Positions 1-64,000 of a stretch of DNA of 64,000 bases are shown here, one piece after another; within the stretch, counting starts at the first letter, position 1; every line of letters starts with the position of its first letter. The stretch is from positions 1 to 64,000 of the IMG/VR virus record IMGVR_UViG_3300031857_000053. One strand, given 5' to 3'. The notes under the pieces are model-generated. The model was not told where the DNA came from. It saw only the letters and a list, made by a program, of their open reading frames with translations, and did not search any database. The DNA is from a virus. The position numbers and the translations under genes were made by a program.

Positions 1-1
1 A

Positions 2-235
2 ACAAGAACAACTAATCTTCTTAGAGTAACACTAGCAAGTGGCACTGTAGCAGCAGGAACCTATGGAGCATCTTTTGCAAGTGTTGGTACAGCTAATGCT
101 ACTGTAAAAGGTATTACATTAAAACCAGGAGAAACTATTAACTTTAATCCAGGTGGAATTAATAATGTTTTAGATGCTATAGCTTATGATGCATCTCCAG
201 CTAATGCTGAATTATTAATCATTTATTTAACATAA
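2..235 (+). CDS. C-terminal part of a beta-rich virion/fibre protein (5' truncated)
   Basis: An open frame enters from the left edge and ends at a TAA that directly precedes the next start codon. The 77 visible residues are rich in Thr, Gly, Ala, Ser and Asn and alternate in a beta-strand pattern, with no Cys and almost no charge. This composition matches the fibre-type proteins that follow. The tight junction (one base between stop and next ATG) suggests co-transcription and co-translation with the next two genes. I do not recognise a family. A tail-fibre or head-decoration C-terminus is the likely role by context only. Confidence 0.6.
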   Translation, partial: TRTTNLLRVTLASGTVAAGTYGASFASVGTANATVKGITLKPGETINFNPGGINNVLDAIAYDASPANAELLIIYLT

Positions 236-236
236 T

Positions 237-650
237 ATGAGTACTCAAATTATAATATCCGGAGGTGGTGGTGGCGGCAGTGTAACACCTAATGTAAGAA
301 CAACAACTTTTGGTTGCTCAGTAAATGGTGGTGGATTTGCTCCATTAACAGGAATCATAGGATACACAGTTATTCCTTATGATGGGACAATTACTGGTTG
401 GAGCATAGTCTCTGATATATCAGGAGATTGTGTAATAGATGTATGGAAAGCTGCGGGTGTAGTTCCAACAGTAGCTAATACTATCGCGGGCACAGAGAAG
501 CCTACTCTTTCATCACAACAACTTAATTCAGATAATACTCTTACTACTTGGACAACAGCAGTAACAGCAGGTGATGTTATAGGATTTAATCTTGATTCTG
601 CATCTACCTTAACAAGTGTAAATTTAATTATAACAATTTTAAAAACATAA
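237..650 (+). CDS. Small beta-sandwich virion protein, probable fibre/adhesin tip
   Basis: This 137-residue protein starts with a hydrophobic strand followed by a run of six glycines (residues 9-14). The rest is a predicted all-beta domain with the pattern YTVIPYDGTITGW near residue 44 and AGDVIGFNL near residue 110. I know this pattern from small C-terminal or stand-alone domains of phage fibre and decoration proteins. There is no signal peptide or membrane segment. It sits between other adhesin-type genes, only a few bases from each neighbour, which supports a virion surface role. The poly-Gly stretch could be a hinge. The precise family is not established. Confidence 0.55.
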   Translation: MSTQIIISGGGGGGSVTPNVRTTTFGCSVNGGGFAPLTGIIGYTVIPYDGTITGWSIVSDISGDCVIDVWKAAGVVPTVANTIAGTEKPTLSSQQLNSDNTLTTWTTAVTAGDVIGFNLDSASTLTSVNLIITILKT

Positions 651-653
651 AGT

Positions 654-923
654 ATGGGTTTTACTTGGATAGAATTAGAAAGAAGAACAGTTCCTGAACA
701 ACAAATTACTTGGCAATATGATGAAGAGGGAAATCCTATTCCTAATACAGATGAAGTATTTGATTATATAATGGTATATACTTTAGTAGAATATTATTAT
801 ATTCAATATAATACTAAAGTAACTATTGAGGTTACTCATTTTAATCCGCAAACAGAAGCGGATATTGAATTAGGAATAAATAATATGGGAATTACAGAAG
901 AAAGAAAACTTGAAAATCAATAA
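654..923 (+). CDS. Small acidic hypothetical protein in the fibre operon
   Basis: An 89-residue protein that is strongly acidic and Tyr-rich, including a YTLVEYYYIQYN segment around residues 42-53. I do not recognise it. It begins three bases after the preceding stop and ends two bases before the ATG of the large solenoid protein, so it belongs to the same transcript. Position between fibre genes suggests a small virion component or a fibre assembly factor, but nothing in the sequence decides this. Confidence 0.5.
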   Translation: MGFTWIELERRTVPEQQITWQYDEEGNPIPNTDEVFDYIMVYTLVEYYYIQYNTKVTIEVTHFNPQTEADIELGINNMGITEERKLENQ

Positions 924-925
924 TT

Positions 926-3652
926 ATGGCAACAAGAACGGTATCTAACGCAGGAGGTAACTGGAACGCTGTAGGCACTTGGACAGGTGGTGTTGTACCT
1001 ATTGCAGGTGATGATATTGCTTTTACTGCTACATCAGGAAATCTTACTGTGAATATCAATACTGCAGGTTTAGTAGGGGTAAACTTTACAAACTATGTAG
1101 GTACTATTACTTTTAATAATACACTAAACACAAGTGGAGTATTAAATCTTGGAACAGGTGGATATACACAAGCAGGAGCAAGTGGTATTGTTTTAAATGG
1201 TACTGCAACATTAACATCAGGAGGTGTTACTTGGTCGAGAACATTAGCATTTGGAGGTACTTCTGCAACATATACATTTGTTGGCAACTGGACTTCAACT
1301 GGGACTGTAACATTTCAAGGAACTGGAACTACTACTCTTACTAATAATACACTTAATATAAATGGTAGTTTGACACAAGGTGGTGGTGCTGGTATATATA
1401 CAGGAACAACTGCAATTGTATTTGGAGGCACAGGTACGTGGAGTAATAGTTCAACTGGAGCAATAAGAAATAATGTTATTATTAATACGCCAAGTACACT
1501 TACAATGTCAGGAAATCTTTATTATGATACAGGTATTTTTACTTACACAGCAGGCACAGTAGTTACAACAGGTTCTACTTTAAATGTAGCTGCTGCTACT
1601 ACATTTAATACAGGTACTTTAAATTGGAATAACTTTACAACAACAGGAGCAACTTATACAATAACACTTTCATCAAACTTAAATATTACAGGAACACTTA
1701 CATTAAATCACACAGGTACTTTAAGCTTTACAATAGGTGCTTTCTCATTCAACCCGACTGGTACTTTAGTAGTTTCACAAGGAACAACAACAATTCCAAA
1801 TACTTTAAATGTTACAAATGCTACACTTATTAGCTCATCTACAGGTGCTGTATTAAATACTAATACCATTAATATTTCAGGAAATCTTAGTACAACAGGT
1901 ACTGGAAATTGTACCGGAACAACATCATTAGTATTAACAGGTACTGGCACTTGGAATAACACATCTACTGGTACTATTAGAAATAATCTTACTATTAATG
2001 CAGGTGCAAATACAATTACAGTATCTGGTAATGTAAGGCATGATACAGGAACACTTACATATACATCGGGTATAGTTGATACTACTGGTTCTACTTTAAA
2101 TATTGGGGCAAATACAACTTTAACTACAAATGGTATAACTTGGAATAATATAACAACAAACGCGGCTTCAATAATAACATTAGGAAGTAATCTTACTCTT
2201 ACTGGAAACTTTACTTTAGGAAGTACATCAACAACAAGTTTTGTTTTAGGAGGTAATACTTTTGTAACTACAAATGCTAATCTTGTTAGTAATGCAACTG
2301 GTACTTTTACTGTTCCTACAAATCTTACCTTTAAATCTTTGACTGTTACAAATGGTTCAGCATTCAATGGTAATACATTAACTTTTACAGAGAATCTTAC
2401 TATTAATACAAGTGGTTGTACAGGCACTACAAATTTTATTTATGCTGGAACAGGTACTTGGACTGCATCAGGTACTAATTGTTTTATAAGAAATAATTTA
2501 ACTATTAATACACCTGGGGGAACACTTACTCTTTCGGGTACACCTTGGAAAGAAACAGGATTTATAACATATACAGCAGGTACATTTGATGAAACTTCTG
2601 CATATTTAGTTGTTGGTGGGGCAGGTGGAAATACTAATTGTAATTTAGGCGGATATACTTTTAATAAACTATTAGTTAATGGCGCAATTACATTAGTAAG
2701 TAATATTAATGCTACCACATTTGGAACTGCTGACCTTGCAAATGCTCCTATATCATTTACACTTGGAATTTATTCTCTTAATTTTACTCATTTACAGTTA
2801 AGAAATTATAATACAACAACTCTTCCTACCGCTTGGGTTGCTCAGAATGTAGAGTTAGTGGCAGCAAGTTCAGCAACATTAAATGCTAATTCAATCACAA
2901 TAACAGGTAATTTTACTCAATCAGGTAATGGTCTTTTTACAGGAACAACAACATTTACTTATGCTGTTCCTGCTTTATCAACTGGTACATGGTCAAGAAC
3001 TGGTCCTGGTAGATTAAGTAATAACTTTACAATTAATAGTGCTGGAACAATAAATTTTACTGGAGGTAATATTGGTGGTGGGATATTTACTTATACCGCA
3101 GGAACTGTAAATGTACAAGTAGGTTCTACTTTGTATAATAGTGCATCAGGAACTATATTTAATGGAGCAGGAATAACTTGGTATAATGTTGTTTTCGGTA
3201 GTGTTACTGGACTTACAGCTGTTACATCTGTAACTCTTAATACTCAATTAATTTGTTTAGATACTTTAACATTACAAGTTTCAGTTACAACTTTTTTAGG
3301 TACAGATGGAACATTTGATACTTATAATCTTATAATGGGTTCTGATGCTGCTATATTAAGAACTACTACTTTGGTATCCACAAAAACATATAGAGTAAGA
3401 CAATCTTTTACTTCTACACAAGCAACTGATGCTAATAGGATATTATTAAAATCTTCTATTGGAGGTTCACAAGCAATATTTACAGTAGATAATGGCTCTA
3501 CTATTGATGTAGGATTTGTAAATGCAACTGATATAAATTCATCACTTGGTAGACCTATTTATTCTTATAGAGGAGTATTTAGCAATACACTTAATTGGGG
3601 ATTACTGCCAACAGATAATACAAGATCTAGCAGATCAACTTTTGTGGGATAA
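926..3652 (+). CDS. Repetitive beta-solenoid tail fibre / adhesin
   Basis: This 908-residue protein is almost entirely Thr, Asn, Gly, Ser and Ile/Leu, with alternating short strands typical of a beta-helix. The N-terminus has GGNWNAVGTWTGG and GDD motifs, as in bacterial and phage surface proteins with a solenoid fold. From about residue 140 a unit of roughly 170 residues recurs four times. Each unit is marked by GTW followed by an IRNN-type turn, a YTAG or YTSG strand and a GSTLN-type strand. The C-terminal 100 residues are different, more charged, and may form the cap or attachment region. It lies just upstream of the holin. The likely role is a host- or mucus-binding fibre. Reverse-strand frames across it are composition artefacts. 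Confidence 0.65.
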   Translation: MATRTVSNAGGNWNAVGTWTGGVVPIAGDDIAFTATSGNLTVNINTAGLVGVNFTNYVGTITFNNTLNTSGVLNLGTGGYTQAGASGIVLNGTATLTSGGVTWSRTLAFGGTSATYTFVGNWTSTGTVTFQGTGTTTLTNNTLNINGSLTQGGGAGIYTGTTAIVFGGTGTWSNSSTGAIRNNVIINTPSTLTMSGNLYYDTGIFTYTAGTVVTTGSTLNVAAATTFNTGTLNWNNFTTTGATYTITLSSNLNITGTLTLNHTGTLSFTIGAFSFNPTGTLVVSQGTTTIPNTLNVTNATLISSSTGAVLNTNTINISGNLSTTGTGNCTGTTSLVLTGTGTWNNTSTGTIRNNLTINAGANTITVSGNVRHDTGTLTYTSGIVDTTGSTLNIGANTTLTTNGITWNNITTNAASIITLGSNLTLTGNFTLGSTSTTSFVLGGNTFVTTNANLVSNATGTFTVPTNLTFKSLTVTNGSAFNGNTLTFTENLTINTSGCTGTTNFIYAGTGTWTASGTNCFIRNNLTINTPGGTLTLSGTPWKETGFITYTAGTFDETSAYLVVGGAGGNTNCNLGGYTFNKLLVNGAITLVSNINATTFGTADLANAPISFTLGIYSLNFTHLQLRNYNTTTLPTAWVAQNVELVAASSATLNANSITITGNFTQSGNGLFTGTTTFTYAVPALSTGTWSRTGPGRLSNNFTINSAGTINFTGGNIGGGIFTYTAGTVNVQVGSTLYNSASGTIFNGAGITWYNVVFGSVTGLTAVTSVTLNTQLICLDTLTLQVSVTTFLGTDGTFDTYNLIMGSDAAILRTTTLVSTKTYRVRQSFTSTQATDANRILLKSSIGGSQAIFTVDNGSTIDVGFVNATDINSSLGRPIYSYRGVFSNTLNWGLLPTDNTRSSRSTFVG
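1350..3240 (+). repeat. Four degenerate ~510-nt coding repeats in the solenoid gene
   Basis: The conserved Trp codon of the GTW motif lies at 1439, 1952, 2459 and 2990, spaced 513, 507 and 531 nt. Each copy continues with a GTxxIRNN- or SNN-type turn and strands in the same order. The copies differ at many positions, so this is an old internal duplication in the protein rather than a fresh DNA repeat. Confidence 0.6.
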
Positions 3653-3669
3653 ATTAATTATATTTTAAC

Positions 3670-4071
3670 ATGAACTTTAAAGAATCCATATCACAATATT
3701 TTTTAGAAATCTCAGCGTTTCTAGCGATCTTTTTTACTGAAATATCTTCAGCTTTATTTGCTATAGGATTCTTAATTATGGTAGATACTTTTTTAGGTAT
3801 CTGGGCATCTAAAAATAAAGGTGGATGGAAATCTATTACTTCACGTAAAGCAGGAAGAATTGTATCTAAATTTATTGTATATCCTTTGGCTATTATAGTA
3901 GCTAAGGTATCTCAAACATATTTAACACCAGCAATTCCTTGGATAGATGTAACAGCGGGTATTATTGCTACTGTTGAAGTAAAAAGTATATTTGAAAATA
4001 GTAGTCTTATACTTGGATATAATTTATGGGAAAAAATTAAGAAAGCTATTTGGAAAGATAAAGAAGATTAG
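3670..4071 (+). CDS. Phage holin (toxin-secretion/lysis holin type)
   Basis: A 133-residue protein with three or four hydrophobic segments at about residues 12-28, 29-46, 70-86 and 92-108. Between the second and third comes a basic loop with DTFLGIWASKNKGGW followed by TSRKAGR. This arrangement matches the phage holin family 4 (toxin secretion/phage lysis holin). The C-terminus is lysine-rich and would face the cytoplasm. A holin forms inner-membrane lesions that time lysis. It follows the fibre genes after a 17-nt gap and precedes a second small membrane protein, a common lysis arrangement. No endolysin is visible next to it in this window. Confidence 0.7.
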   Translation: MNFKESISQYFLEISAFLAIFFTEISSALFAIGFLIMVDTFLGIWASKNKGGWKSITSRKAGRIVSKFIVYPLAIIVAKVSQTYLTPAIPWIDVTAGIIATVEVKSIFENSSLILGYNLWEKIKKAIWKDKED

Positions 4072-4133
4072 TTTTTGGAAATATGAATTATATTCCTTAT
4101 ATTGAATATCAAACAATATGAAAATTATCTAGT

Positions 4134-4370
4134 ATGAAAAATTTTATTGAAAATATGTTAAGTTCAGATGGAAAGATTTCTTCTAAAAGAGTCGTTACAC
4201 TAGCAGCTTTTATTTTAATTGCTGTTGGTTTTCTAGTTGATTTATTTACCGATTTTACAATATCTGATAATGTTTATTCTGGTGTTGAATATATTGTAAT
4301 TGCCGGATTAGGTTTTACAGCATCTGAAAACTTTACTAATTATAGATCATCTTCTAAAGAAGTAAAATAA
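4134..4370 (+). CDS. Two-TM small membrane protein, possible second holin or lysis accessory
   Basis: This 78-residue protein has a short amphipathic basic N-terminus and two hydrophobic segments at about residues 21-38 and 52-66. A polar, basic tail follows. It sits immediately behind the holin, which suggests a pinholin, antiholin or other lysis accessory. No family-specific motif is visible, so the role rests on topology and neighbourhood. The 62-base gap before it contains only a 12-codon ATG frame at 4083, which I do not treat as a gene. Confidence 0.5.
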   Translation: MKNFIENMLSSDGKISSKRVVTLAAFILIAVGFLVDLFTDFTISDNVYSGVEYIVIAGLGFTASENFTNYRSSSKEVK

Positions 4371-4380
4371 ATTATTGATT

Positions 4381-5046
4381 ATGGCATCTAAAGATAAACT
4401 TATTCCTACAGCAATTATTATGTCTAATTCTTTAAAAGGAGTTAAGACTACAAATAATTCTTTTAGTATGAGTTATGGTAAAAAGAGAACTCTTTATGAC
4501 AATAACTATACAAATGCTGTATATTTTTTTGCTAGTATTTATGCTAAAGAATTAAAGATATCAGGAGGAGATGCTACTTGGAATCATAAATTAGTTGATG
4601 GTAAAAATCTTACAGCACTTTATACACCAAATAGAAATATTCACGATCTTACTTTAGGCAATGTTGTTGCTTCTTCTGAAGCTGAGTGGAATGAATTACA
4701 AGTTACTATTAGTCGCGCTTTTAATATAGTTTATCCTTTTGATATTGTAAGTGCATTAACTGCTGCTGATATTTTAGTTTATAATAATTTGATGGGTGTA
4801 TTTGATAATGGTGCCACAGTTACTTTTGCTTTAACAGGAGCTGATGGATCTCCTTTAGGAACATTTGCGCAAGGTGTTACTTTTGCAGATGCTTGGAATA
4901 CAATTAAAGTTCCTTATGATGCATCAATAGGAGTAACTACATATTTTATAGCACCTATTTTTCAACCAGTTGGAGCTACTAAATTTTATTATAGATATAC
5001 TGGTTTAAGACGTTGGTTTGATTTTACAGGATACAATTTGATATAG
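4381..5046 (+). CDS. Beta-rich hypothetical virion protein
   Basis: I place the start at the ATG at 4381 rather than the upstream in-frame TTG, because TTG adds only two residues. The 221-residue product is a mixed beta protein, neutral, with no membrane segment. It ends with an aromatic, basic tail (RRWFDFTGYNLI). I do not recognise the family. It is the last gene before a strong terminator, so it closes the fibre-lysis transcript. A structural or assembly role is plausible by location only. Confidence 0.5.
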   Translation: MASKDKLIPTAIIMSNSLKGVKTTNNSFSMSYGKKRTLYDNNYTNAVYFFASIYAKELKISGGDATWNHKLVDGKNLTALYTPNRNIHDLTLGNVVASSEAEWNELQVTISRAFNIVYPFDIVSALTAADILVYNNLMGVFDNGATVTFALTGADGSPLGTFAQGVTFADAWNTIKVPYDASIGVTTYFIAPIFQPVGATKFYYRYTGLRRWFDFTGYNLI

Positions 5047-5068
5047 CTTTCTTTGTCTTTCTGTAACT

Positions 5069-5100
5069 AAGGTCTCTGTTTATCAGGGACCTTTTTTTTA
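5069..5100 (+). terminator. Rho-independent terminator after the fibre-lysis block
   Basis: A 10-bp stem (AAGGTCTCTG paired with CAGGGACCTT, one G-T wobble) closes a 5-nt loop and is followed by an unbroken T tract. It lies about 20 bases after the upstream stop codon and just ahead of a promoter-like region. Confidence 0.85.
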
Positions 5101-5119
5101 TTTTAAATTTAATATAAAC

Positions 5120-5151
5120 TTTGGAAGTTTAAACTTTATGTAATATATTTG
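5120..5151 (+). promoter_or_regulatory. Bacteroidetes-type promoter for the packaging block
   Basis: TTTG at 5120-5123 and TATATTTG at 5144-5151 match the Bacteroidetes -33 (TTTG) and -7 (TAnnTTTG) elements with 20 bases between them. The pair lies between a terminator and the first gene of the next block, 27 bases before its ATG. It would be read by the host sigma factor. Confidence 0.6.
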
Positions 5152-5178
5152 TCTTAAGTTTAATTAAAAAAAATAACC

Positions 5179-5475
5179 ATGTCAGAACAAACCAACACAG
5201 AAGAGACAAAGGTTCCTACCGAAAAAGAGATCAAGGAACATCGTATAGCAATGGAAAACTTTTATAAAAGTGAATTGCCAATGCTTAAAATTAGATTAGA
5301 ATATGAGACACTTTTGACAGAGATTGAAAAACAAAAATTGATAAGAGTTGAATCTATTGCGCGTCAAGCTATGATTATGTATCCTCCAGAATCTAGAGAA
5401 GCGTCAACTAATAATAAAGAAGAAGCATCAGAAGCTCCAAAACAAAAACCAGAAAAGAAGCTTAAGTCAGTATAA
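5179..5475 (+). CDS. Small charged helical protein, first gene of packaging block
   Basis: A 98-residue protein with an acidic Glu/Thr-rich N-terminus, a central amphipathic helical region (residues 25-70) and a Lys/Glu/Pro-rich tail ending KKLKSV. It is preceded by an A-rich leader rather than a Shine-Dalgarno sequence. I do not recognise a family. As the first gene after a promoter and before a winged-helix-like gene, it could be a regulator or assembly chaperone, but there is no direct evidence for either. Confidence 0.5.
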   Translation: MSEQTNTEETKVPTEKEIKEHRIAMENFYKSELPMLKIRLEYETLLTEIEKQKLIRVESIARQAMIMYPPESREASTNNKEEASEAPKQKPEKKLKSV

Positions 5476-5495
5476 ATCCGTCATAAACCAACAAC

Positions 5496-5867
5496 ATGGC
5501 ACAAGTTAATCTAGTTGATAAGCGTCATAAATTTACATTATCAAGTATTATTAAATTTCAATTTCTTACTCATTCTTATCTTACTTCAACTTTGTTGAGT
5601 GAGTCAGAATTAGATTGTCTTACTTTACTTGGATTAAAAGGTGAACAGGATCTTGCTGATTTTTGTATAACAGCATCTTCTGATAATATTTTTAAGAGTA
5701 CTCAAACAGTAAGAAACTGTTTAACAAAAATGGAGAAGATTGGATTTATAGTTAAAGAAGGAAAAAGTAAAAAGAAGATTTTTATTAATCCAGATTTAAA
5801 AATACAGTGTTCAGGAAATATATTGTTGGACTTTAAATTTGTACACATTGACACCCAAAAAATCTAG
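5496..5867 (+). CDS. Winged-helix-like small regulatory protein
   Basis: This 123-residue basic protein has a helix-rich centre (residues 40-95) with the order helix, helix, TVRNCLTKMEKIGFIVKE-type recognition helix and turn, then a Lys-rich wing and a short strand. This resembles a winged helix, where a recognition helix is followed by a hairpin. It is preceded by an AAACCAAC leader at 5485-5492. The 3' end overlaps the next coding frame by about 20-30 bases, suggesting translational coupling. It may regulate phage transcription, but the fold assignment is from pattern only. Confidence 0.45.
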   Translation: MAQVNLVDKRHKFTLSSIIKFQFLTHSYLTSTLLSESELDCLTLLGLKGEQDLADFCITASSDNIFKSTQTVRNCLTKMEKIGFIVKEGKSKKKIFINPDLKIQCSGNILLDFKFVHIDTQKI

Positions 5868-6261
5868 AAGTTTTATAGAATCAACAGCAAAAGAACTAAA
5901 ATTAAATCCTAATTTAGTAGAACATGTAGTTGACTATTATTGGAAAGGAATAAGAAAAAGTTTAGTAGAATTAAAATCTCCTATTATCCAAGTAAGATCA
6001 ATAGGAGAATTTAGATTAAAAGTTTGGGATTTAGAAGAACAAAGAAGAAGATACCAGTTACACTTAGATTCTGGCGACCCAAATAAAATGAGTTTTGCAA
6101 AACATCAAATAAGAAAAGATGTAGAAGAAAGATTAAAAAATCTAAATAAAGTGATGGAGATTACATCTGCAGATAAAGAAAGGAAAGAAAAATTAAAAAA
6201 TAAAAAAACTAATGGGTCTATCATTAAAAGAAATTTGGAATCACCGGATGCAAATTCTTGA
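5839..6261 (+). CDS. HU/IHF-like DNA-binding protein (crAss-like family)
   Basis: The frame has no early ATG. Translation must begin at TTG 5839 or TTG 5848, inside the end of the previous gene. The N-terminal 55 residues have the helix-helix-strand order of HU/IHF subunits: a helix around VVDYYWKGIRKSLVE, then strands with VRSIGEFRLKVW at the place where HU-type proteins have their glycine-centred turn. The remaining part is a long Lys/Glu-rich helix. HU/IHF-like proteins are known near the packaging genes of crAss-like phages, where DNA bending in packaging or genome organisation is the likely role. The DNA-binding arm is not obvious, so function is inferred. The gene ends with TGA. Confidence 0.5.
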   Translation: MYTLTPKKSRSFIESTAKELKLNPNLVEHVVDYYWKGIRKSLVELKSPIIQVRSIGEFRLKVWDLEEQRRRYQLHLDSGDPNKMSFAKHQIRKDVEERLKNLNKVMEITSADKERKEKLKNKKTNGSIIKRNLESPDANS

Positions 6262-6553
6262 GGGAGTCAAGAACACAATCTTTAAAAAAGATCATATAGA
6301 GTTTATAGCTACAGAGCGAATGAAAATTTGTGAAGCATGTTCTCTTATTGATAAGGAAGGAAGTAAGTGTTTAGTTCCAGGCACAGCTCCTTGTTGTGGA
6401 GAATGTGGTTGTAAACTTGCTTTTAAAACTAGATCTATGTCATCATCGTGTCCACATCCAGATGGTCCTAAATGGGAAGCAGTAATTACAGAAGAAGAAG
6501 AAGAAAAATTGTATAACGATATTAATTATAATCCAGATAGCACTAGCATATAA
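6212..6553 (+). CDS. Zinc-binding cysteine-cluster protein
   Basis: This 113-residue protein has a helical N-terminus and a Cys cluster between about residues 39 and 80. The order is CEAC, a single Cys in GSKC, CCGECGC, and finally CPH, giving enough ligands for two zinc sites. The tail is very acidic (four consecutive Glu). The ATG at 6212 lies 50 bases inside the preceding gene, so the two are probably translationally coupled. Similar small zinc-ribbon proteins accompany packaging genes in crAss-like phages as I recall. A nucleic-acid or terminase-associated role is plausible but not shown. Confidence 0.55.
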   Translation: MGLSLKEIWNHRMQILEGVKNTIFKKDHIEFIATERMKICEACSLIDKEGSKCLVPGTAPCCGECGCKLAFKTRSMSSSCPHPDGPKWEAVITEEEEEKLYNDINYNPDSTSI

Positions 6554-6591
6554 ATAAAATTTCATATTTTCAACTCAAAACCCAACTCAAG

Positions 6592-7443
6592 ATGTCAGTA
6601 ATATTCAAAGCAAAGAATCATAAATATGAAAGTATTGATCCAGAAGAACAAATTGATTGGATTAGTGTTACATCGTTTATTAGTCTTTTTAAACCAAAAT
6701 TTGATCCAACAAGTCAAGCTTTAAAATCATCTAAGAATAAAAAATCTAAATGGTTTGGATTATCTATGGAAGAGATCCAAGAAGCTTGGGAAAATGAAGG
6801 TAAAAGAGCTGTTGATTTAGGTACCTGGTATCATGATCAAAGAGAAAAAGATCTTACAGATCATATGACAATTGATAGATTAGGAGTTTCTATTCCTATT
6901 ATTAAACCTCTTTATGAAGGAGATATTAAACAAGCTCCAAATCAAAAACTTACTGAAGGGATTTATCCCGAACACTTTGTTTATTTGAAATCTGCAGGTA
7001 TATGTGGACAATCAGATCGTGTTGAAGTTGTAAAAGATACAGTAGATATTTATGATTATAAAACAAATAAAGAGATCAAATTACAAGGTTTTAAAAACTA
7101 TCAAGGAGTGGTTAGTAAAATGTATTCTTGTTGTTCTCATCTTGATGATTGCAATTTTAATCACTATGCTTTACAGCTTAGTGTTTATATGTATATTATT
7201 CTTAAGCATAATCCTAGGTACAAACCGGGCAAGATGCAACTCCACCACATTGTATTCGAAACAGAAGGATTAGATCAATATGGTTATCCAATTGCAAAAT
7301 TAGATTTAAATAATAACCCAATTGTAAAAGAAGTTGTACCTTACGATGTTCCTTATCTTAAAAGAGAAGTAATCGATATGATTAATTGGTTATACGATAA
7401 TAGAGATAAAATTAAAAATGAAAAAGAAAAAGATAAAAACTAG
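6592..7443 (+). CDS. PD-(D/E)XK superfamily nuclease
   Basis: The 283-residue protein has the core of a Cas4/RecB-like PD-(D/E)XK nuclease. A first Asp lies in GQSDRVE (D142), and the D-x-K pair lies in IYDYKTNK (D155, K157), followed by a conserved Thr. Upstream, the sequence ALDLGTWYHDQRE-like (residues 76-86) fits the GTxxHxxxE helix seen before the core in this family. A later QLSVYMYIL segment matches the QxxxY motif. The enzyme would cut DNA ends or branched intermediates during replication, recombination or packaging. It sits two genes before TerL. An AAACCCAAC leader precedes it. Confidence 0.7.
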   Translation: MSVIFKAKNHKYESIDPEEQIDWISVTSFISLFKPKFDPTSQALKSSKNKKSKWFGLSMEEIQEAWENEGKRAVDLGTWYHDQREKDLTDHMTIDRLGVSIPIIKPLYEGDIKQAPNQKLTEGIYPEHFVYLKSAGICGQSDRVEVVKDTVDIYDYKTNKEIKLQGFKNYQGVVSKMYSCCSHLDDCNFNHYALQLSVYMYIILKHNPRYKPGKMQLHHIVFETEGLDQYGYPIAKLDLNNNPIVKEVVPYDVPYLKREVIDMINWLYDNRDKIKNEKEKDKN

Positions 7444-7558
7444 GATACATTTTTTTCCAGGTATCTGTTTTGGAATAAATTTTCCTTTGGACTATTATAC
7501 CGATATGTCTATTAGTTTTTTATGTGTTAATATTAGTTTTAAATGGCGTAAACGATGA
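7418..7558 (+). CDS. 46-residue basic/aromatic small protein overlapping both neighbours
   Basis: A short frame starts at ATG 7418, inside the end of the nuclease gene, and stops at TGA 7556-7558, overlapping the next ATG (ATGA arrangement). The product begins with four lysines and has the centre FFPGICFGINFPLDYY, then ends FKWRKR. The frame exactly fills what would otherwise be the longest gap between 5179 and 13040. The ATGA junction is typical of translational coupling. The residue composition is not random for such AT-rich DNA (Pro, Gly, Cys, Trp). I recall similar small proteins in related phages but assign no function. Confidence 0.5.
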   Translation: MKKKKIKTRIHFFPGICFGINFPLDYYTDMSISFLCVNISFKWRKR

Positions 7559-8067
7559 TAAGATTATTTGATATACATGATGGAAAACTAGTACCTACAG
7601 AACACTGTTATGCTTTAAGTTTTTTAAAAAATATTATGGATGAGTATCCGACAAATTATATAACTGTCTATAAATATATATTTTATATGACTTGTCCAAA
7701 TCCACAACTTAATCCTTTTTTTAATGTTCCAGAAGAAGACAAAGAAAGTTTAATATTAGATGAGATTGAAGCTGATTTTTCAACGGAAGATGAATTAATT
7801 ATAAGAGCAAAAGATCGTTGCAATAAACTTTTTGAAACACCTACAGTTAGATCTTATCGAGGTATGGCTACTATGATGGATAGATTAGCTAGGTATATGG
7901 AGACAACTCCTATAAGTCATGGTCGAGATGGTAACATTAATTCTTTAGTTGCTGCTGCTAAAAACTTTGAAGGTATTAGAGCTTCTTTTAAAGGAGTATA
8001 TAAAGATTTACAAGAAGAACAAAAGAACCATGTTCGCGGGGGCGCAGGACTAGCTTATGATCAATAA
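7555..8067 (+). CDS. TerL-adjacent protein, candidate small terminase or partner
   Basis: A 170-residue, mostly helical, acidic protein. Conserved-looking elements are YPTNYITVYKYIFYM (residues 23-37), an acidic helix around 55-75, and RSYRGMATMMDRLARYM near residue 100. The end is Gly-rich and basic (VRGGAGLAYDQ). It overlaps the TerL start by 11 bases, the usual place for a small terminase subunit. I see no helix-turn-helix motif that would prove DNA recognition. The call is by position, and it could instead be a conserved crAss-like packaging accessory. Confidence 0.45.
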   Translation: MIRLFDIHDGKLVPTEHCYALSFLKNIMDEYPTNYITVYKYIFYMTCPNPQLNPFFNVPEEDKESLILDEIEADFSTEDELIIRAKDRCNKLFETPTVRSYRGMATMMDRLARYMETTPISHGRDGNINSLVAAAKNFEGIRASFKGVYKDLQEEQKNHVRGGAGLAYDQ

Positions 8068-10264
8068 ACCTTTTATAGAGATTCCTACTTGGGAAAATGG
8101 TAATTGGATAGATGATACAATCTTCCAAACTAGAGATGATTTTAGAATTTTTGTTCATTCTTGTTTTAAATTACCAGGTAAATATGAATTTGATGAAACA
8201 GCTCAATTATTTAATGAGCAAGCAAGAATTTTTAATACTCAAGGTTATTATTGTGTAGCTCCTGTACGAAGTAAAGATTTTGTAGATTATTGGGATTTTG
8301 AAAAGCTTAAATGTCGCAAGGGAGTTATTTTTAAAAACAATAATAAGGTTTGGTATATTCCTCGAGACTATTATATGTTTCTTAATTTCCTTAGAATAAA
8401 TGATAAAGAAAAAAAGAAATTTGATTTTCCCGGAATTCGAGATGCGCAATATCATATGGCTTTATATGAGTTACTAGCAGAACTTAATTATAAGCATTGC
8501 GCTATTTTAAAGAAAAGACAAATAGCTTCATCATATTTCCATTGTGCTAAACTTATTAATTTAATTTGGTTTGAAGAAACACCTATTCTTAAAATAGGCG
8601 CAGCATTAAAAGATCAAGTTAATGATAAAGGATCTTGGAAGTTTCTTAATGAGTATCTTTCATTTCTTAATGAGCACACAGCTTGGTATCGTCCAATGAA
8701 TCCTTGGAAGACGGGTATGTGGCAACAACAAATTGAAGAAACAAATAGTTCAGGTAGAAAATATATGAAGGGTCTCAAAGGAGTTCTTTCTATGTTAACT
8801 TTTGAAAAAGATGCTACAGCAGGTGTAGGTGGACCTTGTTCTTTATTCTTTCACGAAGAAGCAGGTATTGCACCCAAGATGGATAAAACATATGAGTACC
8901 TTAGACCTGCTTTACAATCTGGTCATATAACTACTGGATTATTTATTGCAGCAGGATCTGTTGGTGATCTTGGTCAGTGTAGACCTTTAAAGGAAATGAT
9001 ATTGAGACCAGTGCCAAATGATATTTATGCTGTAGAAACTGATCTTTTAGATGAGAAAAAAACAATAGGATTAAGTGGATTATTTATTCCAGAGCAATGG
9101 TCAATGCCTCCTTATATAGATGAGTTTGGTAATTCTCTTGTTGAAGAAGCTTTAAAAGCAATAGATGTTCTTAGAGAAAGATGGAAAAGAGAACTTTCTC
9201 CAGAACAATATCAATTAAGGATATCTCAGAATCCAACTAATATTGCTGAAGCTTTTGCTTCAAGAAGTGTATCAATTTTTCCTTTAGATTATGTTGCAGC
9301 ACAAAAGCGTAGAATTCTAGATAAAGAATATGCTTACGAATTTGTAGAACTTAATAGAGCTCCAGATGGAAAAATTGAAGCTAAAATGACAAGTAAACTT
9401 CCTATTTCAGAATTTCCTATTACAAAAAATACTGAAGATAAAACAGGAACTATTGTTGTTTGGGAAAAACCAGATACTGGAGCTTCATGGGGAACTTATT
9501 TTGCTTCTATTGACCCTGTTGGTGAAGGTAAAACAACTACTTCAGAATCACTTTGTTCTATTTATATTTATAAAAATCCAGTAGAAGTAACTAGAGTTCA
9601 TAATGAAAAAACAGAAACTTTTGTAGAACAAGATAAAATTGTTGCTAGTTGGTGTGGTCGATTTGATGATATCAATAAAACCCATGAGAGATTAGAATTA
9701 CTTATCGAGTGGTATAATGCTTGGACACTAGTTGAAAATAACATAAGTCATTTTATTAGACATATGATTTCTAAGAAATTACAAAAGTATCTTGTACCTA
9801 AAAATCAAATTCTTTTTCTTAAAGATCTAGGTGCTAATGCTAATGTGTTTCAAGAATATGGCTGGAAGAATACTGGGACTTTATTTAAAAGTCATATGCT
9901 TAGTTATTTAATTGAGTTTTTAAAAGAAGAAATAGATGTCGAAACTAAGGAAGATGGTACCATAGTAAAAAGAGTCTATGGTATTGAAAGGATCCCAGAT
10001 GTTATGGCTATGGTTGAAATGGAAGCTTATGAAGATGGTGTCAATGTCGATAGATTAGTATCTTTGGCAGCACTTGTTGCTTTTGCTAAAGTACAACAAG
10101 CTAATAGAGGTTATAAAAAACGTGTGGAATATAAGGATACTAAGCATTTGCAAAAGTCAGATAATTTGTTTAAATTAAGCAATAATGCCTTTAGACATAT
10201 TGGAAATAATAGCAAAATTAGTTCTATAAGACCACCAAAAAACATGTTTAAAAATATAAAGTAA
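8057..10264 (+). CDS. terL: Large terminase subunit (TerL)
   Basis: This 735-residue protein is the ATP-driven DNA packaging motor and headful nuclease. A degenerate Walker A-like stretch is KRQIASS (about residues 153-159). The Walker B segment is CSLFFHEEAG, with HEE at 266-268 providing the acidic residues. The C-terminal half has an RNase H-type nuclease pattern: Asp486 in SIDPVGEG, Glu560 in LVENN, and an acidic pair near 660-665 in DGVNVDRLVSLA. The length and these motifs match crAss-like terminases. It overlaps the upstream gene by 11 bases and is followed one base later by the portal gene. The tail is basic and presumably contacts portal or DNA. Confidence 0.9.
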   Translation: MINKPFIEIPTWENGNWIDDTIFQTRDDFRIFVHSCFKLPGKYEFDETAQLFNEQARIFNTQGYYCVAPVRSKDFVDYWDFEKLKCRKGVIFKNNNKVWYIPRDYYMFLNFLRINDKEKKKFDFPGIRDAQYHMALYELLAELNYKHCAILKKRQIASSYFHCAKLINLIWFEETPILKIGAALKDQVNDKGSWKFLNEYLSFLNEHTAWYRPMNPWKTGMWQQQIEETNSSGRKYMKGLKGVLSMLTFEKDATAGVGGPCSLFFHEEAGIAPKMDKTYEYLRPALQSGHITTGLFIAAGSVGDLGQCRPLKEMILRPVPNDIYAVETDLLDEKKTIGLSGLFIPEQWSMPPYIDEFGNSLVEEALKAIDVLRERWKRELSPEQYQLRISQNPTNIAEAFASRSVSIFPLDYVAAQKRRILDKEYAYEFVELNRAPDGKIEAKMTSKLPISEFPITKNTEDKTGTIVVWEKPDTGASWGTYFASIDPVGEGKTTTSESLCSIYIYKNPVEVTRVHNEKTETFVEQDKIVASWCGRFDDINKTHERLELLIEWYNAWTLVENNISHFIRHMISKKLQKYLVPKNQILFLKDLGANANVFQEYGWKNTGTLFKSHMLSYLIEFLKEEIDVETKEDGTIVKRVYGIERIPDVMAMVEMEAYEDGVNVDRLVSLAALVAFAKVQQANRGYKKRVEYKDTKHLQKSDNLFKLSNNAFRHIGNNSKISSIRPPKNMFKNIK

Positions 10265-10265
10265 C

Positions 10266-13040
10266 ATGAAGATTTTAAATGCGATGCAATTAAAGAGTGG
10301 AGCCAAAACGGAGTATAACCGTATGGGTTCCATTACACAACCTATTCAATTTTTACCTAGAAAAGAAAAAGATGAAGAGTGGATAGCTTGGAATATGGAT
10401 TGGTTAGAATGGGAGGGGCTTAAGCAAATTAGACGCAATGCTCAAAGGTTGATGAAAAACTATAAGCTTGCTAAAGGTATTATTGATAGAAATGATTACA
10501 TAGTTGAACAAGATAATGAGATGAGAGATCTTGTTGAAGTTCTTGTAAAACAAGATGATACAGCTTTAGAACTTAAATTTTATCCTATTATTCCAAATGT
10601 GATAAATGTTTTAACTAGTGAATTTGCTAAAAGAAATAACAAAATTACTTTTAGAGCTGTTGATGAAAACTCTTACAATGAGATGTTGCAGTTAAAGATG
10701 AATGCTATTGAATCAGTTTTGATGCAAGATGCTCAACAGAAGCTTATAGCTAATATGATATCTCAGGGTGCAGATCCTAATGATCCTGAATTACAAGAGC
10801 AAATGCAACAACAATTAGCTCCTGAAAATTTAAAAACATTACCTGAGATTCAAAATTTCTTTAATAAAGATTATAGAAGTTTATGTGAAGATTGGGCAAT
10901 TCACCAACATAGAGTAGATGATGAAAGATTTAAATTAGATGAACTTGAGGAAAGAGGTTTTAGAGATAGTCTTATTACAGATAGAGAGTTTTGGCACTTT
11001 AAGATGTATGAAGATGATTATGATGTAGAACTTTGGAATCCAGTTTTAACTTTTTATCACAAATCTCCTGAAGTAAGATATATTAGTCAAGGTAATTGGG
11101 TCGGTAAAATAGAAATGATGACCGTAGCCGATGTTATAGATAAATACGGTTATCTAATGACAAATGATCAATTGGAATCACTTGAAGCTATATACCCTGT
11201 ACGTTCTGCAGGTTATGCTAATCAGGGCTATCAAAATGATGGATCTTATTATGATGCTACTAAGAGTCATGATTGGAATACTAATATGCCCGGTCTTGCT
11301 TATAGACAATTTACTTCTATGTGGGATAATTACGATTATAATGGAGGTGATATTGTAAATTGGATTATGGGTCAATCTGAAGATTACTATGATGAGGGAA
11401 TGGCTTATATGCTAAGAGTCACTACTAATTATTGGAAATCTCAGCGTAAAGTGGGACATCTAACTAAAATTAATGATACAGGTGAAACAATCACTGATAT
11501 TATTGATGAAAGCTATGAGATAACAGATAAACCTATTTATAATACTCAGTTATTTAAAAATAAGACTAAAGATACTTTAATCTTTGGAGAACATATTGAT
11601 TGGATATGGATTAATCAAGTTTGGGGTGGTGTAAAGATTGGTCCTAATCGACCTACTTTCTGGGGAGCTAATAATCCTGGTGGAGTAAATCCTATTTATC
11701 TAGGTATTGATCAAAATAAAGTGGGACCACTTAAATTCCAATTTAAAGGTGATAATACTTTATATGGTTGTAAACTTCCAGTAGAAGGTTCTGTTTTCTC
11801 TGATCGTAATACTAGATCAACAGCTTTAGTAGATCTTATGAAACCTTATCAGATTGGGTACAATATAGTAAACAATCAGATAGCAGATATCTTAGTTGAT
11901 GAACTTGGAACAGTAGTATTATTAGATCAGAATGCTTTACCTCGTCACTCTTTGGGTGAAGATTGGGGAAAGAACAACTTAGCCAAGGCTTATGTTGCAA
12001 TGAAGAATTTTCAGATGTTACCGTTGGATACAACTATAACTAATACTGAAAATCCTTTAGCTTTCCAGCATTTCCAACAACTAGATCTTTCTCAGACTAA
12101 TAGATTATTATCTAGGATTCAATTAGCTAATTACTTTAAGCAACAATGTTTTGAAAATATTGGTGTTACTCCACAAAGACTTGGACAACAGATAGGTCAA
12201 TCGGATACTGCTACCGGGATAGAACAAGCTGTTGCTGGATCTTATGCTCAAACAGAGATGTATTTTATTCAACACTCAGATTATCTGATGCCAAGAGTTC
12301 ACCAGATGAGAACAGATCTTGCGCAATATTATCAATCTACTAAACCTTCTTTAAGGTTACAGTATATGACGACTAAAGATGAGAAAGTAAATTTTGAAAT
12401 CAATGGTACTGATTTATTGCTTCGTGATATAAATGTTTATTGTACAACTAAAGCTAATCATAGATCTATCTTAGAACAAATGAAGCAACTAGCTATGCAA
12501 AATAATACAGCTGGAGCCTCTATTTATGATCTAGGTGCCGTTATTCAATCTGAATCTTTAGCAGAACTTACACATACTTTAAAATCTGTAGAAGAAAAAT
12601 CTAAAGGTCAACGTCAAGAACAGATGGCTCATGAAGAGAAGATGAAGCAAATGGAAGCTGAACAGCGTACTAAAGAAAAGCAGATGGAACTTGATCATGA
12701 AGTTCTTGAAGCTGAGAAAAATAGACGTAAAGATATACTTGTAGCTGAGATTAAATCAGCAGGTTATGGAGCGATGCAAGATCTTAATGAGAATAAGATG
12801 AGTGATTTCCAAGATGTAATGAGTAACATGCGAAAAACTGAAGAATTTGATGCTACAATGAATCTTAATCGTGAGAAGGAAGTATCTAGAAATCAACATA
12901 GTCAACAGAAAATAGACTTAGAAAAACAGAAGCTCAGTCAACAAATGCTTTTAAAGAATGTAGATTATCAAATTGCAAAAGAAAATAAGAACAAATATGA
13001 TGTAGGAAAAAAAGAAAAAACACCTAAGAAAAAATCTTAA
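10266..13040 (+). CDS. Portal protein, long crAss-like type
   Basis: The 924-residue product follows TerL directly and has the layout of crAss-like portals. There is an N-terminal mixed region, a central clip/stem-like part with conserved aromatic and Gly/Asn-rich segments (for example NWIMGQSEDYYDEGMAYM near residue 365), and a long C-terminal charged coiled coil from about residue 762 to 915. The end is lysine-rich (KKEKTPKKKS). Portals form the dodecameric ring at one capsid vertex through which DNA enters and leaves. The protein is longer than typical portals of about 500-700 residues because of the coiled-coil tail. No protease site is evident. Confidence 0.85.
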   Translation: MKILNAMQLKSGAKTEYNRMGSITQPIQFLPRKEKDEEWIAWNMDWLEWEGLKQIRRNAQRLMKNYKLAKGIIDRNDYIVEQDNEMRDLVEVLVKQDDTALELKFYPIIPNVINVLTSEFAKRNNKITFRAVDENSYNEMLQLKMNAIESVLMQDAQQKLIANMISQGADPNDPELQEQMQQQLAPENLKTLPEIQNFFNKDYRSLCEDWAIHQHRVDDERFKLDELEERGFRDSLITDREFWHFKMYEDDYDVELWNPVLTFYHKSPEVRYISQGNWVGKIEMMTVADVIDKYGYLMTNDQLESLEAIYPVRSAGYANQGYQNDGSYYDATKSHDWNTNMPGLAYRQFTSMWDNYDYNGGDIVNWIMGQSEDYYDEGMAYMLRVTTNYWKSQRKVGHLTKINDTGETITDIIDESYEITDKPIYNTQLFKNKTKDTLIFGEHIDWIWINQVWGGVKIGPNRPTFWGANNPGGVNPIYLGIDQNKVGPLKFQFKGDNTLYGCKLPVEGSVFSDRNTRSTALVDLMKPYQIGYNIVNNQIADILVDELGTVVLLDQNALPRHSLGEDWGKNNLAKAYVAMKNFQMLPLDTTITNTENPLAFQHFQQLDLSQTNRLLSRIQLANYFKQQCFENIGVTPQRLGQQIGQSDTATGIEQAVAGSYAQTEMYFIQHSDYLMPRVHQMRTDLAQYYQSTKPSLRLQYMTTKDEKVNFEINGTDLLLRDINVYCTTKANHRSILEQMKQLAMQNNTAGASIYDLGAVIQSESLAELTHTLKSVEEKSKGQRQEQMAHEEKMKQMEAEQRTKEKQMELDHEVLEAEKNRRKDILVAEIKSAGYGAMQDLNENKMSDFQDVMSNMRKTEEFDATMNLNREKEVSRNQHSQQKIDLEKQKLSQQMLLKNVDYQIAKENKNKYDVGKKEKTPKKKS

Positions 13041-13108
13041 TAGTGATATAATTTAACAAATGTTTCACTATTAGTTTATAAGTGTAAATTTATTAAGTTT
13101 AGATTTTA

Positions 13109-13116
13109 TATTTTTG
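13109..13116 (+). promoter_or_regulatory. Putative promoter -7 element before the capsid operon
   Basis: TATTTTTG fits TAnnTTTG and lies 37 bases before the next ATG, in the 113-base gap between portal and scaffold-like genes. No clear TTTG lies 20 bases upstream. A 13-base word, TTTATAAGTGTAA at 13075-13087, recurs at 44800-44812 near another -7 element. Confidence 0.4.
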
Positions 13117-13153
13117 AGTAAATTTAATTGTCAGATCATAAAAACCAACCAAC

Positions 13154-14437
13154 ATGTCAGATAAAAAAGAAGAAGGCACAACCACTGTTAAAACAGTGGA
13201 TATTGCCGATTTAGATCAACTATTAGGAACCCCTGGCGCAGAGAGTGTTATGGTTCCAGAAGGTGAGAAAAAACAGGTTGAAAAACCTAATATTTTCACT
13301 AATAAAAAAGTAGATCTTTCGTTCCTTGAAAAAGATGATGAGGATGATTCATCATCACCGGATGTAAAAACAAATTTTAAGAAAGATGATTCTCTTCCAG
13401 AAAAATTAACTAAGGAAGATGAAGAAGAGATTTTAAATCAAATAACTGCAGATCCAGATAAGCCAGGTGGAAGACCTAAGATGAGTAAAGATGCTATGTT
13501 AGAACTTGCTCAAAGGCTTATTGAAACTAATCAAATTGTTCCTTTTCAAAATGAAAAGGGAGAAGATGAGGATCTTACTAAATACTCAGTTAAAGATTTT
13601 GAAGAACTTTTTACAGCTAATTTTAAAGAGAAAGAAAATAAAATACGTCAACAAGTTCCAATAGAATTTTTTGATTCTCTTCCTGAAGAGATGCAATATG
13701 CTGCAAAGTATATTGCTGATGGAGGGAAAGATTTGAAAGGTTTATTTAGAACTCTAGCTCAAGTAGAAGAAGTTCGACAACTTGATCCTTCAGAAGAAAG
13801 TGATCAAGAACAAATTGTTAGATCATATCTTAATGCTACAAATCCAGATTGGACACCAGATGAAATTGAAGAAGAGATTATTGGCTGGAGAGATCGAGAT
13901 GAATTAGAGTCTAAAGCTAAAAAATTCAAACCAAAATTGGATGCTATGCAAGAGCAAGTAGTTGCACAACAACTTGCTAGACAAGAGCAATTGCGTAAAC
14001 AACAACAGCAACATGCTCAAGCATATATGGAAAATATATATCAAGTATTAGAACCAGCTGAAATTAATGGTTTAAAACTTGATAAAAAAACACAAGGTTT
14101 ATTGTATAGTGGTCTAGTACAAGCAAACTATCCTTCTGTTTCAGGTAAACAAACAAATCTCTTAGGACACTTATTAGAAAAGTATCAATTTGTAGAACCT
14201 AATCATGCTCTTGTAGCAGAAGCATTATGGTTATTAGCAGATCCTGATGGCTATAGAAATAAGGTTAAAGAAAATGGTTCAAAAAGTACTATAGAGAAAA
14301 CAGTTAGATTACTTAAAACAGAAGAAAAAAATAAAATTGGTTCTTCCGTGGGATCTGATATTGATGCTGATCAAAGAGCATCTACTAGAACTCGTAGTGG
14401 AATTCAAAGACCAACAGGTGGATTTTTTAAAAGATAA
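13154..14437 (+). CDS. Acidic capsid assembly protein, candidate scaffold
   Basis: A 427-residue, strongly acidic protein placed immediately before the major capsid protein, as scaffolds usually are. The first 100 residues are low-complexity and acidic. The centre is helical, with a Gln-rich coiled coil at about residues 268-292 (including four consecutive Gln). The C-terminus switches to basic and Gly/Thr-rich (RSGIQRPTGGFFKR), resembling the capsid-binding tails of scaffolds. The leader carries two overlapping CCAAC words. No protease domain is seen. Scaffold function is inferred from position, charge and helical content. Confidence 0.55.
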   Translation: MSDKKEEGTTTVKTVDIADLDQLLGTPGAESVMVPEGEKKQVEKPNIFTNKKVDLSFLEKDDEDDSSSPDVKTNFKKDDSLPEKLTKEDEEEILNQITADPDKPGGRPKMSKDAMLELAQRLIETNQIVPFQNEKGEDEDLTKYSVKDFEELFTANFKEKENKIRQQVPIEFFDSLPEEMQYAAKYIADGGKDLKGLFRTLAQVEEVRQLDPSEESDQEQIVRSYLNATNPDWTPDEIEEEIIGWRDRDELESKAKKFKPKLDAMQEQVVAQQLARQEQLRKQQQQHAQAYMENIYQVLEPAEINGLKLDKKTQGLLYSGLVQANYPSVSGKQTNLLGHLLEKYQFVEPNHALVAEALWLLADPDGYRNKVKENGSKSTIEKTVRLLKTEEKNKIGSSVGSDIDADQRASTRTRSGIQRPTGGFFKR

Positions 14438-14465
14438 TATTAATAACTAAATAAATAACAACACA

Positions 14466-16091
14466 ATGAGCACTCCAGTTTTAAACAATGGTATATTCTT
14501 GCGTGACACGAAGTATGAAGCTTCTTCTCACGTAGATTCTTACCACTTAGTCAACATGTTAAAAGACGCTGAACCTATGGATATGGGTCCAGTAGACATC
14601 TGGGCAATGACCCAGAAGGTAGAGATGCCACTCTATCAGATGTCAAGTTTTGGTGGCAAAAATGTTATCATGGTAGATAACGCTAGAGGTGAGTATAAGT
14701 GGCAGACTCCTGTATCTCAGGATCTTCCTTATATCATCGAAGATATCGAACCAGATAATACTACTAAAGGTATAGATGGTACAACTTTCAGAATCAAAAT
14801 CAACAAGCGTGAGTTTGGTCATGGAGATATCATCACTTATGACAAGTATAATGGTGCAGAGATGTACATTACTGTGGATGATATTCTTCCAGCTAGTGAT
14901 GGTTATATCTACACTGTTCAACTTGTAAACAATGATAACTACAAGTATTTAGATAATAAATACTTAGAAGGTCAAACTAAGATTTTCCGTAAAGGTTCTG
15001 CTCGTGGTGAGTATGGAGAAAGATTCTCTGATATTACTACACGTTCTGGATACCGCGAATTTTACAATTTCGTAGGTGGATCTGAAGCACATGTTCACTA
15101 CTCTATTTCATCTCGCGCAGATATGATGACTCGTGGTGGTATGAATGCTGATGGTACAGTTCCTGTAACTGAAATCTGGAGAAACTTTGACAAATCTATG
15201 GATCCGTCAATTTCTAAGATTGAAGACATGGTTGCTACTATGGGTAAAGATTATGTAAAGCGCGCTGTTGCTAATGGAACATTGAGCAGAACATTTGTTA
15301 CTTCTATGGAAGCAGCACATCTTACTAAAATTGCTACAGATATCGAGACTTACTTAATGTGGGGACACGGTGGACGTATCAAGCAAGATGGTCCAGATGA
15401 TATCCGTATGTCAGTGGGTCTTTGGAAACAATTAGATAACTCTTTCAAAAAGGTTTATAATAAGTCTAATTTCTCTCTTGAACTATTCCGCGCTGAGCTT
15501 TATAATTTCTACGCAGGTCGTGTTGAATTCCAAGGTCCAGATCCTAAGCGTCAGCTTATTGTTCAGACTGGTATGGGTGGTATGCGCCTTGTTAATGAAG
15601 CTATTAAGCGTGAAGCTTCTAATTCTGGTTTAGTAATCCAAGCTGCTCAAAACAGTGGTATCGGAGCTATCTCTGGCCAGGGTATGGATTTAGGATTTGG
15701 ATTTGCTTATACTAGCTACGTTATTCCATTCTTAGCAAATGTTAAGTTTGTATTGAACCCAGCTTTTGACAATATCCATACAAATGATATTGAAAATCCA
15801 ATTATCGATGGTAACCCATTATCTTCTTATAGCTTTATTATCTTTGATATTACTGATACAGGAAATGATAATATCTTCTTATTGAAATTATCTTGGGATA
15901 ATCAATTGAAGTGGTGGTATCAAAACGGTACTATGGACTACATGGGAAGAACTCAAGGGTTCCAATCTAATGGACAGTTCAATGGATACCGTGTTTATAT
16001 GACACAAACAATGCCAGCTATTTGGGTAAAAGACCCAACTAAGGTATTGAAGATAGTTATGAGAAACCCAATCACGGGAGGATCATTCTAA
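14466..16091 (+). CDS. Major capsid protein, HK97 fold, crAss-like
   Basis: The 541-residue protein forms the icosahedral shell. It follows the scaffold candidate by 28 bases. Recognisable elements are the Gly/Met-rich segment QTGMGGMRLVNEAI (about residues 367-380), the strand DGNPLSSYSFIIFDI near residue 449, and the C-terminus ending NPITGGSF, all familiar from crAss-like major capsid proteins. Codon use differs visibly from neighbours: many CGT, CGC, ATC, TAC and TTC codons in a genome that otherwise prefers AT-ending codons. This fits very high expression. No N-terminal prodomain is evident. The long insertions relative to the HK97 core account for the size. Confidence 0.85.
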   Translation: MSTPVLNNGIFLRDTKYEASSHVDSYHLVNMLKDAEPMDMGPVDIWAMTQKVEMPLYQMSSFGGKNVIMVDNARGEYKWQTPVSQDLPYIIEDIEPDNTTKGIDGTTFRIKINKREFGHGDIITYDKYNGAEMYITVDDILPASDGYIYTVQLVNNDNYKYLDNKYLEGQTKIFRKGSARGEYGERFSDITTRSGYREFYNFVGGSEAHVHYSISSRADMMTRGGMNADGTVPVTEIWRNFDKSMDPSISKIEDMVATMGKDYVKRAVANGTLSRTFVTSMEAAHLTKIATDIETYLMWGHGGRIKQDGPDDIRMSVGLWKQLDNSFKKVYNKSNFSLELFRAELYNFYAGRVEFQGPDPKRQLIVQTGMGGMRLVNEAIKREASNSGLVIQAAQNSGIGAISGQGMDLGFGFAYTSYVIPFLANVKFVLNPAFDNIHTNDIENPIIDGNPLSSYSFIIFDITDTGNDNIFLLKLSWDNQLKWWYQNGTMDYMGRTQGFQSNGQFNGYRVYMTQTMPAIWVKDPTKVLKIVMRNPITGGSF

Positions 16092-16096
16092 TATTA

Positions 16097-16201
16097 GCGC
16101 CAGCGGAAGGTTATTCATGTTTCCTTCCGCATATTGGTGCCTTGCTTGGATAGTGTTTTGAAATAAGAGACACGACTGGTTCGATCCTGGTCCAAGTGCA
16201 A
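16097..16201 (+). ncRNA. Structured RNA with tRNA-like T-arm downstream of the capsid gene
   Basis: The gap after the capsid gene holds unusually GC-rich, strongly paired sequence. The first part is a nested hairpin: GCGGAAGG (16103-16110) pairs perfectly with CCTTCCGC (16123-16130), inside GCGCC/GGTGC. The second part resembles a tRNA without a D-arm. TTGCTTGG (16142-16149) pairs with CCAAGTGCAA (16192-16201, two bases bulged). GTGTTTT/GAGACAC (16153-16173) forms a hairpin with a 7-nt loop. ACTGG-TTCGATC-CTGGT (16175-16191) is a standard T-arm. Position 33 of the would-be anticodon loop is not T, so decoding is doubtful. It could be a decayed or captured tRNA, or an mRNA 3'-end element. Confidence 0.5.
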
Positions 16202-16226
16202 AAAGCTAACCTTAAACCAACATAAA

Positions 16227-17243
16227 ATGAAAGTAACACTTACAGAACTTCCTACGATCTCAGATCAAGGAAAAATTTCGATTAAACCGTTCTTTGACCC
16301 TGATGTAGATAATCTAGGTCTTCAGAATTATGGGATCTCTTTATTTGATGGAGTATTTCATGAAGAAGAATTAGCTTGTATAGAGCTTAATGGAATCAAG
16401 AGATATGTAACAGGTCTTAATCCTTATGCTCCAGAAGTTAAATTGATTCCAGATAAAGAGAGAAGAGAAGCTGTAATTTTAGATATTAATAAAGTTGTAG
16501 CAAAACTAGAAGCTGAACTAGCAACTAATATTATAGATCCAACTGATATTGATTTTTGGAATAAAGTAAAATTACTAAGACCGGATAATGATGATTTTTG
16601 GTCTACGATTAAAGTTCGTTGTGGTAACAAACCTGTTCCTTTAGATCCAGAAAATAATCCTCATGATCTAATTAGATTTTACGCAATCAATGCTGGTGGA
16701 TTTTCTATTGTAGCAAAGAGTTATGATGATGCTAAAAATAAACCAGTTGCTCCAAAGTTTTATTTAGATAAAGCGATTAATACAATTGCTACTAAAACAG
16801 AACTTAAAAAATTGCGTAATAAGGCTCTTGCTGAACTTGAGCATATGTATAAAAAGCAAGTTTCTAAGCTTATGTATGTAGCTAAAGTTGTAGATGGCAA
16901 TAGTTCTCAATATAAAAGATCAACTCCAGTTGATGTTATCTATGATAATTTAGATACATTTATTAATGGAGAAGGTGTAGAGAGAAGTGAGCGTAGAGCA
17001 GCTGAGTATTTTTTAGATACAGCTAGTCAAGATGTAGAAACTTTAAAACTTAGAGCTTTAATTAAAGATGCTAATTTTTATAAGTTATTGGCGCCTAAAT
17101 CAGATGGTATGATTTATCATATGTCTACACAAACTATTATGGGTAGAAATACTGCAGAGTGTTTAGAGTTTTTAAAGAATCCTTTAAATGATAAGATTCT
17201 AGAAGATTTATTACAAAAAGTTGAAGTACATTGGAAAAAATAA
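16227..17243 (+). CDS. Conserved capsid-block protein of unknown function
   Basis: A 338-residue mixed alpha/beta protein, slightly basic, with no membrane or signal segment. Features are a Pro/Asp-rich N-terminus (KPFFDPDVDNLG), a GNKPVPLDPENNPHDLIRFY segment near residue 131, and a helical C-terminal half rich in Lys and Leu. It follows the capsid gene and the structured RNA, and is preceded by an AAACCAAC leader at 16215-16222. I recall a conserved gene of this size at this place in crAss-like genomes. The function is not established to my knowledge. A virion or assembly component is the natural guess. Confidence 0.55.
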   Translation: MKVTLTELPTISDQGKISIKPFFDPDVDNLGLQNYGISLFDGVFHEEELACIELNGIKRYVTGLNPYAPEVKLIPDKERREAVILDINKVVAKLEAELATNIIDPTDIDFWNKVKLLRPDNDDFWSTIKVRCGNKPVPLDPENNPHDLIRFYAINAGGFSIVAKSYDDAKNKPVAPKFYLDKAINTIATKTELKKLRNKALAELEHMYKKQVSKLMYVAKVVDGNSSQYKRSTPVDVIYDNLDTFINGEGVERSERRAAEYFLDTASQDVETLKLRALIKDANFYKLLAPKSDGMIYHMSTQTIMGRNTAECLEFLKNPLNDKILEDLLQKVEVHWKK

Positions 17244-17249
17244 AAATAT

Positions 17250-18035
17250 ATGGCACGTTATAATAAGTATAAATTAATAGGTCCAAGAGCTATTAGAAGA
17301 GCTAAAGCTAAAACAGAAAAAGCAAAAGCTTTAGGATATGAAAATGCTGCAGATATGAAAAGATCTAAGGCTGAAAATCTATCTATAGCTATTGGAACAG
17401 GTAGATCTAAACTTAGATCTACTTCAACATCTACTAATAATAGTAATACTAATATTAGTACTACTTCAGGTTCTTCAGCTGGAGCAACTGGAGGAGCTGG
17501 TGGTACAGGAGGTGCAGGTGGAACTGGTGGTAGTTCTAGTGCTAATCGTACTATTAATGAAGGTAATACTAGTAATTATGGAAATAATTCTACAGTTACA
17601 GGTGGAAGCGGAAATATGAGTGCTATAGAAAATCGAAAATTTGGTGGACAAAAACTTAAAAATCAAAAATATATGAAAACTATGAGAAAAATGTTAAAAG
17701 GTGGACCAACTACAAAACAAACTGTTAAATCTGTTGGTACTTCAATGGGTAATAAAAAAACAACTAATTCTAATAATAAAACTACTAATACTAAAGTAGA
17801 TCAAAGTAGTGGAAGAAATACTAATAGTAGTAGAAATACTAATTCTACTAATGTTAGAAATACTAACTCTACTAATGTTAGAAATACTAATACTAATAAT
17901 AGTAGAAATACTACTACTAAAAATAATACTTCTAATACTGGAGCAAATTCATTTGTTGTTGGTGGAAATAAAAATCAAGTAGTTAAGACTGGTTCATATA
18001 AAAAAGGTGGTTCAGTTAAATCTAAAAAGAAATAA
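17250..18035 (+). CDS. Low-complexity Asn/Thr/Ser/Gly-rich basic protein
   Basis: The 261-residue protein has a basic helical N-terminus (residues 1-55), then a Ser/Thr/Asn stretch and a Gly/Ala/Thr block of near-repeats (TGGAGGTGGAGG, about 77-88). A short folded-looking basic segment follows near 130-155, then a second low-complexity stretch with an NTNSTNVR-type repeat. It ends YKKGGSVKSKKK. The C-terminal KKGG-K pattern recurs in several small proteins downstream. It is probably disordered and nucleic-acid binding. A role in genome condensation or as packaged cargo is inference. Confidence 0.55.
   Translation: MARYNKYKLIGPRAIRRAKAKTEKAKALGYENAADMKRSKAENLSIAIGTGRSKLRSTSTSTNNSNTNISTTSGSSAGATGGAGGTGGAGGTGGSSSANRTINEGNTSNYGNNSTVTGGSGNMSAIENRKFGGQKLKNQKYMKTMRKMLKGGPTTKQTVKSVGTSMGNKKTTNSNNKTTNTKVDQSSGRNTNSSRNTNSTNVRNTNSTNVRNTNTNNSRNTTTKNNTSNTGANSFVVGGNKNQVVKTGSYKKGGSVKSKKK
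17814..17930 (+). repeat. 24-nt tandem repeat coding for R-N-T-N units
   Basis: The word AGAAATACT begins at 17814, 17832, 17856, 17880 and 17904. The last four copies are exactly 24 nt apart, encoding eight-residue units such as RNTNSTNV. Unit number is likely to vary between relatives through slippage or unequal recombination. Confidence 0.7.
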
Positions 18036-18037
18036 AT

Positions 18038-18202
18038 ATGAAAACAATTAAGTCTTTAAACAAGTATCCTGAAGTAGTTACAAAACCAACTCAGTATAAA
18101 GGAGGAATGAATATAGCAGCATGTTGTGAAGTAGTTACTAATCCAACACGTTATAAAGGTGGTTTAAATACTGCAGCTTGCAATGTGCCTAAAAAGAAGT
18201 AA
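18038..18202 (+). CDS. 54-residue protein made of two tandem YKGG repeats
   Basis: This ATG frame lies two bases after the preceding stop and ends two bases before the next ATG. After a nine-residue leader, the product consists of two near-identical 18- to 19-residue units: EVVTKPTQYKGGMNIAAC and EVVTNPTRYKGGLNTAAC. A KKK tail follows. The repetition at protein level, with diverged codons, argues that it is translated and selected. Each unit carries a Lys-Gly-Gly and a terminal Cys. I do not recognise a family. Confidence 0.65.
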   Translation: MKTIKSLNKYPEVVTKPTQYKGGMNIAACCEVVTNPTRYKGGLNTAACNVPKKK

Positions 18203-18204
18203 TT

Positions 18205-18552
18205 ATGCCAAGAAAAGATAAATATGCAAAAGATCGTAAAAAAATAGAAACATCAATTGCAACAAGTAATTTTGGAAGTCATATGGGATATGTAGGAGCC
18301 TCTAAAAAAATTGAGGCTTCTAAAAAAAGTCGTATGAATGAGGATACTCGTAGTGCTAAAATTATTAGATATTATCAAGGAGGCGAATCTGATACTACTA
18401 AAGTTGAACCAAAACAAACTTTTAATTCTACTAATCCTTATCTTGATGAAGCAAGAAAAAAAATGTTTGAAACTTATAAAACAATTATAATAAATAACCC
18501 TAAAGATCAAGCTAAAGAATTAAAACTAAAAAAAAGTAATGGCAAAAACTAA
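18205..18552 (+). CDS. Small basic hypothetical protein
   Basis: A 115-residue, lysine-rich protein with a very basic first 50 residues, a short YYQGGESDTTK segment and a helical C-terminus ending KKSNGKN. The stop codon lies 14 bases inside the next gene, pointing to translational coupling. It has no family that I recognise. It belongs to the run of small basic proteins that may be packaged with DNA or assist capsid assembly. Confidence 0.5.
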   Translation: MPRKDKYAKDRKKIETSIATSNFGSHMGYVGASKKIEASKKSRMNEDTRSAKIIRYYQGGESDTTKVEPKQTFNSTNPYLDEARKKMFETYKTIIINNPKDQAKELKLKKSNGKN

Positions 18553-18727
18553 AAGCAAAGTAAACCAAGCAGGAGTATATACCAAAGCGGGTATGAGAAA
18601 GTCTTTATTTAATAAGATTAAAGCTGGTACTAAAGGTGGTGATCCTGGTGAGTGGAGCGCAAGAAAGGCTCAACTACTTGCTAAAGAGTATAAGTCAAAA
18701 GGTGGAGGATATAAAACTAAGAAGTAA
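18539..18727 (+). CDS. DUF5872-like small basic protein (N-terminal half type)
   Basis: The 62-residue product has the pattern GMRKSLFNKIKAGTKGGDPG followed by EWSARKAQLLAKEY and KGGGYKTKK. I know this pattern from DUF5872-type proteins of giant DNA viruses and phages, where it forms the first half of a longer protein. Here the frame stops after KKK. The probable second half is encoded separately at 18905. It starts within the 3' end of the preceding gene (AGTAATG). Function is unknown. The composition suggests nucleic-acid association. Confidence 0.65.
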   Translation: MAKTKSKVNQAGVYTKAGMRKSLFNKIKAGTKGGDPGEWSARKAQLLAKEYKSKGGGYKTKK

Positions 18728-18728
18728 T

Positions 18729-18905
18729 ATGAAAGGCGTACCACATTATAAAAAAGATGGAACTCTTTACAAAGGATCCGGAGTTCATAAAGATAGCAAG
18801 GGAAATCTAATGAGTGGCAAAAAACATAGCGCTTCAAGTATTTATCTTTTTCATTTAAAAGATCTTAGTAAAACTGTTCAAGCTAAAATTAAAGGTAAAA
18901 AGTAA
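18729..18905 (+). CDS. 58-residue basic protein between the two DUF5872-like halves
   Basis: I choose ATG 18729, one base after the previous stop, over in-frame starts inside the upstream gene. The product has MKGVPHYKKDGTLYKG, a His/Ser-containing GKKHSASSIYLFHL segment and a LSKTVQAKIKGKK tail. Its last base overlaps the next ATG (TAATG). The HY-DGT-GxxH-D pattern recurs, as I recall, in small phage proteins next to similar basic genes. No function is known to me. Confidence 0.6.
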   Translation: MKGVPHYKKDGTLYKGSGVHKDSKGNLMSGKKHSASSIYLFHLKDLSKTVQAKIKGKK

Positions 18906-19171
18906 TGGCTAAAGATCCTCAGCAAAGTTTAAGAGATTGGTCAGCTCAAAAGTGGATGACATCTGGAACCTATGCTAATAAAAAGAAAGGTTCTTTTAAA
19001 GAGGTGAAGTCTAAAGGTAAAAAAAGATATTTACCTGAATCTGCTTGGAGTTCTTTATCATCTGGAGAGAAGGCTGCTACTAATAAAGCCAAAGCTGAAG
19101 GTAATAGAAAAGGTAAACAATTTGTATCACAACCAAAAAATATAAAGCAAAAAACTAAAGCGCATCGATAA
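18905..19171 (+). CDS. DUF5872-like small basic protein (C-terminal half type)
   Basis: This 88-residue protein begins with SLRDWSAQKWMTSG and continues with RYLPESAWSSLSSGEKAATNKAK and GKQFVSQPKNI. The order W..QKW, RYLP, AATN.AK and GKQ-V-QPK is the second half of DUF5872-type proteins in giant viruses and other phages, where both halves form one chain. Here it has its own start, overlapping the preceding stop (TAATG). Together with 18539-18727 it looks like a split version with a 58-residue gene between. Function is unknown. Confidence 0.65.
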   Translation: MAKDPQQSLRDWSAQKWMTSGTYANKKKGSFKEVKSKGKKRYLPESAWSSLSSGEKAATNKAKAEGNRKGKQFVSQPKNIKQKTKAHR

Positions 19172-19207
19172 TTTTACTATATTATACTAAACAAAAAACT
19201 AATTTTT

Positions 19208-19645
19208 ATGGGATATCCTGAATACAAAATAAAAAAAACTCGCAACTGGCAATTAGGTGGTGATCTTATTCAAAGAACTGCTTTTTATAATCATGATCTA
19301 ACAGTTAGCACTGTTGTAGAAGTAAATACCCTTAAAGGTATTATTGAATTAGATAATATAGAAGTCCTTGGTGGCCCAGTTCCAAGTTTTGGAAGTGTTG
19401 CACAAATCTATATTAATAATCCTAGCCTTAATTTGACCCAGGCTAATAAGGATAATATCTATGTACAACTTACACCTTATTATAAACCAGCAGTTGATGA
19501 TAAAGCTATTCCTTATCTTCTTGCTAATGGTGTATTGATACCAAATGGTTTAGGTGTTGAAATATATAATGCTAGTCCAGCAACAGCAGGCGCTGATCAA
19601 TGGGAAGGTGTTTTTTATATTTATTATGAAATCTATACTATTTAA
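19208..19645 (+). CDS. Beta-rich structural-type protein
   Basis: A 145-residue, neutral-to-acidic protein with alternating beta strands, unlike its lysine-rich neighbours. Segments such as QLTPYYKPAVDD (about residues 90-101) and a Gly/Asn-rich turn region lead to an aromatic C-terminus (FYIYYEIYTI). There is no Cys and no membrane segment. It probably forms a small virion component, for example a head decoration or minor fibre domain. I do not recognise a family. The 36-base upstream gap is AT-rich with no clear promoter. Confidence 0.5.
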   Translation: MGYPEYKIKKTRNWQLGGDLIQRTAFYNHDLTVSTVVEVNTLKGIIELDNIEVLGGPVPSFGSVAQIYINNPSLNLTQANKDNIYVQLTPYYKPAVDDKAIPYLLANGVLIPNGLGVEIYNASPATAGADQWEGVFYIYYEIYTI

Positions 19646-19656
19646 AAAATTAACTT

Positions 19657-19881
19657 ATGACTAAGAAAAAACCAACATCAAAAGCAAAATCATCTACTGT
19701 AGTTTCTATTGGAATGGGTGGCAAAGCAGAGATGAGAAAGTGGGAAATAGAATCTGCTATGAACACATTACAAAGAGCTAAAGAAATTCAAAATGATAAG
19801 AAGCTTATGGCTGATGTAAAAAACATGGCTTCTAAAAAAGCTAAAGAATATAGTAATATTGCATCAGGTAAAATTAAATAA
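19657..19881 (+). CDS. Small helical basic protein
   Basis: A 74-residue protein with a basic, Ser/Thr/Lys-rich N-terminus, a SIGMGGKAEMRKW turn, and a long amphipathic helix (EIESAMNTLQRAKEIQNDKK, about residues 31-50). I recall similar short helical proteins carrying LxRAxEI and LM in many phages of gut and aquatic bacteria, of unknown function. It is spaced two bases from the following ATG. Confidence 0.6.
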   Translation: MTKKKPTSKAKSSTVVSIGMGGKAEMRKWEIESAMNTLQRAKEIQNDKKLMADVKNMASKKAKEYSNIASGKIK

Positions 19882-19883
19882 TT

Positions 19884-20030
19884 ATGGCAAAGAAAAAAAT
19901 CATTGAATATAAAGGGACAAAAGCAGAGGAAAGATATACTACAAAAGCTGCTATGAAAAAACATGAGAAAACTGAAAGTAAAAAAGAAGAAGCTCGTGAA
20001 AAAAAATTAATGAAAAAAAAGAAAAAGTAA
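19884..20030 (+). CDS. 48-residue highly charged protein
   Basis: This ATG frame fills the space between two small genes and shares its last base with the next start (TAATG). The product has KKKIIEYKGTKAEERYTTK, then AAMKKHEKTESKKEEAREKK and a poly-Lys end. The YKGTKAEERY and MKKHEK segments are recurring features of small phage proteins as I recall. Nearly half of its residues are Lys or Arg, indicating nucleic-acid or membrane-surface binding. No function is known to me. Confidence 0.6.
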   Translation: MAKKKIIEYKGTKAEERYTTKAAMKKHEKTESKKEEAREKKLMKKKKK

Positions 20031-20260
20031 TGGCTATAGTTACTATAGATAGTATAAAACATAAGGTTTACAAAAAAACTAATAAAATAGGTAAAGGTAA
20101 ACCTGGTGATATCATGGTAAATCATTCCAATAAAGATAAAGGTAAGTGGGATACTATAAATTTAACTAAGAAAGCAGGAGCTAAAACTATAAAACAAGGA
20201 TTAGCAGCTACTAAAAAATGGCATAAGGATAATCCTTATAATACTAAAAAGAAAAAATAA
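20030..20260 (+). CDS. Small basic protein with GDIMVNH/KGKWDTI motif
   Basis: A 76-residue protein with a beta-type N-terminus, then KPGDIMVNHSNKDKGKWDTI (about residues 24-43) and a helix with GAKTIKQGLAATKKWHKDNP. I recognise this pattern as a recurrent small protein of phages with similar basic-gene clusters, but know no function. The start overlaps the preceding stop by one base, a sign of coupled translation. Confidence 0.65.
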   Translation: MAIVTIDSIKHKVYKKTNKIGKGKPGDIMVNHSNKDKGKWDTINLTKKAGAKTIKQGLAATKKWHKDNPYNTKKKK

Positions 20261-20273
20261 TATAATAATATCT

Positions 20274-20438
20274 ATGAAAGCTAAAGGTAAAAAAGTTAAA
20301 AAGATGGCCATGGGTGGATCAAATTTAAAAGCTGTAAATCCATCTAAAAATCCAGGATTGGCTAAACTTCCTACAGAAGTAAGAAACAATATGGGTTACA
20401 AGAAAAAAGGTGGTATTATAAAAGCTAAGAAAAAGTAA
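20274..20438 (+). CDS. 54-residue basic protein with KKKGG motif
   Basis: ATG 20274 opens a frame ending at TAA 20436-20438, two bases before the next ATG. The product has a basic start (KAKGKKVKKMAMGGSNLK), a neutral centre (NPGLAKLPTEVRNNMGY) and the tail KKKGGIIKAKKK. The tail repeats the Lys-Gly-Gly pattern found at the ends of its neighbours. No family is recognised. Confidence 0.6.
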   Translation: MKAKGKKVKKMAMGGSNLKAVNPSKNPGLAKLPTEVRNNMGYKKKGGIIKAKKK

Positions 20439-20439
20439 T

Positions 20440-20721
20440 ATGGCAAAGACAGCTGCTTGGCAACGTAAAGCGGGTAAAGATCCTAAAGGAGGACTTAATG
20501 CTAAAGGAGTAGCTTCATATAGAGCAGCTAATCCTGGTAGTAAGTTACAGACTGCTGTTACTACTAAACCATCTAAACTTGATCCCGATAGCAAAGCTGC
20601 TAAAAGAAGAAAAAGCTTTTGTTCTAGAATGAGTGGGATGAAAAAAAAGCTTACAAGTTCAAAGACAGCTAATGATCCTAATAGTAGGATTAATAAGTCT
20701 TTAAGAAAGTGGAATTGTTAA
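20440..20721 (+). CDS. DUF6321-like small basic protein
   Basis: The 93-residue product has AWQRKAGKDPKGGLNAKGVA at the start and RRKSFCSRMSGM near residues 65-76. It ends NSRINKSLRKWNC. These three blocks in this order are what I know as DUF6321, a family found in phages and large eukaryotic viruses and encoded near structural genes. Two conserved cysteines (in SFCSR and at the C-terminus) might pair or bind metal. Function is unknown. Confidence 0.75.
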   Translation: MAKTAAWQRKAGKDPKGGLNAKGVASYRAANPGSKLQTAVTTKPSKLDPDSKAAKRRKSFCSRMSGMKKKLTSSKTANDPNSRINKSLRKWNC

Positions 20722-20737
20722 CTTTAAAAAATAAATT

Positions 20738-20920
20738 ATGAAAGCAAAAAAAATGATGGCAAAAGGTGGTTCTTTAAAAAAAGCTAAAATGGGTATGGGT
20801 GTTTATGGATCAGGATCTGATATGTCTAGTTCTATGATGGCAAAAGGTGGATCTAAAAAAAGTAAAACTATGTATAGAAAAGGTGGAGCAACATCTAAGA
20901 TGAAAAAAGGTGGATGTTAA
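20738..20920 (+). CDS. 60-residue protein with four Lys/Arg-x-Gly-Gly repeats
   Basis: This short protein is a string of AKGGSLKK, AKGGSKK, RKGGAT and KKGGC motifs joined by Met/Ser/Gly-rich linkers, with a single C-terminal Cys. No folded domain is evident. The repeated KxGG pattern matches the tails of neighbouring small proteins and many points of the 1574-residue protein at 37452. It could be a substrate or binding ligand for one common virion factor. I do not recognise a family. Confidence 0.55.
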   Translation: MKAKKMMAKGGSLKKAKMGMGVYGSGSDMSSSMMAKGGSKKSKTMYRKGGATSKMKKGGC

Positions 20921-20936
20921 GTCTAAAAAAATAGTT

Positions 20937-21293
20937 ATGAGAAAAATAATAAAGAGTAAAAGTAAAAAACTTGCTAAAGCTAATTATGGTATGGCAATTA
21001 CAGGTGATAAAAATAAAACATTTGTAGGTACTGGTACACAAGCAAGATGGACTGAAGATAGTGTTAAAAAATCAAAAAGTAAATATCCTCAATTTTCTAA
21101 AGAAATAGATGAAGCTTTTACTAATCAAACTAAAAGAGATCAAGCTAAAGCCGATGCAGAAATAGCAAGAGCAAATGCGGCTAAGAAAAAAGCTGCTGCT
21201 ACTCCTACTGTTACACAAAAATATGGTGGAGGTATGTATAAAAAAGGTGGAGCAGCTAATAAAGCAAAAATGATTTACAAAAAAAAGAAGTAA
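20937..21293 (+). CDS. Small basic/helical protein with GG-containing tail
   Basis: I place the start at ATG 20937, not the in-frame ATG at 20910 that lies inside the previous gene. The 118-residue product has a very basic first 20 residues, a Gly/Thr turn (TFVGTGTQARW) and a helical Lys/Glu/Ala-rich centre. It ends KYGGGMYKKGGAANKAKMIY plus poly-Lys. The tail contains the KxGG motif twice. No family is recognised. Confidence 0.5.
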   Translation: MRKIIKSKSKKLAKANYGMAITGDKNKTFVGTGTQARWTEDSVKKSKSKYPQFSKEIDEAFTNQTKRDQAKADAEIARANAAKKKAAATPTVTQKYGGGMYKKGGAANKAKMIYKKKK

Positions 21294-21295
21294 TC

Positions 21296-21481
21296 ATGGC
21301 AAAGAATTGGATTCAAGGAGCTATTAAAAATCCTGGTGCTTTTAAAGCTAAAGCTAAAAAAGCGGGTATGTCAACCGCAGCTTTTGCTAATAAAGTTACA
21401 AAAAAAGGATCTAAAGCTAGTACTACAACAAAGCGTCAAGCTAATTTAGCTAAGACTCTTAGAAAGATGAATAAAAAATAA
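21296..21481 (+). CDS. 61-residue WIQ-type basic protein
   Basis: The product begins KNWIQGAIKNPGAFKAKAKK and ends RQANLAKTLRKMNKK. The WIQxAIxxPGAF start with a basic helical end (A-LAKTLRKM) is a pattern I recognise from small proteins of phages and large DNA viruses, of unknown function. It ends two bases before the next ATG and is the last of the small basic genes. Confidence 0.65.
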   Translation: MAKNWIQGAIKNPGAFKAKAKKAGMSTAAFANKVTKKGSKASTTTKRQANLAKTLRKMNKK

Positions 21482-21483
21482 AT

Positions 21484-22188
21484 ATGAATAACGCTACTAT
21501 ACAACTTAAGATTAGGCAACGACTTAATAAACTTGCTAGCAATGACTATGATAACATAGAGTGCTGGCAAGTTGTCGAAGCTTTTAATAAAGGTCAAGTA
21601 GAGTGGTGCCGTAGAAATCTTCATGGTACTAATGCCAAACAAGAAGGAGATGAACAATCAAAAAGAAGAATAGATGATCTTCAAAAGTTATTAATACAAG
21701 TTCCTGTAACTTTAACTAATAAATCTTTATATTTTGAATCTCCAGATATACCAGATGATTACTTTGAATATAAAAGAATATCAGTATATGCAACAAATGA
21801 TTGCTGCGATAAACCTAGAAGGATGGTTATTTATTTAGCTGAAGAAGCCAATGTAGATGAGCTTCTTCGAGATGTCAATAAAAAACCAAGTTTTGAATGG
21901 GCTGAGACTTTTGCTACTTTTACTAATAACAGATTTAGAGTCTATACTAATAATGACTTTACTGTAACAGATACAATTTTACATTATTATAGACAACCTG
22001 TAAGGATTCAAATATTAAATTGTGTAGATCCATATACTCAAACAGTTAGTACTGTAGATGTTGAATGTGAGTTTAAAGATGATATTGTAGAATTATTTAT
22101 AGATGAAGCAGTTTCTATTCTTGCTGGTGATATTGAGTCAATTAACCAAATGTTAAGAGCTGATCAATCTGTTGAAACAAATAACTAA
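21484..22188 (+). CDS. Structural adaptor/head-completion-like protein
   Basis: A 234-residue protein with a helical N-terminus (VVEAFNKGQVEWCRRNL, about residues 29-45), then beta strands around the CCDKPRRM segment. A YYRQP segment near residue 167 is followed by a C-terminal helical part rich in acidic residues (DDIVELFIDEAVSILAGD). This helix-beta-helix order with Y-R-P resembles head-tail adaptor proteins of podophages, and a gene of this kind is conserved in crAss-like genomes. A role at the portal-tail junction is inferred. Confidence 0.5.
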   Translation: MNNATIQLKIRQRLNKLASNDYDNIECWQVVEAFNKGQVEWCRRNLHGTNAKQEGDEQSKRRIDDLQKLLIQVPVTLTNKSLYFESPDIPDDYFEYKRISVYATNDCCDKPRRMVIYLAEEANVDELLRDVNKKPSFEWAETFATFTNNRFRVYTNNDFTVTDTILHYYRQPVRIQILNCVDPYTQTVSTVDVECEFKDDIVELFIDEAVSILAGDIESINQMLRADQSVETNN

Positions 22189-22231
22189 AAAAAAATTTGC
22201 TTTGAATAAAAAAATTAATTATATTATAAAC

Positions 22232-22239
22232 TATATTTG
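22232..22239 (+). promoter_or_regulatory. Putative promoter -7 element
   Basis: TATATTTG matches TAnnTTTG and is identical to the element at 5144-5151. It lies 22 bases before the ATG of the abundant-type virion gene in a 73-base gap. The nearest TTTG upstream (22201-22204) is 27 bases away, longer than the usual spacing, so the -33 element is uncertain. Confidence 0.45.
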
Positions 22240-22261
22240 TATAACCCTTAAAAACTAAATT

Positions 22262-23860
22262 ATGTCTTATTTCAATCATGCTTTTACAAAGCGCTTTCTA
22301 GGAACTGGTGTTACTAGAAATCTTGCAAGTACAGGTGCTGCCCAAAGTATTGGAAATCCTTATTCAACAGATGGATTCATTACTACAGCTAGTGTACCTA
22401 GTGTTACTTTAACACAACTTTCATCTAACAGTGGAACTTTACCTGTAATTGGGTATTATGGTTTCTTTGATCCTAGAAGTTTTACAAGTGTCAATTCGGC
22501 TACTGTTACTCCAGGTTGTCCACTTATCTTAGCTAGTACTTCGTTACTACGTGATGATAAAATTGGTCCTTTTCATGGAGGTTATAAAGAAACTAACAAA
22601 TCTAAGATTATTAATCCTAAATATGTTAGTAGAGTTTATCGCGTTGACTCTTGTGAACCACAACAAACTGCTATCTCAATTGGAAATACTCCTTATACAG
22701 ATGATCGTATAGCTAGTATTATTACTAATACAGCAGGTGCATCTATTGTTGATGGTACTTATGATAATCTTATTACTGCTGGTGGTACTGGTACTGGAGC
22801 AATTGTTACTGTAGTTGTTTCTGGTGGTAATGTAATTTTAGTTACATTAGTTAATGGTGGAACTGGATATACTAATGGTGATATTCTTACTTTAGTTAAT
22901 CCTCTTCCAACTGTTGGAGCTGGTACTCAACCTGATTTTGAAGTAACTTCAGTTACTTTAGCTGCTAATTGCTGTAGAGAATTCTTATGTGATGAAACAT
23001 ATTATTTACGTGTAGATGTAAAAGGTTCTCCTGCTTTACGCGCTTTAAATCATAATGCTTATCAAACAGTTTCTGCTTACACAGGATGTTGTTCTGGTCC
23101 TACACCAACTGCTGTAGATTCTACTACAGTATTTATTCAGTGGGCTGAACAAATTACAACAACAGCATATCTTAAAGATTTTGTTTTTGCTGTAGTTTAT
23201 GATGAATCAGGTGTTGCATGGTTTGCTCCAGGAACTACTGTAGATCCAGATGGTGTAGCTGTAAATGCTACTCAATGGTGGAGTAATTATGTTTCTCCAG
23301 GACATGTAAATGGTGAGTGCGCTGGTCTTCGTTTATTTGGAGCTTATGTAGAGACTAGATTTGGTAACTGTTCTTTCCAAGTAACAGATTTCTTTGAAAA
23401 AGAGCCGGTTAAAATCCTTGCTTCTTTAGTTGATTATACAGGAGATCCTTGTATTTTTGAAGGACTTTGTGTTGTTGAAGAGTGTCCAGGTTTACAAGGT
23501 AATGGTTTTGGAGAACAAGTTCTTCGTGACTTTATCTTATCTGAATCTTATTTACAGAACTTCTTCCACAGTGATATCCGTATTAGAGAGATCACTCAAG
23601 GAGATGATATCTTAAATGCGATTGATAGAAATGCGCTTTATACTCGTTATTATATTCAACATAATGTACCTCGTTTCAATAATCCATCTGGAGTATTTGA
23701 TAATGATCAGTATATGTTAGAGATTATTACTGATAATGCTAATGCTGCATTAGAAACTTTTATTGGAACTTGGTTAGGTAATTTTGCCCCATGCGAAGGA
23801 ATTGAAGAATTTTCTTGTGGTGAATGTACTGTTCCTCCAATTCAACCAGTAATACTATAA
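22262..23860 (+). CDS. Major virion structural protein with inserted Gly-rich beta domain
   Basis: The 532-residue protein has its own promoter and terminator, and codon use that is again relatively enriched in GC-ending codons, suggesting high expression. About residues 155-235 form an insertion with the GGTGTGAIVTVVVSGGNVI / VNGGTGYTNGDIL pattern. This is an Ig-like or solenoid add-on domain familiar from many phage virion proteins. The C-terminal 150 residues contain conserved aromatic/acidic blocks (FILSESYLQNFFHSDIRIRE, DRNALYTRYYIQHN). Eighteen or so Cys occur, several as CC or CxxC. It probably is an auxiliary capsid or tail protein conserved in crAss-like phages. The exact part is uncertain. 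Confidence 0.55.
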   Translation: MSYFNHAFTKRFLGTGVTRNLASTGAAQSIGNPYSTDGFITTASVPSVTLTQLSSNSGTLPVIGYYGFFDPRSFTSVNSATVTPGCPLILASTSLLRDDKIGPFHGGYKETNKSKIINPKYVSRVYRVDSCEPQQTAISIGNTPYTDDRIASIITNTAGASIVDGTYDNLITAGGTGTGAIVTVVVSGGNVILVTLVNGGTGYTNGDILTLVNPLPTVGAGTQPDFEVTSVTLAANCCREFLCDETYYLRVDVKGSPALRALNHNAYQTVSAYTGCCSGPTPTAVDSTTVFIQWAEQITTTAYLKDFVFAVVYDESGVAWFAPGTTVDPDGVAVNATQWWSNYVSPGHVNGECAGLRLFGAYVETRFGNCSFQVTDFFEKEPVKILASLVDYTGDPCIFEGLCVVEECPGLQGNGFGEQVLRDFILSESYLQNFFHSDIRIREITQGDDILNAIDRNALYTRYYIQHNVPRFNNPSGVFDNDQYMLEIITDNANAALETFIGTWLGNFAPCEGIEEFSCGECTVPPIQPVIL

Positions 23861-23886
23861 TTACTAGTACTTAACTAGAAAAAAAA

Positions 23887-23922
23887 GGGAGAAGGAGGGT
23901 AACTTCTTCTCCTCTTTTTTTA
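23887..23922 (+). terminator. Rho-independent terminator
   Basis: GGAGAAG (23888-23894) pairs with CTTCTCC (23906-23912) around an 11-nt loop, extended by a G-T pair, and is followed by a run of seven T. It lies about 27 bases after the preceding stop. Confidence 0.75.
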
Positions 23923-23945
23923 TAATCACATTAATATAATTAGCA

Positions 23946-24500
23946 ATGAGTCAACATGTATTAAGTCTTGAAGCACCAGATACAATGAATAAGTCAATTT
24001 TAAGACTTATTGATACTAGTGTTTATAATAGTCAAATTCTTGTAAAGTGTCCTTTATTACAGATAACTTTACCGGGATTCTCTACTCCTGCTAATTTTAC
24101 AGAACAAAGCTTTCAACCTGGATTTACACTTAACTTAACAGCTTGTGATCTTGGAGTTCAATCTACTGGGTGTGGAACTACTTATGTAGATCTTCCGGAT
24201 GGGATTTACATTATTAGATATAGTGTTTCACCAAATGATTTAGTTTATGTAGAGTATAATCATTTGCGTATAACATCTGCTTTAAATAAATATAACGGTC
24301 TTCTTTGTGATCTTGATGTTGCAGCTTGTGATCCACCAGTTGAAGTAAAAGATAAACTTAATTCTTTGAGAATGATAAAGATGTATTTAGATGCGGCTAA
24401 AGCAAAAGTAGAATTTTGTCATGAGCCTACAAAAGGAATGCAGCTTTATAATTATGCGGTAAAACTTTTAGATAAAATGGATTGTTATTCTTGCAGATAA
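23946..24500 (+). CDS. Conserved structural-type protein upstream of Cys-rich fibres
   Basis: A 184-residue protein with an N-terminal beta domain (ending near residue 125, with VDLPDGIYIIRYSVSPN at about 77-93) and a C-terminal helical hairpin (KLNSLRMIKMYLDAAKAKVE). It ends in KMDCYSCR, a CxxC tail. The beta-then-helix layout, together with position behind a virion gene, suggests a tail or fibre assembly protein. I recall similar genes in crAss-like genomes with no assigned function. Confidence 0.5.
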   Translation: MSQHVLSLEAPDTMNKSILRLIDTSVYNSQILVKCPLLQITLPGFSTPANFTEQSFQPGFTLNLTACDLGVQSTGCGTTYVDLPDGIYIIRYSVSPNDLVYVEYNHLRITSALNKYNGLLCDLDVAACDPPVEVKDKLNSLRMIKMYLDAAKAKVEFCHEPTKGMQLYNYAVKLLDKMDCYSCR

Positions 24501-24519
24501 ATAATTAAAACCAACAAAT

Positions 24520-24708
24520 ATGCAGTGTCCTAATTGTAAAACTCCATGTGTAGGCTGCGCTGGAGCTAAAATTGTAAAAGCCTCAAATGGTGCAACTGTT
24601 TGTACAAGATGTATAGGAGCTTATGAGCTTAAGATCAAAACAGTTCAACCTACAAATACACAACCAACTAATGTTAATGTTAGTTATACTCCACCACAAA
24701 AACCATAA
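24520..24708 (+). CDS. Small zinc-ribbon protein
   Basis: The 62-residue protein begins MQCPNCKTPCVGC and has CTRC near residues 30-33, giving four to six Cys that could bind one or two zinc ions (CPxC, CxxC, CxxC). The tail is Pro/Thr/Gln-rich and probably disordered. It is preceded by an AAACCAAC leader at 24508-24515 and is followed three bases later by the propeller-type adhesin gene. It may be an assembly chaperone or structural zinc knot for the Cys-rich proteins around it. Confidence 0.6.
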   Translation: MQCPNCKTPCVGCAGAKIVKASNGATVCTRCIGAYELKIKTVQPTNTQPTNVNVSYTPPQKP

Positions 24709-24711
24709 ACA

Positions 24712-27102
24712 ATGGCTATTCAATCAAAAACATATGCGGTTGGTAATGATGCTTCAGTAAGAAGATTAGATAATCTTACAGGTTCTTGGATAGATGTAAG
24801 TGTTTCAAATACATTTCCAGAAGCTTGTAATGTTACTCTTTTAGATGTTGAAACTGTTCCAAGTAACGCAGATATTGTTTTTGTTGTTGGTGTAGTAACT
24901 TTAAGTTGTACAGGTGGTGGTAAAGAATTAGGTATTTATGTTTCTTATAATGCTGGAGTTACTTGGACAAAACCAGCTGGAAATTATACTAGTCTTTCAT
25001 TATCTCCAGCTGTTGATGTTTGGCAAGAAGTAAGTGTAGTAGATATAAATAATATTTTTATATGTGGTCCAAATGGGATTGTATTAAAGAGTACTGATGG
25101 TGGTCTTACTTTTAATGTTACTACACAAATACCAAGTGAAGATTTAACTTCAATTCACTTTATTAGTCCTTTAGTAGGTGTTGTAGGAACTATTGACGAT
25201 AATGTTTATAAAACAACTAACGGTGGTTTAAGTTGGACTCATCTTAATTCAACATCACCTATAAGTGGAACACCAAGTAATTCTATTACTGGTATTCATA
25301 TTTCAACTAATCAACAAACTATTGTTGCTCTAGGAATTTTTTATATATATGTATCAGTTAATGGAGGTTTAACTTTTACTCAAAAATGGGTTTGGGCTAA
25401 ATCTGGTATACATTTAACATGGACTGATGATTTAAATTTATGGGCAACAGGTGCTGAAGATAATAGACTTAAATCAATAGATGGTGGACTTACTTGGTTA
25501 ATAGTAACTAATTTGAATCCAGGATCTCCAGCTATTTTTGCTGAACACTTTTATTTAGTAAATCAAGGTTTTTTTGCAAGTGCAGTAAATGTATATCAAA
25601 CTTTTGATGGTTCTTTTACAGGAGTATTATCAGAAGTATCTACAACTAAAACAACTTATGCAATTTGGACTAACTATCAAGAAGTTTGTTTTGCATTAGA
25701 AGCTGCAGATTGTGATCCAGATTCTCCAGTTCAAACTCTTTATGTTACTAATGATCTTTCAGCTTATATAGGACAAACTATAAAAATATGTCCAGAAGAT
25801 ATCCCAGCGTTACCTGGTGGTATAGGTAATGGAATACCAATTTTTATAGATCCTTTAGATCAAGGTAATCAAGAATTTACTCTTACAAATTGTTGTGATC
25901 CTTTAGATATTATTACTATTCAAAACAATTTTGGATCATATCAAGGATCAGTAGTTAGTATTCCAGCTCTTGGAAACAAGTGTTGGTATGTAGAAAAAGA
26001 ACTACAAATAGGAGGATCTTATGTAGGTTTTATAAATCTTTCTGGGGGAACTCTTTATACAGATTGTACAAATTGTACCGATAATTTTCCTTGTGTAAAT
26101 TTTCCAGTACTAGATCAATGTAGATGTTTTGTAATATCAGAATCACCAGATTGTGGAGAAGCTATTACACTTTTAAATGTTTCTACACCTTTTCCAACTT
26201 GTGATGAATGTTTAGGAATAGCGCCTAATTGTTATACATTAACAGATTGTTCAGATTCAAATAATTTCTTTGTAACAAATGATCCTTCGGTGGTAGATTA
26301 TGAAGGTTTAATTGTTACTTTACAAGGATGTCCTGATATTTGCTACATTGTAACTTTAAGTATTGAGTGTCCAGGAGTAAACTTATTACCTTCACCTATT
26401 TTAGAATCTTTTACTACTTGTGCAGAATGTAATCCAACTCCACTCCCAACTCCAGTACAACTTAGAAGTAGAATGGTTAAACCTGGTTATAATACACCCG
26501 GATGTTCTACTCAATATACTGAAAAGATAAGTTGTAATTTTGCCGAACAAGTGTTTGATGAAATGGCTATTAATAGATATGGTGTAACAATTTGTTGTGA
26601 TCATGATATGGCTAAGTGGGAAATTAAAAAAGATTTATTAGATCTTAAATCAATTTTAGATCCTAATTTTATTATACCCGGTCCAATTGTTTGTACTTGT
26701 TATTCCATTCAAGCTATTGTAAATACAATAACTTTTAGATATATAGATTGTGAAGGTTGTGCTACAACAATAACAGTTGCAGAAAATACTACAGAATATG
26801 TTTGTTCTCAATCTGCTATTGAACCAGTTTGTGCTCCAGTTAATTCTCAGTTTTTAATTATAAATTCAGAAACACCTTGTACAACAAATACCGATTGTGT
26901 TATTAGTTGTTTTTGTTATGCAATTGAGCCATCAAAATTTGGAGTTTATATTTCTTATTATAATTGTGATAATGACTATGTTGAACAAACAGTATTAAAT
27001 CCTACATATATTTGTGCTATTGAAAACACAGTTACAATTATATCTGGAACAGGTACTGTAGCAAATATTGGAGATTGCAGTAGTCCCGAGTGCTCTAAAT
27101 AA
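24712..27102 (+). CDS. Beta-propeller (BNR/Asp-box) adhesin with Cys-rich C-terminus
   Basis: The 796-residue protein has about five Asp-box-type repeats in its first 300 residues: SYNAGVTW (near 78), STDGGLTF (127), TTNGGLSW (168), SVNGGLTF (215) and SIDGGLTW (255). This indicates a BNR/sialidase-type beta-propeller, a fold often used for glycan binding. I see no sialidase catalytic Arg triad and do not claim enzymatic activity. From about residue 340 on the protein becomes very Cys-rich, with repeated CxxC, CC and CxC motifs in short beta modules. This suggests a stack of small disulfide- or metal-stabilised domains. It likely is a receptor- or glycan-binding fibre component. Confidence 0.6.
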   Translation: MAIQSKTYAVGNDASVRRLDNLTGSWIDVSVSNTFPEACNVTLLDVETVPSNADIVFVVGVVTLSCTGGGKELGIYVSYNAGVTWTKPAGNYTSLSLSPAVDVWQEVSVVDINNIFICGPNGIVLKSTDGGLTFNVTTQIPSEDLTSIHFISPLVGVVGTIDDNVYKTTNGGLSWTHLNSTSPISGTPSNSITGIHISTNQQTIVALGIFYIYVSVNGGLTFTQKWVWAKSGIHLTWTDDLNLWATGAEDNRLKSIDGGLTWLIVTNLNPGSPAIFAEHFYLVNQGFFASAVNVYQTFDGSFTGVLSEVSTTKTTYAIWTNYQEVCFALEAADCDPDSPVQTLYVTNDLSAYIGQTIKICPEDIPALPGGIGNGIPIFIDPLDQGNQEFTLTNCCDPLDIITIQNNFGSYQGSVVSIPALGNKCWYVEKELQIGGSYVGFINLSGGTLYTDCTNCTDNFPCVNFPVLDQCRCFVISESPDCGEAITLLNVSTPFPTCDECLGIAPNCYTLTDCSDSNNFFVTNDPSVVDYEGLIVTLQGCPDICYIVTLSIECPGVNLLPSPILESFTTCAECNPTPLPTPVQLRSRMVKPGYNTPGCSTQYTEKISCNFAEQVFDEMAINRYGVTICCDHDMAKWEIKKDLLDLKSILDPNFIIPGPIVCTCYSIQAIVNTITFRYIDCEGCATTITVAENTTEYVCSQSAIEPVCAPVNSQFLIINSETPCTTNTDCVISCFCYAIEPSKFGVYISYYNCDNDYVEQTVLNPTYICAIENTVTIISGTGTVANIGDCSSPECSK

Positions 27103-27149
27103 ATTGTTAATGATTAAAATATTTTGTATATTAATATAAAGAAATTAAG

Positions 27150-28625
27150 ATGAAACCTCTAAATATTGACAACCAAGGCTGCAATCCAATATCATCAAAT
27201 TGTGTAATCTGGCAAGGTCCGGATATTCCTTGTATTAAATTGTGTAAAGGAGACTCTATAAGTGATGTTACTTTTAAACTTGCAACTGAACTTTGTGAAG
27301 TATTACGTCAACTTGATATTTCTACTCTTGATTTAGATTGTTTTGATCCTAATAATTGTGGACCAGCAGATTTTCATGCTCTTCTTCAACTTATCATAAC
27401 TAAAGTATGTGCTCTTGAAAATACTACATCACCAACAAGAAGTCCAATAAATTGTCCAGATTGTATAGTTCCAATTGCTCCATGTTTTTATTATACTAAT
27501 GGAACTGGGGATACTGTTACTACGATGCAACTTGTAGATTATATTCAAGCAATAGGAAATAAGATTTGTGGATTACTTAATCAAATAACGATTATTAATC
27601 AAACTTTACAAAATTACGGAATTAGAATCACAGCTTTAGAAAATGAACCTGATCCTGTACTTGTACTTCCATCTTTTGTTCCTGCTTGTGTTATTACTAG
27701 TACAACTCCTATTTCAATTGAAATTATTCTTCAAGCTCTTGAAACAGCTTTTTGTAATTTACAAGGAGCTACAGGAAATCCAAGTCAAATATTAACTGCT
27801 ATTTCAGCTCAATGTCCAGACCTTAATAATCAACCTCAATTAAGTGGTCCTGGAGTAATGGGAACTATTCTTGGGTGGAACAATACAGTTTCTAATTTAT
27901 CTCAATCTATAACTAATCTTTGGTTAACTATATGTGATTTAAGAGCTGCTGTAACTAATATTAAACTTACTTGTTGTAATGAAGGATGTCAAGATATTCA
28001 AGTTACAATGTCTTCTTATTTAAGTGCTACAACTTTACATATTACTTTTAATGGTGTTATACCATTAGGATTTTTAGAGTGTGCTCCAGGTGTTACAACT
28101 TTTACTATTTCTGATCAGAGTGGTAATTTTATAGTTAGAACAGGAAATGTTATTGGTAATTTGAATACTCCAGGTGGATTATCTTATGATACAACTGGTC
28201 TTAATATATTAGATAATCTTACTATTACTGCAACTTTATGTTTAACTAATGTATCATTAGGTCAAACTTGTCAATATTATTTAAATCATATTTTAAATAG
28301 TACTAATTGTCCTACTATTATTTATACTCCAACTTATACAGAAATTAATTATACTGGTACAGTACCTACTGGATCTGCTACATATGATGTTAAGTTATAT
28401 GATGCTGCTGGAATAACTTTATTACAAAATAATTCAATATTCCTTGTAGGCCCTACAGCAATTACTGGATCTTTTACTGGTTTAACTTCTGGTACAAGTT
28501 ATAGAGTTTTAGTAACAGTTACTACTGGAACTAGTACATATGATTGTCCATGGGTATTATTAGCAACTCCATTAGCTCCTTGTACTCCTCCAACAGCTGT
28601 TAGTGGTTCAATAGGATTTATATAA
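27150..28625 (+). CDS. Cys-rich fibre protein with coiled coil and FN3-like domain
   Basis: This 491-residue protein opens with a conserved-looking module: CIKLCKGDSISDVTFKLA and LDISTLDLDC at about residues 28-62. This I recall from head- or tail-fibre proteins of crAss-like phages. A helical, trimer-type stretch (INQTLQNYGIRITALENE, near 148-165) follows. The central part is Cys-containing beta/helix. The last 110 residues form an FN3-like beta-sandwich (LTSGTSYRVLVTVTTG). The order head-binding module, coiled coil, beta-sandwich is typical of fibres. The CxxC module shared with the next gene suggests that both attach to the same site. Confidence 0.6.
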   Translation: MKPLNIDNQGCNPISSNCVIWQGPDIPCIKLCKGDSISDVTFKLATELCEVLRQLDISTLDLDCFDPNNCGPADFHALLQLIITKVCALENTTSPTRSPINCPDCIVPIAPCFYYTNGTGDTVTTMQLVDYIQAIGNKICGLLNQITIINQTLQNYGIRITALENEPDPVLVLPSFVPACVITSTTPISIEIILQALETAFCNLQGATGNPSQILTAISAQCPDLNNQPQLSGPGVMGTILGWNNTVSNLSQSITNLWLTICDLRAAVTNIKLTCCNEGCQDIQVTMSSYLSATTLHITFNGVIPLGFLECAPGVTTFTISDQSGNFIVRTGNVIGNLNTPGGLSYDTTGLNILDNLTITATLCLTNVSLGQTCQYYLNHILNSTNCPTIIYTPTYTEINYTGTVPTGSATYDVKLYDAAGITLLQNNSIFLVGPTAITGSFTGLTSGTSYRVLVTVTTGTSTYDCPWVLLATPLAPCTPPTAVSGSIGFI

Positions 28626-28636
28626 AATAAAAAATT

Positions 28637-29185
28637 ATGAGCAATTGTGTAAAATGTAAATGTGTAACTAGTCTTTGTGGATGTGAAGATGTAGCTTTAA
28701 CAACTAATTTAAATTGTCTACCACCTTGTCCTAATCCAGAACCTTGTGCTGAGACTTTTAGTGATTGTTGTATTATTCATAATAATGATTCTTATGTATA
28801 TATAACAGATGCAGATGATTTAACTTTTTCTGTTCTTCAAGGAGAAAGACTTTGTGATACCCTACAAAAATTAGTTGCAACAATATATGGCTCTTGTGAT
28901 TTTGATCTTCCGTATATCTATGGATTAAAATCAACAGCTGTAACTAGCTCTACAATTAATGTAGTATGGACACCTGTTCCTTTAGTTAGTTCATATACTG
29001 TATACTATACTACTGTAGCTGGAATGAGCTGGAGTAACTCTGGACCAATTACTGCTAATACATCACCTACATATACTATTACAGGTCTTACTCCTAATAC
29101 TCCTTACTATGTATATGTAACATATACCATTTCTGGTAAAGAAAGTTGTAGATCAGTTTCATTAATTATAACAACATTAAACTAA
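28637..29185 (+). CDS. Cys-rich attachment module plus FN3 domain, short fibre protein
   Basis: The 182-residue protein is a short version of the preceding one. It has an N-terminal Cys cluster (CVKCKCVTSLCGC), then a segment similar in layout to the upstream gene's attachment module (DLTFSVLQGERLCDTLQKL). Residues about 95-182 are a clear fibronectin type III domain with the LTPNTPYYVYVTY signature. FN3 domains in phage fibres usually bind carbohydrate or act as spacers. The gene lies 11 bases from the upstream fibre, probably encoding a partner in the same fibre. Confidence 0.65.
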   Translation: MSNCVKCKCVTSLCGCEDVALTTNLNCLPPCPNPEPCAETFSDCCIIHNNDSYVYITDADDLTFSVLQGERLCDTLQKLVATIYGSCDFDLPYIYGLKSTAVTSSTINVVWTPVPLVSSYTVYYTTVAGMSWSNSGPITANTSPTYTITGLTPNTPYYVYVTYTISGKESCRSVSLIITTLN

Positions 29186-29189
29186 TATT

Positions 29190-29876
29190 ATGTCTGCTAA
29201 TGCTATACTCACAATTAATTTTACATCTCAATATGCTGATGGATGTCATAGAGTTGTTTATTCAAAAAATAATCCTCTAGGTCCATTTACTACTGTAATT
29301 GTAAACTGTACACTAGGTATTGGTGTTGCTTGTTCTGAAACTATTTTACTTGTAGTTAATCCTGAAGATTGTACACCAGATATTTATTATGGATATGTAC
29401 AACCTTGTTGTGAAGAAGCAAGTTCACTTGCTGGAAGAGTATCTTGGGTAGCAATTGTTGCACCTACAAATTATCAATGTTTAAATTATAATTTTTTATG
29501 TGATAATCCAGTTGCACCAGGAGGACCTTGTGCTCCTTTTGTAATTACAGATTGTACATCTACTGTTGTCAATATACCAGCAGTTGCATTAGGTGATTCT
29601 ATTCAAGTATGTGTAGATGCAGCAACTTCTCCTATAAATGCAGAGTTTACTATAACAGGTGGAACAGATAGTTGTCTATGTGATTGTACTACTTATGAAA
29701 TAGATAACACTGATACTGATGCTCAAACTTATCAATATTTTGATTGTACTGGTGCATTAGTAGGACCTATTAATATTGTACCAGGTCCTCCAAATACCAT
29801 TTGTGCTTCCACAGGCACTGTTCAAGTAAGTGATCCATTAGTAACTATTACTGCGATTGTATCACCTTGCGCATAA
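29190..29876 (+). CDS. Cys-rich beta protein ending the fibre operon
   Basis: A 228-residue, acidic, all-beta protein with about 20 Cys in motifs such as CC, CDCT and CxxC. It looks like two small beta modules repeated with Cys at similar places (for example around DNPVAPGGPCAPF and CLCDCTTYEI). Its second module resembles pieces of the C-terminal region of the propeller adhesin. It closes the operon before a strong terminator. A fibre or head-decoration component is likely. Family is not recognised. Confidence 0.5.
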   Translation: MSANAILTINFTSQYADGCHRVVYSKNNPLGPFTTVIVNCTLGIGVACSETILLVVNPEDCTPDIYYGYVQPCCEEASSLAGRVSWVAIVAPTNYQCLNYNFLCDNPVAPGGPCAPFVITDCTSTVVNIPAVALGDSIQVCVDAATSPINAEFTITGGTDSCLCDCTTYEIDNTDTDAQTYQYFDCTGALVGPINIVPGPPNTICASTGTVQVSDPLVTITAIVSPCA

Positions 29877-29915
29877 AAATGTCATGGTTAAGTTGGTTTA
29901 CTGTGGCTGACAGCA

Positions 29916-29945
29916 AGGGGCTCGGGATTTCCTGAGCCTTTTGTG
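29916..29945 (+). terminator. Rho-independent terminator after the fibre operon
   Basis: GGCTCGGG (29919-29926) pairs with CCTGAGCC (29931-29938), one G-T wobble, around an ATTT loop, with further A/G-T pairs and a T-rich tail. The stem is GC-rich against an AT-rich background and lies about 40 bases after the preceding stop. Confidence 0.85.
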
Positions 29946-30007
29946 TTTTATAAACTTTAAATCTTTATCTTTAAACTTTCAAAAATTTTTCTTATATTTC
30001 TATAGTT

Positions 30008-30589
30008 ATGAGAATCTTCAATCCACCAAATAAAAAGGGTCCACGATTTAGAGCTAGTCGTCACAAGTTTTTAACTGAAAAGTTTTTTGATAATTTTATA
30101 AAAAAATATCCTGAATATTCTAATCTTACACGTGTAGAGTTTACTGCTATAATAGATAATTTTAATGAAAAACTTTGGATGGGAGTAATTGAAAACAGAG
30201 ATGGTGTTGAATTTCCAGAAGGTTTAGGTTATGTTTTTGTTGGATCATGTAAGAGTCCTAATAAATTAAATATTGATTTTAAAAAATCTACAGAGCTTGG
30301 TCAATGTGTAGTAAATAGGAATTTAGCTTCTGATGGTTATCTTGCTAAAATATTTTATACCAATTTTGCAAGTAAGTATCATTACACTCATCGAAAGTTG
30401 TGGACTTTTAAAGCTTCAAGAAAATTTAAATTAAAACTTTCTGAAGTTTATAGAGAGGAATGGCCTAACTATATTGTTGTAGATAATTTTGCAAAAGTAT
30501 CTTCTTTCTTTAAGCATCAAAGTAGAAAGTTTAAAGTTTCTAAAAAGATGGAATATTCAAAAAATTATAATGAATTTGATTTAGATTAA
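30008..30589 (+). CDS. HU/IHF-like protein of the tail block
   Basis: The 193-residue basic protein has a helical N-terminus (FDNFIKKYPEYSNLTRVEF), then strand-turn segments (NRDGVEFPEGLGYVFVGS, about residues 59-76) and a later LWTFKASRKFKL strand. The pattern of helix pair, Gly-centred beta turn and basic strand resembles the HU/IHF-type proteins annotated next to tail-tube genes in crAss-like phages. It begins a new transcript after a terminator, with TATATTTC at 29993-30000 as a weak -7-like element. It may bend or hold DNA at the portal-tail axis. The fold call is moderate at best. Confidence 0.45.
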   Translation: MRIFNPPNKKGPRFRASRHKFLTEKFFDNFIKKYPEYSNLTRVEFTAIIDNFNEKLWMGVIENRDGVEFPEGLGYVFVGSCKSPNKLNIDFKKSTELGQCVVNRNLASDGYLAKIFYTNFASKYHYTHRKLWTFKASRKFKLKLSEVYREEWPNYIVVDNFAKVSSFFKHQSRKFKVSKKMEYSKNYNEFDLD

Positions 30590-30590
30590 T

Positions 30591-31262
30591 ATGGCAACTA
30601 CAATAGGCGACAGTATATCTAGAGTGCGCAATGTACTCAAAGCGGTTAAAGAAGATCCTTTTTTAACTGATCGTTTTATCTATAGTATTATCTTGAAATA
30701 CAGTAAAACTTTATTGAAGCGTCAAGATGATTTAAAACAAATTATGAAATATCAATCACTCTTTGAAGTTCTTCCTTGTGTTGAGCTTATTGAAATTGAT
30801 AAGGTAGAAGCTTGTTGTAGTGGTATAAAATCTAAGTGTAGAATTATGCGAACAAAGGAAAAGATACCACCACCATTAGAAGGTTCTTATGGTCCTTTAA
30901 TTAGAAATGTTACTTCTATTGATTCATCTATAGAAATGATTTCTACTTATCCAAGTACATATGTTTCATTATCTAATAGTACAAATTTTAAATATAATAA
31001 GAGTAAATATTTTTGGTATATAGATGGTCATCTTTATTTTCCAAATATAGATTGGGATGCTGTTAGAATTGAAGCTTTATTTGATGGTGATGTTAGTTAT
31101 CTTAAAGCAGATGCTGAACCTTGTACTTTAATTCAAGATACTTTTTTTAGAATTCCAGATTTTCTTTTTTCTGAGATTGAGCAATACGCGATAAAAGAAC
31201 TTTTAACTGCTGGTCAAATCCCTGCTGATGGGGCTGATGATAGCCAAAATATTTTTAGATAA
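30591..31262 (+). CDS. Ring/tail-tube adaptor protein
   Basis: A 223-residue protein of mixed helices and strands, with a helical start (DRFIYSIILKYSKTLLKRQDD) and a beta centre. A conserved-looking CCSGIKSKCRIMRTKEKIPP segment lies at about residues 73-92. Its last base overlaps the next ATG (TAATG), and it is flanked by the HU/IHF-like and tubular genes, an order typical of crAss-like tail blocks. It most likely is one of the ring proteins that connect portal and tail. No enzymatic motif is seen. Confidence 0.55.
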   Translation: MATTIGDSISRVRNVLKAVKEDPFLTDRFIYSIILKYSKTLLKRQDDLKQIMKYQSLFEVLPCVELIEIDKVEACCSGIKSKCRIMRTKEKIPPPLEGSYGPLIRNVTSIDSSIEMISTYPSTYVSLSNSTNFKYNKSKYFWYIDGHLYFPNIDWDAVRIEALFDGDVSYLKADAEPCTLIQDTFFRIPDFLFSEIEQYAIKELLTAGQIPADGADDSQNIFR

Positions 31263-32299
31263 TGAGTTATAATTATACACTTAAATATAAAACCTTTGAT
31301 CAACTTATTTCAGAGGTTCAATCTGATTTTGAAACACTCAATTTAGAAGGTTTCATATTAAATCAACAACTAATTAAAGTTGCTAAAAGAATAAATTACG
31401 ATTTAGGATTAAGGATATTTCAAACTAAAGAAGCAATATTAGAAGTAGAAAAAGGAAGAGTAAAATTACCTGATGACTTTTATGTTTTAAACTTTGCTTT
31501 AATTTGTGATGAGTTTACAGTTAATCAAGGAACACCTCAAGGAACATGGATTGAAGAGAGACCTTTTATTACTCCTTATCAAGAAACAAATCCTAATCCT
31601 AATCCTTGTACTAATGGTCCTGTAAATTGTTCTACTTGCCAACAGGTTGTTTCAAGTTGTAGTTGTGTTACACCTGCTGCTTGTAGCGCAGGATTAAATA
31701 CTACAAATCCTTCAGGATATTATGGTGATCCTTGTATAAAACCTAGAGTTTTTCTTAATTGCAAAAATGAAAAATATGAACTTGTTCAAATTGTAAATAG
31801 TGGTGAAACTAGAACATATAAAAGATTATTTCAAATAAGAATTATAAATAATGCTCAGTCTATTGATTGTGATTGTCCTAATTTATATTGGAACACTCCA
31901 GAAAAAGCTTGGATAAAAGATAATTATCTTTATACAAGTTTTGATTGCGGAAAAGTATATATCAATTATCAAGGGATGTTAGAAGATGATGATGGGAATT
32001 TACTTGTTCCAGATCATGACATGCTCAATGAGTATTATGAATATGGTTTAAAGCAAAGAATTGTTGAGAACCTTATTATGAATGATGATGAAAGAGCTAT
32101 GAATAAATTACAGCTTATTGAGCAAAGATATAGAGCTGCTAGAAATTCTGCATTATCTATTGTTAATACTCCTAATTTTTCAGAGTTTAGACAAGTTTGG
32201 GAAATGAATAGAAGAGCTCAATATGCTAAGTACTATGACATGTTTAAGAGTTTTCCTCAATTTAGAAATGATTATCGAACATTTAGCAGAAGTGTATAA
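31262..32299 (+). CDS. Tail tubular / P22 gp4-like ring protein
   Basis: The 345-residue protein has the adaptor pattern of a helical N-terminus, IKVAKRINYDLGLRIFQTKE (about residues 39-58), then VKLPDDFYVL and a beta domain. A helical end with LKQRIVENLIMNDDERAM follows. Proteins of this layout are tail-tube or P22 gp4-like head-completion proteins in podophages. The centre carries a Cys-rich insert (CSTCQQVVSSCSC near residue 121) absent from usual family members. It overlaps both neighbours by one base, so the three are coupled. It would form a ring below the portal. Confidence 0.6.
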   Translation: MSYNYTLKYKTFDQLISEVQSDFETLNLEGFILNQQLIKVAKRINYDLGLRIFQTKEAILEVEKGRVKLPDDFYVLNFALICDEFTVNQGTPQGTWIEERPFITPYQETNPNPNPCTNGPVNCSTCQQVVSSCSCVTPAACSAGLNTTNPSGYYGDPCIKPRVFLNCKNEKYELVQIVNSGETRTYKRLFQIRIINNAQSIDCDCPNLYWNTPEKAWIKDNYLYTSFDCGKVYINYQGMLEDDDGNLLVPDHDMLNEYYEYGLKQRIVENLIMNDDERAMNKLQLIEQRYRAARNSALSIVNTPNFSEFRQVWEMNRRAQYAKYYDMFKSFPQFRNDYRTFSRSV

Positions 32300-35200
32300 T
32301 GGCAAATAACTATCAAAATACCTCGTCTCAAGATCCTAAACAACTTAATAAAAGTTTAAATGAGGATACTGCAAGTTCTAACTTAGATCCTAATTCGTGG
32401 ACCCATGCTAGAAATGCTATTACAAATTCTGTAACAGGAGATATTGGAAAGATAGGTAATGAACCAGGAAATCTTTTTTGTAATAAAGCTCCTTATCCTA
32501 TTATTGGTGTAGTACATCTTACAGCTGATGAATGGGCAATATATTCTACAGATGATGTGGATTCGGAGATCGGATTCTTTAAAGAGAGCACATGTGAATA
32601 TAGAAAAATTGTTAATGATAAATGCTTAAATTTTAATAGAGCTAATCTCATTAAAGGAGTCTCAAGATATACTTCAGATTGTTCTTATAAATTATATTGG
32701 GCTGATTCTTTAAATCCAGATAGGATATTAGATATCAATGATATTCCTTATATTCAAATTTGTACCGATGAGTTAGGTGTTAATATTGCTACAGCACCTT
32801 CAGGTTATGATCCTATTGGTTGTATCACATGTGTAGATACTCCAGATTTAAATTGTGATAAAATAAGATTAGCTTCTTTAATGACTCCTCCTTGTGTAAA
32901 AGTTTCAAAAGGAGCTGGTGGAGGAAGTTTACTTAATGGAACTTATATAGTTTCAATAGCTTATTCAGTAAACGGTCAAAAGTTAACTGATTATTTTATG
33001 CCTTCTAATCAGCAACCTTTATTTGAACATGATAATATTGCGGGATCAATTGATATAATAGTTGAATCTATTGATAGAGTAAATTTTGAAGAATTTGAAC
33101 TTGTACTTATATCAATAATTAATCAGCAAACAGTAGCAAGAAAAGTTGGTACTTATAGTACTCGACAAAATTTAATTACTTTAGATGCTATAAGAGATAC
33201 ATGGCCAATAGTTCCTTTATCAGATGTTTCTTTAAGATCTATTGTTTATGAAAAAAGTGATGGAATATTTAATGCTAGTGATTATTTGTTAAGAGTTGGT
33301 CCAAGAAGTAAATTTGATTTTAACTATCAACCTTTAGCTAATCAAATTGTAACTAAGTGGACAGCTGTAGAATATCCTGCTTCTTATTATGTAAATGGTG
33401 GATCTAATACTGGTTACATGAGAGATGAAGTTTATTCATTTTTTATTAGATGGGTTTATGATACAGGAGATAAATCTTCCTCTTATCATATTCCTGGTAG
33501 ACCTCATTTAAATTTTGCTACATTAGGTTATGATGAAACAGCAATTCAAAATACAGATGCTTTACCAGATGAGGCTGGATTTAATTTTACATGGTTAGTA
33601 CAAAATACAGCTACTCATGAATTACCTTTTACACCTACTGTACTTTCTGATGGTGGAGTAGAAGTAGCTAGTGGATATATGGGTTATTGGGAATCTACAG
33701 AAGAGTATCCGGATAATAATCCTGATATGTGGAATGCAAGTGCACATTGTTGGTCATCTTTAAATCCTAGTTCATCTTGTCCAGTAGTACCTGTACCAAT
33801 TATTCCTTATAGTGGTACTCAAATTGATGATTATGATTTATGTGGAGAAAAAATTAGACATCATAGATTTCCAGATAATTTTATAAATGATGCATCTAAC
33901 ACTTTTTCAGATGGTAGTGCTAATCATTTTAATACTAACTCTCCTTATTTTAATGGTGAGGCTGCTATTAGAATTATGGGAGTAAAGTTTGAAAACATTA
34001 TACAACCTAAAGATAACGATGGAAATACTATTAGTGGTATTATTGGTTTCGAGATTCTTCGTGGTACTCGGCAGGGGAATCGCAGCGTGTTGGCGAAAGG
34101 TATCATCAATAATATGGGCGAATACCAAATAGAAAATTTCACTTATCCCGGTTCTAGATTAGGATTATATCCTAACTATCCATATAATGATGTTAGACCA
34201 GATCCTTTTCTTTCAACTACAAAAACTAGAAATACTCCTTGTCTTTTTGGAGCAGGTGGTGAAGTTGATTATAATGCTCAACAAACTTTTAGAAAAGATA
34301 TTTTTTCTTTTCACTCTCCAGATACAAACTTTTTTAAACCTTATCTTTCAGGTAAAGAATTAAAAATATATGAAGAGTTTAGAGGAACTGCTTTAGGTAA
34401 ATTTGAGTTTTCTGAAAAACATCCTAAGCTTAAATTACTTTCTAATAATGGTATAGTATTATCAACTGTATTAGGTATTGCTCTTGGAACAAAGAAAACA
34501 AATGGTGAAAGAAGATACACATGGAAAGGTGGTAATATACCAGGAGTAGTAACAGGAGGAGTAGAAGTAGCAACAGCAGGACTTTCTGATTTACTTCAAC
34601 CACTTTTAGTACCAATTTGGACAGCAGGTAGAACTGCAGCAGCAACTTATCAAGCAGCTGTTGATACAGCTAATAGTACAACTCTAGGTGCTACAGCTGC
34701 AACTTTTGTTGCTAACTTAATTGGTCAATCTTCAAATTTTATATTTAATTCAGGAGTTAGTACAGCTACAATACCAGCTTTTGCTAATTTTTTATCAGAT
34801 TCTCCATATAGAGAATATGAAACTGATTTTGGTGATTTAGATTATCAAAATGGTATATTAGCATTTGCTCAAGGAGCCTTTCAAACTATTTATAATATTA
34901 CTCAATCAGCAGATGTTACTTTAGATCTTATACGAGCTATGATAAGATTTAGAGATTATGCTCTTAAATATAATTCTCATTGTTTATATGATTTTGCAGT
35001 ACCTCCTCCAGGACCTAATAGTAGAAGAAAACAAATTTTAAATCAACAATATACTGGTCCTCAATTAACAGATTTCTCATCTGATTTTACTATTAATAAT
35101 TTATATCGAACTACACATGTTAGTATAGAAATTAATGGTGATTTTCCATTTCCAACTGGAGATAATACAAGACAAAAAGCAAGTGATGTTGCTGATCTTA

Positions 35201-37452
35201 GTGATACAGATGATATAACAAATGGTGTTGATGTATTAAAAGATCCTACTAAATCATCTTTTAAAACTAATTCATCTTGTTTTTATGTAGGATATAAACA
35301 AAGAATAAGAAATCAATATGGCCAAATAGATTCTATTATACAAGTTCCAGTTTCAGTTTGTCCTGTAGTATATGATCCTACAGTTGTAACGGGAAGATTA
35401 ACTAGTAATCAATTATTTAATGGTGATATTTATATAGGTCGATATACAGAAAAAAATACTTTCTTCTTTTTCTATGAGTGGTTATATGATGAGCCAGATG
35501 GATTTGAATATAATTATCTTGCTCATCGAATGTTACCATTTCCTCGTTATTGGTTAGATAGTCAAAAATATGAGATGTCAAATTTCTTTACAGGACTTAT
35601 TGATCAACTTATGGCAGGAACTTTTAATTTTGCTGCAGCATTACCTAGTGGGTTATATAATCTTGATGGTCCTAGTTGTGGAATATTTACTGGTCCATTA
35701 GGAGCAAAATTAAGATTTGGTGTAGCCTATAGTTACTTCTATCTTTTTAATTCAGGGATCAGAGACTTCTATGTAGAGACTGATATCAATATTGCTCTTC
35801 GTGATTGGGGAGAATTAGATACACAAAAGCATTATCCAATTTTAGATGTTAAAACAATATTTGACACTAATATTATTAAGTCCGGTAATTACTTTAAATA
35901 CGATAGAAGCTTAAGTATAGCTAGTAGCTATATAAATTATATTTCTTGGGGTAATACTCAACCTCGAGATTATAATGCGGAAATAGCAGAGAACTGTTAT
36001 GTTTATGATCCTAATCAAATTATTTATTCATTACCGGCACAACTAGAAAGTAAAAGAGATAACTGGCTATTCTTCCTTGTAAACAATTACAAGAAGTTTT
36101 TATCTAGACCAGTATCTATCAAGCCTATTAATAAAAATGGGGTGATGATATTCTTTTACAATGAGAGTCCTGTTCAGTTCTTAGGAGTAGATCAACTTCA
36201 AACTGATGCGGGAACAAAACTTACAATAGGGGATGGTGGATTATTTTCACAACCACAACAAAACATAGTTAGCTCAGATAGACCATATGAGTATGGATCT
36301 TGTCAAGATGGATTAAGTATAAGTAATACCCCAGCTGGTATTTTTTGGGTATCCCAGAATCAAGGTAAGATATTTAAGATGCAGAATGGTATAGAAGAGA
36401 TAACACTGAAAGATCTTAAGTGGTGGTTTGCAGCTTACCTTCCATATCAACTAGTACTAGAGTTTCCTAACTTTGAATTAATAGATAACCCAGTGATTGG
36501 TATCGGGTGTCAATCGGTCTATGACAATGAGTCGATGATAGTATATTTTACCAAGAGAGATTTTGTCAAGAAGCGAGATCTTCCTGATGGCACTACTTTA
36601 ACATATGTGGACAAGGACAACTTCTTGGTTAATCAGTTTCTTCCTGTTAAGCTTGGTGATCCTACTTATTTTGAGGATGCTTCATGGACTGTGTCTTATG
36701 ATATTAAAACTGAGAGTTGGGTTAGTTGGCACGATTGGCATCCTAATCTCTTTATCCCTGGTAAGAACACCTTCATCTCTATAAAGAATACTACTACCGA
36801 TCCGAACTTTGCTAATGGAATGTGGATACACAATAAGCGTTGTGATTTGTATTGTAACTATTATGGTGATAACTTTCCTTTTGAGATTGAGTATGTTGTG
36901 AATACTGGTGTAACAATAAATACATTGCGCAGTATTGAGTATATGATGGAAGTATTTAGATACGGTGATAATTGTTATGATAGATTCCATGTTTTAGATT
37001 TCAACTTTGATGATGCTGTGATTTATAATACTGAGCAGTGTTCCGGTTTATTAAAACTTAATCTTACTCCAAAGAATAATGCTCCATTGATTATTCAGTA
37101 TCCACAGATAACTCCTAATAATATTCAGATACTTTTTTCTAAAGAGGAGAATAAATTTAGGTTTAATCAATTCTGGGATATTACTGACTCGAGAGGAGAG
37201 TTTCCTATTGGATCTCCTTATCCTCCGATATCAATGGTTGGTACTTTTGCTGAAAGATTAATTTGGAATACCGCTGTAAATGGTTATATTAGAACTTTAA
37301 ATCCTAATAATTTGAACTATAATAAAAATGAATTAGAGCGGAAGAAGTTTAGACACTATTCTAATTATGTATTTTTACGTAGAAATATTAGCGGAAATAG
37401 AAAGATGCTATTTATGGTAGCTACAAATAAAAACTTATATTCACCACGATAA
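32299..37452 (+). CDS. Stabilisation/muzzle-type tail protein (1717 aa)
   Basis: The N-terminus has LNEDTASSNLDPNSWTHARN and a GDIGKIGNEPGN turn. This is the start I know from crAss-like stabilisation (muzzle) proteins, where an N-D-x-x-x-W/R-N pattern opens a propeller-like tail tip. The conserved block EILRGTRQGNRSVLAKG lies at about residues 585-601. The length is usual for the group. It starts one base after the tube gene and ends one base before the next. The protein probably plugs or forms the tail nozzle through which DNA passes. Codon use changes sharply in places (34048-34130 and about 35740-37060), with many GC-ending codons. Confidence 0.75.
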   Translation: MANNYQNTSSQDPKQLNKSLNEDTASSNLDPNSWTHARNAITNSVTGDIGKIGNEPGNLFCNKAPYPIIGVVHLTADEWAIYSTDDVDSEIGFFKESTCEYRKIVNDKCLNFNRANLIKGVSRYTSDCSYKLYWADSLNPDRILDINDIPYIQICTDELGVNIATAPSGYDPIGCITCVDTPDLNCDKIRLASLMTPPCVKVSKGAGGGSLLNGTYIVSIAYSVNGQKLTDYFMPSNQQPLFEHDNIAGSIDIIVESIDRVNFEEFELVLISIINQQTVARKVGTYSTRQNLITLDAIRDTWPIVPLSDVSLRSIVYEKSDGIFNASDYLLRVGPRSKFDFNYQPLANQIVTKWTAVEYPASYYVNGGSNTGYMRDEVYSFFIRWVYDTGDKSSSYHIPGRPHLNFATLGYDETAIQNTDALPDEAGFNFTWLVQNTATHELPFTPTVLSDGGVEVASGYMGYWESTEEYPDNNPDMWNASAHCWSSLNPSSSCPVVPVPIIPYSGTQIDDYDLCGEKIRHHRFPDNFINDASNTFSDGSANHFNTNSPYFNGEAAIRIMGVKFENIIQPKDNDGNTISGIIGFEILRGTRQGNRSVLAKGIINNMGEYQIENFTYPGSRLGLYPNYPYNDVRPDPFLSTTKTRNTPCLFGAGGEVDYNAQQTFRKDIFSFHSPDTNFFKPYLSGKELKIYEEFRGTALGKFEFSEKHPKLKLLSNNGIVLSTVLGIALGTKKTNGERRYTWKGGNIPGVVTGGVEVATAGLSDLLQPLLVPIWTAGRTAAATYQAAVDTANSTTLGATAATFVANLIGQSSNFIFNSGVSTATIPAFANFLSDSPYREYETDFGDLDYQNGILAFAQGAFQTIYNITQSADVTLDLIRAMIRFRDYALKYNSHCLYDFAVPPPGPNSRRKQILNQQYTGPQLTDFSSDFTINNLYRTTHVSIEINGDFPFPTGDNTRQKASDVADLSDTDDITNGVDVLKDPTKSSFKTNSSCFYVGYKQRIRNQYGQIDSIIQVPVSVCPVVYDPTVVTGRLTSNQLFNGDIYIGRYTEKNTFFFFYEWLYDEPDGFEYNYLAHRMLPFPRYWLDSQKYEMSNFFTGLIDQLMAGTFNFAAALPSGLYNLDGPSCGIFTGPLGAKLRFGVAYSYFYLFNSGIRDFYVETDINIALRDWGELDTQKHYPILDVKTIFDTNIIKSGNYFKYDRSLSIASSYINYISWGNTQPRDYNAEIAENCYVYDPNQIIYSLPAQLESKRDNWLFFLVNNYKKFLSRPVSIKPINKNGVMIFFYNESPVQFLGVDQLQTDAGTKLTIGDGGLFSQPQQNIVSSDRPYEYGSCQDGLSISNTPAGIFWVSQNQGKIFKMQNGIEEITLKDLKWWFAAYLPYQLVLEFPNFELIDNPVIGIGCQSVYDNESMIVYFTKRDFVKKRDLPDGTTLTYVDKDNFLVNQFLPVKLGDPTYFEDASWTVSYDIKTESWVSWHDWHPNLFIPGKNTFISIKNTTTDPNFANGMWIHNKRCDLYCNYYGDNFPFEIEYVVNTGVTINTLRSIEYMMEVFRYGDNCYDRFHVLDFNFDDAVIYNTEQCSGLLKLNLTPKNNAPLIIQYPQITPNNIQILFSKEENKFRFNQFWDITDSRGEFPIGSPYPPISMVGTFAERLIWNTAVNGYIRTLNPNNLNYNKNELERKKFRHYSNYVFLRRNISGNRKMLFMVATNKNLYSPR

Positions 37453-40400
37453 TGGGCTATAATAGTAAAGAGTTAAAAGTTAAATCTACGGCTAAGAAAC
37501 TTGCTAAGCCTAAAGACGCTATTGTTTCTCAGGATGGCCAATATAAATATACTGGACAGATTACTAAGATTTTAGGTAATCAATTTGGGACTCCAATTAC
37601 TATGGAAGGAATTTCTTATCCTTTACGTGGAAAAGATAATCTAGGTAATACACAGATGATGTATCCAGGAGCAGAGTATTTTTTTCCAGGTTCTAGTGTT
37701 ACAGAATATCCAATGAAAAGACAGTTAGGAGGTCCTACTCCACCAGAAGATTGGGAAGCTTTTTTAGCATATAATATTACTGCTCCTGAGAATAGACAAG
37801 CTCGTGAAGATTGGACTTATGGAGATCCTAATCAGTATGATCATTACGGGATGTGGGATGCTTTAGGTAAACCTAGTAATTTTGAAGAGGCTTTAAAAAA
37901 CAATCCCGATTGGACACTTAATGAATATGATGATTCGTATCATGGATTTAGTGTTAATCCTAATACTGGTGTTTGGCTTAAAAATTATCAACCAGGAGAA
38001 GGAGTTGCTCCAGGTAGTACAGCATGGATGGAAGCTAATCAACATTATCTTAATCCGGAATCCTATAATAATTTTGATCTTGTTTATGATCCAGAGCTTC
38101 AGAGAATGAGATATATTTCTAAACAAAAAAGAGGTGGATTTATTCCTATTGCTCAAAAGGGTATGCAATCAGAGTCTGGTACATATGTTCAAGTAGATAC
38201 ACCAGAAGGAGTTAAAACTTTAAATACAGATAGTGATGAATATAGAAAATATTATGCTAATCTTTATAGACAAGTAGGTGATGTATTTGAAGCACCAAAC
38301 ATGTTACCTGAAGCTACAGTTACTTCAACAGCAACTAATGCAGTATTGACTCCAGAAGAATTAGCTTATGTATTAGAGACAAGTCCTTCTGTAGATAGAA
38401 ACTCTTTTAGACCAGCTTATGGAGAAGAAGATATTGATCCAGGAATTGGTTATGGAACTCCACAGTGGCAAAGAAGTGGTTCTCAAAGATACCCTAATTG
38501 GGATAGTCTTACTAAAGAAGAAAAAAGACTTATAACTGATTCTGGTTCTATAGGTAGAAGTATTAGAAGTAAAGCAGGTTTTGGAAAAGATTATTATAAA
38601 AAAAATGAGGATGAATCTTTGTTAGGTGCCGCATCAGGTTTAGCACGTTTTATTTATGAAACAAGTCCTTTATCTGCAATTCAAAGAAGAGTATCTGATC
38701 CAATAGGAACACTTGAAGGTTTATATCAAACAGGTGCTGATATTTTAGGATCTGGTATTGCTGCATTAGATTATTCTTTAGGAAGTGGTCAAGGATTCTC
38801 AGGAATTAATCCACTAACAGGAGTAAATTATGGAGAAGGATTAGATGAAGTATTAGATATTGCGGATATTATTCCAGCAGGAGCAATATTTAAAAAAGGA
38901 TATGATGTTAAAAATTTAGTTAAAAGTATAAAAACTGCTGATAATACAATACGTAAAGAAGGTGAAAAATTTGTAAATAGATTGTTATCTCCAGAAGGTC
39001 AAAAAAGATTAAAGAATCAATTTGCAAAAGCAGACCCTACTTTAAATGATAGACAATTAGATTGGTTAGTACAAACAAGAATAAATGAAATAAATGCAGC
39101 AACTGAATATAATCAGGCTAGAGCTCTGGCTACAATTTCAGAAACAGATCCAAAAATTTTAAAAAATAAAGCTATGGTTGAGCATTTTATGCCTAATCAA
39201 AATGCTCATTTTAGTAGAAAACAAGTTTTTGATATAAAAAATGTTGAAGCACCACCTGATTTATTTCCTATAAATAGTACTATTACTAATCTTGATGATC
39301 AATATGGAGACTTTCTTAATCCAAATTTTGAACCAGGAACTATTGCACTTGGAAGTGGATTTGAAACAAATAAAGGTGTAGCTCGTCATGAAATAGGACA
39401 TAGTATTCAAAAAGGAAAAATGCCAATAGATTATGATTTATTAGAAATGATAAAATCTAAAAATCTTGCAGATAAAGCTTGGCGACTAGCTCTTACACGT
39501 CAATCAAAAGGTGATTTAGATTATTTTGAAAATGCTGGTGGTAGAAGTTTAACAAATGAAGCTTATCCTTTTGAAGAAGAACTTAGAAATAGACTATTAA
39601 ATAGAGGTATTATTAAAGATGATTATCAAACAATAACTCCTTGGATGCTTGCTAAAGCTAGATTAGATGCTCTTACTCAATTAAGTTCTACTGGTAAAAA
39701 TTTTAAAGAAGGAACTAGACTTTTAAAATTTACACCTCCTTGGAAATATAAAGAATTAGCAAGATTAATGAATGAAGCTCCTGGATTAATTCCAACAACA
39801 ATAGGAGCTGGAGTATTAGGTGCTGAAGCTTTACAAGAAGAAAAATACGGTGGTGGATTTAAAGATTTAAATTTTAATGAAGAAGATTATATGAAAAAAG
39901 GTGGCTCAAAAAAATTAAAAATAAATAGTAAATTTACAAACAAAAATATACAATCAAGTATCAACGAGTTGTTTAAAAGAAATGAGACGCTATTTGGTCC
40001 AAAGGGTAAAAAATATTACAAGCCTTTTGCAGAAGGTGGGTCAACAAATAATACTAATATGAAAAAGTTAACTGATAAAGAAATTGCATTTCCTCAACAA
40101 CCAACCGCTGCTGAGTTTTATGCTAGAGGTTTTGTACCTAATAGTCCTGTAGGATTCTATCGTCAAGGTGGGATGTCACCTGCAGAGGCATATCCACAAC
40201 AACCACCTGCGGATATGTTCTTTAGTGGTTATCCTTTTCAACCTCAGTATATGAGAGGTGGTATGACAAATGGAATAGCTTTTCCACAACAACCTACTGC
40301 TGAATATTTCTTTAGTGGATTTCCTTGGGAATCTAAATATGAAACAGGAGGACCTAGTTCTAGTGCTCCTCAAGATATGAATTCTATAGATGCTCAAATA

Positions 40401-42176
40401 GGAAATAAAAAAAATAATCTTTTGAAATTTTTACAAAGTAATGCTATGAAAGCTATTGCTAGAGAAGAAGCTCAAAAGGTAAAACAACAGATGATGCCGC
40501 GGATAAAAAACTATTTTAATGAAGGTGGATATTTTGATCAAGCAAAACCAGTATATGAGAAAGATCCTTATATACAAAAAAAGATGAATGTTTATCAAAC
40601 TATGGCAGATGATTCAATGGCTGGTTTAAAATCAGGTATACCACAACTTGGTTTAGATATTTCTGAACCATTGGGTAATGTTTTTGATAAACCACAAGAA
40701 AAAGAAAAAATAGTAAGTGATCAATATACAGGCACAGGTCCTAATGTTTCTACAGAAACACCTTATAAAGGAACTGAAGTTGAAGTTAATCCAAGTGCAG
40801 GAAACTTTGATTGGAATAGTCCCGGTGGATTTGCTTATGGTGGATATCCGTCATACGCACCAGGAGGTGAATGGACATGGGCTGATGAGTGGGAACAAAA
40901 AGATAGACAATCAAAATTAAGAAGTGCACTAGAAGAAAAAATGGGTGTAGCTTTAAATAAAGATATGTCTTATGATGATTTAGTAGCTATGGGTGTTAAA
41001 GAAAATATCATTAAAATGAGTGATATTAATCAAGGAACACAAGCTGGAAATCTTTATCCAGTATCTAGAAGAGGTATTGGATCTGATGGATATGGAGGTT
41101 ATAGATATAATTTTAGAGTTAGAGGAAATAGTTCAAATCCTATATTTTCAAATATAAATCAAGGAACAGGATATCCTAATATGAGTAATCTTACTCCAGA
41201 GCAACAAGCAGCAATGAAAAAAGAATATGCTGATATGGGATTTGATCTTGAGTATTCAGAAAAGAAAGGTTTATTACGTGATGCATTAGGATTAGGTCCT
41301 CGTGTAAAAAAACTTAAAATTACTAAAAGACCTGGTGCTGATAGCGGAAGTAGTTCAAGTATTTCAGGTCGTGAAAAAAATTCTGCTGATTATGATTTAC
41401 CTGTTACTATAGATTATTCAGTATTCCCAAAACAAGAACCAGTATATGATGCTTCTTGGAATACAGCAGAATATTTAGGTCCAGGATGGAAACTAAAAGC
41501 AGAAAAAGAACAACAAAAAAGAGAAATAGAAAAAAAATTACAAAAAATAGAAGCAGCAAAAAGACCTAATTTTTTAGGTTTAAGTAATGCAGCTTCTACT
41601 GTTCCAACAGTATATAATCCTTATCCAGTAAGTACTGCAGCTGATGAACCTTTAAATTTTAATATTGATCCTTCTTTAGAACAAGCAGCAGAAGAAAATG
41701 CTGTTATGCCAAATCAAAAATATGGTGGAGGATTTAATAATCAAGGATTAAAAAGATTCTTTCCAGGTGGTGTTAATAGAGCTGATAAATTGGTAATCAC
41801 TGAAAGAGGACCTAGTATTTTTAATCCTTATGCTACTGAAGCTATTATGCAAGGTCTTACTGGTGTTTTAAATAATGCTCAACAGCGTAAAGCTTCTCAA
41901 GCAATGTTAGCTGGTTTACAAGGAGCTGATGCTACTTTTGTAAAAGATCAACCATATGATCTAGGTAAAAATACTATTAATGAACATAGGTTTGATCCAT
42001 ACAGAGAAGGTGCTAAAACTACAGGTATACAATCTTTTATGGATGCTAATATTAATCCAGGAATACAACAAAGTAAATATGGTGGACAAGGTCAAGATGC
42101 AGAATATATTTATATGACTGAAGAAGATATTAATAACTTCATGGCTATGGGTGGAACATTAGAAATATTTGAATAA
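37452..42176 (+). CDS. Giant virion protein with HEIGH zincin and dispersed GG motifs
   Basis: A 1574-residue protein. The middle contains GVARHEIGHSIQKG, with H646-E647-x-x-H650, the zinc-binding core of a metallopeptidase. An acidic residue in NEAYPFEEELRNRL about 60 residues later could be the third ligand. More than ten xGG motifs (KRGG, KYGGG, KKGGS, RQGGM, MRGGM, KYGGQ, AMGGT) are spread from residue 235 to the end, and three PQQP repeats lie near 878-960. The gene overlaps the muzzle gene by one base. It is probably a packaged cargo or tail protein. The protease could act on the cell envelope, on partners or on itself. Confidence 0.65.
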   Translation: MGYNSKELKVKSTAKKLAKPKDAIVSQDGQYKYTGQITKILGNQFGTPITMEGISYPLRGKDNLGNTQMMYPGAEYFFPGSSVTEYPMKRQLGGPTPPEDWEAFLAYNITAPENRQAREDWTYGDPNQYDHYGMWDALGKPSNFEEALKNNPDWTLNEYDDSYHGFSVNPNTGVWLKNYQPGEGVAPGSTAWMEANQHYLNPESYNNFDLVYDPELQRMRYISKQKRGGFIPIAQKGMQSESGTYVQVDTPEGVKTLNTDSDEYRKYYANLYRQVGDVFEAPNMLPEATVTSTATNAVLTPEELAYVLETSPSVDRNSFRPAYGEEDIDPGIGYGTPQWQRSGSQRYPNWDSLTKEEKRLITDSGSIGRSIRSKAGFGKDYYKKNEDESLLGAASGLARFIYETSPLSAIQRRVSDPIGTLEGLYQTGADILGSGIAALDYSLGSGQGFSGINPLTGVNYGEGLDEVLDIADIIPAGAIFKKGYDVKNLVKSIKTADNTIRKEGEKFVNRLLSPEGQKRLKNQFAKADPTLNDRQLDWLVQTRINEINAATEYNQARALATISETDPKILKNKAMVEHFMPNQNAHFSRKQVFDIKNVEAPPDLFPINSTITNLDDQYGDFLNPNFEPGTIALGSGFETNKGVARHEIGHSIQKGKMPIDYDLLEMIKSKNLADKAWRLALTRQSKGDLDYFENAGGRSLTNEAYPFEEELRNRLLNRGIIKDDYQTITPWMLAKARLDALTQLSSTGKNFKEGTRLLKFTPPWKYKELARLMNEAPGLIPTTIGAGVLGAEALQEEKYGGGFKDLNFNEEDYMKKGGSKKLKINSKFTNKNIQSSINELFKRNETLFGPKGKKYYKPFAEGGSTNNTNMKKLTDKEIAFPQQPTAAEFYARGFVPNSPVGFYRQGGMSPAEAYPQQPPADMFFSGYPFQPQYMRGGMTNGIAFPQQPTAEYFFSGFPWESKYETGGPSSSAPQDMNSIDAQIGNKKNNLLKFLQSNAMKAIAREEAQKVKQQMMPRIKNYFNEGGYFDQAKPVYEKDPYIQKKMNVYQTMADDSMAGLKSGIPQLGLDISEPLGNVFDKPQEKEKIVSDQYTGTGPNVSTETPYKGTEVEVNPSAGNFDWNSPGGFAYGGYPSYAPGGEWTWADEWEQKDRQSKLRSALEEKMGVALNKDMSYDDLVAMGVKENIIKMSDINQGTQAGNLYPVSRRGIGSDGYGGYRYNFRVRGNSSNPIFSNINQGTGYPNMSNLTPEQQAAMKKEYADMGFDLEYSEKKGLLRDALGLGPRVKKLKITKRPGADSGSSSSISGREKNSADYDLPVTIDYSVFPKQEPVYDASWNTAEYLGPGWKLKAEKEQQKREIEKKLQKIEAAKRPNFLGLSNAASTVPTVYNPYPVSTAADEPLNFNIDPSLEQAAEENAVMPNQKYGGGFNNQGLKRFFPGGVNRADKLVITERGPSIFNPYATEAIMQGLTGVLNNAQQRKASQAMLAGLQGADATFVKDQPYDLGKNTINEHRFDPYREGAKTTGIQSFMDANINPGIQQSKYGGQGQDAEYIYMTEEDINNFMAMGGTLEIFE
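40083..40335 (+). repeat. Three PQQP-x-A-x-x-F repeats in the giant protein
   Basis: Units begin near residues 878, 914 and 944 (bases about 40083, 40185 and 40275). Each has a Phe/Tyr-Pro-Gln-Gln-Pro, then Ala-x-x-Phe and a Gly-Phe/Tyr, as in AFPQQPTAAEFYARGF and AFPQQPTAEYFFSGF. Two have the same FFSG(F/Y)P core. They are separated by GG-containing spacers. Confidence 0.65.
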
Positions 42177-42178
42177 TT

Positions 42179-44785
42179 ATGAAAAAAGTTAGAATAATAA
42201 GTTACCCAAAGTTACCAAAGGCAGCAGAGGGTATGGAAGTAAAAGGTTCTTCTAATGCTAAAACTTTAAATTGGCCAGCGCTTCTAGCTCAAAATTCTAA
42301 GAAGCCTATTAGTACTCGTAATACTTTAACTGAAGATCGTAAAGCAAAACCTAATCTTGAAGCTGAATTAGGAGAATATGTAGTAGCTAATCTTGATGGA
42401 TCAGGTTTACCAAGTGGTCATAAAATTGGTGGAAAAAAACATTATAATAATGGAACAAAACTTAATCTTCCAGAAGATAGTTTTATTTTTTCAGCAGCTA
42501 GAGAGATGGCTTTAAAAGGTTCTGAAATCTTAAATGAGTTTGGTATTACAAATAAAAAGCAATTAAAGAAAGGTGTTGTACCAGCTGATATAGCCAAAAA
42601 GCTTCCGGATATGAATAAGTATAGAGCAGTTCTAGCAGATCCAGATAGTGATAAAATGCAAAGGAAAACAGCGGAGATGATGCTTGCTAATATTAGTCTT
42701 AAGATGGCTAAGCTTGGTTTAGCTCAAGAATCATTAAAAGGATTTCCTCAAGGTATACCAAAAATATCTCAGCCATATGTTGATATGATGAACATGAATC
42801 CTGAAGAGTTCTTTACTCAAACTGAAGCTGAACCTGAAGAAGAGGGAGAAGAAGTAGAGGATACAGCAAAATATGGTAAACAAGTTGGACTACCTAAAGC
42901 TCAATTTGGAAGAGCTGTTAGAAGAGGCGGTGTTGCTTATAGATATAATCCGTCTACTAATATGATTGAGATTATAAATGCTCAAGGGAGAATTATAGGA
43001 TATGGTCGACCAGGTACTAATACGCAAGGTACTACTCAAACAACTAGTGGTGGTACTAGAACTGTTAAAACTAAAAAAATAGTTAAGAAACAAAACATAC
43101 CCGCAGATGCTATAATCATTGATCAAACTAATCCAGAATATAAAACAAAAAATGATTATATAAAAGCTAGAGATAAAGCTTTTGCTGAATCTGGTGATAA
43201 GCCTGTTTATACTAAAGATAAAGATGGTAAATATTATCAAGTTAATAAAGGAAAATATCTTAATGCAAAAAATGATCAAGAATTACTTGATCAACAAATA
43301 AAGCTAATTAAAGATAGATTTTCTAATCCTAAAGTAGCTGCAGCATTAAAACAAAAAATGTTAGAGGCATATGATAAAGATAAAGAATTTGGTAAAGATC
43401 AAGGATATCTTGGTAAGCAACCTGGTTTTACAAGAGCTGATATTGAGAACATGACTGAAGAAGAACTTGCTAAAAAGTTTATTGAGCTTAATGAAAGAAA
43501 TCTAAAAACAGCTAAATTATTTAATGTAAACAAAGAAGAATTAAAAAAAGTATATGAATGTTTTGATACTGAAAGTGGTAAATTACTTAGTAATAGTAAG
43601 TGTAAAGATGTTCCATATAAAACTTTAGATGAAGCATTTGCAAAAGCGGGACTACCACTTCCTCAAGAAAAAGCTGCTAGAAATAAAGAAGTTGGTATTC
43701 AACAATTATCTTATATAGGCTTTACCGAGTTATTAAAAGATAGAGATGCGGGTACTATAAAAGATGAAGAAACTAAAGAACTTATAAAACCTTTTATTCA
43801 AGATCAATTAGGAGCAAGTGATGAAAAATTTGGAGGTAAAGAAAAACAAAACTTTTCTAAAGCAGATGGAGTATATACTAATACTACTGCAGGTGAAATA
43901 GCTGGTATAGCTGGAGATGATATTATTGGAGAAGGATTAGTTGCAGAGGAAGATACAGAGATTGAAGAAGATGTTACTGTAAAAGATCCTCAGTATGTTT
44001 CACAATCTGGAGAAGCTCCTATTTTTAAACAAGATTTAATTAAAATAGCAGGTGCTCTTGGTGATGCTGCAAGATTAAAAAAGTATATGGCTTGGCAAGC
44101 TACTCCGGGTACTTTTACTGGGGAGCCTACTTTTTATAGTCCCGAAAGAGAACTAGCAAAGATAGGTGAGCAATCAGCTATGGCTATGAATAGTCTTGCA
44201 ACCTTTGCAGGTCCTCAAGCTTTATCATCTAGATTATCTGGTGTTACTGGACAAGCTGGTGCTGCTGCTGCTGATGTATTAGGAAAATATAATAATCTTA
44301 ATGTTGGTGTTCAGAATCAATTTGAGATGCAAAAAGCTCAAATTTTAAATCAAGCTGCTCAACAGAAAGCTGCTTTAAAGACAGCTCTTTTTGATAAGAA
44401 TACAATAGCTAATCAACAGTTTGATAATAGTAAAGCTTTAGCTCGTCAAAATATAAGACAAGGATATATTGATGCAATTACTAATGCTGTTAATGCGGCT
44501 AATCTAAACTTAGTTTACGATCAATATAAAACTGATCCAAGAAAAGGTGGTCTTGTTAGTTTTACTAATGGTAAACCAGTTACTCCAGAATACAATCCAG
44601 CAGATATGGCTACTCAATTTAATACTCTTAAGAGTAAACTTCCAGGTGTAGATGACGCTACAATCTATAAGTTATTGACTGGAGATAGAGGTACTACAGC
44701 TAGTAACAATAGTCAATACTTAAAAGATCTTAATACTACTATGAACTTTAATGCTGGACCATATGCTCAGCAAGAGGAAGTATAA
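42179..44785 (+). CDS. Large cargo/tail protein with conserved crAss-like N-terminal module
   Basis: The 868-residue protein opens with a module of about 150 residues: EAELGEYVV, GSGLPSGHKIGGKKH and LNLPEDSFIFSAAREMALKG. I know this pattern from a conserved large protein of crAss-like phages just before the giant proteins. An acidic linker (EEEGEEVEDTAKYG, around 218-232) and a Lys-rich middle follow. The last 230 residues are helical and Ala/Gln-rich (for example QKAALKTALFDKNTIANQQF), suited to a helical bundle or pore-like structure. It is two bases from the upstream gene. It could be ejected with DNA. Function is unknown. Confidence 0.6.
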   Translation: MKKVRIISYPKLPKAAEGMEVKGSSNAKTLNWPALLAQNSKKPISTRNTLTEDRKAKPNLEAELGEYVVANLDGSGLPSGHKIGGKKHYNNGTKLNLPEDSFIFSAAREMALKGSEILNEFGITNKKQLKKGVVPADIAKKLPDMNKYRAVLADPDSDKMQRKTAEMMLANISLKMAKLGLAQESLKGFPQGIPKISQPYVDMMNMNPEEFFTQTEAEPEEEGEEVEDTAKYGKQVGLPKAQFGRAVRRGGVAYRYNPSTNMIEIINAQGRIIGYGRPGTNTQGTTQTTSGGTRTVKTKKIVKKQNIPADAIIIDQTNPEYKTKNDYIKARDKAFAESGDKPVYTKDKDGKYYQVNKGKYLNAKNDQELLDQQIKLIKDRFSNPKVAAALKQKMLEAYDKDKEFGKDQGYLGKQPGFTRADIENMTEEELAKKFIELNERNLKTAKLFNVNKEELKKVYECFDTESGKLLSNSKCKDVPYKTLDEAFAKAGLPLPQEKAARNKEVGIQQLSYIGFTELLKDRDAGTIKDEETKELIKPFIQDQLGASDEKFGGKEKQNFSKADGVYTNTTAGEIAGIAGDDIIGEGLVAEEDTEIEEDVTVKDPQYVSQSGEAPIFKQDLIKIAGALGDAARLKKYMAWQATPGTFTGEPTFYSPERELAKIGEQSAMAMNSLATFAGPQALSSRLSGVTGQAGAAAADVLGKYNNLNVGVQNQFEMQKAQILNQAAQQKAALKTALFDKNTIANQQFDNSKALARQNIRQGYIDAITNAVNAANLNLVYDQYKTDPRKGGLVSFTNGKPVTPEYNPADMATQFNTLKSKLPGVDDATIYKLLTGDRGTTASNNSQYLKDLNTTMNFNAGPYAQQEEV

Positions 44786-44799
44786 TATTTTAAATAAAC

Positions 44800-44831
44800 T
44801 TTATAAGTGTAATAAACTTATAATATTTTTG
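44800..44831 (+). promoter_or_regulatory. Putative promoter before the giant cargo genes
   Basis: TATTTTTG at 44824-44831 fits TAnnTTTG, and TTTA at 44800-44803 sits 20 bases upstream as a one-mismatch -33 element. The site lies in a 67-base gap, 21 bases before the ATG. The upstream element is part of TTTATAAGTGTAA, shared with 13075-13087. Confidence 0.45.
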
Positions 44832-44852
44832 GATAAATTTACAACATAAATT

Positions 44853-47800
44853 ATGGCAACTTATATACAAGGTGTAACCGATTATCTTCCACAGATCCAA
44901 CCTTTCCAACCGGATCTAAATTTTCTTGGAAATATTCTTCAAACAAAACAAAGTCGTTACGATGCGGCACATAAACAGTTAAGTAATGTTTACGGAACAA
45001 TGCTTAATTCGCCAATGTTACGTGATAAAAATATAAGTAATAGAGATAATTTTTTTAAGATGATTCAACAGGATATCCATAAGATGTCCGGAGTAGATCT
45101 TTCTTTACAGCAAAATGTAGATTCAGCTCAACAAGTTTTTAAAGCATTATATGATGATCAGGATATAGTTAAAGATATGACCTGGACTCGTAATTATAGA
45201 AATCAAAAAGAAAGAGGAGCTGCTTTTAAACTTTGTACTGATCCAGAAAAGTGTGGTGGTGGATGGTGGGAAGGTGGAGATCAATATCTCGATTATAAAG
45301 CTCAAGAATTTAAAAATGCTACTGATGAAGATGCTAGAAATTTTGGAGATGTAGAATATGTTCCTTATCAAAATTTCCAAAAAGATGCGATGAAGTGGGC
45401 AAAGGATATGGGATTTGAAATTAAGTATGATGATTTTTCAAAAGCACCTGGATATATAACTCATATAAAAAATGGTGAGGCAATGATCCAACCTTTAGCA
45501 AAACATTTTTTATCTGTATTTGGAAGTGATCCTAAGTATACAAAATACTTTGAAGCATTAGCATATAATACAAGAAAAGCTTGGGTTAATGCTAAGATTG
45601 GAGAATATAATAGTGAAGAAGAAGCAAGCTTAGCTTATATGGAGCAATTCTATACTGCTATTAATAATCAAGTAAAAGATGGTAAAAAACAAGCTGATGA
45701 AGATTCAGATGCAGCACAAGCTAAACTTACAATGGCTGAGAAGAATGCTGCAGAACAAGGAATCCAAGGTGATGAAAATGATTGGTTGCGTCAATTAAGC
45801 GGTTATAAAGATGAAGTAGAATCTATTAATAAAGTAAAAGATATTTATACTAATGCTGAGAATACTCTTAGCAATATGAATATTAACGCGAATAACATCA
45901 ATCTTTATCTTTCTAATTTTGATAAGATGATGGGTCTTCAAATGTTGGAGAGAGAATCTATTAATGCTTCTTCTGCTTATGCTAATCTTACTACTGAGGT
46001 TAGCTATGATGTAGATGCTAAACAATTAGCCGCAAGTGAGAGAGCTTACAATGAGCAAAAAGCTATAATGGAAGAAGGTTATGTAAAATATGATGAAAGT
46101 GGTAATCCTATTGAATATGTGCCGGGTAGAAAAGCTATGAAAGAAGCGTGGCTCGAAAGAGAAAAAGCAGGAATTGAAGGAGGTGTTACTACAGAACAAA
46201 GAAAAAGTTTAGCTAGAGAATATTTAGGAGGAGGATCAGAAGATGTTACATTTCTTCCTAAAGTAGCAGGTGCACAAACAGGTGAATTAGTTCCAGATTT
46301 AGCTACTAAAACTAATCTTGCAAAATCTAAAGCATTAGATGAAGAAAGTGTAAATTATAAAGCTAGTGCTAATGATTTTATTTTTACTCATTTTAAAAAT
46401 TATTATCAAAATAGTGCTGAAGCATTACAAAAACCTGATATTCAAAGAACATTAGGACAAGTCCTTTATTTAACTGATAAAAGTATAAAACCATCAGATT
46501 GGAATAAAGTAGTTAAAGGATTTCTTAATGGAGATCCAGAAGCAATGACTAAAGTAGAACAAGCATATAAATCAAATCCTGATATAGTATATAAAGCACT
46601 TTCAAAATTTTCTAGACCTAGTAAAATAAAAGCTTCTGGAAAAGGTCAATATAGTACTTTTTATAGCACAGCTTTTTCTAATATTACTAGTGATCCTGCT
46701 TATTTAGAAAACCTTGGAGCAATTGAAAAAAATATTCAAGAAACTACACAGGCTCAAGAAGGAATGAAGAATCTTCAAAATGAAAATAATAAAGTTGCAA
46801 CAAGTATTTTTAAAGCGCAAAATAAAAATCTTCCTTTTGTAAATCTTATTCCAGAATTAGTTAAAGCTGCAAAATATGGAACTTATAATCCTATTAATTC
46901 TCCATTTACAGAAGGTTCTTTAAATACACCTGCTGCTCATACTATAGATAATTGGACTAGTTTATTATCAAGTTTTTATAAAACAGCAAGAGGAAAAGTT
47001 ATATCTGATTTTGCGGATAAAAGAGCAGAAGCTATTAAAGATAATCCTTTATTAAATCAACTTACTGCAGAAGGTGGAAGATTAGTTTATAAAAGAACTA
47101 ACACTGCTTTAGATGAAGTTAATAAAATTTTCTTAGGAAAAAATACTGGAAAGTGGACACCTATTGATGATAAAGATGGAATAATTAATCAAAGATTAAT
47201 AGCTTTTGAAAAAGCTCAAGCTGATCCAACTTTATATAATAATCCTGATTCAGAAATTAATAATCTTTATAAAGATTGGCGTAAAAGTAAAATAAAAAAT
47301 ATTAGTTGGACAGGTGGTCTTGAAAATTTATTTATCCTTAAGCCAGGAAAAAAGAATCTTTCAGAGATTCAAAATCCTTTAAGAGCAATAAAAGAAGGAT
47401 TTACAGGTTCTATGGATGAGTTTATAGAAACTGAAATTAAACCATATAAATTGGGAACAGTTAAAGATAAAATAGCTTTTGATGTTCTTAAAGTTTATAA
47501 TAATGAAGATACTAAAAAATCTTGGTTATCTGCTTATGCTGAAAAAGCTAATTCTTGGATGGATCCAGATTATCAAGATTACTCAGATAGAAGTACTAGT
47601 TATGCTTCTGCAGTTTTTGAAATGAAGTTTAGTCCTGCAGAACCTACTGCAAATTTAGAAGCTTTAAGTTTAATTAAAGCTATTAATAATGCTAAGTCAC
47701 AAGGAGAATTAAAAATAGCAAGATATGGAGGGTTTCATGATAAAGAAGCTTTTATGACATCTTATGAAGAAAATGGTGAATTTTATGAAGAACAATATAA

Positions 47801-48395
47801 TCAAATTAATAATGATTTGAGAAGACAGCTTCAAGATCCAAAACTTGCAACAAAAGATGATGCTTTAAATTTAGATATAAAAATAGCTCCTAATGTTGCT
47901 TTTGGAGAAAAAGGAATGACAGCTGTTGAGATAAGAGTTCCTCAATCATATATTAATGCTCGTGCAACAAGTAATAAAGAAGGTCGTAATTTATTTACTA
48001 AAGAGTGGGGTAAAAATAAATTAATATTTCTTATGCCAGATACATTTTTACCAGAAGATATTAGAGCTAAAACTACAGGTAATAATGATGATATTGCTAT
48101 GAGAGGTTTACCAAAAACTTCTTATCCAGTGAATGATGGTGGAATAGTTGAATTTACAAAAGTTATTCCTGATCCTAGTCAACCTAATAATTATACATAT
48201 ACTGCACAGGTAACATTTTTTGTACCTGATCCTAATAATCCAGGTAATATAATACCGGTTTATGGTACACCAAAAACAGGTATAGGAAAAGATGTAGATT
48301 TTACAGCTTTAAAAAATGAACAAATAAGAATTCTTGAAGAACAAGCTCGTAAAAATAGACAAGATCCAAATTTTAAAAAAAAATTAAATCAATAA
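44853..48395 (+). CDS. Giant helical virion cargo protein (1180 aa)
   Basis: A 1180-residue, mostly helical protein with high Lys/Glu/Asn/Ala content and no membrane segment or signal peptide. The N-terminal 100 residues (starting ATYIQGVTDYLPQIQPFQPD) look like a conserved docking module: the same YxPxxxPF-type start occurs, as I recall, in other phage internal proteins. The centre is long helices, and the C-terminal 250 residues are mixed with beta strands (for example VEFTKVIPDPSQPNNYTY). It starts a transcript containing the 1834-residue protein and the virion RNA polymerase, so I infer a packaged, ejected protein. No enzymatic motif is recognised. Confidence 0.55.
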   Translation: MATYIQGVTDYLPQIQPFQPDLNFLGNILQTKQSRYDAAHKQLSNVYGTMLNSPMLRDKNISNRDNFFKMIQQDIHKMSGVDLSLQQNVDSAQQVFKALYDDQDIVKDMTWTRNYRNQKERGAAFKLCTDPEKCGGGWWEGGDQYLDYKAQEFKNATDEDARNFGDVEYVPYQNFQKDAMKWAKDMGFEIKYDDFSKAPGYITHIKNGEAMIQPLAKHFLSVFGSDPKYTKYFEALAYNTRKAWVNAKIGEYNSEEEASLAYMEQFYTAINNQVKDGKKQADEDSDAAQAKLTMAEKNAAEQGIQGDENDWLRQLSGYKDEVESINKVKDIYTNAENTLSNMNINANNINLYLSNFDKMMGLQMLERESINASSAYANLTTEVSYDVDAKQLAASERAYNEQKAIMEEGYVKYDESGNPIEYVPGRKAMKEAWLEREKAGIEGGVTTEQRKSLAREYLGGGSEDVTFLPKVAGAQTGELVPDLATKTNLAKSKALDEESVNYKASANDFIFTHFKNYYQNSAEALQKPDIQRTLGQVLYLTDKSIKPSDWNKVVKGFLNGDPEAMTKVEQAYKSNPDIVYKALSKFSRPSKIKASGKGQYSTFYSTAFSNITSDPAYLENLGAIEKNIQETTQAQEGMKNLQNENNKVATSIFKAQNKNLPFVNLIPELVKAAKYGTYNPINSPFTEGSLNTPAAHTIDNWTSLLSSFYKTARGKVISDFADKRAEAIKDNPLLNQLTAEGGRLVYKRTNTALDEVNKIFLGKNTGKWTPIDDKDGIINQRLIAFEKAQADPTLYNNPDSEINNLYKDWRKSKIKNISWTGGLENLFILKPGKKNLSEIQNPLRAIKEGFTGSMDEFIETEIKPYKLGTVKDKIAFDVLKVYNNEDTKKSWLSAYAEKANSWMDPDYQDYSDRSTSYASAVFEMKFSPAEPTANLEALSLIKAINNAKSQGELKIARYGGFHDKEAFMTSYEENGEFYEEQYNQINNDLRRQLQDPKLATKDDALNLDIKIAPNVAFGEKGMTAVEIRVPQSYINARATSNKEGRNLFTKEWGKNKLIFLMPDTFLPEDIRAKTTGNNDDIAMRGLPKTSYPVNDGGIVEFTKVIPDPSQPNNYTYTAQVTFFVPDPNNPGNIIPVYGTPKTGIGKDVDFTALKNEQIRILEEQARKNRQDPNFKKKLNQ

Positions 48396-48406
48396 ACTAA
48401 AGAGAG

Positions 48407-51400
48407 ATGGCAGATGTAATTTCAGAAGATATTAATTTATCTCTTCCAGATCCAGCAAATCTTGCAGCATCTGTTGCAGGTGGTGTAATGAATCCTCTTC
48501 TTAAAGAGTCTATTGATATTGATTTACCACAACCTCCTCCAAGATATCCAGTTGGTGTATCAGCAACAAATATGATACCTACTCAGACTAATGCATTAAC
48601 TGATTCTAATAGTTTAATAGAGCAAAGTAATAATAGTTTAGCAACAGCAAATCAATGGGCTCGTAATCCATATCAATATGGTAAGTTAAAAACTTATAAT
48701 GCTGATTCTGATGGAGCAAACTTTGCAAGATATGCAGCAGTACCTAGAGTGTTTAAAGAACAAGGCTTTTCTTTATATAGAGATAATGAAGCACTATATA
48801 ATGAGAATGCTACATGGTGGGATTATTTTAAAAGAAGTGCCGGTGCATCTTGGGAACTATTTAAAACAGGGTTTACAGATATGTTACCTTGGAATGCTTG
48901 GGATGGTAAATCATCAGATCTTGTAGCAGCAAAAGAGATGGAAAGATGGCACGCAATTGGTGCCGATAGTAGATCTGGAGTAGGATCTTTTATAAATAAT
49001 ATGACAGTAGATTCTGGATACACTTTTGGTATTCTTGGTGAATTTGCTGCAGAAGAAATAGCTCTTTGGGGAGCAACAGCTCTTTCTGGTGGAGCTCTTG
49101 GTGAAGTTGCTTTAACAAGAACTGGTAAAAAAATAGATGATGTTATAGATGCACTTAGTATAGAAAAATTTAGAGCAAAAGTAAATAAAGCTTATGATTG
49201 GATGAAGAGTCCTGATAAGATGAAAGATATTTATAGTTATGCTAAAGGAACTCTTAAACGTGCTGGTAAAACTTTAATACCTCAAACAGGAAGTTTTATA
49301 GCTAATGATATCATTGCTGCTGGTAAAAAAGGAGATCTTGTTTTTAATATGGCAAAAGCTTCAAAAGGATTTGGCGCTTTTTACCGAGATAGTCGAGCTG
49401 TAGCTGCAGTTTTATCTGAAGCATCTTTAGAAGGTGGTAGTGCAGAACTCATGGTAAGAGATCAATTGATTGATGGATTCTATGATAAAAACGGTAGACT
49501 TCCTAATGATAAAGAGATGTCGGCAATTTACAGTGAAGCAGCTAATGCTGGTAGAGAAACATATCTTTGGAATTTACCAGCTCTTTATATTTCAAATCAA
49601 ATAGTTTTTGAAACAGCTCTTAAAGGATTTAAACCTGCTGCTGTATTTAGAGAGGAATTAAGAACAGGATTAAGTGGACGATTGGCTTTTAATGAAGCTT
49701 GGAAAAAAGCTGGTGTAAAAGCTTGGACTACTGTTGAAGAAGGAGCACTACAAAGTTTTAAAAATATATTTAATCCTACTACATATAAACCTAAAAATCT
49801 TTTAAGAAATACTGTTGGTAAATTTGCTCTTTATACTAAAGAAAATTTAGCAGAAGGTTTACAAGAGGTATATCAAGATGCTGTTCAAAAGACAATGGTA
49901 GATTATTATTCTGCTAGATTTACGCATCCTGCTCTTTCTGGATCTAGATCTGTGTGGGGAGAGTTTGCAAAAAATATTGGTAATCCTAATTTAGAAACTT
50001 TTGCATCTGGATTTTTAATGGGATCTATGGTACAGATTCCACAAAAAATTGCTTTTAATTATTTACCTAAACAATTTTATAAACTTACAAATAGAGCTGA
50101 GTATGATAAAAATATGGCTCTACAACAAGAGCATACCGATAAAGTAGTAGATGCTATGAATTATTTTACTATGGGTGAAAAGTATTATGATTCTATTAAT
50201 GAAAATGCGGTAGTTCAATTAAATGGTAATGCTGAAGCTCAACAAGCTAATATGGCTGGTGATAAAAAAGCTTTTGGTGATATAACAGATGAGACAGAAG
50301 GAAATCACTTTATGACTTTACTTGAAAGTGGTAAATTAGATATTCTTGTAGATCAATTTAAAGATCTTAAAGGTCTTAATAAAGAAGCTTTAGAAGAAGC
50401 TTTTGGTCCAGTAGATAAATCTATAGCTGAAGATTCATATACATTTTATCAAAATAGACTTGATAACATGATTAAGAAATCTGAACAATTAAAAAAATTA
50501 TACGAGACTGCAGAAAGAGAAATAGGTGATGGTCCTTTTCATCCTAGTACAGTTGATGGAAAAAAAGATCCTAAATTATATGAAGCCATGATGCAAGGAG
50601 CTATTGCTCACAAGATGGCTAAAAGAGATTTTGTATTACAAAATTATTCTTTCTATAGAACTCTTCAGAGAGTAGATAGTCTTACTAATAATTTAGTTTC
50701 AAATAGTGAGTTAGCTAAAACATCAGCTTCAGATTTAATGTTAGCTACTTCTCCTCAATTGATGGTCGATGAAATAGCTATTACAAAAAAATTATTAGAA
50801 GGTTATAAAACAATTGAAAAAGATCCTGATAATAAATCAAAGATTCAATCACTTGAAGAAAGATTAGAATATCTAGAAGAATTACAAAGTGCAATAGAAG
50901 GTATTACAGTAGCTCAAAAATTAGAACCTAGTAGAGAATTAGGTACTCAAGTAAAAGAAATAGAAGATGCTGATAAAGCAGCTAGAATAGATGAAGGTAC
51001 TGTAGTTAAAAATAAAAAAGGAAAAGAGCATAAAGTATCTTATGTAAAAAAAGGTGATGCATATAATAGTAAAGGTGAAAAAATTGGAAAGTTAAAAGAT
51101 CTTGATATTGTTAGTCAACCGGAAGGCAAAGAGGAAAAAGATGCTATGACATATGCAACAGAAAGATTATTCAATGCATATTCACAGTGGATGAAATACT
51201 CAGCTAAAGTAAATAACAATGATAATGTAACAGATAGAGCTATTGAAAAATCATTTGCTGATTTCCGAGATATTTATTTATTAAAACAAGATTCTAAATT
51301 TTTAGGTGAAACTATTCAAACTCTTTTAAATCCTAATTATTTTAGAGTATATACTGAAAGATTAAGAAATGTTATTGCTGATATAGATAAATCTCGAAAA

Positions 51401-53911
51401 ACTTTATTAAAAAATTCTTATGAAAGATTTTTAAGATTAAGAAAGATGAATGATTTATTCAATCAGCTTTATGAGATGAAAGTTTTTTTAGATGAGAGAG
51501 GAATGCAAGATGTTTTAAATAATCGTGTTCCATCTATATTTTTTAATATTCCTAAAGCTAAAGATAGTATAACACCAGTATCTTTTGATTCTGAAAAATA
51601 TAGACAGATCTTAGATTTATTTGAAAAATATGAACAAACATCTGGTAAGCAATTTGAAAATAAACCAATTGTTGAAGCAATTCCATTTATTAGTGAGACT
51701 ATCAATTATAATATAGAGAATAGGGAAAAAGGAGAAGATAAAAGAACTTTAGCTGAGCATGCTGCATATTGGGGATTTGATCCTGAGATGAAAACTATAA
51801 CTTCAATTAAAACATTAGATGTTTTAAAAAAGATAGTTGATAGTCCTTATTCTACTTATAAAGAAAAAGCTTTAGCTAGAAGATTACTTACTATTGTTAA
51901 AGCTAATAGTGAAATAAAATTTGAAAAACTTTCACGTCCAAATAAAGCATTATATACCGATGAAGGAAAAATGGGAATGAGTGTAGATCCTAGATATTCA
52001 TCTTCTGATTTTGGAATTACAAAAAACTTTTCATTACCTATTGAAGCAATTATTCTTAATACAGTTATTAAGGATATTACAGCTTATGATATGTCAAAAA
52101 ATCTTGCTTTTAAAAATGATGTTGCTAAATTATTTGAAGCAGCTAAAGAAGAATTTAAAAAGAATAGACCAGCGAATGCTACTTTATTTGGAGATAAAGT
52201 TGATTTTGAATTTTATGGTTTAAGAAATCAAGAAGATTTTGTAGCGGAAGCTCTTACTAATGATCGCTTTGCAACGTGGTTAAAAACTATTGATTATCAA
52301 ACTACCGGTAAATCTGCGTGGCAAGAACTATTAGATATGCTTAGTCAATTCTTTGCAAAGATTTTAGGTATATCAAAAGATAATACTCTTTTAGATGAAG
52401 TAGTATATGTCGTTACTAAACATATTGATAAAATAGAAGGAGTTACTGAAGATAGTTTAGCTCAAGAAGCTAAATACAAAGCAGCAACTCAAGCTGGGAC
52501 AAATGTTCCAGGTGGTATATCTAAAGATAGTACTATTAACGAACTTGCTGCAGCAGGTGTTTTAAAAGAACTTGTTGCTGATTACAAAAGAATTAATAGT
52601 GAGAGACAAGTTGTAGCTCCAGATTCTGTATACGATCCACTTTATGATCAGCGTCCAGAGTCAGAGCTTATTGAAACTGAAGGATTCAAAAGATATCTTG
52701 ACTCTACATCAGCAAGTAATATTATTAGTGCTCACAATAGAAAGAAAGGTATTACTCCATCAACTACAATAACTACTCCTACTACTACTCCTGTTTCTGA
52801 TATAGAAGCTAAGAGAGCTGATATAGAAAAAAGAAGAAAAGAAAGTCTAAATGCTATTAAACAAAGACCTAATGAAACTTTGTTTACAGCTCCTTATTAT
52901 AAAGAAGGATATAATTTTAAACAGCTTCCTACAGACTCAGCTATGAGAACTGAAGCTGAAGAAAAAGAATATTATGAAATATTAAAAAACAATAATGCGT
53001 TAACTGATGTATCTATTCAAGTTAAAACTAGAGAGGAGGCTGAAAAATTAATCAACGCTAAATATGATACAGAACTAGCTGCTTTAGAAAAAGCTCCTGT
53101 TACTACTGTTGATACAACACCAGTTAATAAAAGAACTAAAGAAAGACTTCTTACTAAAGGTTATAATTATTCTGATATTGATAGTATGAATCAGCAACAA
53201 GCTGAAGCATTATTAGTAGAAGGATATACTAAGAAAGAAAAACTAGAAGCTATAGCTGCAGAAGAAGAATTGCAAAAACAAATTAAACGCGAAAAAGAAT
53301 TACTTACTAAGGTTGAATTAATGGCATCTATTATAAAAGATATTAATGAAGCTGAATATTTAACTGACCTTGCTGCTGTACAAAATAGAGTTTCAGATAT
53401 TATTAATCGTACTCCAGGTGTTTTAGATATAAATGCAATAGAAAGAGGAATTGAGTCTAAGAAAAAATCACTTAGTGCTAATATTGCTTTAGATAAAATG
53501 ATTGTTAATGAGTTTATTAGATTAGATAACAATCAATTAGTAAAAGTAATTGAAATAAATAATAATGGTATTAAAGTACAAACTACAGGAAAAATAGAAG
53601 ATGGTGCTTCTCAAGTTGAATTTTGGATTAACAAAAAACAATTTGATAAAGATCAAAGAGAACCAAATAAAAGATATGTTATGTATAAAGATCAACCAGG
53701 TATAGAAGAAGTCACAGGTATACCGGTAACTTCACAAGAAGATGTTGAATCTACAAAAGAGAATGTTACTAGTGCTAGAACATTAGTTTCTGATGAAGAT
53801 TTACAAAATGAATTTAAAGAAGTAGAATCTCAAGAAATAGTTGATCTAGAAAAGGATTTTCTTGATACCTTAGATCAGTGTTTACCGGGTAGTCAACTTT
53901 CCATTTTTTAA
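48407..53911 (+). CDS. Giant virion cargo protein with an inactivated zincin-like domain (1834 aa)
   Basis: An 1834-residue protein with a Pro-rich start (LPQPPPRYPVG), long helical regions, and a basic linker with a small beta module near residues 855-905. Around residues 1200-1330 it follows the order of the polyvalent-protein zincin domain: a helix that normally has HExxH, then FYGLRNQEDFVAEALTN (E1276-E1281) and KSAWQELLDMLSQFFAKILG. The HExxH position reads NTVIK (1218-1222), so zinc binding should be lost. The C-terminus is helical, Lys/Glu-rich and ends QLSIF. It lies 18 bases before the polymerase gene and is probably co-packaged with it. Confidence 0.6.
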   Translation: MADVISEDINLSLPDPANLAASVAGGVMNPLLKESIDIDLPQPPPRYPVGVSATNMIPTQTNALTDSNSLIEQSNNSLATANQWARNPYQYGKLKTYNADSDGANFARYAAVPRVFKEQGFSLYRDNEALYNENATWWDYFKRSAGASWELFKTGFTDMLPWNAWDGKSSDLVAAKEMERWHAIGADSRSGVGSFINNMTVDSGYTFGILGEFAAEEIALWGATALSGGALGEVALTRTGKKIDDVIDALSIEKFRAKVNKAYDWMKSPDKMKDIYSYAKGTLKRAGKTLIPQTGSFIANDIIAAGKKGDLVFNMAKASKGFGAFYRDSRAVAAVLSEASLEGGSAELMVRDQLIDGFYDKNGRLPNDKEMSAIYSEAANAGRETYLWNLPALYISNQIVFETALKGFKPAAVFREELRTGLSGRLAFNEAWKKAGVKAWTTVEEGALQSFKNIFNPTTYKPKNLLRNTVGKFALYTKENLAEGLQEVYQDAVQKTMVDYYSARFTHPALSGSRSVWGEFAKNIGNPNLETFASGFLMGSMVQIPQKIAFNYLPKQFYKLTNRAEYDKNMALQQEHTDKVVDAMNYFTMGEKYYDSINENAVVQLNGNAEAQQANMAGDKKAFGDITDETEGNHFMTLLESGKLDILVDQFKDLKGLNKEALEEAFGPVDKSIAEDSYTFYQNRLDNMIKKSEQLKKLYETAEREIGDGPFHPSTVDGKKDPKLYEAMMQGAIAHKMAKRDFVLQNYSFYRTLQRVDSLTNNLVSNSELAKTSASDLMLATSPQLMVDEIAITKKLLEGYKTIEKDPDNKSKIQSLEERLEYLEELQSAIEGITVAQKLEPSRELGTQVKEIEDADKAARIDEGTVVKNKKGKEHKVSYVKKGDAYNSKGEKIGKLKDLDIVSQPEGKEEKDAMTYATERLFNAYSQWMKYSAKVNNNDNVTDRAIEKSFADFRDIYLLKQDSKFLGETIQTLLNPNYFRVYTERLRNVIADIDKSRKTLLKNSYERFLRLRKMNDLFNQLYEMKVFLDERGMQDVLNNRVPSIFFNIPKAKDSITPVSFDSEKYRQILDLFEKYEQTSGKQFENKPIVEAIPFISETINYNIENREKGEDKRTLAEHAAYWGFDPEMKTITSIKTLDVLKKIVDSPYSTYKEKALARRLLTIVKANSEIKFEKLSRPNKALYTDEGKMGMSVDPRYSSSDFGITKNFSLPIEAIILNTVIKDITAYDMSKNLAFKNDVAKLFEAAKEEFKKNRPANATLFGDKVDFEFYGLRNQEDFVAEALTNDRFATWLKTIDYQTTGKSAWQELLDMLSQFFAKILGISKDNTLLDEVVYVVTKHIDKIEGVTEDSLAQEAKYKAATQAGTNVPGGISKDSTINELAAAGVLKELVADYKRINSERQVVAPDSVYDPLYDQRPESELIETEGFKRYLDSTSASNIISAHNRKKGITPSTTITTPTTTPVSDIEAKRADIEKRRKESLNAIKQRPNETLFTAPYYKEGYNFKQLPTDSAMRTEAEEKEYYEILKNNNALTDVSIQVKTREEAEKLINAKYDTELAALEKAPVTTVDTTPVNKRTKERLLTKGYNYSDIDSMNQQQAEALLVEGYTKKEKLEAIAAEEELQKQIKREKELLTKVELMASIIKDINEAEYLTDLAAVQNRVSDIINRTPGVLDINAIERGIESKKKSLSANIALDKMIVNEFIRLDNNQLVKVIEINNNGIKVQTTGKIEDGASQVEFWINKKQFDKDQREPNKRYVMYKDQPGIEEVTGIPVTSQEDVESTKENVTSARTLVSDEDLQNEFKEVESQEIVDLEKDFLDTLDQCLPGSQLSIF

Positions 53912-53929
53912 TTAAAAAACTATAAAGAC

Positions 53930-56900
53930 ATGATTTGTAATTTAGCTAATAATGAATCTTATAAACCTTTCCGAAAATATATCTTTAAAAAGTTATCTCT
54001 AGCTCCAGAAGGTTTTACATTAGAATCTTTTACTAAAGATATCTATAGAAAAGTATATGATAATACTACTGGTACTCCTGAAGATAAACATGCTAATGCT
54101 ATTAATCATGTTGCAATAGGAACTATATTTTTAAATCGTATTCAAGCATTAGAACCTTCAGTTTATGATACTATTAAAGATATAGATTTTAATAAATTTA
54201 TAAAACTTGTAAATAATATTAGTAAATCAGAACCTGATTTTTCTTCATTAGAAGAAATGTTAGGTTTGAAAAATAATCCTGTTGAAGAACTTAAAGAACT
54301 TAATGCTGCAGCTGCTGAATCTAGAGATAACAGTACAGCGGGTATACAGATGACATTATTTGAAGGTAGCGATATTAAAGTTAACGAAGAAGATGAACCA
54401 GCTGATACCACAAATAATAATATGGTAACTGCTACTGAAGAATATCAAGGTAAAGATACTGTTCAAGCGGATCAAGATAGAGAAACTATAAATATAGATA
54501 ATCCTAAATCTCCAGATTATTATAAAGCGAATCCTTTATATAGATTTTATTATAAAGTTAAAAGAGGTGTTTTAAAATTATTACAAAGACCAGGAACTAA
54601 TTTTGATAGTTCTCAAATTACTATTCCTTATAATGGAAAGAAAGGTGTATACTTAACAGTAATGAGTTCTAGTAAATTAAGTAGAGATGATTTTAAAGAA
54701 GATCCTACAATAGGAGGTAGCAATGATAAAAAGTTTATTTACGATGCTGGTGAACCAGTGTTTGTTTTAACTGATGTAGATGGTATTCCAGTTAAGTTTA
54801 ATGAAGAAGGTCAATTTGATGAAAATGGTAAATTATCTTATCATAAATTTAGAAATATTTATTCAACTCAAGTAAAAGATGGTAAAGTTTCTTTATACAA
54901 AAGTGCTAATCTAAATGCTTTAGATGATGTAAAAAGAGTAGATCTTTTAAAACAAAAATTAATGAAGCTTAATCCAGGGCTTAGTGAAAAAAATGCTAAA
55001 GCTCAAGCTGAAAAAACAATACTTGATCAACTTCAAATTATATATGATATTAGACAAGCTCTTAAAGCTAATCCAAATTTAATAGTTAAGACTGTTATAA
55101 ATGGTGGTTCAATGGGAGCTGTAAAAAAAGATATGAGTGTCAAAACACCTCTTGAGAATTTAACAATAGGTAATAGAGATTTTACTATTTATGCTGTAAA
55201 AAGTGATAGCGAAAATTCTGGATACACTTATACTAACACTGATGCTACAGGTTCTTATGATGTTGAAATAACTCGTCCTGATATTAGTCAAGTTGAAGGA
55301 TTAACAGATACAATTGTTTCTATATTATTTGATAAAGGTATAAGTAAAGATAAAGGAGTTTCAAAAGCTATTACTGCTGAAACTAGAAAAGAATTATTAC
55401 AAAATTATATATTTACTAGAACTGAAGGTTTAGATATGTTTGTTAATGAAGATGGTGGGTATACTGTTAAAATAGGAGGACAAGAAATTTATAGATTAAA
55501 AAATAAAAATTATACTTCAGTTGAAGAAGCTGCTCTTCTTGAAAAAAGAAAAAGTGCTGAAAAATTAGTTCGAGAATATTTTACTACGCTTGCTCCTCAA
55601 GCTGAGATCTTAGAAAAAGATCTTAATGATGTTGACATGAAAAATATAATTGAAGGAACTATTGATAAAGTTAGAGATCAATTTAAAAAAGGATATGTTT
55701 TTTATAATACAGAAAATAAAAAGTATTATAGAATAGGTTATCCTATACATCATATTAATGCTAAATATCAAAATGCTACTTATCCTGGTTTAACTCTTTC
55801 TAAAGAAGGAAACAATACAATATTTACAATTGATCGTAATGCTTCATATAATAACTATATAAAGAAAAATTTTACAATACCTTTTGAGTTAAATGAGAGT
55901 GGAGAGATTCCATCTCTTAATGCTTTTTATACTTATGAGTATGCTGAGGGTGAATTAAATAAAATATATAAGCCAGCTGAATCTACATCAGCTCAACCAT
56001 CTACTAGTGTTAAACCTGCTACTAGAAAAACATACTCTGGGAAAGTAACTAAGTTGACACTTAATCAAATATTTGTATTTGGAAGTAATCCTGAAGGAAG
56101 ACATGGTGCTGGTGCTGCTAAAGATGCTAAAGATTTATTTGGTGCAAAGTATGGACAAGGAAGAGGGATGCAAGGTCAATCTTATGCACTTGTAACTAAG
56201 AATCTTAAAGCTGGATTTGTTGAACCTAGCACAGGTATAACATATAAAAAAGCAGGAGAAAAGAGTGTTTCAAAAGAACAAATAATTGAAAACATAAAAG
56301 AGCTATATTCAGTTGCTAAAGAAAATACAAATAAAGAATTTTTAATACCTGATTACTCTAAAAGCAATCTTAATGGTTATACAGGTCAAGAAATGGCAGA
56401 TATGTTTAGTGCTGCTGGACCTATACCAAATAATATTGTGTTTCATAAAAACTTTGATAAATTAATTACTACTCAACCATCTACTAGTGTTAATCCATTA
56501 GTAGAAGCAGGAATTAAACCTTCTGATATGTTTGGTAATGCTGCTAAAGATATTCAGATGGCATCTGAATCTACTCAGTTTATTGGATTTGGTACAATAA
56601 TGAAAGAAGGTAATGTATCTTCTACAGATAAATATGCTAAAGCTTGGGGTACTAAAGCTAATACAGGAGTGTATACAGCTGGTGATACTATAATGGTATC
56701 AGGAAGTGGTAACTTTGGTAGAGGAGGTGTTGATAAAACTGTTGAAGCACAAGCTATTAGAAAAACACTTAGTGAAAAATATAAACCTTTATTAGATAAG
56801 GCTATAGAAGCAGGTGCATCTTTTAGAATTGGTAATCAATATGCAAAAGGTAATTTGTCAGATCAATTAGTTGCAGATTATTTACAAAAAAAGGGTTATA

Positions 56901-59900
56901 CTGAAGAAAAACTTAATGGTTATTCTAGATGGGTATCTCCTACCAAAACTACTCAACCATCTACTAGTGTTAATAAAGGTGTAGAAATATCTTCTAATGC
57001 TAAAGGTTTAGCAGCGGCACTCACTAATCCTACAGAGTTAGCTAAATCAAAAGGTAATATTAAACAATCTTATCCTATATATTTTCAATGGTTAGATAAA
57101 AATGGAGAAGTAAGAGATTCAAACTTTAAAGATGTTGAACAAGCTTATCAAAAATTAAAAGATAATTCTGAAGCTAAAACAAAACCTACTAAAGAAAATA
57201 GTAATAATTATAAACTAATGGTAGATTTGATAAAAGCTAAATTAGAACAACATCCCAGATTAGTTTTAGAAATAACTAAACAAGGAGGTTCAGCTTGGAT
57301 ATTATCTTCTACACATCAACCAACTAAACAAAATACTGTTTGGGAAACAGGTGGACAAAACTGGTTTATTCAAGCTCTCAATGATGCTTATTTATCTACA
57401 CAACCATCTACTAGTGTTTCTGTAGATACTAAAGCTGATATTACTTTACCTACTACACCTGATCAACAAAATACTAATTCTATTGATCAAGCTCTTAATA
57501 TTATTGATGATGCAATTAATAATTTTGATAAACTTAAAGCTTTAAAACTTATTGATCAAAAAGCTACAGTAGAACAAATAGAAGCAGCTAAAAAGTGGTG
57601 GGAAAACCATCCTATGTCTAGTAAAATTCCGCTCTATGTTTTATTCAATGCTGTTAATACTAAAAATCCAACATCAATTGCTAATTGGACATTAGATGGT
57701 ATTACACTATATCAAGGTGCTGATTACTCTGATTTGTATCACGAAGCATGGCACGGGTTTACTCAGATGTTTTTAACTAAAGAACAGAAAGAAAATCTTT
57801 ATAAAGAAGTAGGAAAAAAATCTGGTGGTTTTACAGATTATAAAGGAAACTATACTTTATTTAAAGATGCTAAACCAAAACAACTAGAAGAATATTTAGC
57901 TGAAGATTTTAGAAATTATATGTTATCTGGAGGTAAGAAGATTGCTGGTAAAGCTCCTGTTAGAAATAAAATTTTTAAGTTTATTGCTGATATATTAGAA
58001 TGGTTATTTGGAAATCTTACAAGAGAACAAATAGCTAATGGTACAGAAAGCTTAAGCACTATTCATGACTTATATGAAAAACTTCGTGTAGGTAATCTTA
58101 GTGAGTATACTTTCTCTCAAAGCAATGCTCAATATGATAAGCTTAGTAAAGGAGAGATTTTAGCTACAAGAAATACTGATAAACCTGTTGACGATATAGA
58201 TACTAAAAACTATATCTTAAATATGGTTGATTCTTTTTTATCTCAATATGTTGATAGAGTTTCTGAAGGAAAAAGAAAAAAATATATTGCTAATGCTAGA
58301 CTTCAAGCTGAAGCTAGAGGAGAAACTTTTGTAGAATCTACAGCAGAACTTTCATATAAATATACCGCAACATTATTAAAAACAGCAGAAGGTAGAAAGT
58401 TAGCTTATGGTTATGCTCAAGAAATGATTAAAGCTATTCATGATGGACTTGTATTATTACAACAAAATGAAAGTAGTGAAATTATTCGTGCTAATAGAAA
58501 AAAAATAATTGATACTTTAAGTTGGACTTATAATAACTTTGGAGATATAAATAATCTTAAAAATAATAAGATAGATAAGGAGGGTAGATTTCAAAATGTT
58601 ATTGCGTTTCATACTGCTAAAAGTAGATTATTTACTAAACAAGAAAAAGAACTTTTCTTTAGTGAAGATGCGCTTAATGAAGAAGATTTATTTTTAATTG
58701 GAAGAGATGGTTTAGGAAGTGTAGGTGGTAATGAAAAATCATCTAAAGAATTAGCATCAGAAGATATCCTTATTATGATGAATAGTTTACATGAGGTAGA
58801 TGCTAAAGGTAATACTATATATGTAGAAGGAACTGAAGTTGAAATAGAAACTAAACAAGGTGTTAAGCTTAAGATAGGTGTACCTAAGCTTCAAGATTTT
58901 GATGTTACTTGGAATATTCTATCTAAGAAATTAGAAAATAATCAAGATGCTGAGAACATGTACGCGATCTTAAGTGATCTTGCAAAGTCAAAACCTAATC
59001 TTCCATTTAAACAATTATTAAATAAACTTGGTCCAATAAAAACTGCGGGATCAGCAGAGTTTAGATTATGGACTAATTTTTGGCAAACTTTTAATTTATC
59101 TAGAGTTGGTTTAGTATATACTAAAGTTAATATAACAACTAAAACAGAGAGTAAAGGTGAGGTTAAAGAATTAAATTTTGATAATTGGGAATTTACAGCT
59201 AGACCTACTAAAGCTACCACTAGTATAAATACAATTAAAAAAAATTGGGATTATGCTTTTAGAATGAAAGATAAAGGTGATTATATCGGTAAAGATTCTC
59301 TTGGACAAAATTATCTTTTATTAGATAAGATTTTAGAAGATTTTAAAGATAATATAAAAGGAAAAGAATTTGAGTTTTTTAAAGCAATAGGTATAGATTT
59401 TGATACAAATAATGAAGATATTCTTAAAGAAGTTTCTTCTAAAAATTCTTTAGATACAGCTAAAAGAATTTATAATATTATTAAAGCTTTATCTAATGCT
59501 AAATATAAAGAAGAACCTCTTATAGGAAAACCTAAATATACTATATATGCTCCATCTCAATTATTTAAAGAAATATATGAAATAGGTGAAGATAAACAAT
59601 ATGTTTGGAAAGATAAATTTGAAATAGATTCTCAAGGTAATAGACGTAAAGTAGGAACTGAAAAAAAATTTTTAGTAGATATAGGTTATAAAACATCAGG
59701 AGAAGGAACAAGATTTGATAACTTAGCTGAAATTCAAGCTGAGTATTCTGATAAATGGGGAACTAATCAAGTTACAAATGCAGAAGGTAATACTCAATTT
59801 GATTTAACATTAAATAATTTTCTTACTGTTTTAAAGAATACACTTAATCAAGTACAAGATGTAAAAGATGCTAACGGCAAAGTTATTATACCTGCATATA

Positions 59901-62900
59901 AAGTTTTAATTAGTCTTCCATGGATGAGTAATTTAGATGTAGATAAAAATCCAGATGCTGAGTCTTCTATTTTATTAAATTCTTTATTTGATCTTAATAA
60001 AAATAGTACAAAATATGGTGAAAGAATAAAAGATGAAAAAACTAAATCTGGATATGTAGAAGTACAATTAAAAAATCTTAGTGGAGTAGCATTTAATAAA
60101 GATGATGTTTATGATGAAAAGAAATCTACTTCTTTATTTAATTCAGATCCTTTAACAAAACTAGTAGCAGATTTTCATACTGGTTTGATGAATGGAAATT
60201 TTGAGTTAATGCGTCACTCAGATAAAGGAACATCTTTTAGTTTCTTTACTACTTCTTTAGATAAAAAGAATATTAATAATAGAAATAAATATTTATATGT
60301 TGATACTGCAGATTTTGTTACAAGTTTAGGAACAAAGAATGCTATTAATAAATATATTTTTCCAACTTTAAATTCAGAATTTAAGCGAATAAAAAAGTTT
60401 AGAAATATTAAACAAGCAGTAGAAGATGCTAGAAAAGAAACTGATCCGGAAAAAAAGAAGGATATGTTTAAAGCAATTGGTAATACTGATTTTAATTATA
60501 TAGAAAAAGGATCTTCTTTTGTAACATTTCAAGGTGTTTTATCTCCAGAAACTAAAGTAAAAATACTTAAGCAACTAGATAAAAATAGTTTAACAGAATA
60601 CTTAAATACTCCAGAAGGTTTTGAATTAAAAGTTGAAATTGGAAAAGATATTCAAAATTATTTTAATAATCAAATTGAAGCTGTAAGTAAAAAGTTTCCT
60701 GTTAGAAGAAGTGGTGTTAAACTTATAAGTGGTGATATTATTAAAAAAATAAAAGATCATGTTACAGCTAATTATACTGAAGGATTAGGTCTTTCACAAA
60801 CAGGAAAAGATATACTTAGAAATACTGATTTTAATAAAGTAGCTTTAAGATCTTTTGTAATTAATTCTTGGATACATAATACTGAAAGTATCAAATTAGT
60901 TTATGGAAACCTTGCTCAATATAATATGGCTAAGGAAGAATTTCATAAGAGAAATGCTGGTTCAAGTTCTACTGGTACACTTTATAGAACTGATAAAGCT
61001 GCAATGGATTATGTAAATAATATTCTTAATGGTGGTGATACATATGCTAAATCAATAGGACAAACTAATAGATATTATGATGGAACTCTTAATACAGCAA
61101 TTGTACAAGATAGTGTTCAAAGATCTGTTTATATAGAAGATTATTCTAAAGACTTAATTGCTGAACAATTAAAAAGAAATGGTGGAAATCAACGAGAAGC
61201 TGAGAAAAAAGTTTTTGGTTACGATGAAAAAAATAATAAAGTTGGTACTCTAGAAAAACCAATTAAGGGTGGATTAATTACAGCATATACTGATATGAAA
61301 GAAGGAGATGGTCAAGGTTGGGTAACTTTTGATTCATATAGAATGCTATTAAACTTAGAAGGTAAGTGGTCAGATTCACAAGAAAATTTATATCAAAAAA
61401 TAGTAAAAGGTGAACAAGTTTCTAGTGCTGATATAGCTTTCTTTTTTCCTCCACAAAAGTTACAATACTGGGGACCTCTTGGTAACAGATTATCTGGTAA
61501 AGCTGCAATAGGACAAAAGATTAATTCTGATGTACAGCTTACAGCTATGCACAAGTTTTCTTTAGTACCACTTATTCCTACTGTAATTAAAGATAAAAGA
61601 ATTCAAAAGCTCCACGATAAGATGGTTCGAGAGCAAGTGGATTATGTAACATTTGAATCCGGATCAAAGATTAGTAATATTACAAGTGCTGAAAAGTTTG
61701 GAGAGAATGGCAAACAAACTTTTGATCTTTTTTACGCAGATAATAAGCGTAATATTAGTGAGGAACCATTTACAATCAATCCTATTTATGTAAACTATTT
61801 AAAGAATCAGTTAGAGATAGCACCTAAGTTTAAAAAGAAAGTAACTTTTTCTACTCAGCTTAGAAAACTTATTGAAGATGGTTTAGTAGAGAATGGTGTG
61901 CCAATTGATTTTGGAAGAAATTTATCTCGTGAAAAAAGAATTGAAGCTTGGGATGCTATTACAACAGAAGATGCTAAGATGGCCGCATCTCCTAAGTATA
62001 AGATCTATAAAACATATGAGAATAAATTAAAGAAACTTACCGAGCTTAAAAGAGATCAACTTTTAGAAGAGATGGGTTGGAAGATGGTGAATGGTAAACC
62101 AGTTGGTACAATAGAGAACTTAGTTAGATTTGTTAAAGCTGAATTAGAAAGACAAAATTTAGGAGATCATGAAATAGATTTCTTAGATGTAGTTGATGGT
62201 GGTACAAAGCTTAAAACAGATGCTTCATTTTCTTTGTCTGCAGATAAGATTGAAAAGTTACTTAATTCTATTGTAGTAAATAGATTGATCAAACAAAAAA
62301 TTAATGGTGAAGCTTTAATCCAAGTATCTACTGCTGGTTATGAAAATAATGAAGCTTGGGATGCAGCAAGAGGTGCTACTGAAGAAGAGTTAGAAAAGTG
62401 GGGAACAGATGATCTTCCTACTTATAGAAAAGGAAAAGATGGAATTACTAAAGCAATGAAAGTGAAAGTTGCTTTACAAGGAAAGTTTTTATCTCTACTT
62501 AATCTTAATCATAATGATGGTCAAACTATAGCTGTTTATGATATTGTTAATGGTAAAAAAGTTCTTAATCTAGAATCATCTAGAACAAGACTTAATTCCA
62601 TGATTAAAAATGAAGAGTGGTTAAATAAAGAAAATCATCGTAAGATGATTACTATGGTTGGTGTTCGTATTCCAGTACAAGGATTAAATTCTATGGAGTT
62701 TATGGAAGTATACGAATTCTTACCAGAGGAAGCAGGTAATATTATTATACCTCCAACAGAGATTGTAGCTAAATCAGGAGCTGACTTCGATATCGATAAG
62801 CTTACAGTGATGATGCCTAATATAAAAACCAAAATAAATAAAGCTAAAATTACTAATGCTTTATTAAGAGAACTTGGTGAAAAAAATCCAACTTTAGATT

Positions 62901-64000
62901 TTAGTAGAGATAATATTAATATGCTACTTGATTTTGAAAAAGGATCTGGTGGCGCATATACTCTTACCGAAGAAGATTTAAATACACTTCGTATTCTAGA
63001 AGAAACTAGTGAAGTAAGTGTAGTTTATCCTACTGGAGATAATTCTATAGAAGGATTAGAGAATGATCTTATTTGGAATATAAAAGATATTTTAGCATTG
63101 CCGGAAAACTTTGTTAATCTTATTACACCTAATAGTACTGATACAGTTCAACCAATTGCTACTAAACTTGCACCTTTAGTTAAAGATTATGATCAGATGC
63201 AGAAAACAGCTGGTGATATTACTACTTTATCTAAAGAAGATCAAGCTTTATTAAATGAGAATCCTAATGTGATGGAAGGAACTAGAGTATTGGAAATACT
63301 TTATAATATTTCTAAGCAACAGTATAATCAGATTGGTAAAGAGACTTTAGGTATTGGAGCTGTAGATAATACTTTCAATATTCTATTGAATAGAATTGGA
63401 GCTTATATGAATGCTTATGCTACTGTAAAATCATTTAATGGTAAAAATAAAACTACAATTAGACAAACATTAAAGTTTAAACATAATACTCTTAATATAA
63501 ATGGTCAAGATGTTATTTCTTTATCGCATTTATACGATAATAATGATTTAAATAGAGTTTCAGATATTATCTCTCAAATGATGAATGGTTGGGTGGACGT
63601 TGCAAAAGATGCTTGGATTTTTGATATTCAAGGTAACAAGGATCTTTCTCCTACACTTTTGTTTATGATTCAAGCGGGTGTCTCAATAGAGAATGCTATT
63701 TATATGGTTTCTCAACCTATGGTAAGAGAATATATAAGATTAAAGAAGACCGCTCAAAGTAGTGTATCAGATGTTATTACTGATGTTGATACTAAATATC
63801 CAGGTTTTGCAGCAAAGAAAATGATCATTGATAAATACTTTTCACAAGATGCAGATTTTGGTTCTCAAATTGCTGCAGCAAATGATATTATAAATGATGA
63901 AGTACGTGAAAAAAAATTAAATGCGATCTATGGTAATGTTAATGTCGCTAATACTAGTGCTGAAATTATAAATAGAGTTTTTGGTGATAATGATATTGAT
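53930..64000 (+). CDS. Virion RNA polymerase giant protein, 3' truncated by the window (>=3357 aa)
   Basis: An ATG at 53930 opens a frame with no stop to the right edge, 3357 codons. The polymerase part is shown by GADFDIDKL: D2952, D2954 and D2956 form the metal-binding loop of the two-barrel, single-chain polymerases found in crAss-like virions. HRKMITMVGVRIPVQGLNSM precedes it (about 2904-2923). Upstream, H1271-E-A-W-H1275 with a later EEYLAEDF (near 1313) is a zincin-type peptidase pattern. Residues about 700-1157 hold three extra modules between identical linkers: macro-like (FGSNPEGRHGAGAA, 717-730), nucleotide-binding-like (SGSGNFGRGG, 924-933) and a third with EQAYQKLK (1070-1077). 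The protein would be delivered with DNA to transcribe early genes. The known phi14:2 enzyme is about 2200 residues, so this one is long. Confidence 0.8.
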   Translation, partial: MICNLANNESYKPFRKYIFKKLSLAPEGFTLESFTKDIYRKVYDNTTGTPEDKHANAINHVAIGTIFLNRIQALEPSVYDTIKDIDFNKFIKLVNNISKSEPDFSSLEEMLGLKNNPVEELKELNAAAAESRDNSTAGIQMTLFEGSDIKVNEEDEPADTTNNNMVTATEEYQGKDTVQADQDRETINIDNPKSPDYYKANPLYRFYYKVKRGVLKLLQRPGTNFDSSQITIPYNGKKGVYLTVMSSSKLSRDDFKEDPTIGGSNDKKFIYDAGEPVFVLTDVDGIPVKFNEEGQFDENGKLSYHKFRNIYSTQVKDGKVSLYKSANLNALDDVKRVDLLKQKLMKLNPGLSEKNAKAQAEKTILDQLQIIYDIRQALKANPNLIVKTVINGGSMGAVKKDMSVKTPLENLTIGNRDFTIYAVKSDSENSGYTYTNTDATGSYDVEITRPDISQVEGLTDTIVSILFDKGISKDKGVSKAITAETRKELLQNYIFTRTEGLDMFVNEDGGYTVKIGGQEIYRLKNKNYTSVEEAALLEKRKSAEKLVREYFTTLAPQAEILEKDLNDVDMKNIIEGTIDKVRDQFKKGYVFYNTENKKYYRIGYPIHHINAKYQNATYPGLTLSKEGNNTIFTIDRNASYNNYIKKNFTIPFELNESGEIPSLNAFYTYEYAEGELNKIYKPAESTSAQPSTSVKPATRKTYSGKVTKLTLNQIFVFGSNPEGRHGAGAAKDAKDLFGAKYGQGRGMQGQSYALVTKNLKAGFVEPSTGITYKKAGEKSVSKEQIIENIKELYSVAKENTNKEFLIPDYSKSNLNGYTGQEMADMFSAAGPIPNNIVFHKNFDKLITTQPSTSVNPLVEAGIKPSDMFGNAAKDIQMASESTQFIGFGTIMKEGNVSSTDKYAKAWGTKANTGVYTAGDTIMVSGSGNFGRGGVDKTVEAQAIRKTLSEKYKPLLDKAIEAGASFRIGNQYAKGNLSDQLVADYLQKKGYTEEKLNGYSRWVSPTKTTQPSTSVNKGVEISSNAKGLAAALTNPTELAKSKGNIKQSYPIYFQWLDKNGEVRDSNFKDVEQAYQKLKDNSEAKTKPTKENSNNYKLMVDLIKAKLEQHPRLVLEITKQGGSAWILSSTHQPTKQNTVWETGGQNWFIQALNDAYLSTQPSTSVSVDTKADITLPTTPDQQNTNSIDQALNIIDDAINNFDKLKALKLIDQKATVEQIEAAKKWWENHPMSSKIPLYVLFNAVNTKNPTSIANWTLDGITLYQGADYSDLYHEAWHGFTQMFLTKEQKENLYKEVGKKSGGFTDYKGNYTLFKDAKPKQLEEYLAEDFRNYMLSGGKKIAGKAPVRNKIFKFIADILEWLFGNLTREQIANGTESLSTIHDLYEKLRVGNLSEYTFSQSNAQYDKLSKGEILATRNTDKPVDDIDTKNYILNMVDSFLSQYVDRVSEGKRKKYIANARLQAEARGETFVESTAELSYKYTATLLKTAEGRKLAYGYAQEMIKAIHDGLVLLQQNESSEIIRANRKKIIDTLSWTYNNFGDINNLKNNKIDKEGRFQNVIAFHTAKSRLFTKQEKELFFSEDALNEEDLFLIGRDGLGSVGGNEKSSKELASEDILIMMNSLHEVDAKGNTIYVEGTEVEIETKQGVKLKIGVPKLQDFDVTWNILSKKLENNQDAENMYAILSDLAKSKPNLPFKQLLNKLGPIKTAGSAEFRLWTNFWQTFNLSRVGLVYTKVNITTKTESKGEVKELNFDNWEFTARPTKATTSINTIKKNWDYAFRMKDKGDYIGKDSLGQNYLLLDKILEDFKDNIKGKEFEFFKAIGIDFDTNNEDILKEVSSKNSLDTAKRIYNIIKALSNAKYKEEPLIGKPKYTIYAPSQLFKEIYEIGEDKQYVWKDKFEIDSQGNRRKVGTEKKFLVDIGYKTSGEGTRFDNLAEIQAEYSDKWGTNQVTNAEGNTQFDLTLNNFLTVLKNTLNQVQDVKDANGKVIIPAYKVLISLPWMSNLDVDKNPDAESSILLNSLFDLNKNSTKYGERIKDEKTKSGYVEVQLKNLSGVAFNKDDVYDEKKSTSLFNSDPLTKLVADFHTGLMNGNFELMRHSDKGTSFSFFTTSLDKKNINNRNKYLYVDTADFVTSLGTKNAINKYIFPTLNSEFKRIKKFRNIKQAVEDARKETDPEKKKDMFKAIGNTDFNYIEKGSSFVTFQGVLSPETKVKILKQLDKNSLTEYLNTPEGFELKVEIGKDIQNYFNNQIEAVSKKFPVRRSGVKLISGDIIKKIKDHVTANYTEGLGLSQTGKDILRNTDFNKVALRSFVINSWIHNTESIKLVYGNLAQYNMAKEEFHKRNAGSSSTGTLYRTDKAAMDYVNNILNGGDTYAKSIGQTNRYYDGTLNTAIVQDSVQRSVYIEDYSKDLIAEQLKRNGGNQREAEKKVFGYDEKNNKVGTLEKPIKGGLITAYTDMKEGDGQGWVTFDSYRMLLNLEGKWSDSQENLYQKIVKGEQVSSADIAFFFPPQKLQYWGPLGNRLSGKAAIGQKINSDVQLTAMHKFSLVPLIPTVIKDKRIQKLHDKMVREQVDYVTFESGSKISNITSAEKFGENGKQTFDLFYADNKRNISEEPFTINPIYVNYLKNQLEIAPKFKKKVTFSTQLRKLIEDGLVENGVPIDFGRNLSREKRIEAWDAITTEDAKMAASPKYKIYKTYENKLKKLTELKRDQLLEEMGWKMVNGKPVGTIENLVRFVKAELERQNLGDHEIDFLDVVDGGTKLKTDASFSLSADKIEKLLNSIVVNRLIKQKINGEALIQVSTAGYENNEAWDAARGATEEELEKWGTDDLPTYRKGKDGITKAMKVKVALQGKFLSLLNLNHNDGQTIAVYDIVNGKKVLNLESSRTRLNSMIKNEEWLNKENHRKMITMVGVRIPVQGLNSMEFMEVYEFLPEEAGNIIIPPTEIVAKSGADFDIDKLTVMMPNIKTKINKAKITNALLRELGEKNPTLDFSRDNINMLLDFEKGSGGAYTLTEEDLNTLRILEETSEVSVVYPTGDNSIEGLENDLIWNIKDILALPENFVNLITPNSTDTVQPIATKLAPLVKDYDQMQKTAGDITTLSKEDQALLNENPNVMEGTRVLEILYNISKQQYNQIGKETLGIGAVDNTFNILLNRIGAYMNAYATVKSFNGKNKTTIRQTLKFKHNTLNINGQDVISLSHLYDNNDLNRVSDIISQMMNGWVDVAKDAWIFDIQGNKDLSPTLLFMIQAGVSIENAIYMVSQPMVREYIRLKKTAQSSVSDVITDVDTKYPGFAAKKMIIDKYFSQDADFGSQIAAANDIINDEVREKKLNAIYGNVNVANTSAEIINRVFGDNDID
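55991..57421 (+). repeat. Four copies of a linker repeat separating inserted modules
   Basis: The word CAACCATCTACTAGTGTT (protein QPSTSV) occurs at 55994, 56474, 56954 and 57401. The first three are exactly 480 nt apart and the last is 447 nt further. Copies two and three share a longer match (ACTACTCAACC before, TAAT after). The intervening protein modules are unrelated in sequence, so this is not a simple tandem duplication. Identity at DNA level, including synonymous positions, points to recent copying or recombination. Confidence 0.9.

Follow-up and report, generated by a model that had tools for sequence, protein, structure and literature searches.

What is the folded segment that lies directly behind the major capsid protein gene of an uncultured crAss-like phage, and what could it do there? 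The window, that is the whole stretch of 64,000 nucleotides analysed here, belongs to a viral record with a full length of 107,266 bases, and its large terminase, portal and major capsid protein were recognised through PHROG matches. The first-pass annotation had seen behind the capsid gene a tRNA-like structure devoid of a D-arm. The best explanation that we can offer, and one to which we give about even confidence as a whole, is that 16097-16201 encodes a cis-acting structured RNA forming an intercistronic 3' untranslated part of the capsid mRNA. The features to which the text refers are the following.

8057-10264: large terminase gene (phrog_6681)
10266-13040: portal gene (phrog_6547)
14466-16091, plus strand: major capsid protein gene, upstream neighbour of the element (PHROG phrog_11589, major head protein, E=1.5e-31)
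16097-16140, plus strand: hairpin A, two-part stem, outer GCGCCA/TGGTGC, inner GCGGAAGG/CCTTCCGC
16144-16197, plus strand: three-way junction closed by P1, with arms P1, P2 and P3
16144-16151 with 16190-16197, plus strand: P1, 8 bp, GCTTGGAT with GTCCAAGT, 100% of cells paired in 7 sequences
16153-16173, plus strand: P2, hairpin GTGTTTT-GAAATAA-GAGACAC, formerly read as an 'anticodon arm'
16176-16189, plus strand: P3, CTGG TTCGAT CCTG, formerly read as a 'T-arm'
16198-16201, plus strand: single-stranded tail GCAA just 3' of P1, its CAA invariant in the class A alignment
16227-17243, plus strand: next gene, 338 aa, without PHROG match

Two structures in the gap behind the capsid gene

The capsid stop (16091) is separated from the next gene (16227) by a gap of 135 nt, whose folding yields two structures, hairpin A followed by the three-way junction. 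A simple rule detected no U-tailed terminator (a G+C-rich hairpin followed by a U-run) in 16092-16226 and a simple motif search found no TAnnTTTG promoter between the two genes, so that by these rules the element is a folded RNA between two co-oriented genes with neither terminator nor promoter between them. The capsid protein itself has as its nearest annotated phage relative that of Leptolyngbya phage Lbo-JY46, with 28% identity over 99% of the protein, and shares only 22-28% identity with its counterparts in gut crAss-like phages. An ACCAAC leader recurs just before the start codons of many genes in these phages, for example at 16214-16221 in the window, and a Shine-Dalgarno sequence is often absent where this leader is present.

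Hairpin A (fold z=-5.7) carries an unpaired ATAT on its 3' side only, and no U-run stands behind it. This stronger hairpin had been missed by the first-pass annotation, which confined the element to the junction; the junction is real, and hairpin A is part of the same unit. The bases and pairings described earlier were found in place, namely ACTGG-TTCGATC-CTGGT at 16175-16191 and the 7-bp hairpin GTGTTTT/GAGACAC with its 7-nt loop GAAATAA at 16153-16173. The outer helix needed correction: TTGCTTGG at 16142-16149 does face CCAAGTGCAA, but no bulge is needed, the 8 pairs of 16144-16151 with 16190-16197 being kept in every relative. In P3 the inner G-C pairs (GG/CC) are invariant in the 7 aligned sequences, a U-U mismatch occurs in the window and the loop contains the U-turn UCG. 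The loops of P2 and P3 could form a kissing contact in the window (GAA-UUC), but inspection by eye shows that it is not kept across the class A members.

Folding energy gives a divided answer. The whole intergenic region is stable (z = -3.4, with 0 of 200 shuffles as stable), whereas the 62-nt piece taken alone reaches only z = -1.3 and is equalled by 17 of 200 shuffles (about 9%). Since this piece is unremarkable by energy, conservation had to decide whether the junction is real.

Covariation in the class A relatives

Searches with the capsid gene and the next gene retrieved relatives, called class A, in which the same layout occupies the same place: L002 (identical in L106-108), L110, L103, L104, L105 and L194. 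The class A alignment comprises 7 sequences, window included, and became eight members with the later addition of L412; among these eight, L103 and L105 have identical P1, P2 and P3 stems. At least one compensatory double change occurs in 11 of the 21 predicted pairs of the alignment, and 95.8% of its cells are paired, against 31-53% in slid versions of the structure. Both sides have changed in 4 pairs of P1 and compensatory changes affect 7 of the 13 pairs of hairpin A, in each case across the 7 sequences, while the five core pairs of P2 covary with a single U-C/U-U mismatch in L002/L110. Class A P3 is too little varied for covariation, and a class A pseudoknot is likewise without covariation support.

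The eighth member provides a held-out case. A covariance model built from the seven, without L412, recovered it among 53 new loci with E=1.8e-9, and its P1 (GCTCAGAT/ATCTGAGC) is fully paired by a new pair combination. With L412 added, the cells of P1 and P2, counted by hand, are 97.8% paired, and both sides have changed in 9 of 13 pairs; the shuffled mean is 81.6% paired, and in 2000 column shuffles neither observed value was ever attained. It is this covariation, where energy alone was insufficient, that establishes the junction. Applied to 30 whole contigs, the class A model detects a single copy per contig in the 7 element carriers and none elsewhere, and the phage genome has no extra copies at other sites.

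The folded RNA behind the capsid gene is thus real and evolutionarily conserved: stem covariation across related phages, a check set beforehand, was found, and the element is present in the close relatives. Chance folding of the region, or a decayed or captured tRNA, would agree with the mediocre energy of the 62-nt piece and with the likeness of GGTTCGATCC to a T-arm, but the compensatory changes, the held-out L412 and the unit formed by two conserved structures leave this reading a negligible probability.

The element is not a tRNA

The arm formerly described as a canonical T-arm does not behave as one, because neither the pairs of the T-stem nor the T-loop is conserved in the relatives. The third pair of the 5-bp T-stem is broken in L002, L110 and L194 and the first in L103-105; the loop TTCGAT(C) exists only in the window, L002, L110 and L412, the others having TTCATAA, ATTATAA or ATCGCAA. 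What is conserved in P3 across class A is limited to two G-C pairs and the U-turn of the loop (UNR). ARAGORN at default thresholds, in bacterial, mitochondrial and D-armless modes, reported 0 tRNA genes in the window or in the class A regions, and at half threshold gave scattered low-score class A matches at inconsistent places and strands; the Rfam tRNA model on the 161-nt region gave no match up to E=5. The broken T-stem and the negative results of ARAGORN and of the Rfam tRNA model rule out a tRNA, and with it the two origins proposed earlier, a decayed tRNA and a captured host tRNA end; the element varies as a phage RNA. The observation that there is no room for a D-arm stands: in the window, as in the remaining class A sequences, P1 and P3 are separated by nothing more than P2 and a few unpaired bases. 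A pattern search with the T-arm motif returned true relatives together with chance matches, among which L082 and L385 were rejected.

Neither Rfam release 15, in which the window and 20 relatives have nothing at gathering level, nor the open-access literature searched yielded a description of the element. The best Rfam matches are at chance level (CyVA-1, Vax2os1_2 and STnc150, E 0.9-4), and hammerhead, pistol, twister and HDV-like ribozymes are without Rfam support.

Related elements of classes B and C

Many other relatives carry different yet similar elements in the same gap at the end of the capsid gene. Each begins with a P1 of 6-9 bp, whose 5' strand is immediately followed by a codon-like triplet; a P2 comes next in some, and then a P3 of 4-5 bp, which has a 7-nt loop, mostly Y-U-N-R-C-A-A, and is contiguous with the 3' strand of P1. 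When gaps were screened with a descriptor of this architecture, 37 of 204 matched, compared with 2-9 in shuffled gaps. The triplet forms base pairs with positions 3-5 of the P3 loop in several combinations (GCG-CGC, GCA-UGC, GCC-GGC, GUA-UAC), and in 23 sequences of classes B and C the pseudoknot and P3 together have 98.1% of cells paired, against 34-52% when slid; the corresponding values are 98.3% against 34-42% for class B and 99.2% against 31-45% for class C. The class C pattern gave four matches in cellular genomes, which look like chance, without surrounding structure, and were rejected.

The place, the order of the parts, a hairpin A with a bulge on its 3' side, the U-turn loop and the tail connect class A with classes B and C. 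Their common descent is plausible and unproven, since the class models do not detect class A across classes: with the class C model, class B is detected weakly (E 0.05-5) and class A is missed altogether, and the class A covariance model matches no class B or C element.

Two further observations concern the variety of these regions. In L230, L242, L255, L256, L283 and L289 the capsid gene is followed by much larger structured regions, which comprise several domains and span about 200-270 nt; hairpin A and the class B element are there separated by additional domains of conserved appearance, for example GGATAGTATCC hairpins and CCAGTnTAACTGGnTAAAACACC. In L024 the capsid gene is followed by a small lysine-rich ORF and then by a related element (AGCTGAGTA..GGG TTCGTAT CC..TACTCAGCT, about 4830-4885), another case of an element marking the end of the capsid unit.

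Part of a tRNA may nevertheless be imitated. The acceptor/T-arm stack in tRNA is 12 bp. The element resembles tRNA and tRNA-like structures (RF00005) by a hairpin presumably stacked on the closing stem with a stack near that length, by a 7-nt U-turn loop in most members and by a CAA/CUAA tail; it differs by the absence of a D-arm, of a conserved T-loop and of an anticodon arm, and by the class B/C loop that pairs with the triplet behind P1. According to one alternative, P1 and P3 would mimic the acceptor/T-arm half, and RNase P on the 5' side of P1, or a tRNA 3' enzyme at the tail, would cut the transcript of the capsid gene and the next gene. P3 does abut the 3' strand of P1 as a T-arm does on an acceptor stem, a presumed coaxial stack would measure about 11-13 bp (a length partly set by the search thresholds), most members have the UNR U-turn, and the tail is conserved, being N-CAA in the aligned class A members and of CUAA type in L412 and most others, with C[A/T]A at most 6 nt from P1 in 33 of 37 members, where 18% would be expected by chance. 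The unconserved T-stem and T-loop, the missing D-arm, the negative ARAGORN and Rfam tRNA searches and a loop that, in the related classes, pairs with the triplet just behind P1 and not with a D-loop make such a processing signal fairly unlikely. Its more elaborate form is unlikely: a phage-specific half-tRNA mimic, with the U-turn loop docked on the codon-like triplet and the CAA/CUAA tail, would recruit the host's tRNA maturation machinery, by which the capsid message would be cleaved and capped at its 3' end, in place of a terminator.

Exchange with terminators at the capsid-gene boundary

The element and U-tailed terminators are largely mutually exclusive. Terminators called by a simple rule occur in 3 of 37 element gaps (0 of 7 in class A) and in 102 of 149 others (p=1e-11 by a Fisher test that treats related phages as independent). 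The capsid tree requires at least 13 exchanges of element and terminator, so that the contrast is not the history of a single clade. In L164, L192 and L284 a U-tailed terminator lies upstream of the element, which is therefore not always a substitute. In the isolated crAss-like phages Lbo-JY46, csAssE-Sib and cr106_1, what follows the capsid gene is a plain hairpin or a weak structure.

The intrinsic terminators of relatives (for example L021 and L031) also stand directly behind the capsid gene and also begin with a G+C-rich hairpin; the element differs in having no U-run, a second folded domain and conserved tertiary-type features. Could it then act on the RNA polymerase, as a U-less terminator or a put-like antitermination RNA at the end of the capsid unit? 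It does occupy the position of a terminator that has repeatedly been replaced, but it lacks a U-tract, and a pseudoknot with a U-turn loop would be unusual for either device, so that we consider this improbable.

The element marks a boundary and not the capsid stop itself, as indicated by the genes that intervene in some relatives. In L433 a homing-endonuclease-like gene separates the capsid gene from hairpin A and the junction, which move together; in L465/L469 a cassette gene lies between the capsid gene and the element, and a hairpin immediately follows the capsid gene; in the sequence examined of L461, no capsid gene was recognised. Homing-endonuclease-like or helix-turn-helix ORFs are also found at the capsid stop in L015, L188, L433, L154, L166, L179, L241, L262, L279 and L332, where the stop codon is often TGA or TAG and not TAA; their insertion directly at the stop makes this boundary an insertion hot spot.

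A regulator in the 5' untranslated region of the downstream gene, riboswitch-like or acting on initiation, would suit the position of the element in the window, where 26 nt separate it from the next start codon, and in L461, L465, L469 and L433, where it directly precedes a homologue of the window's next gene. However, unrelated genes follow the element in 12 of 30 class B/C cases, and the homologues that do not follow a capsid gene (L113, L119, L121, L133) have no element, those of L113, L119 and L121 being preceded by their own TATATTTG promoter motif. In L433 and L461, moreover, a TAnnTTTG motif between the element and the next gene places the element in the upstream transcript. This reading too is unlikely.

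A binding site for a phage protein, such as feedback by a capsid or assembly protein, or an excised small RNA, would account for loop sequences that are highly conserved within a class and change rapidly between classes, and for the single copy per genome; no protein partner is known and no separate promoter was seen, and we hold this to be quite unlikely.

Model and outlook

In the model we favour, with a confidence that is again about even, the element is an intercistronic 3' untranslated structure that would end or protect the capsid mRNA and stand in for a terminator. The RNA would be read together with the capsid gene, because the window has neither a terminator nor a promoter recognisable by simple motifs before the next gene. 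The compact fold would then block 3'-to-5' exonucleases, or mark the point where processing stops, and the capsid message would gain a stable 3' end and outlive the downstream message, resulting in a differential expression of the two genes. Such an action would resemble that of the stem-loops of selective RNA processing and stabilisation (SRPS) operons, which (PMC4423207, PMC8219983) lie on the 3' side of genes inside the operon or at its end and are proposed to set transcript stability and stoichiometry. Both are folded RNAs on the 3' side of a gene in an operon. The phage element differs in that a plain hairpin is replaced by a two-part hairpin and a junction of conserved shape, with a pseudoknot in relatives, and in that it replaces U-tailed terminators.

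In conclusion, our observations reveal what appears to be a hitherto undescribed family of structured RNAs, which crAss-like phages from environmental metagenomes carry at a single fixed site, the boundary of the capsid gene, and which exchanges repeatedly with intrinsic terminators. If the tRNA-like reading were true, a DNA phage would here be setting the 3' end of an mRNA by a novel route. In the reading we prefer, this compact RNA element bears on the manner in which such phages may set the very high level of their capsid protein relative to the products of the neighbouring genes.
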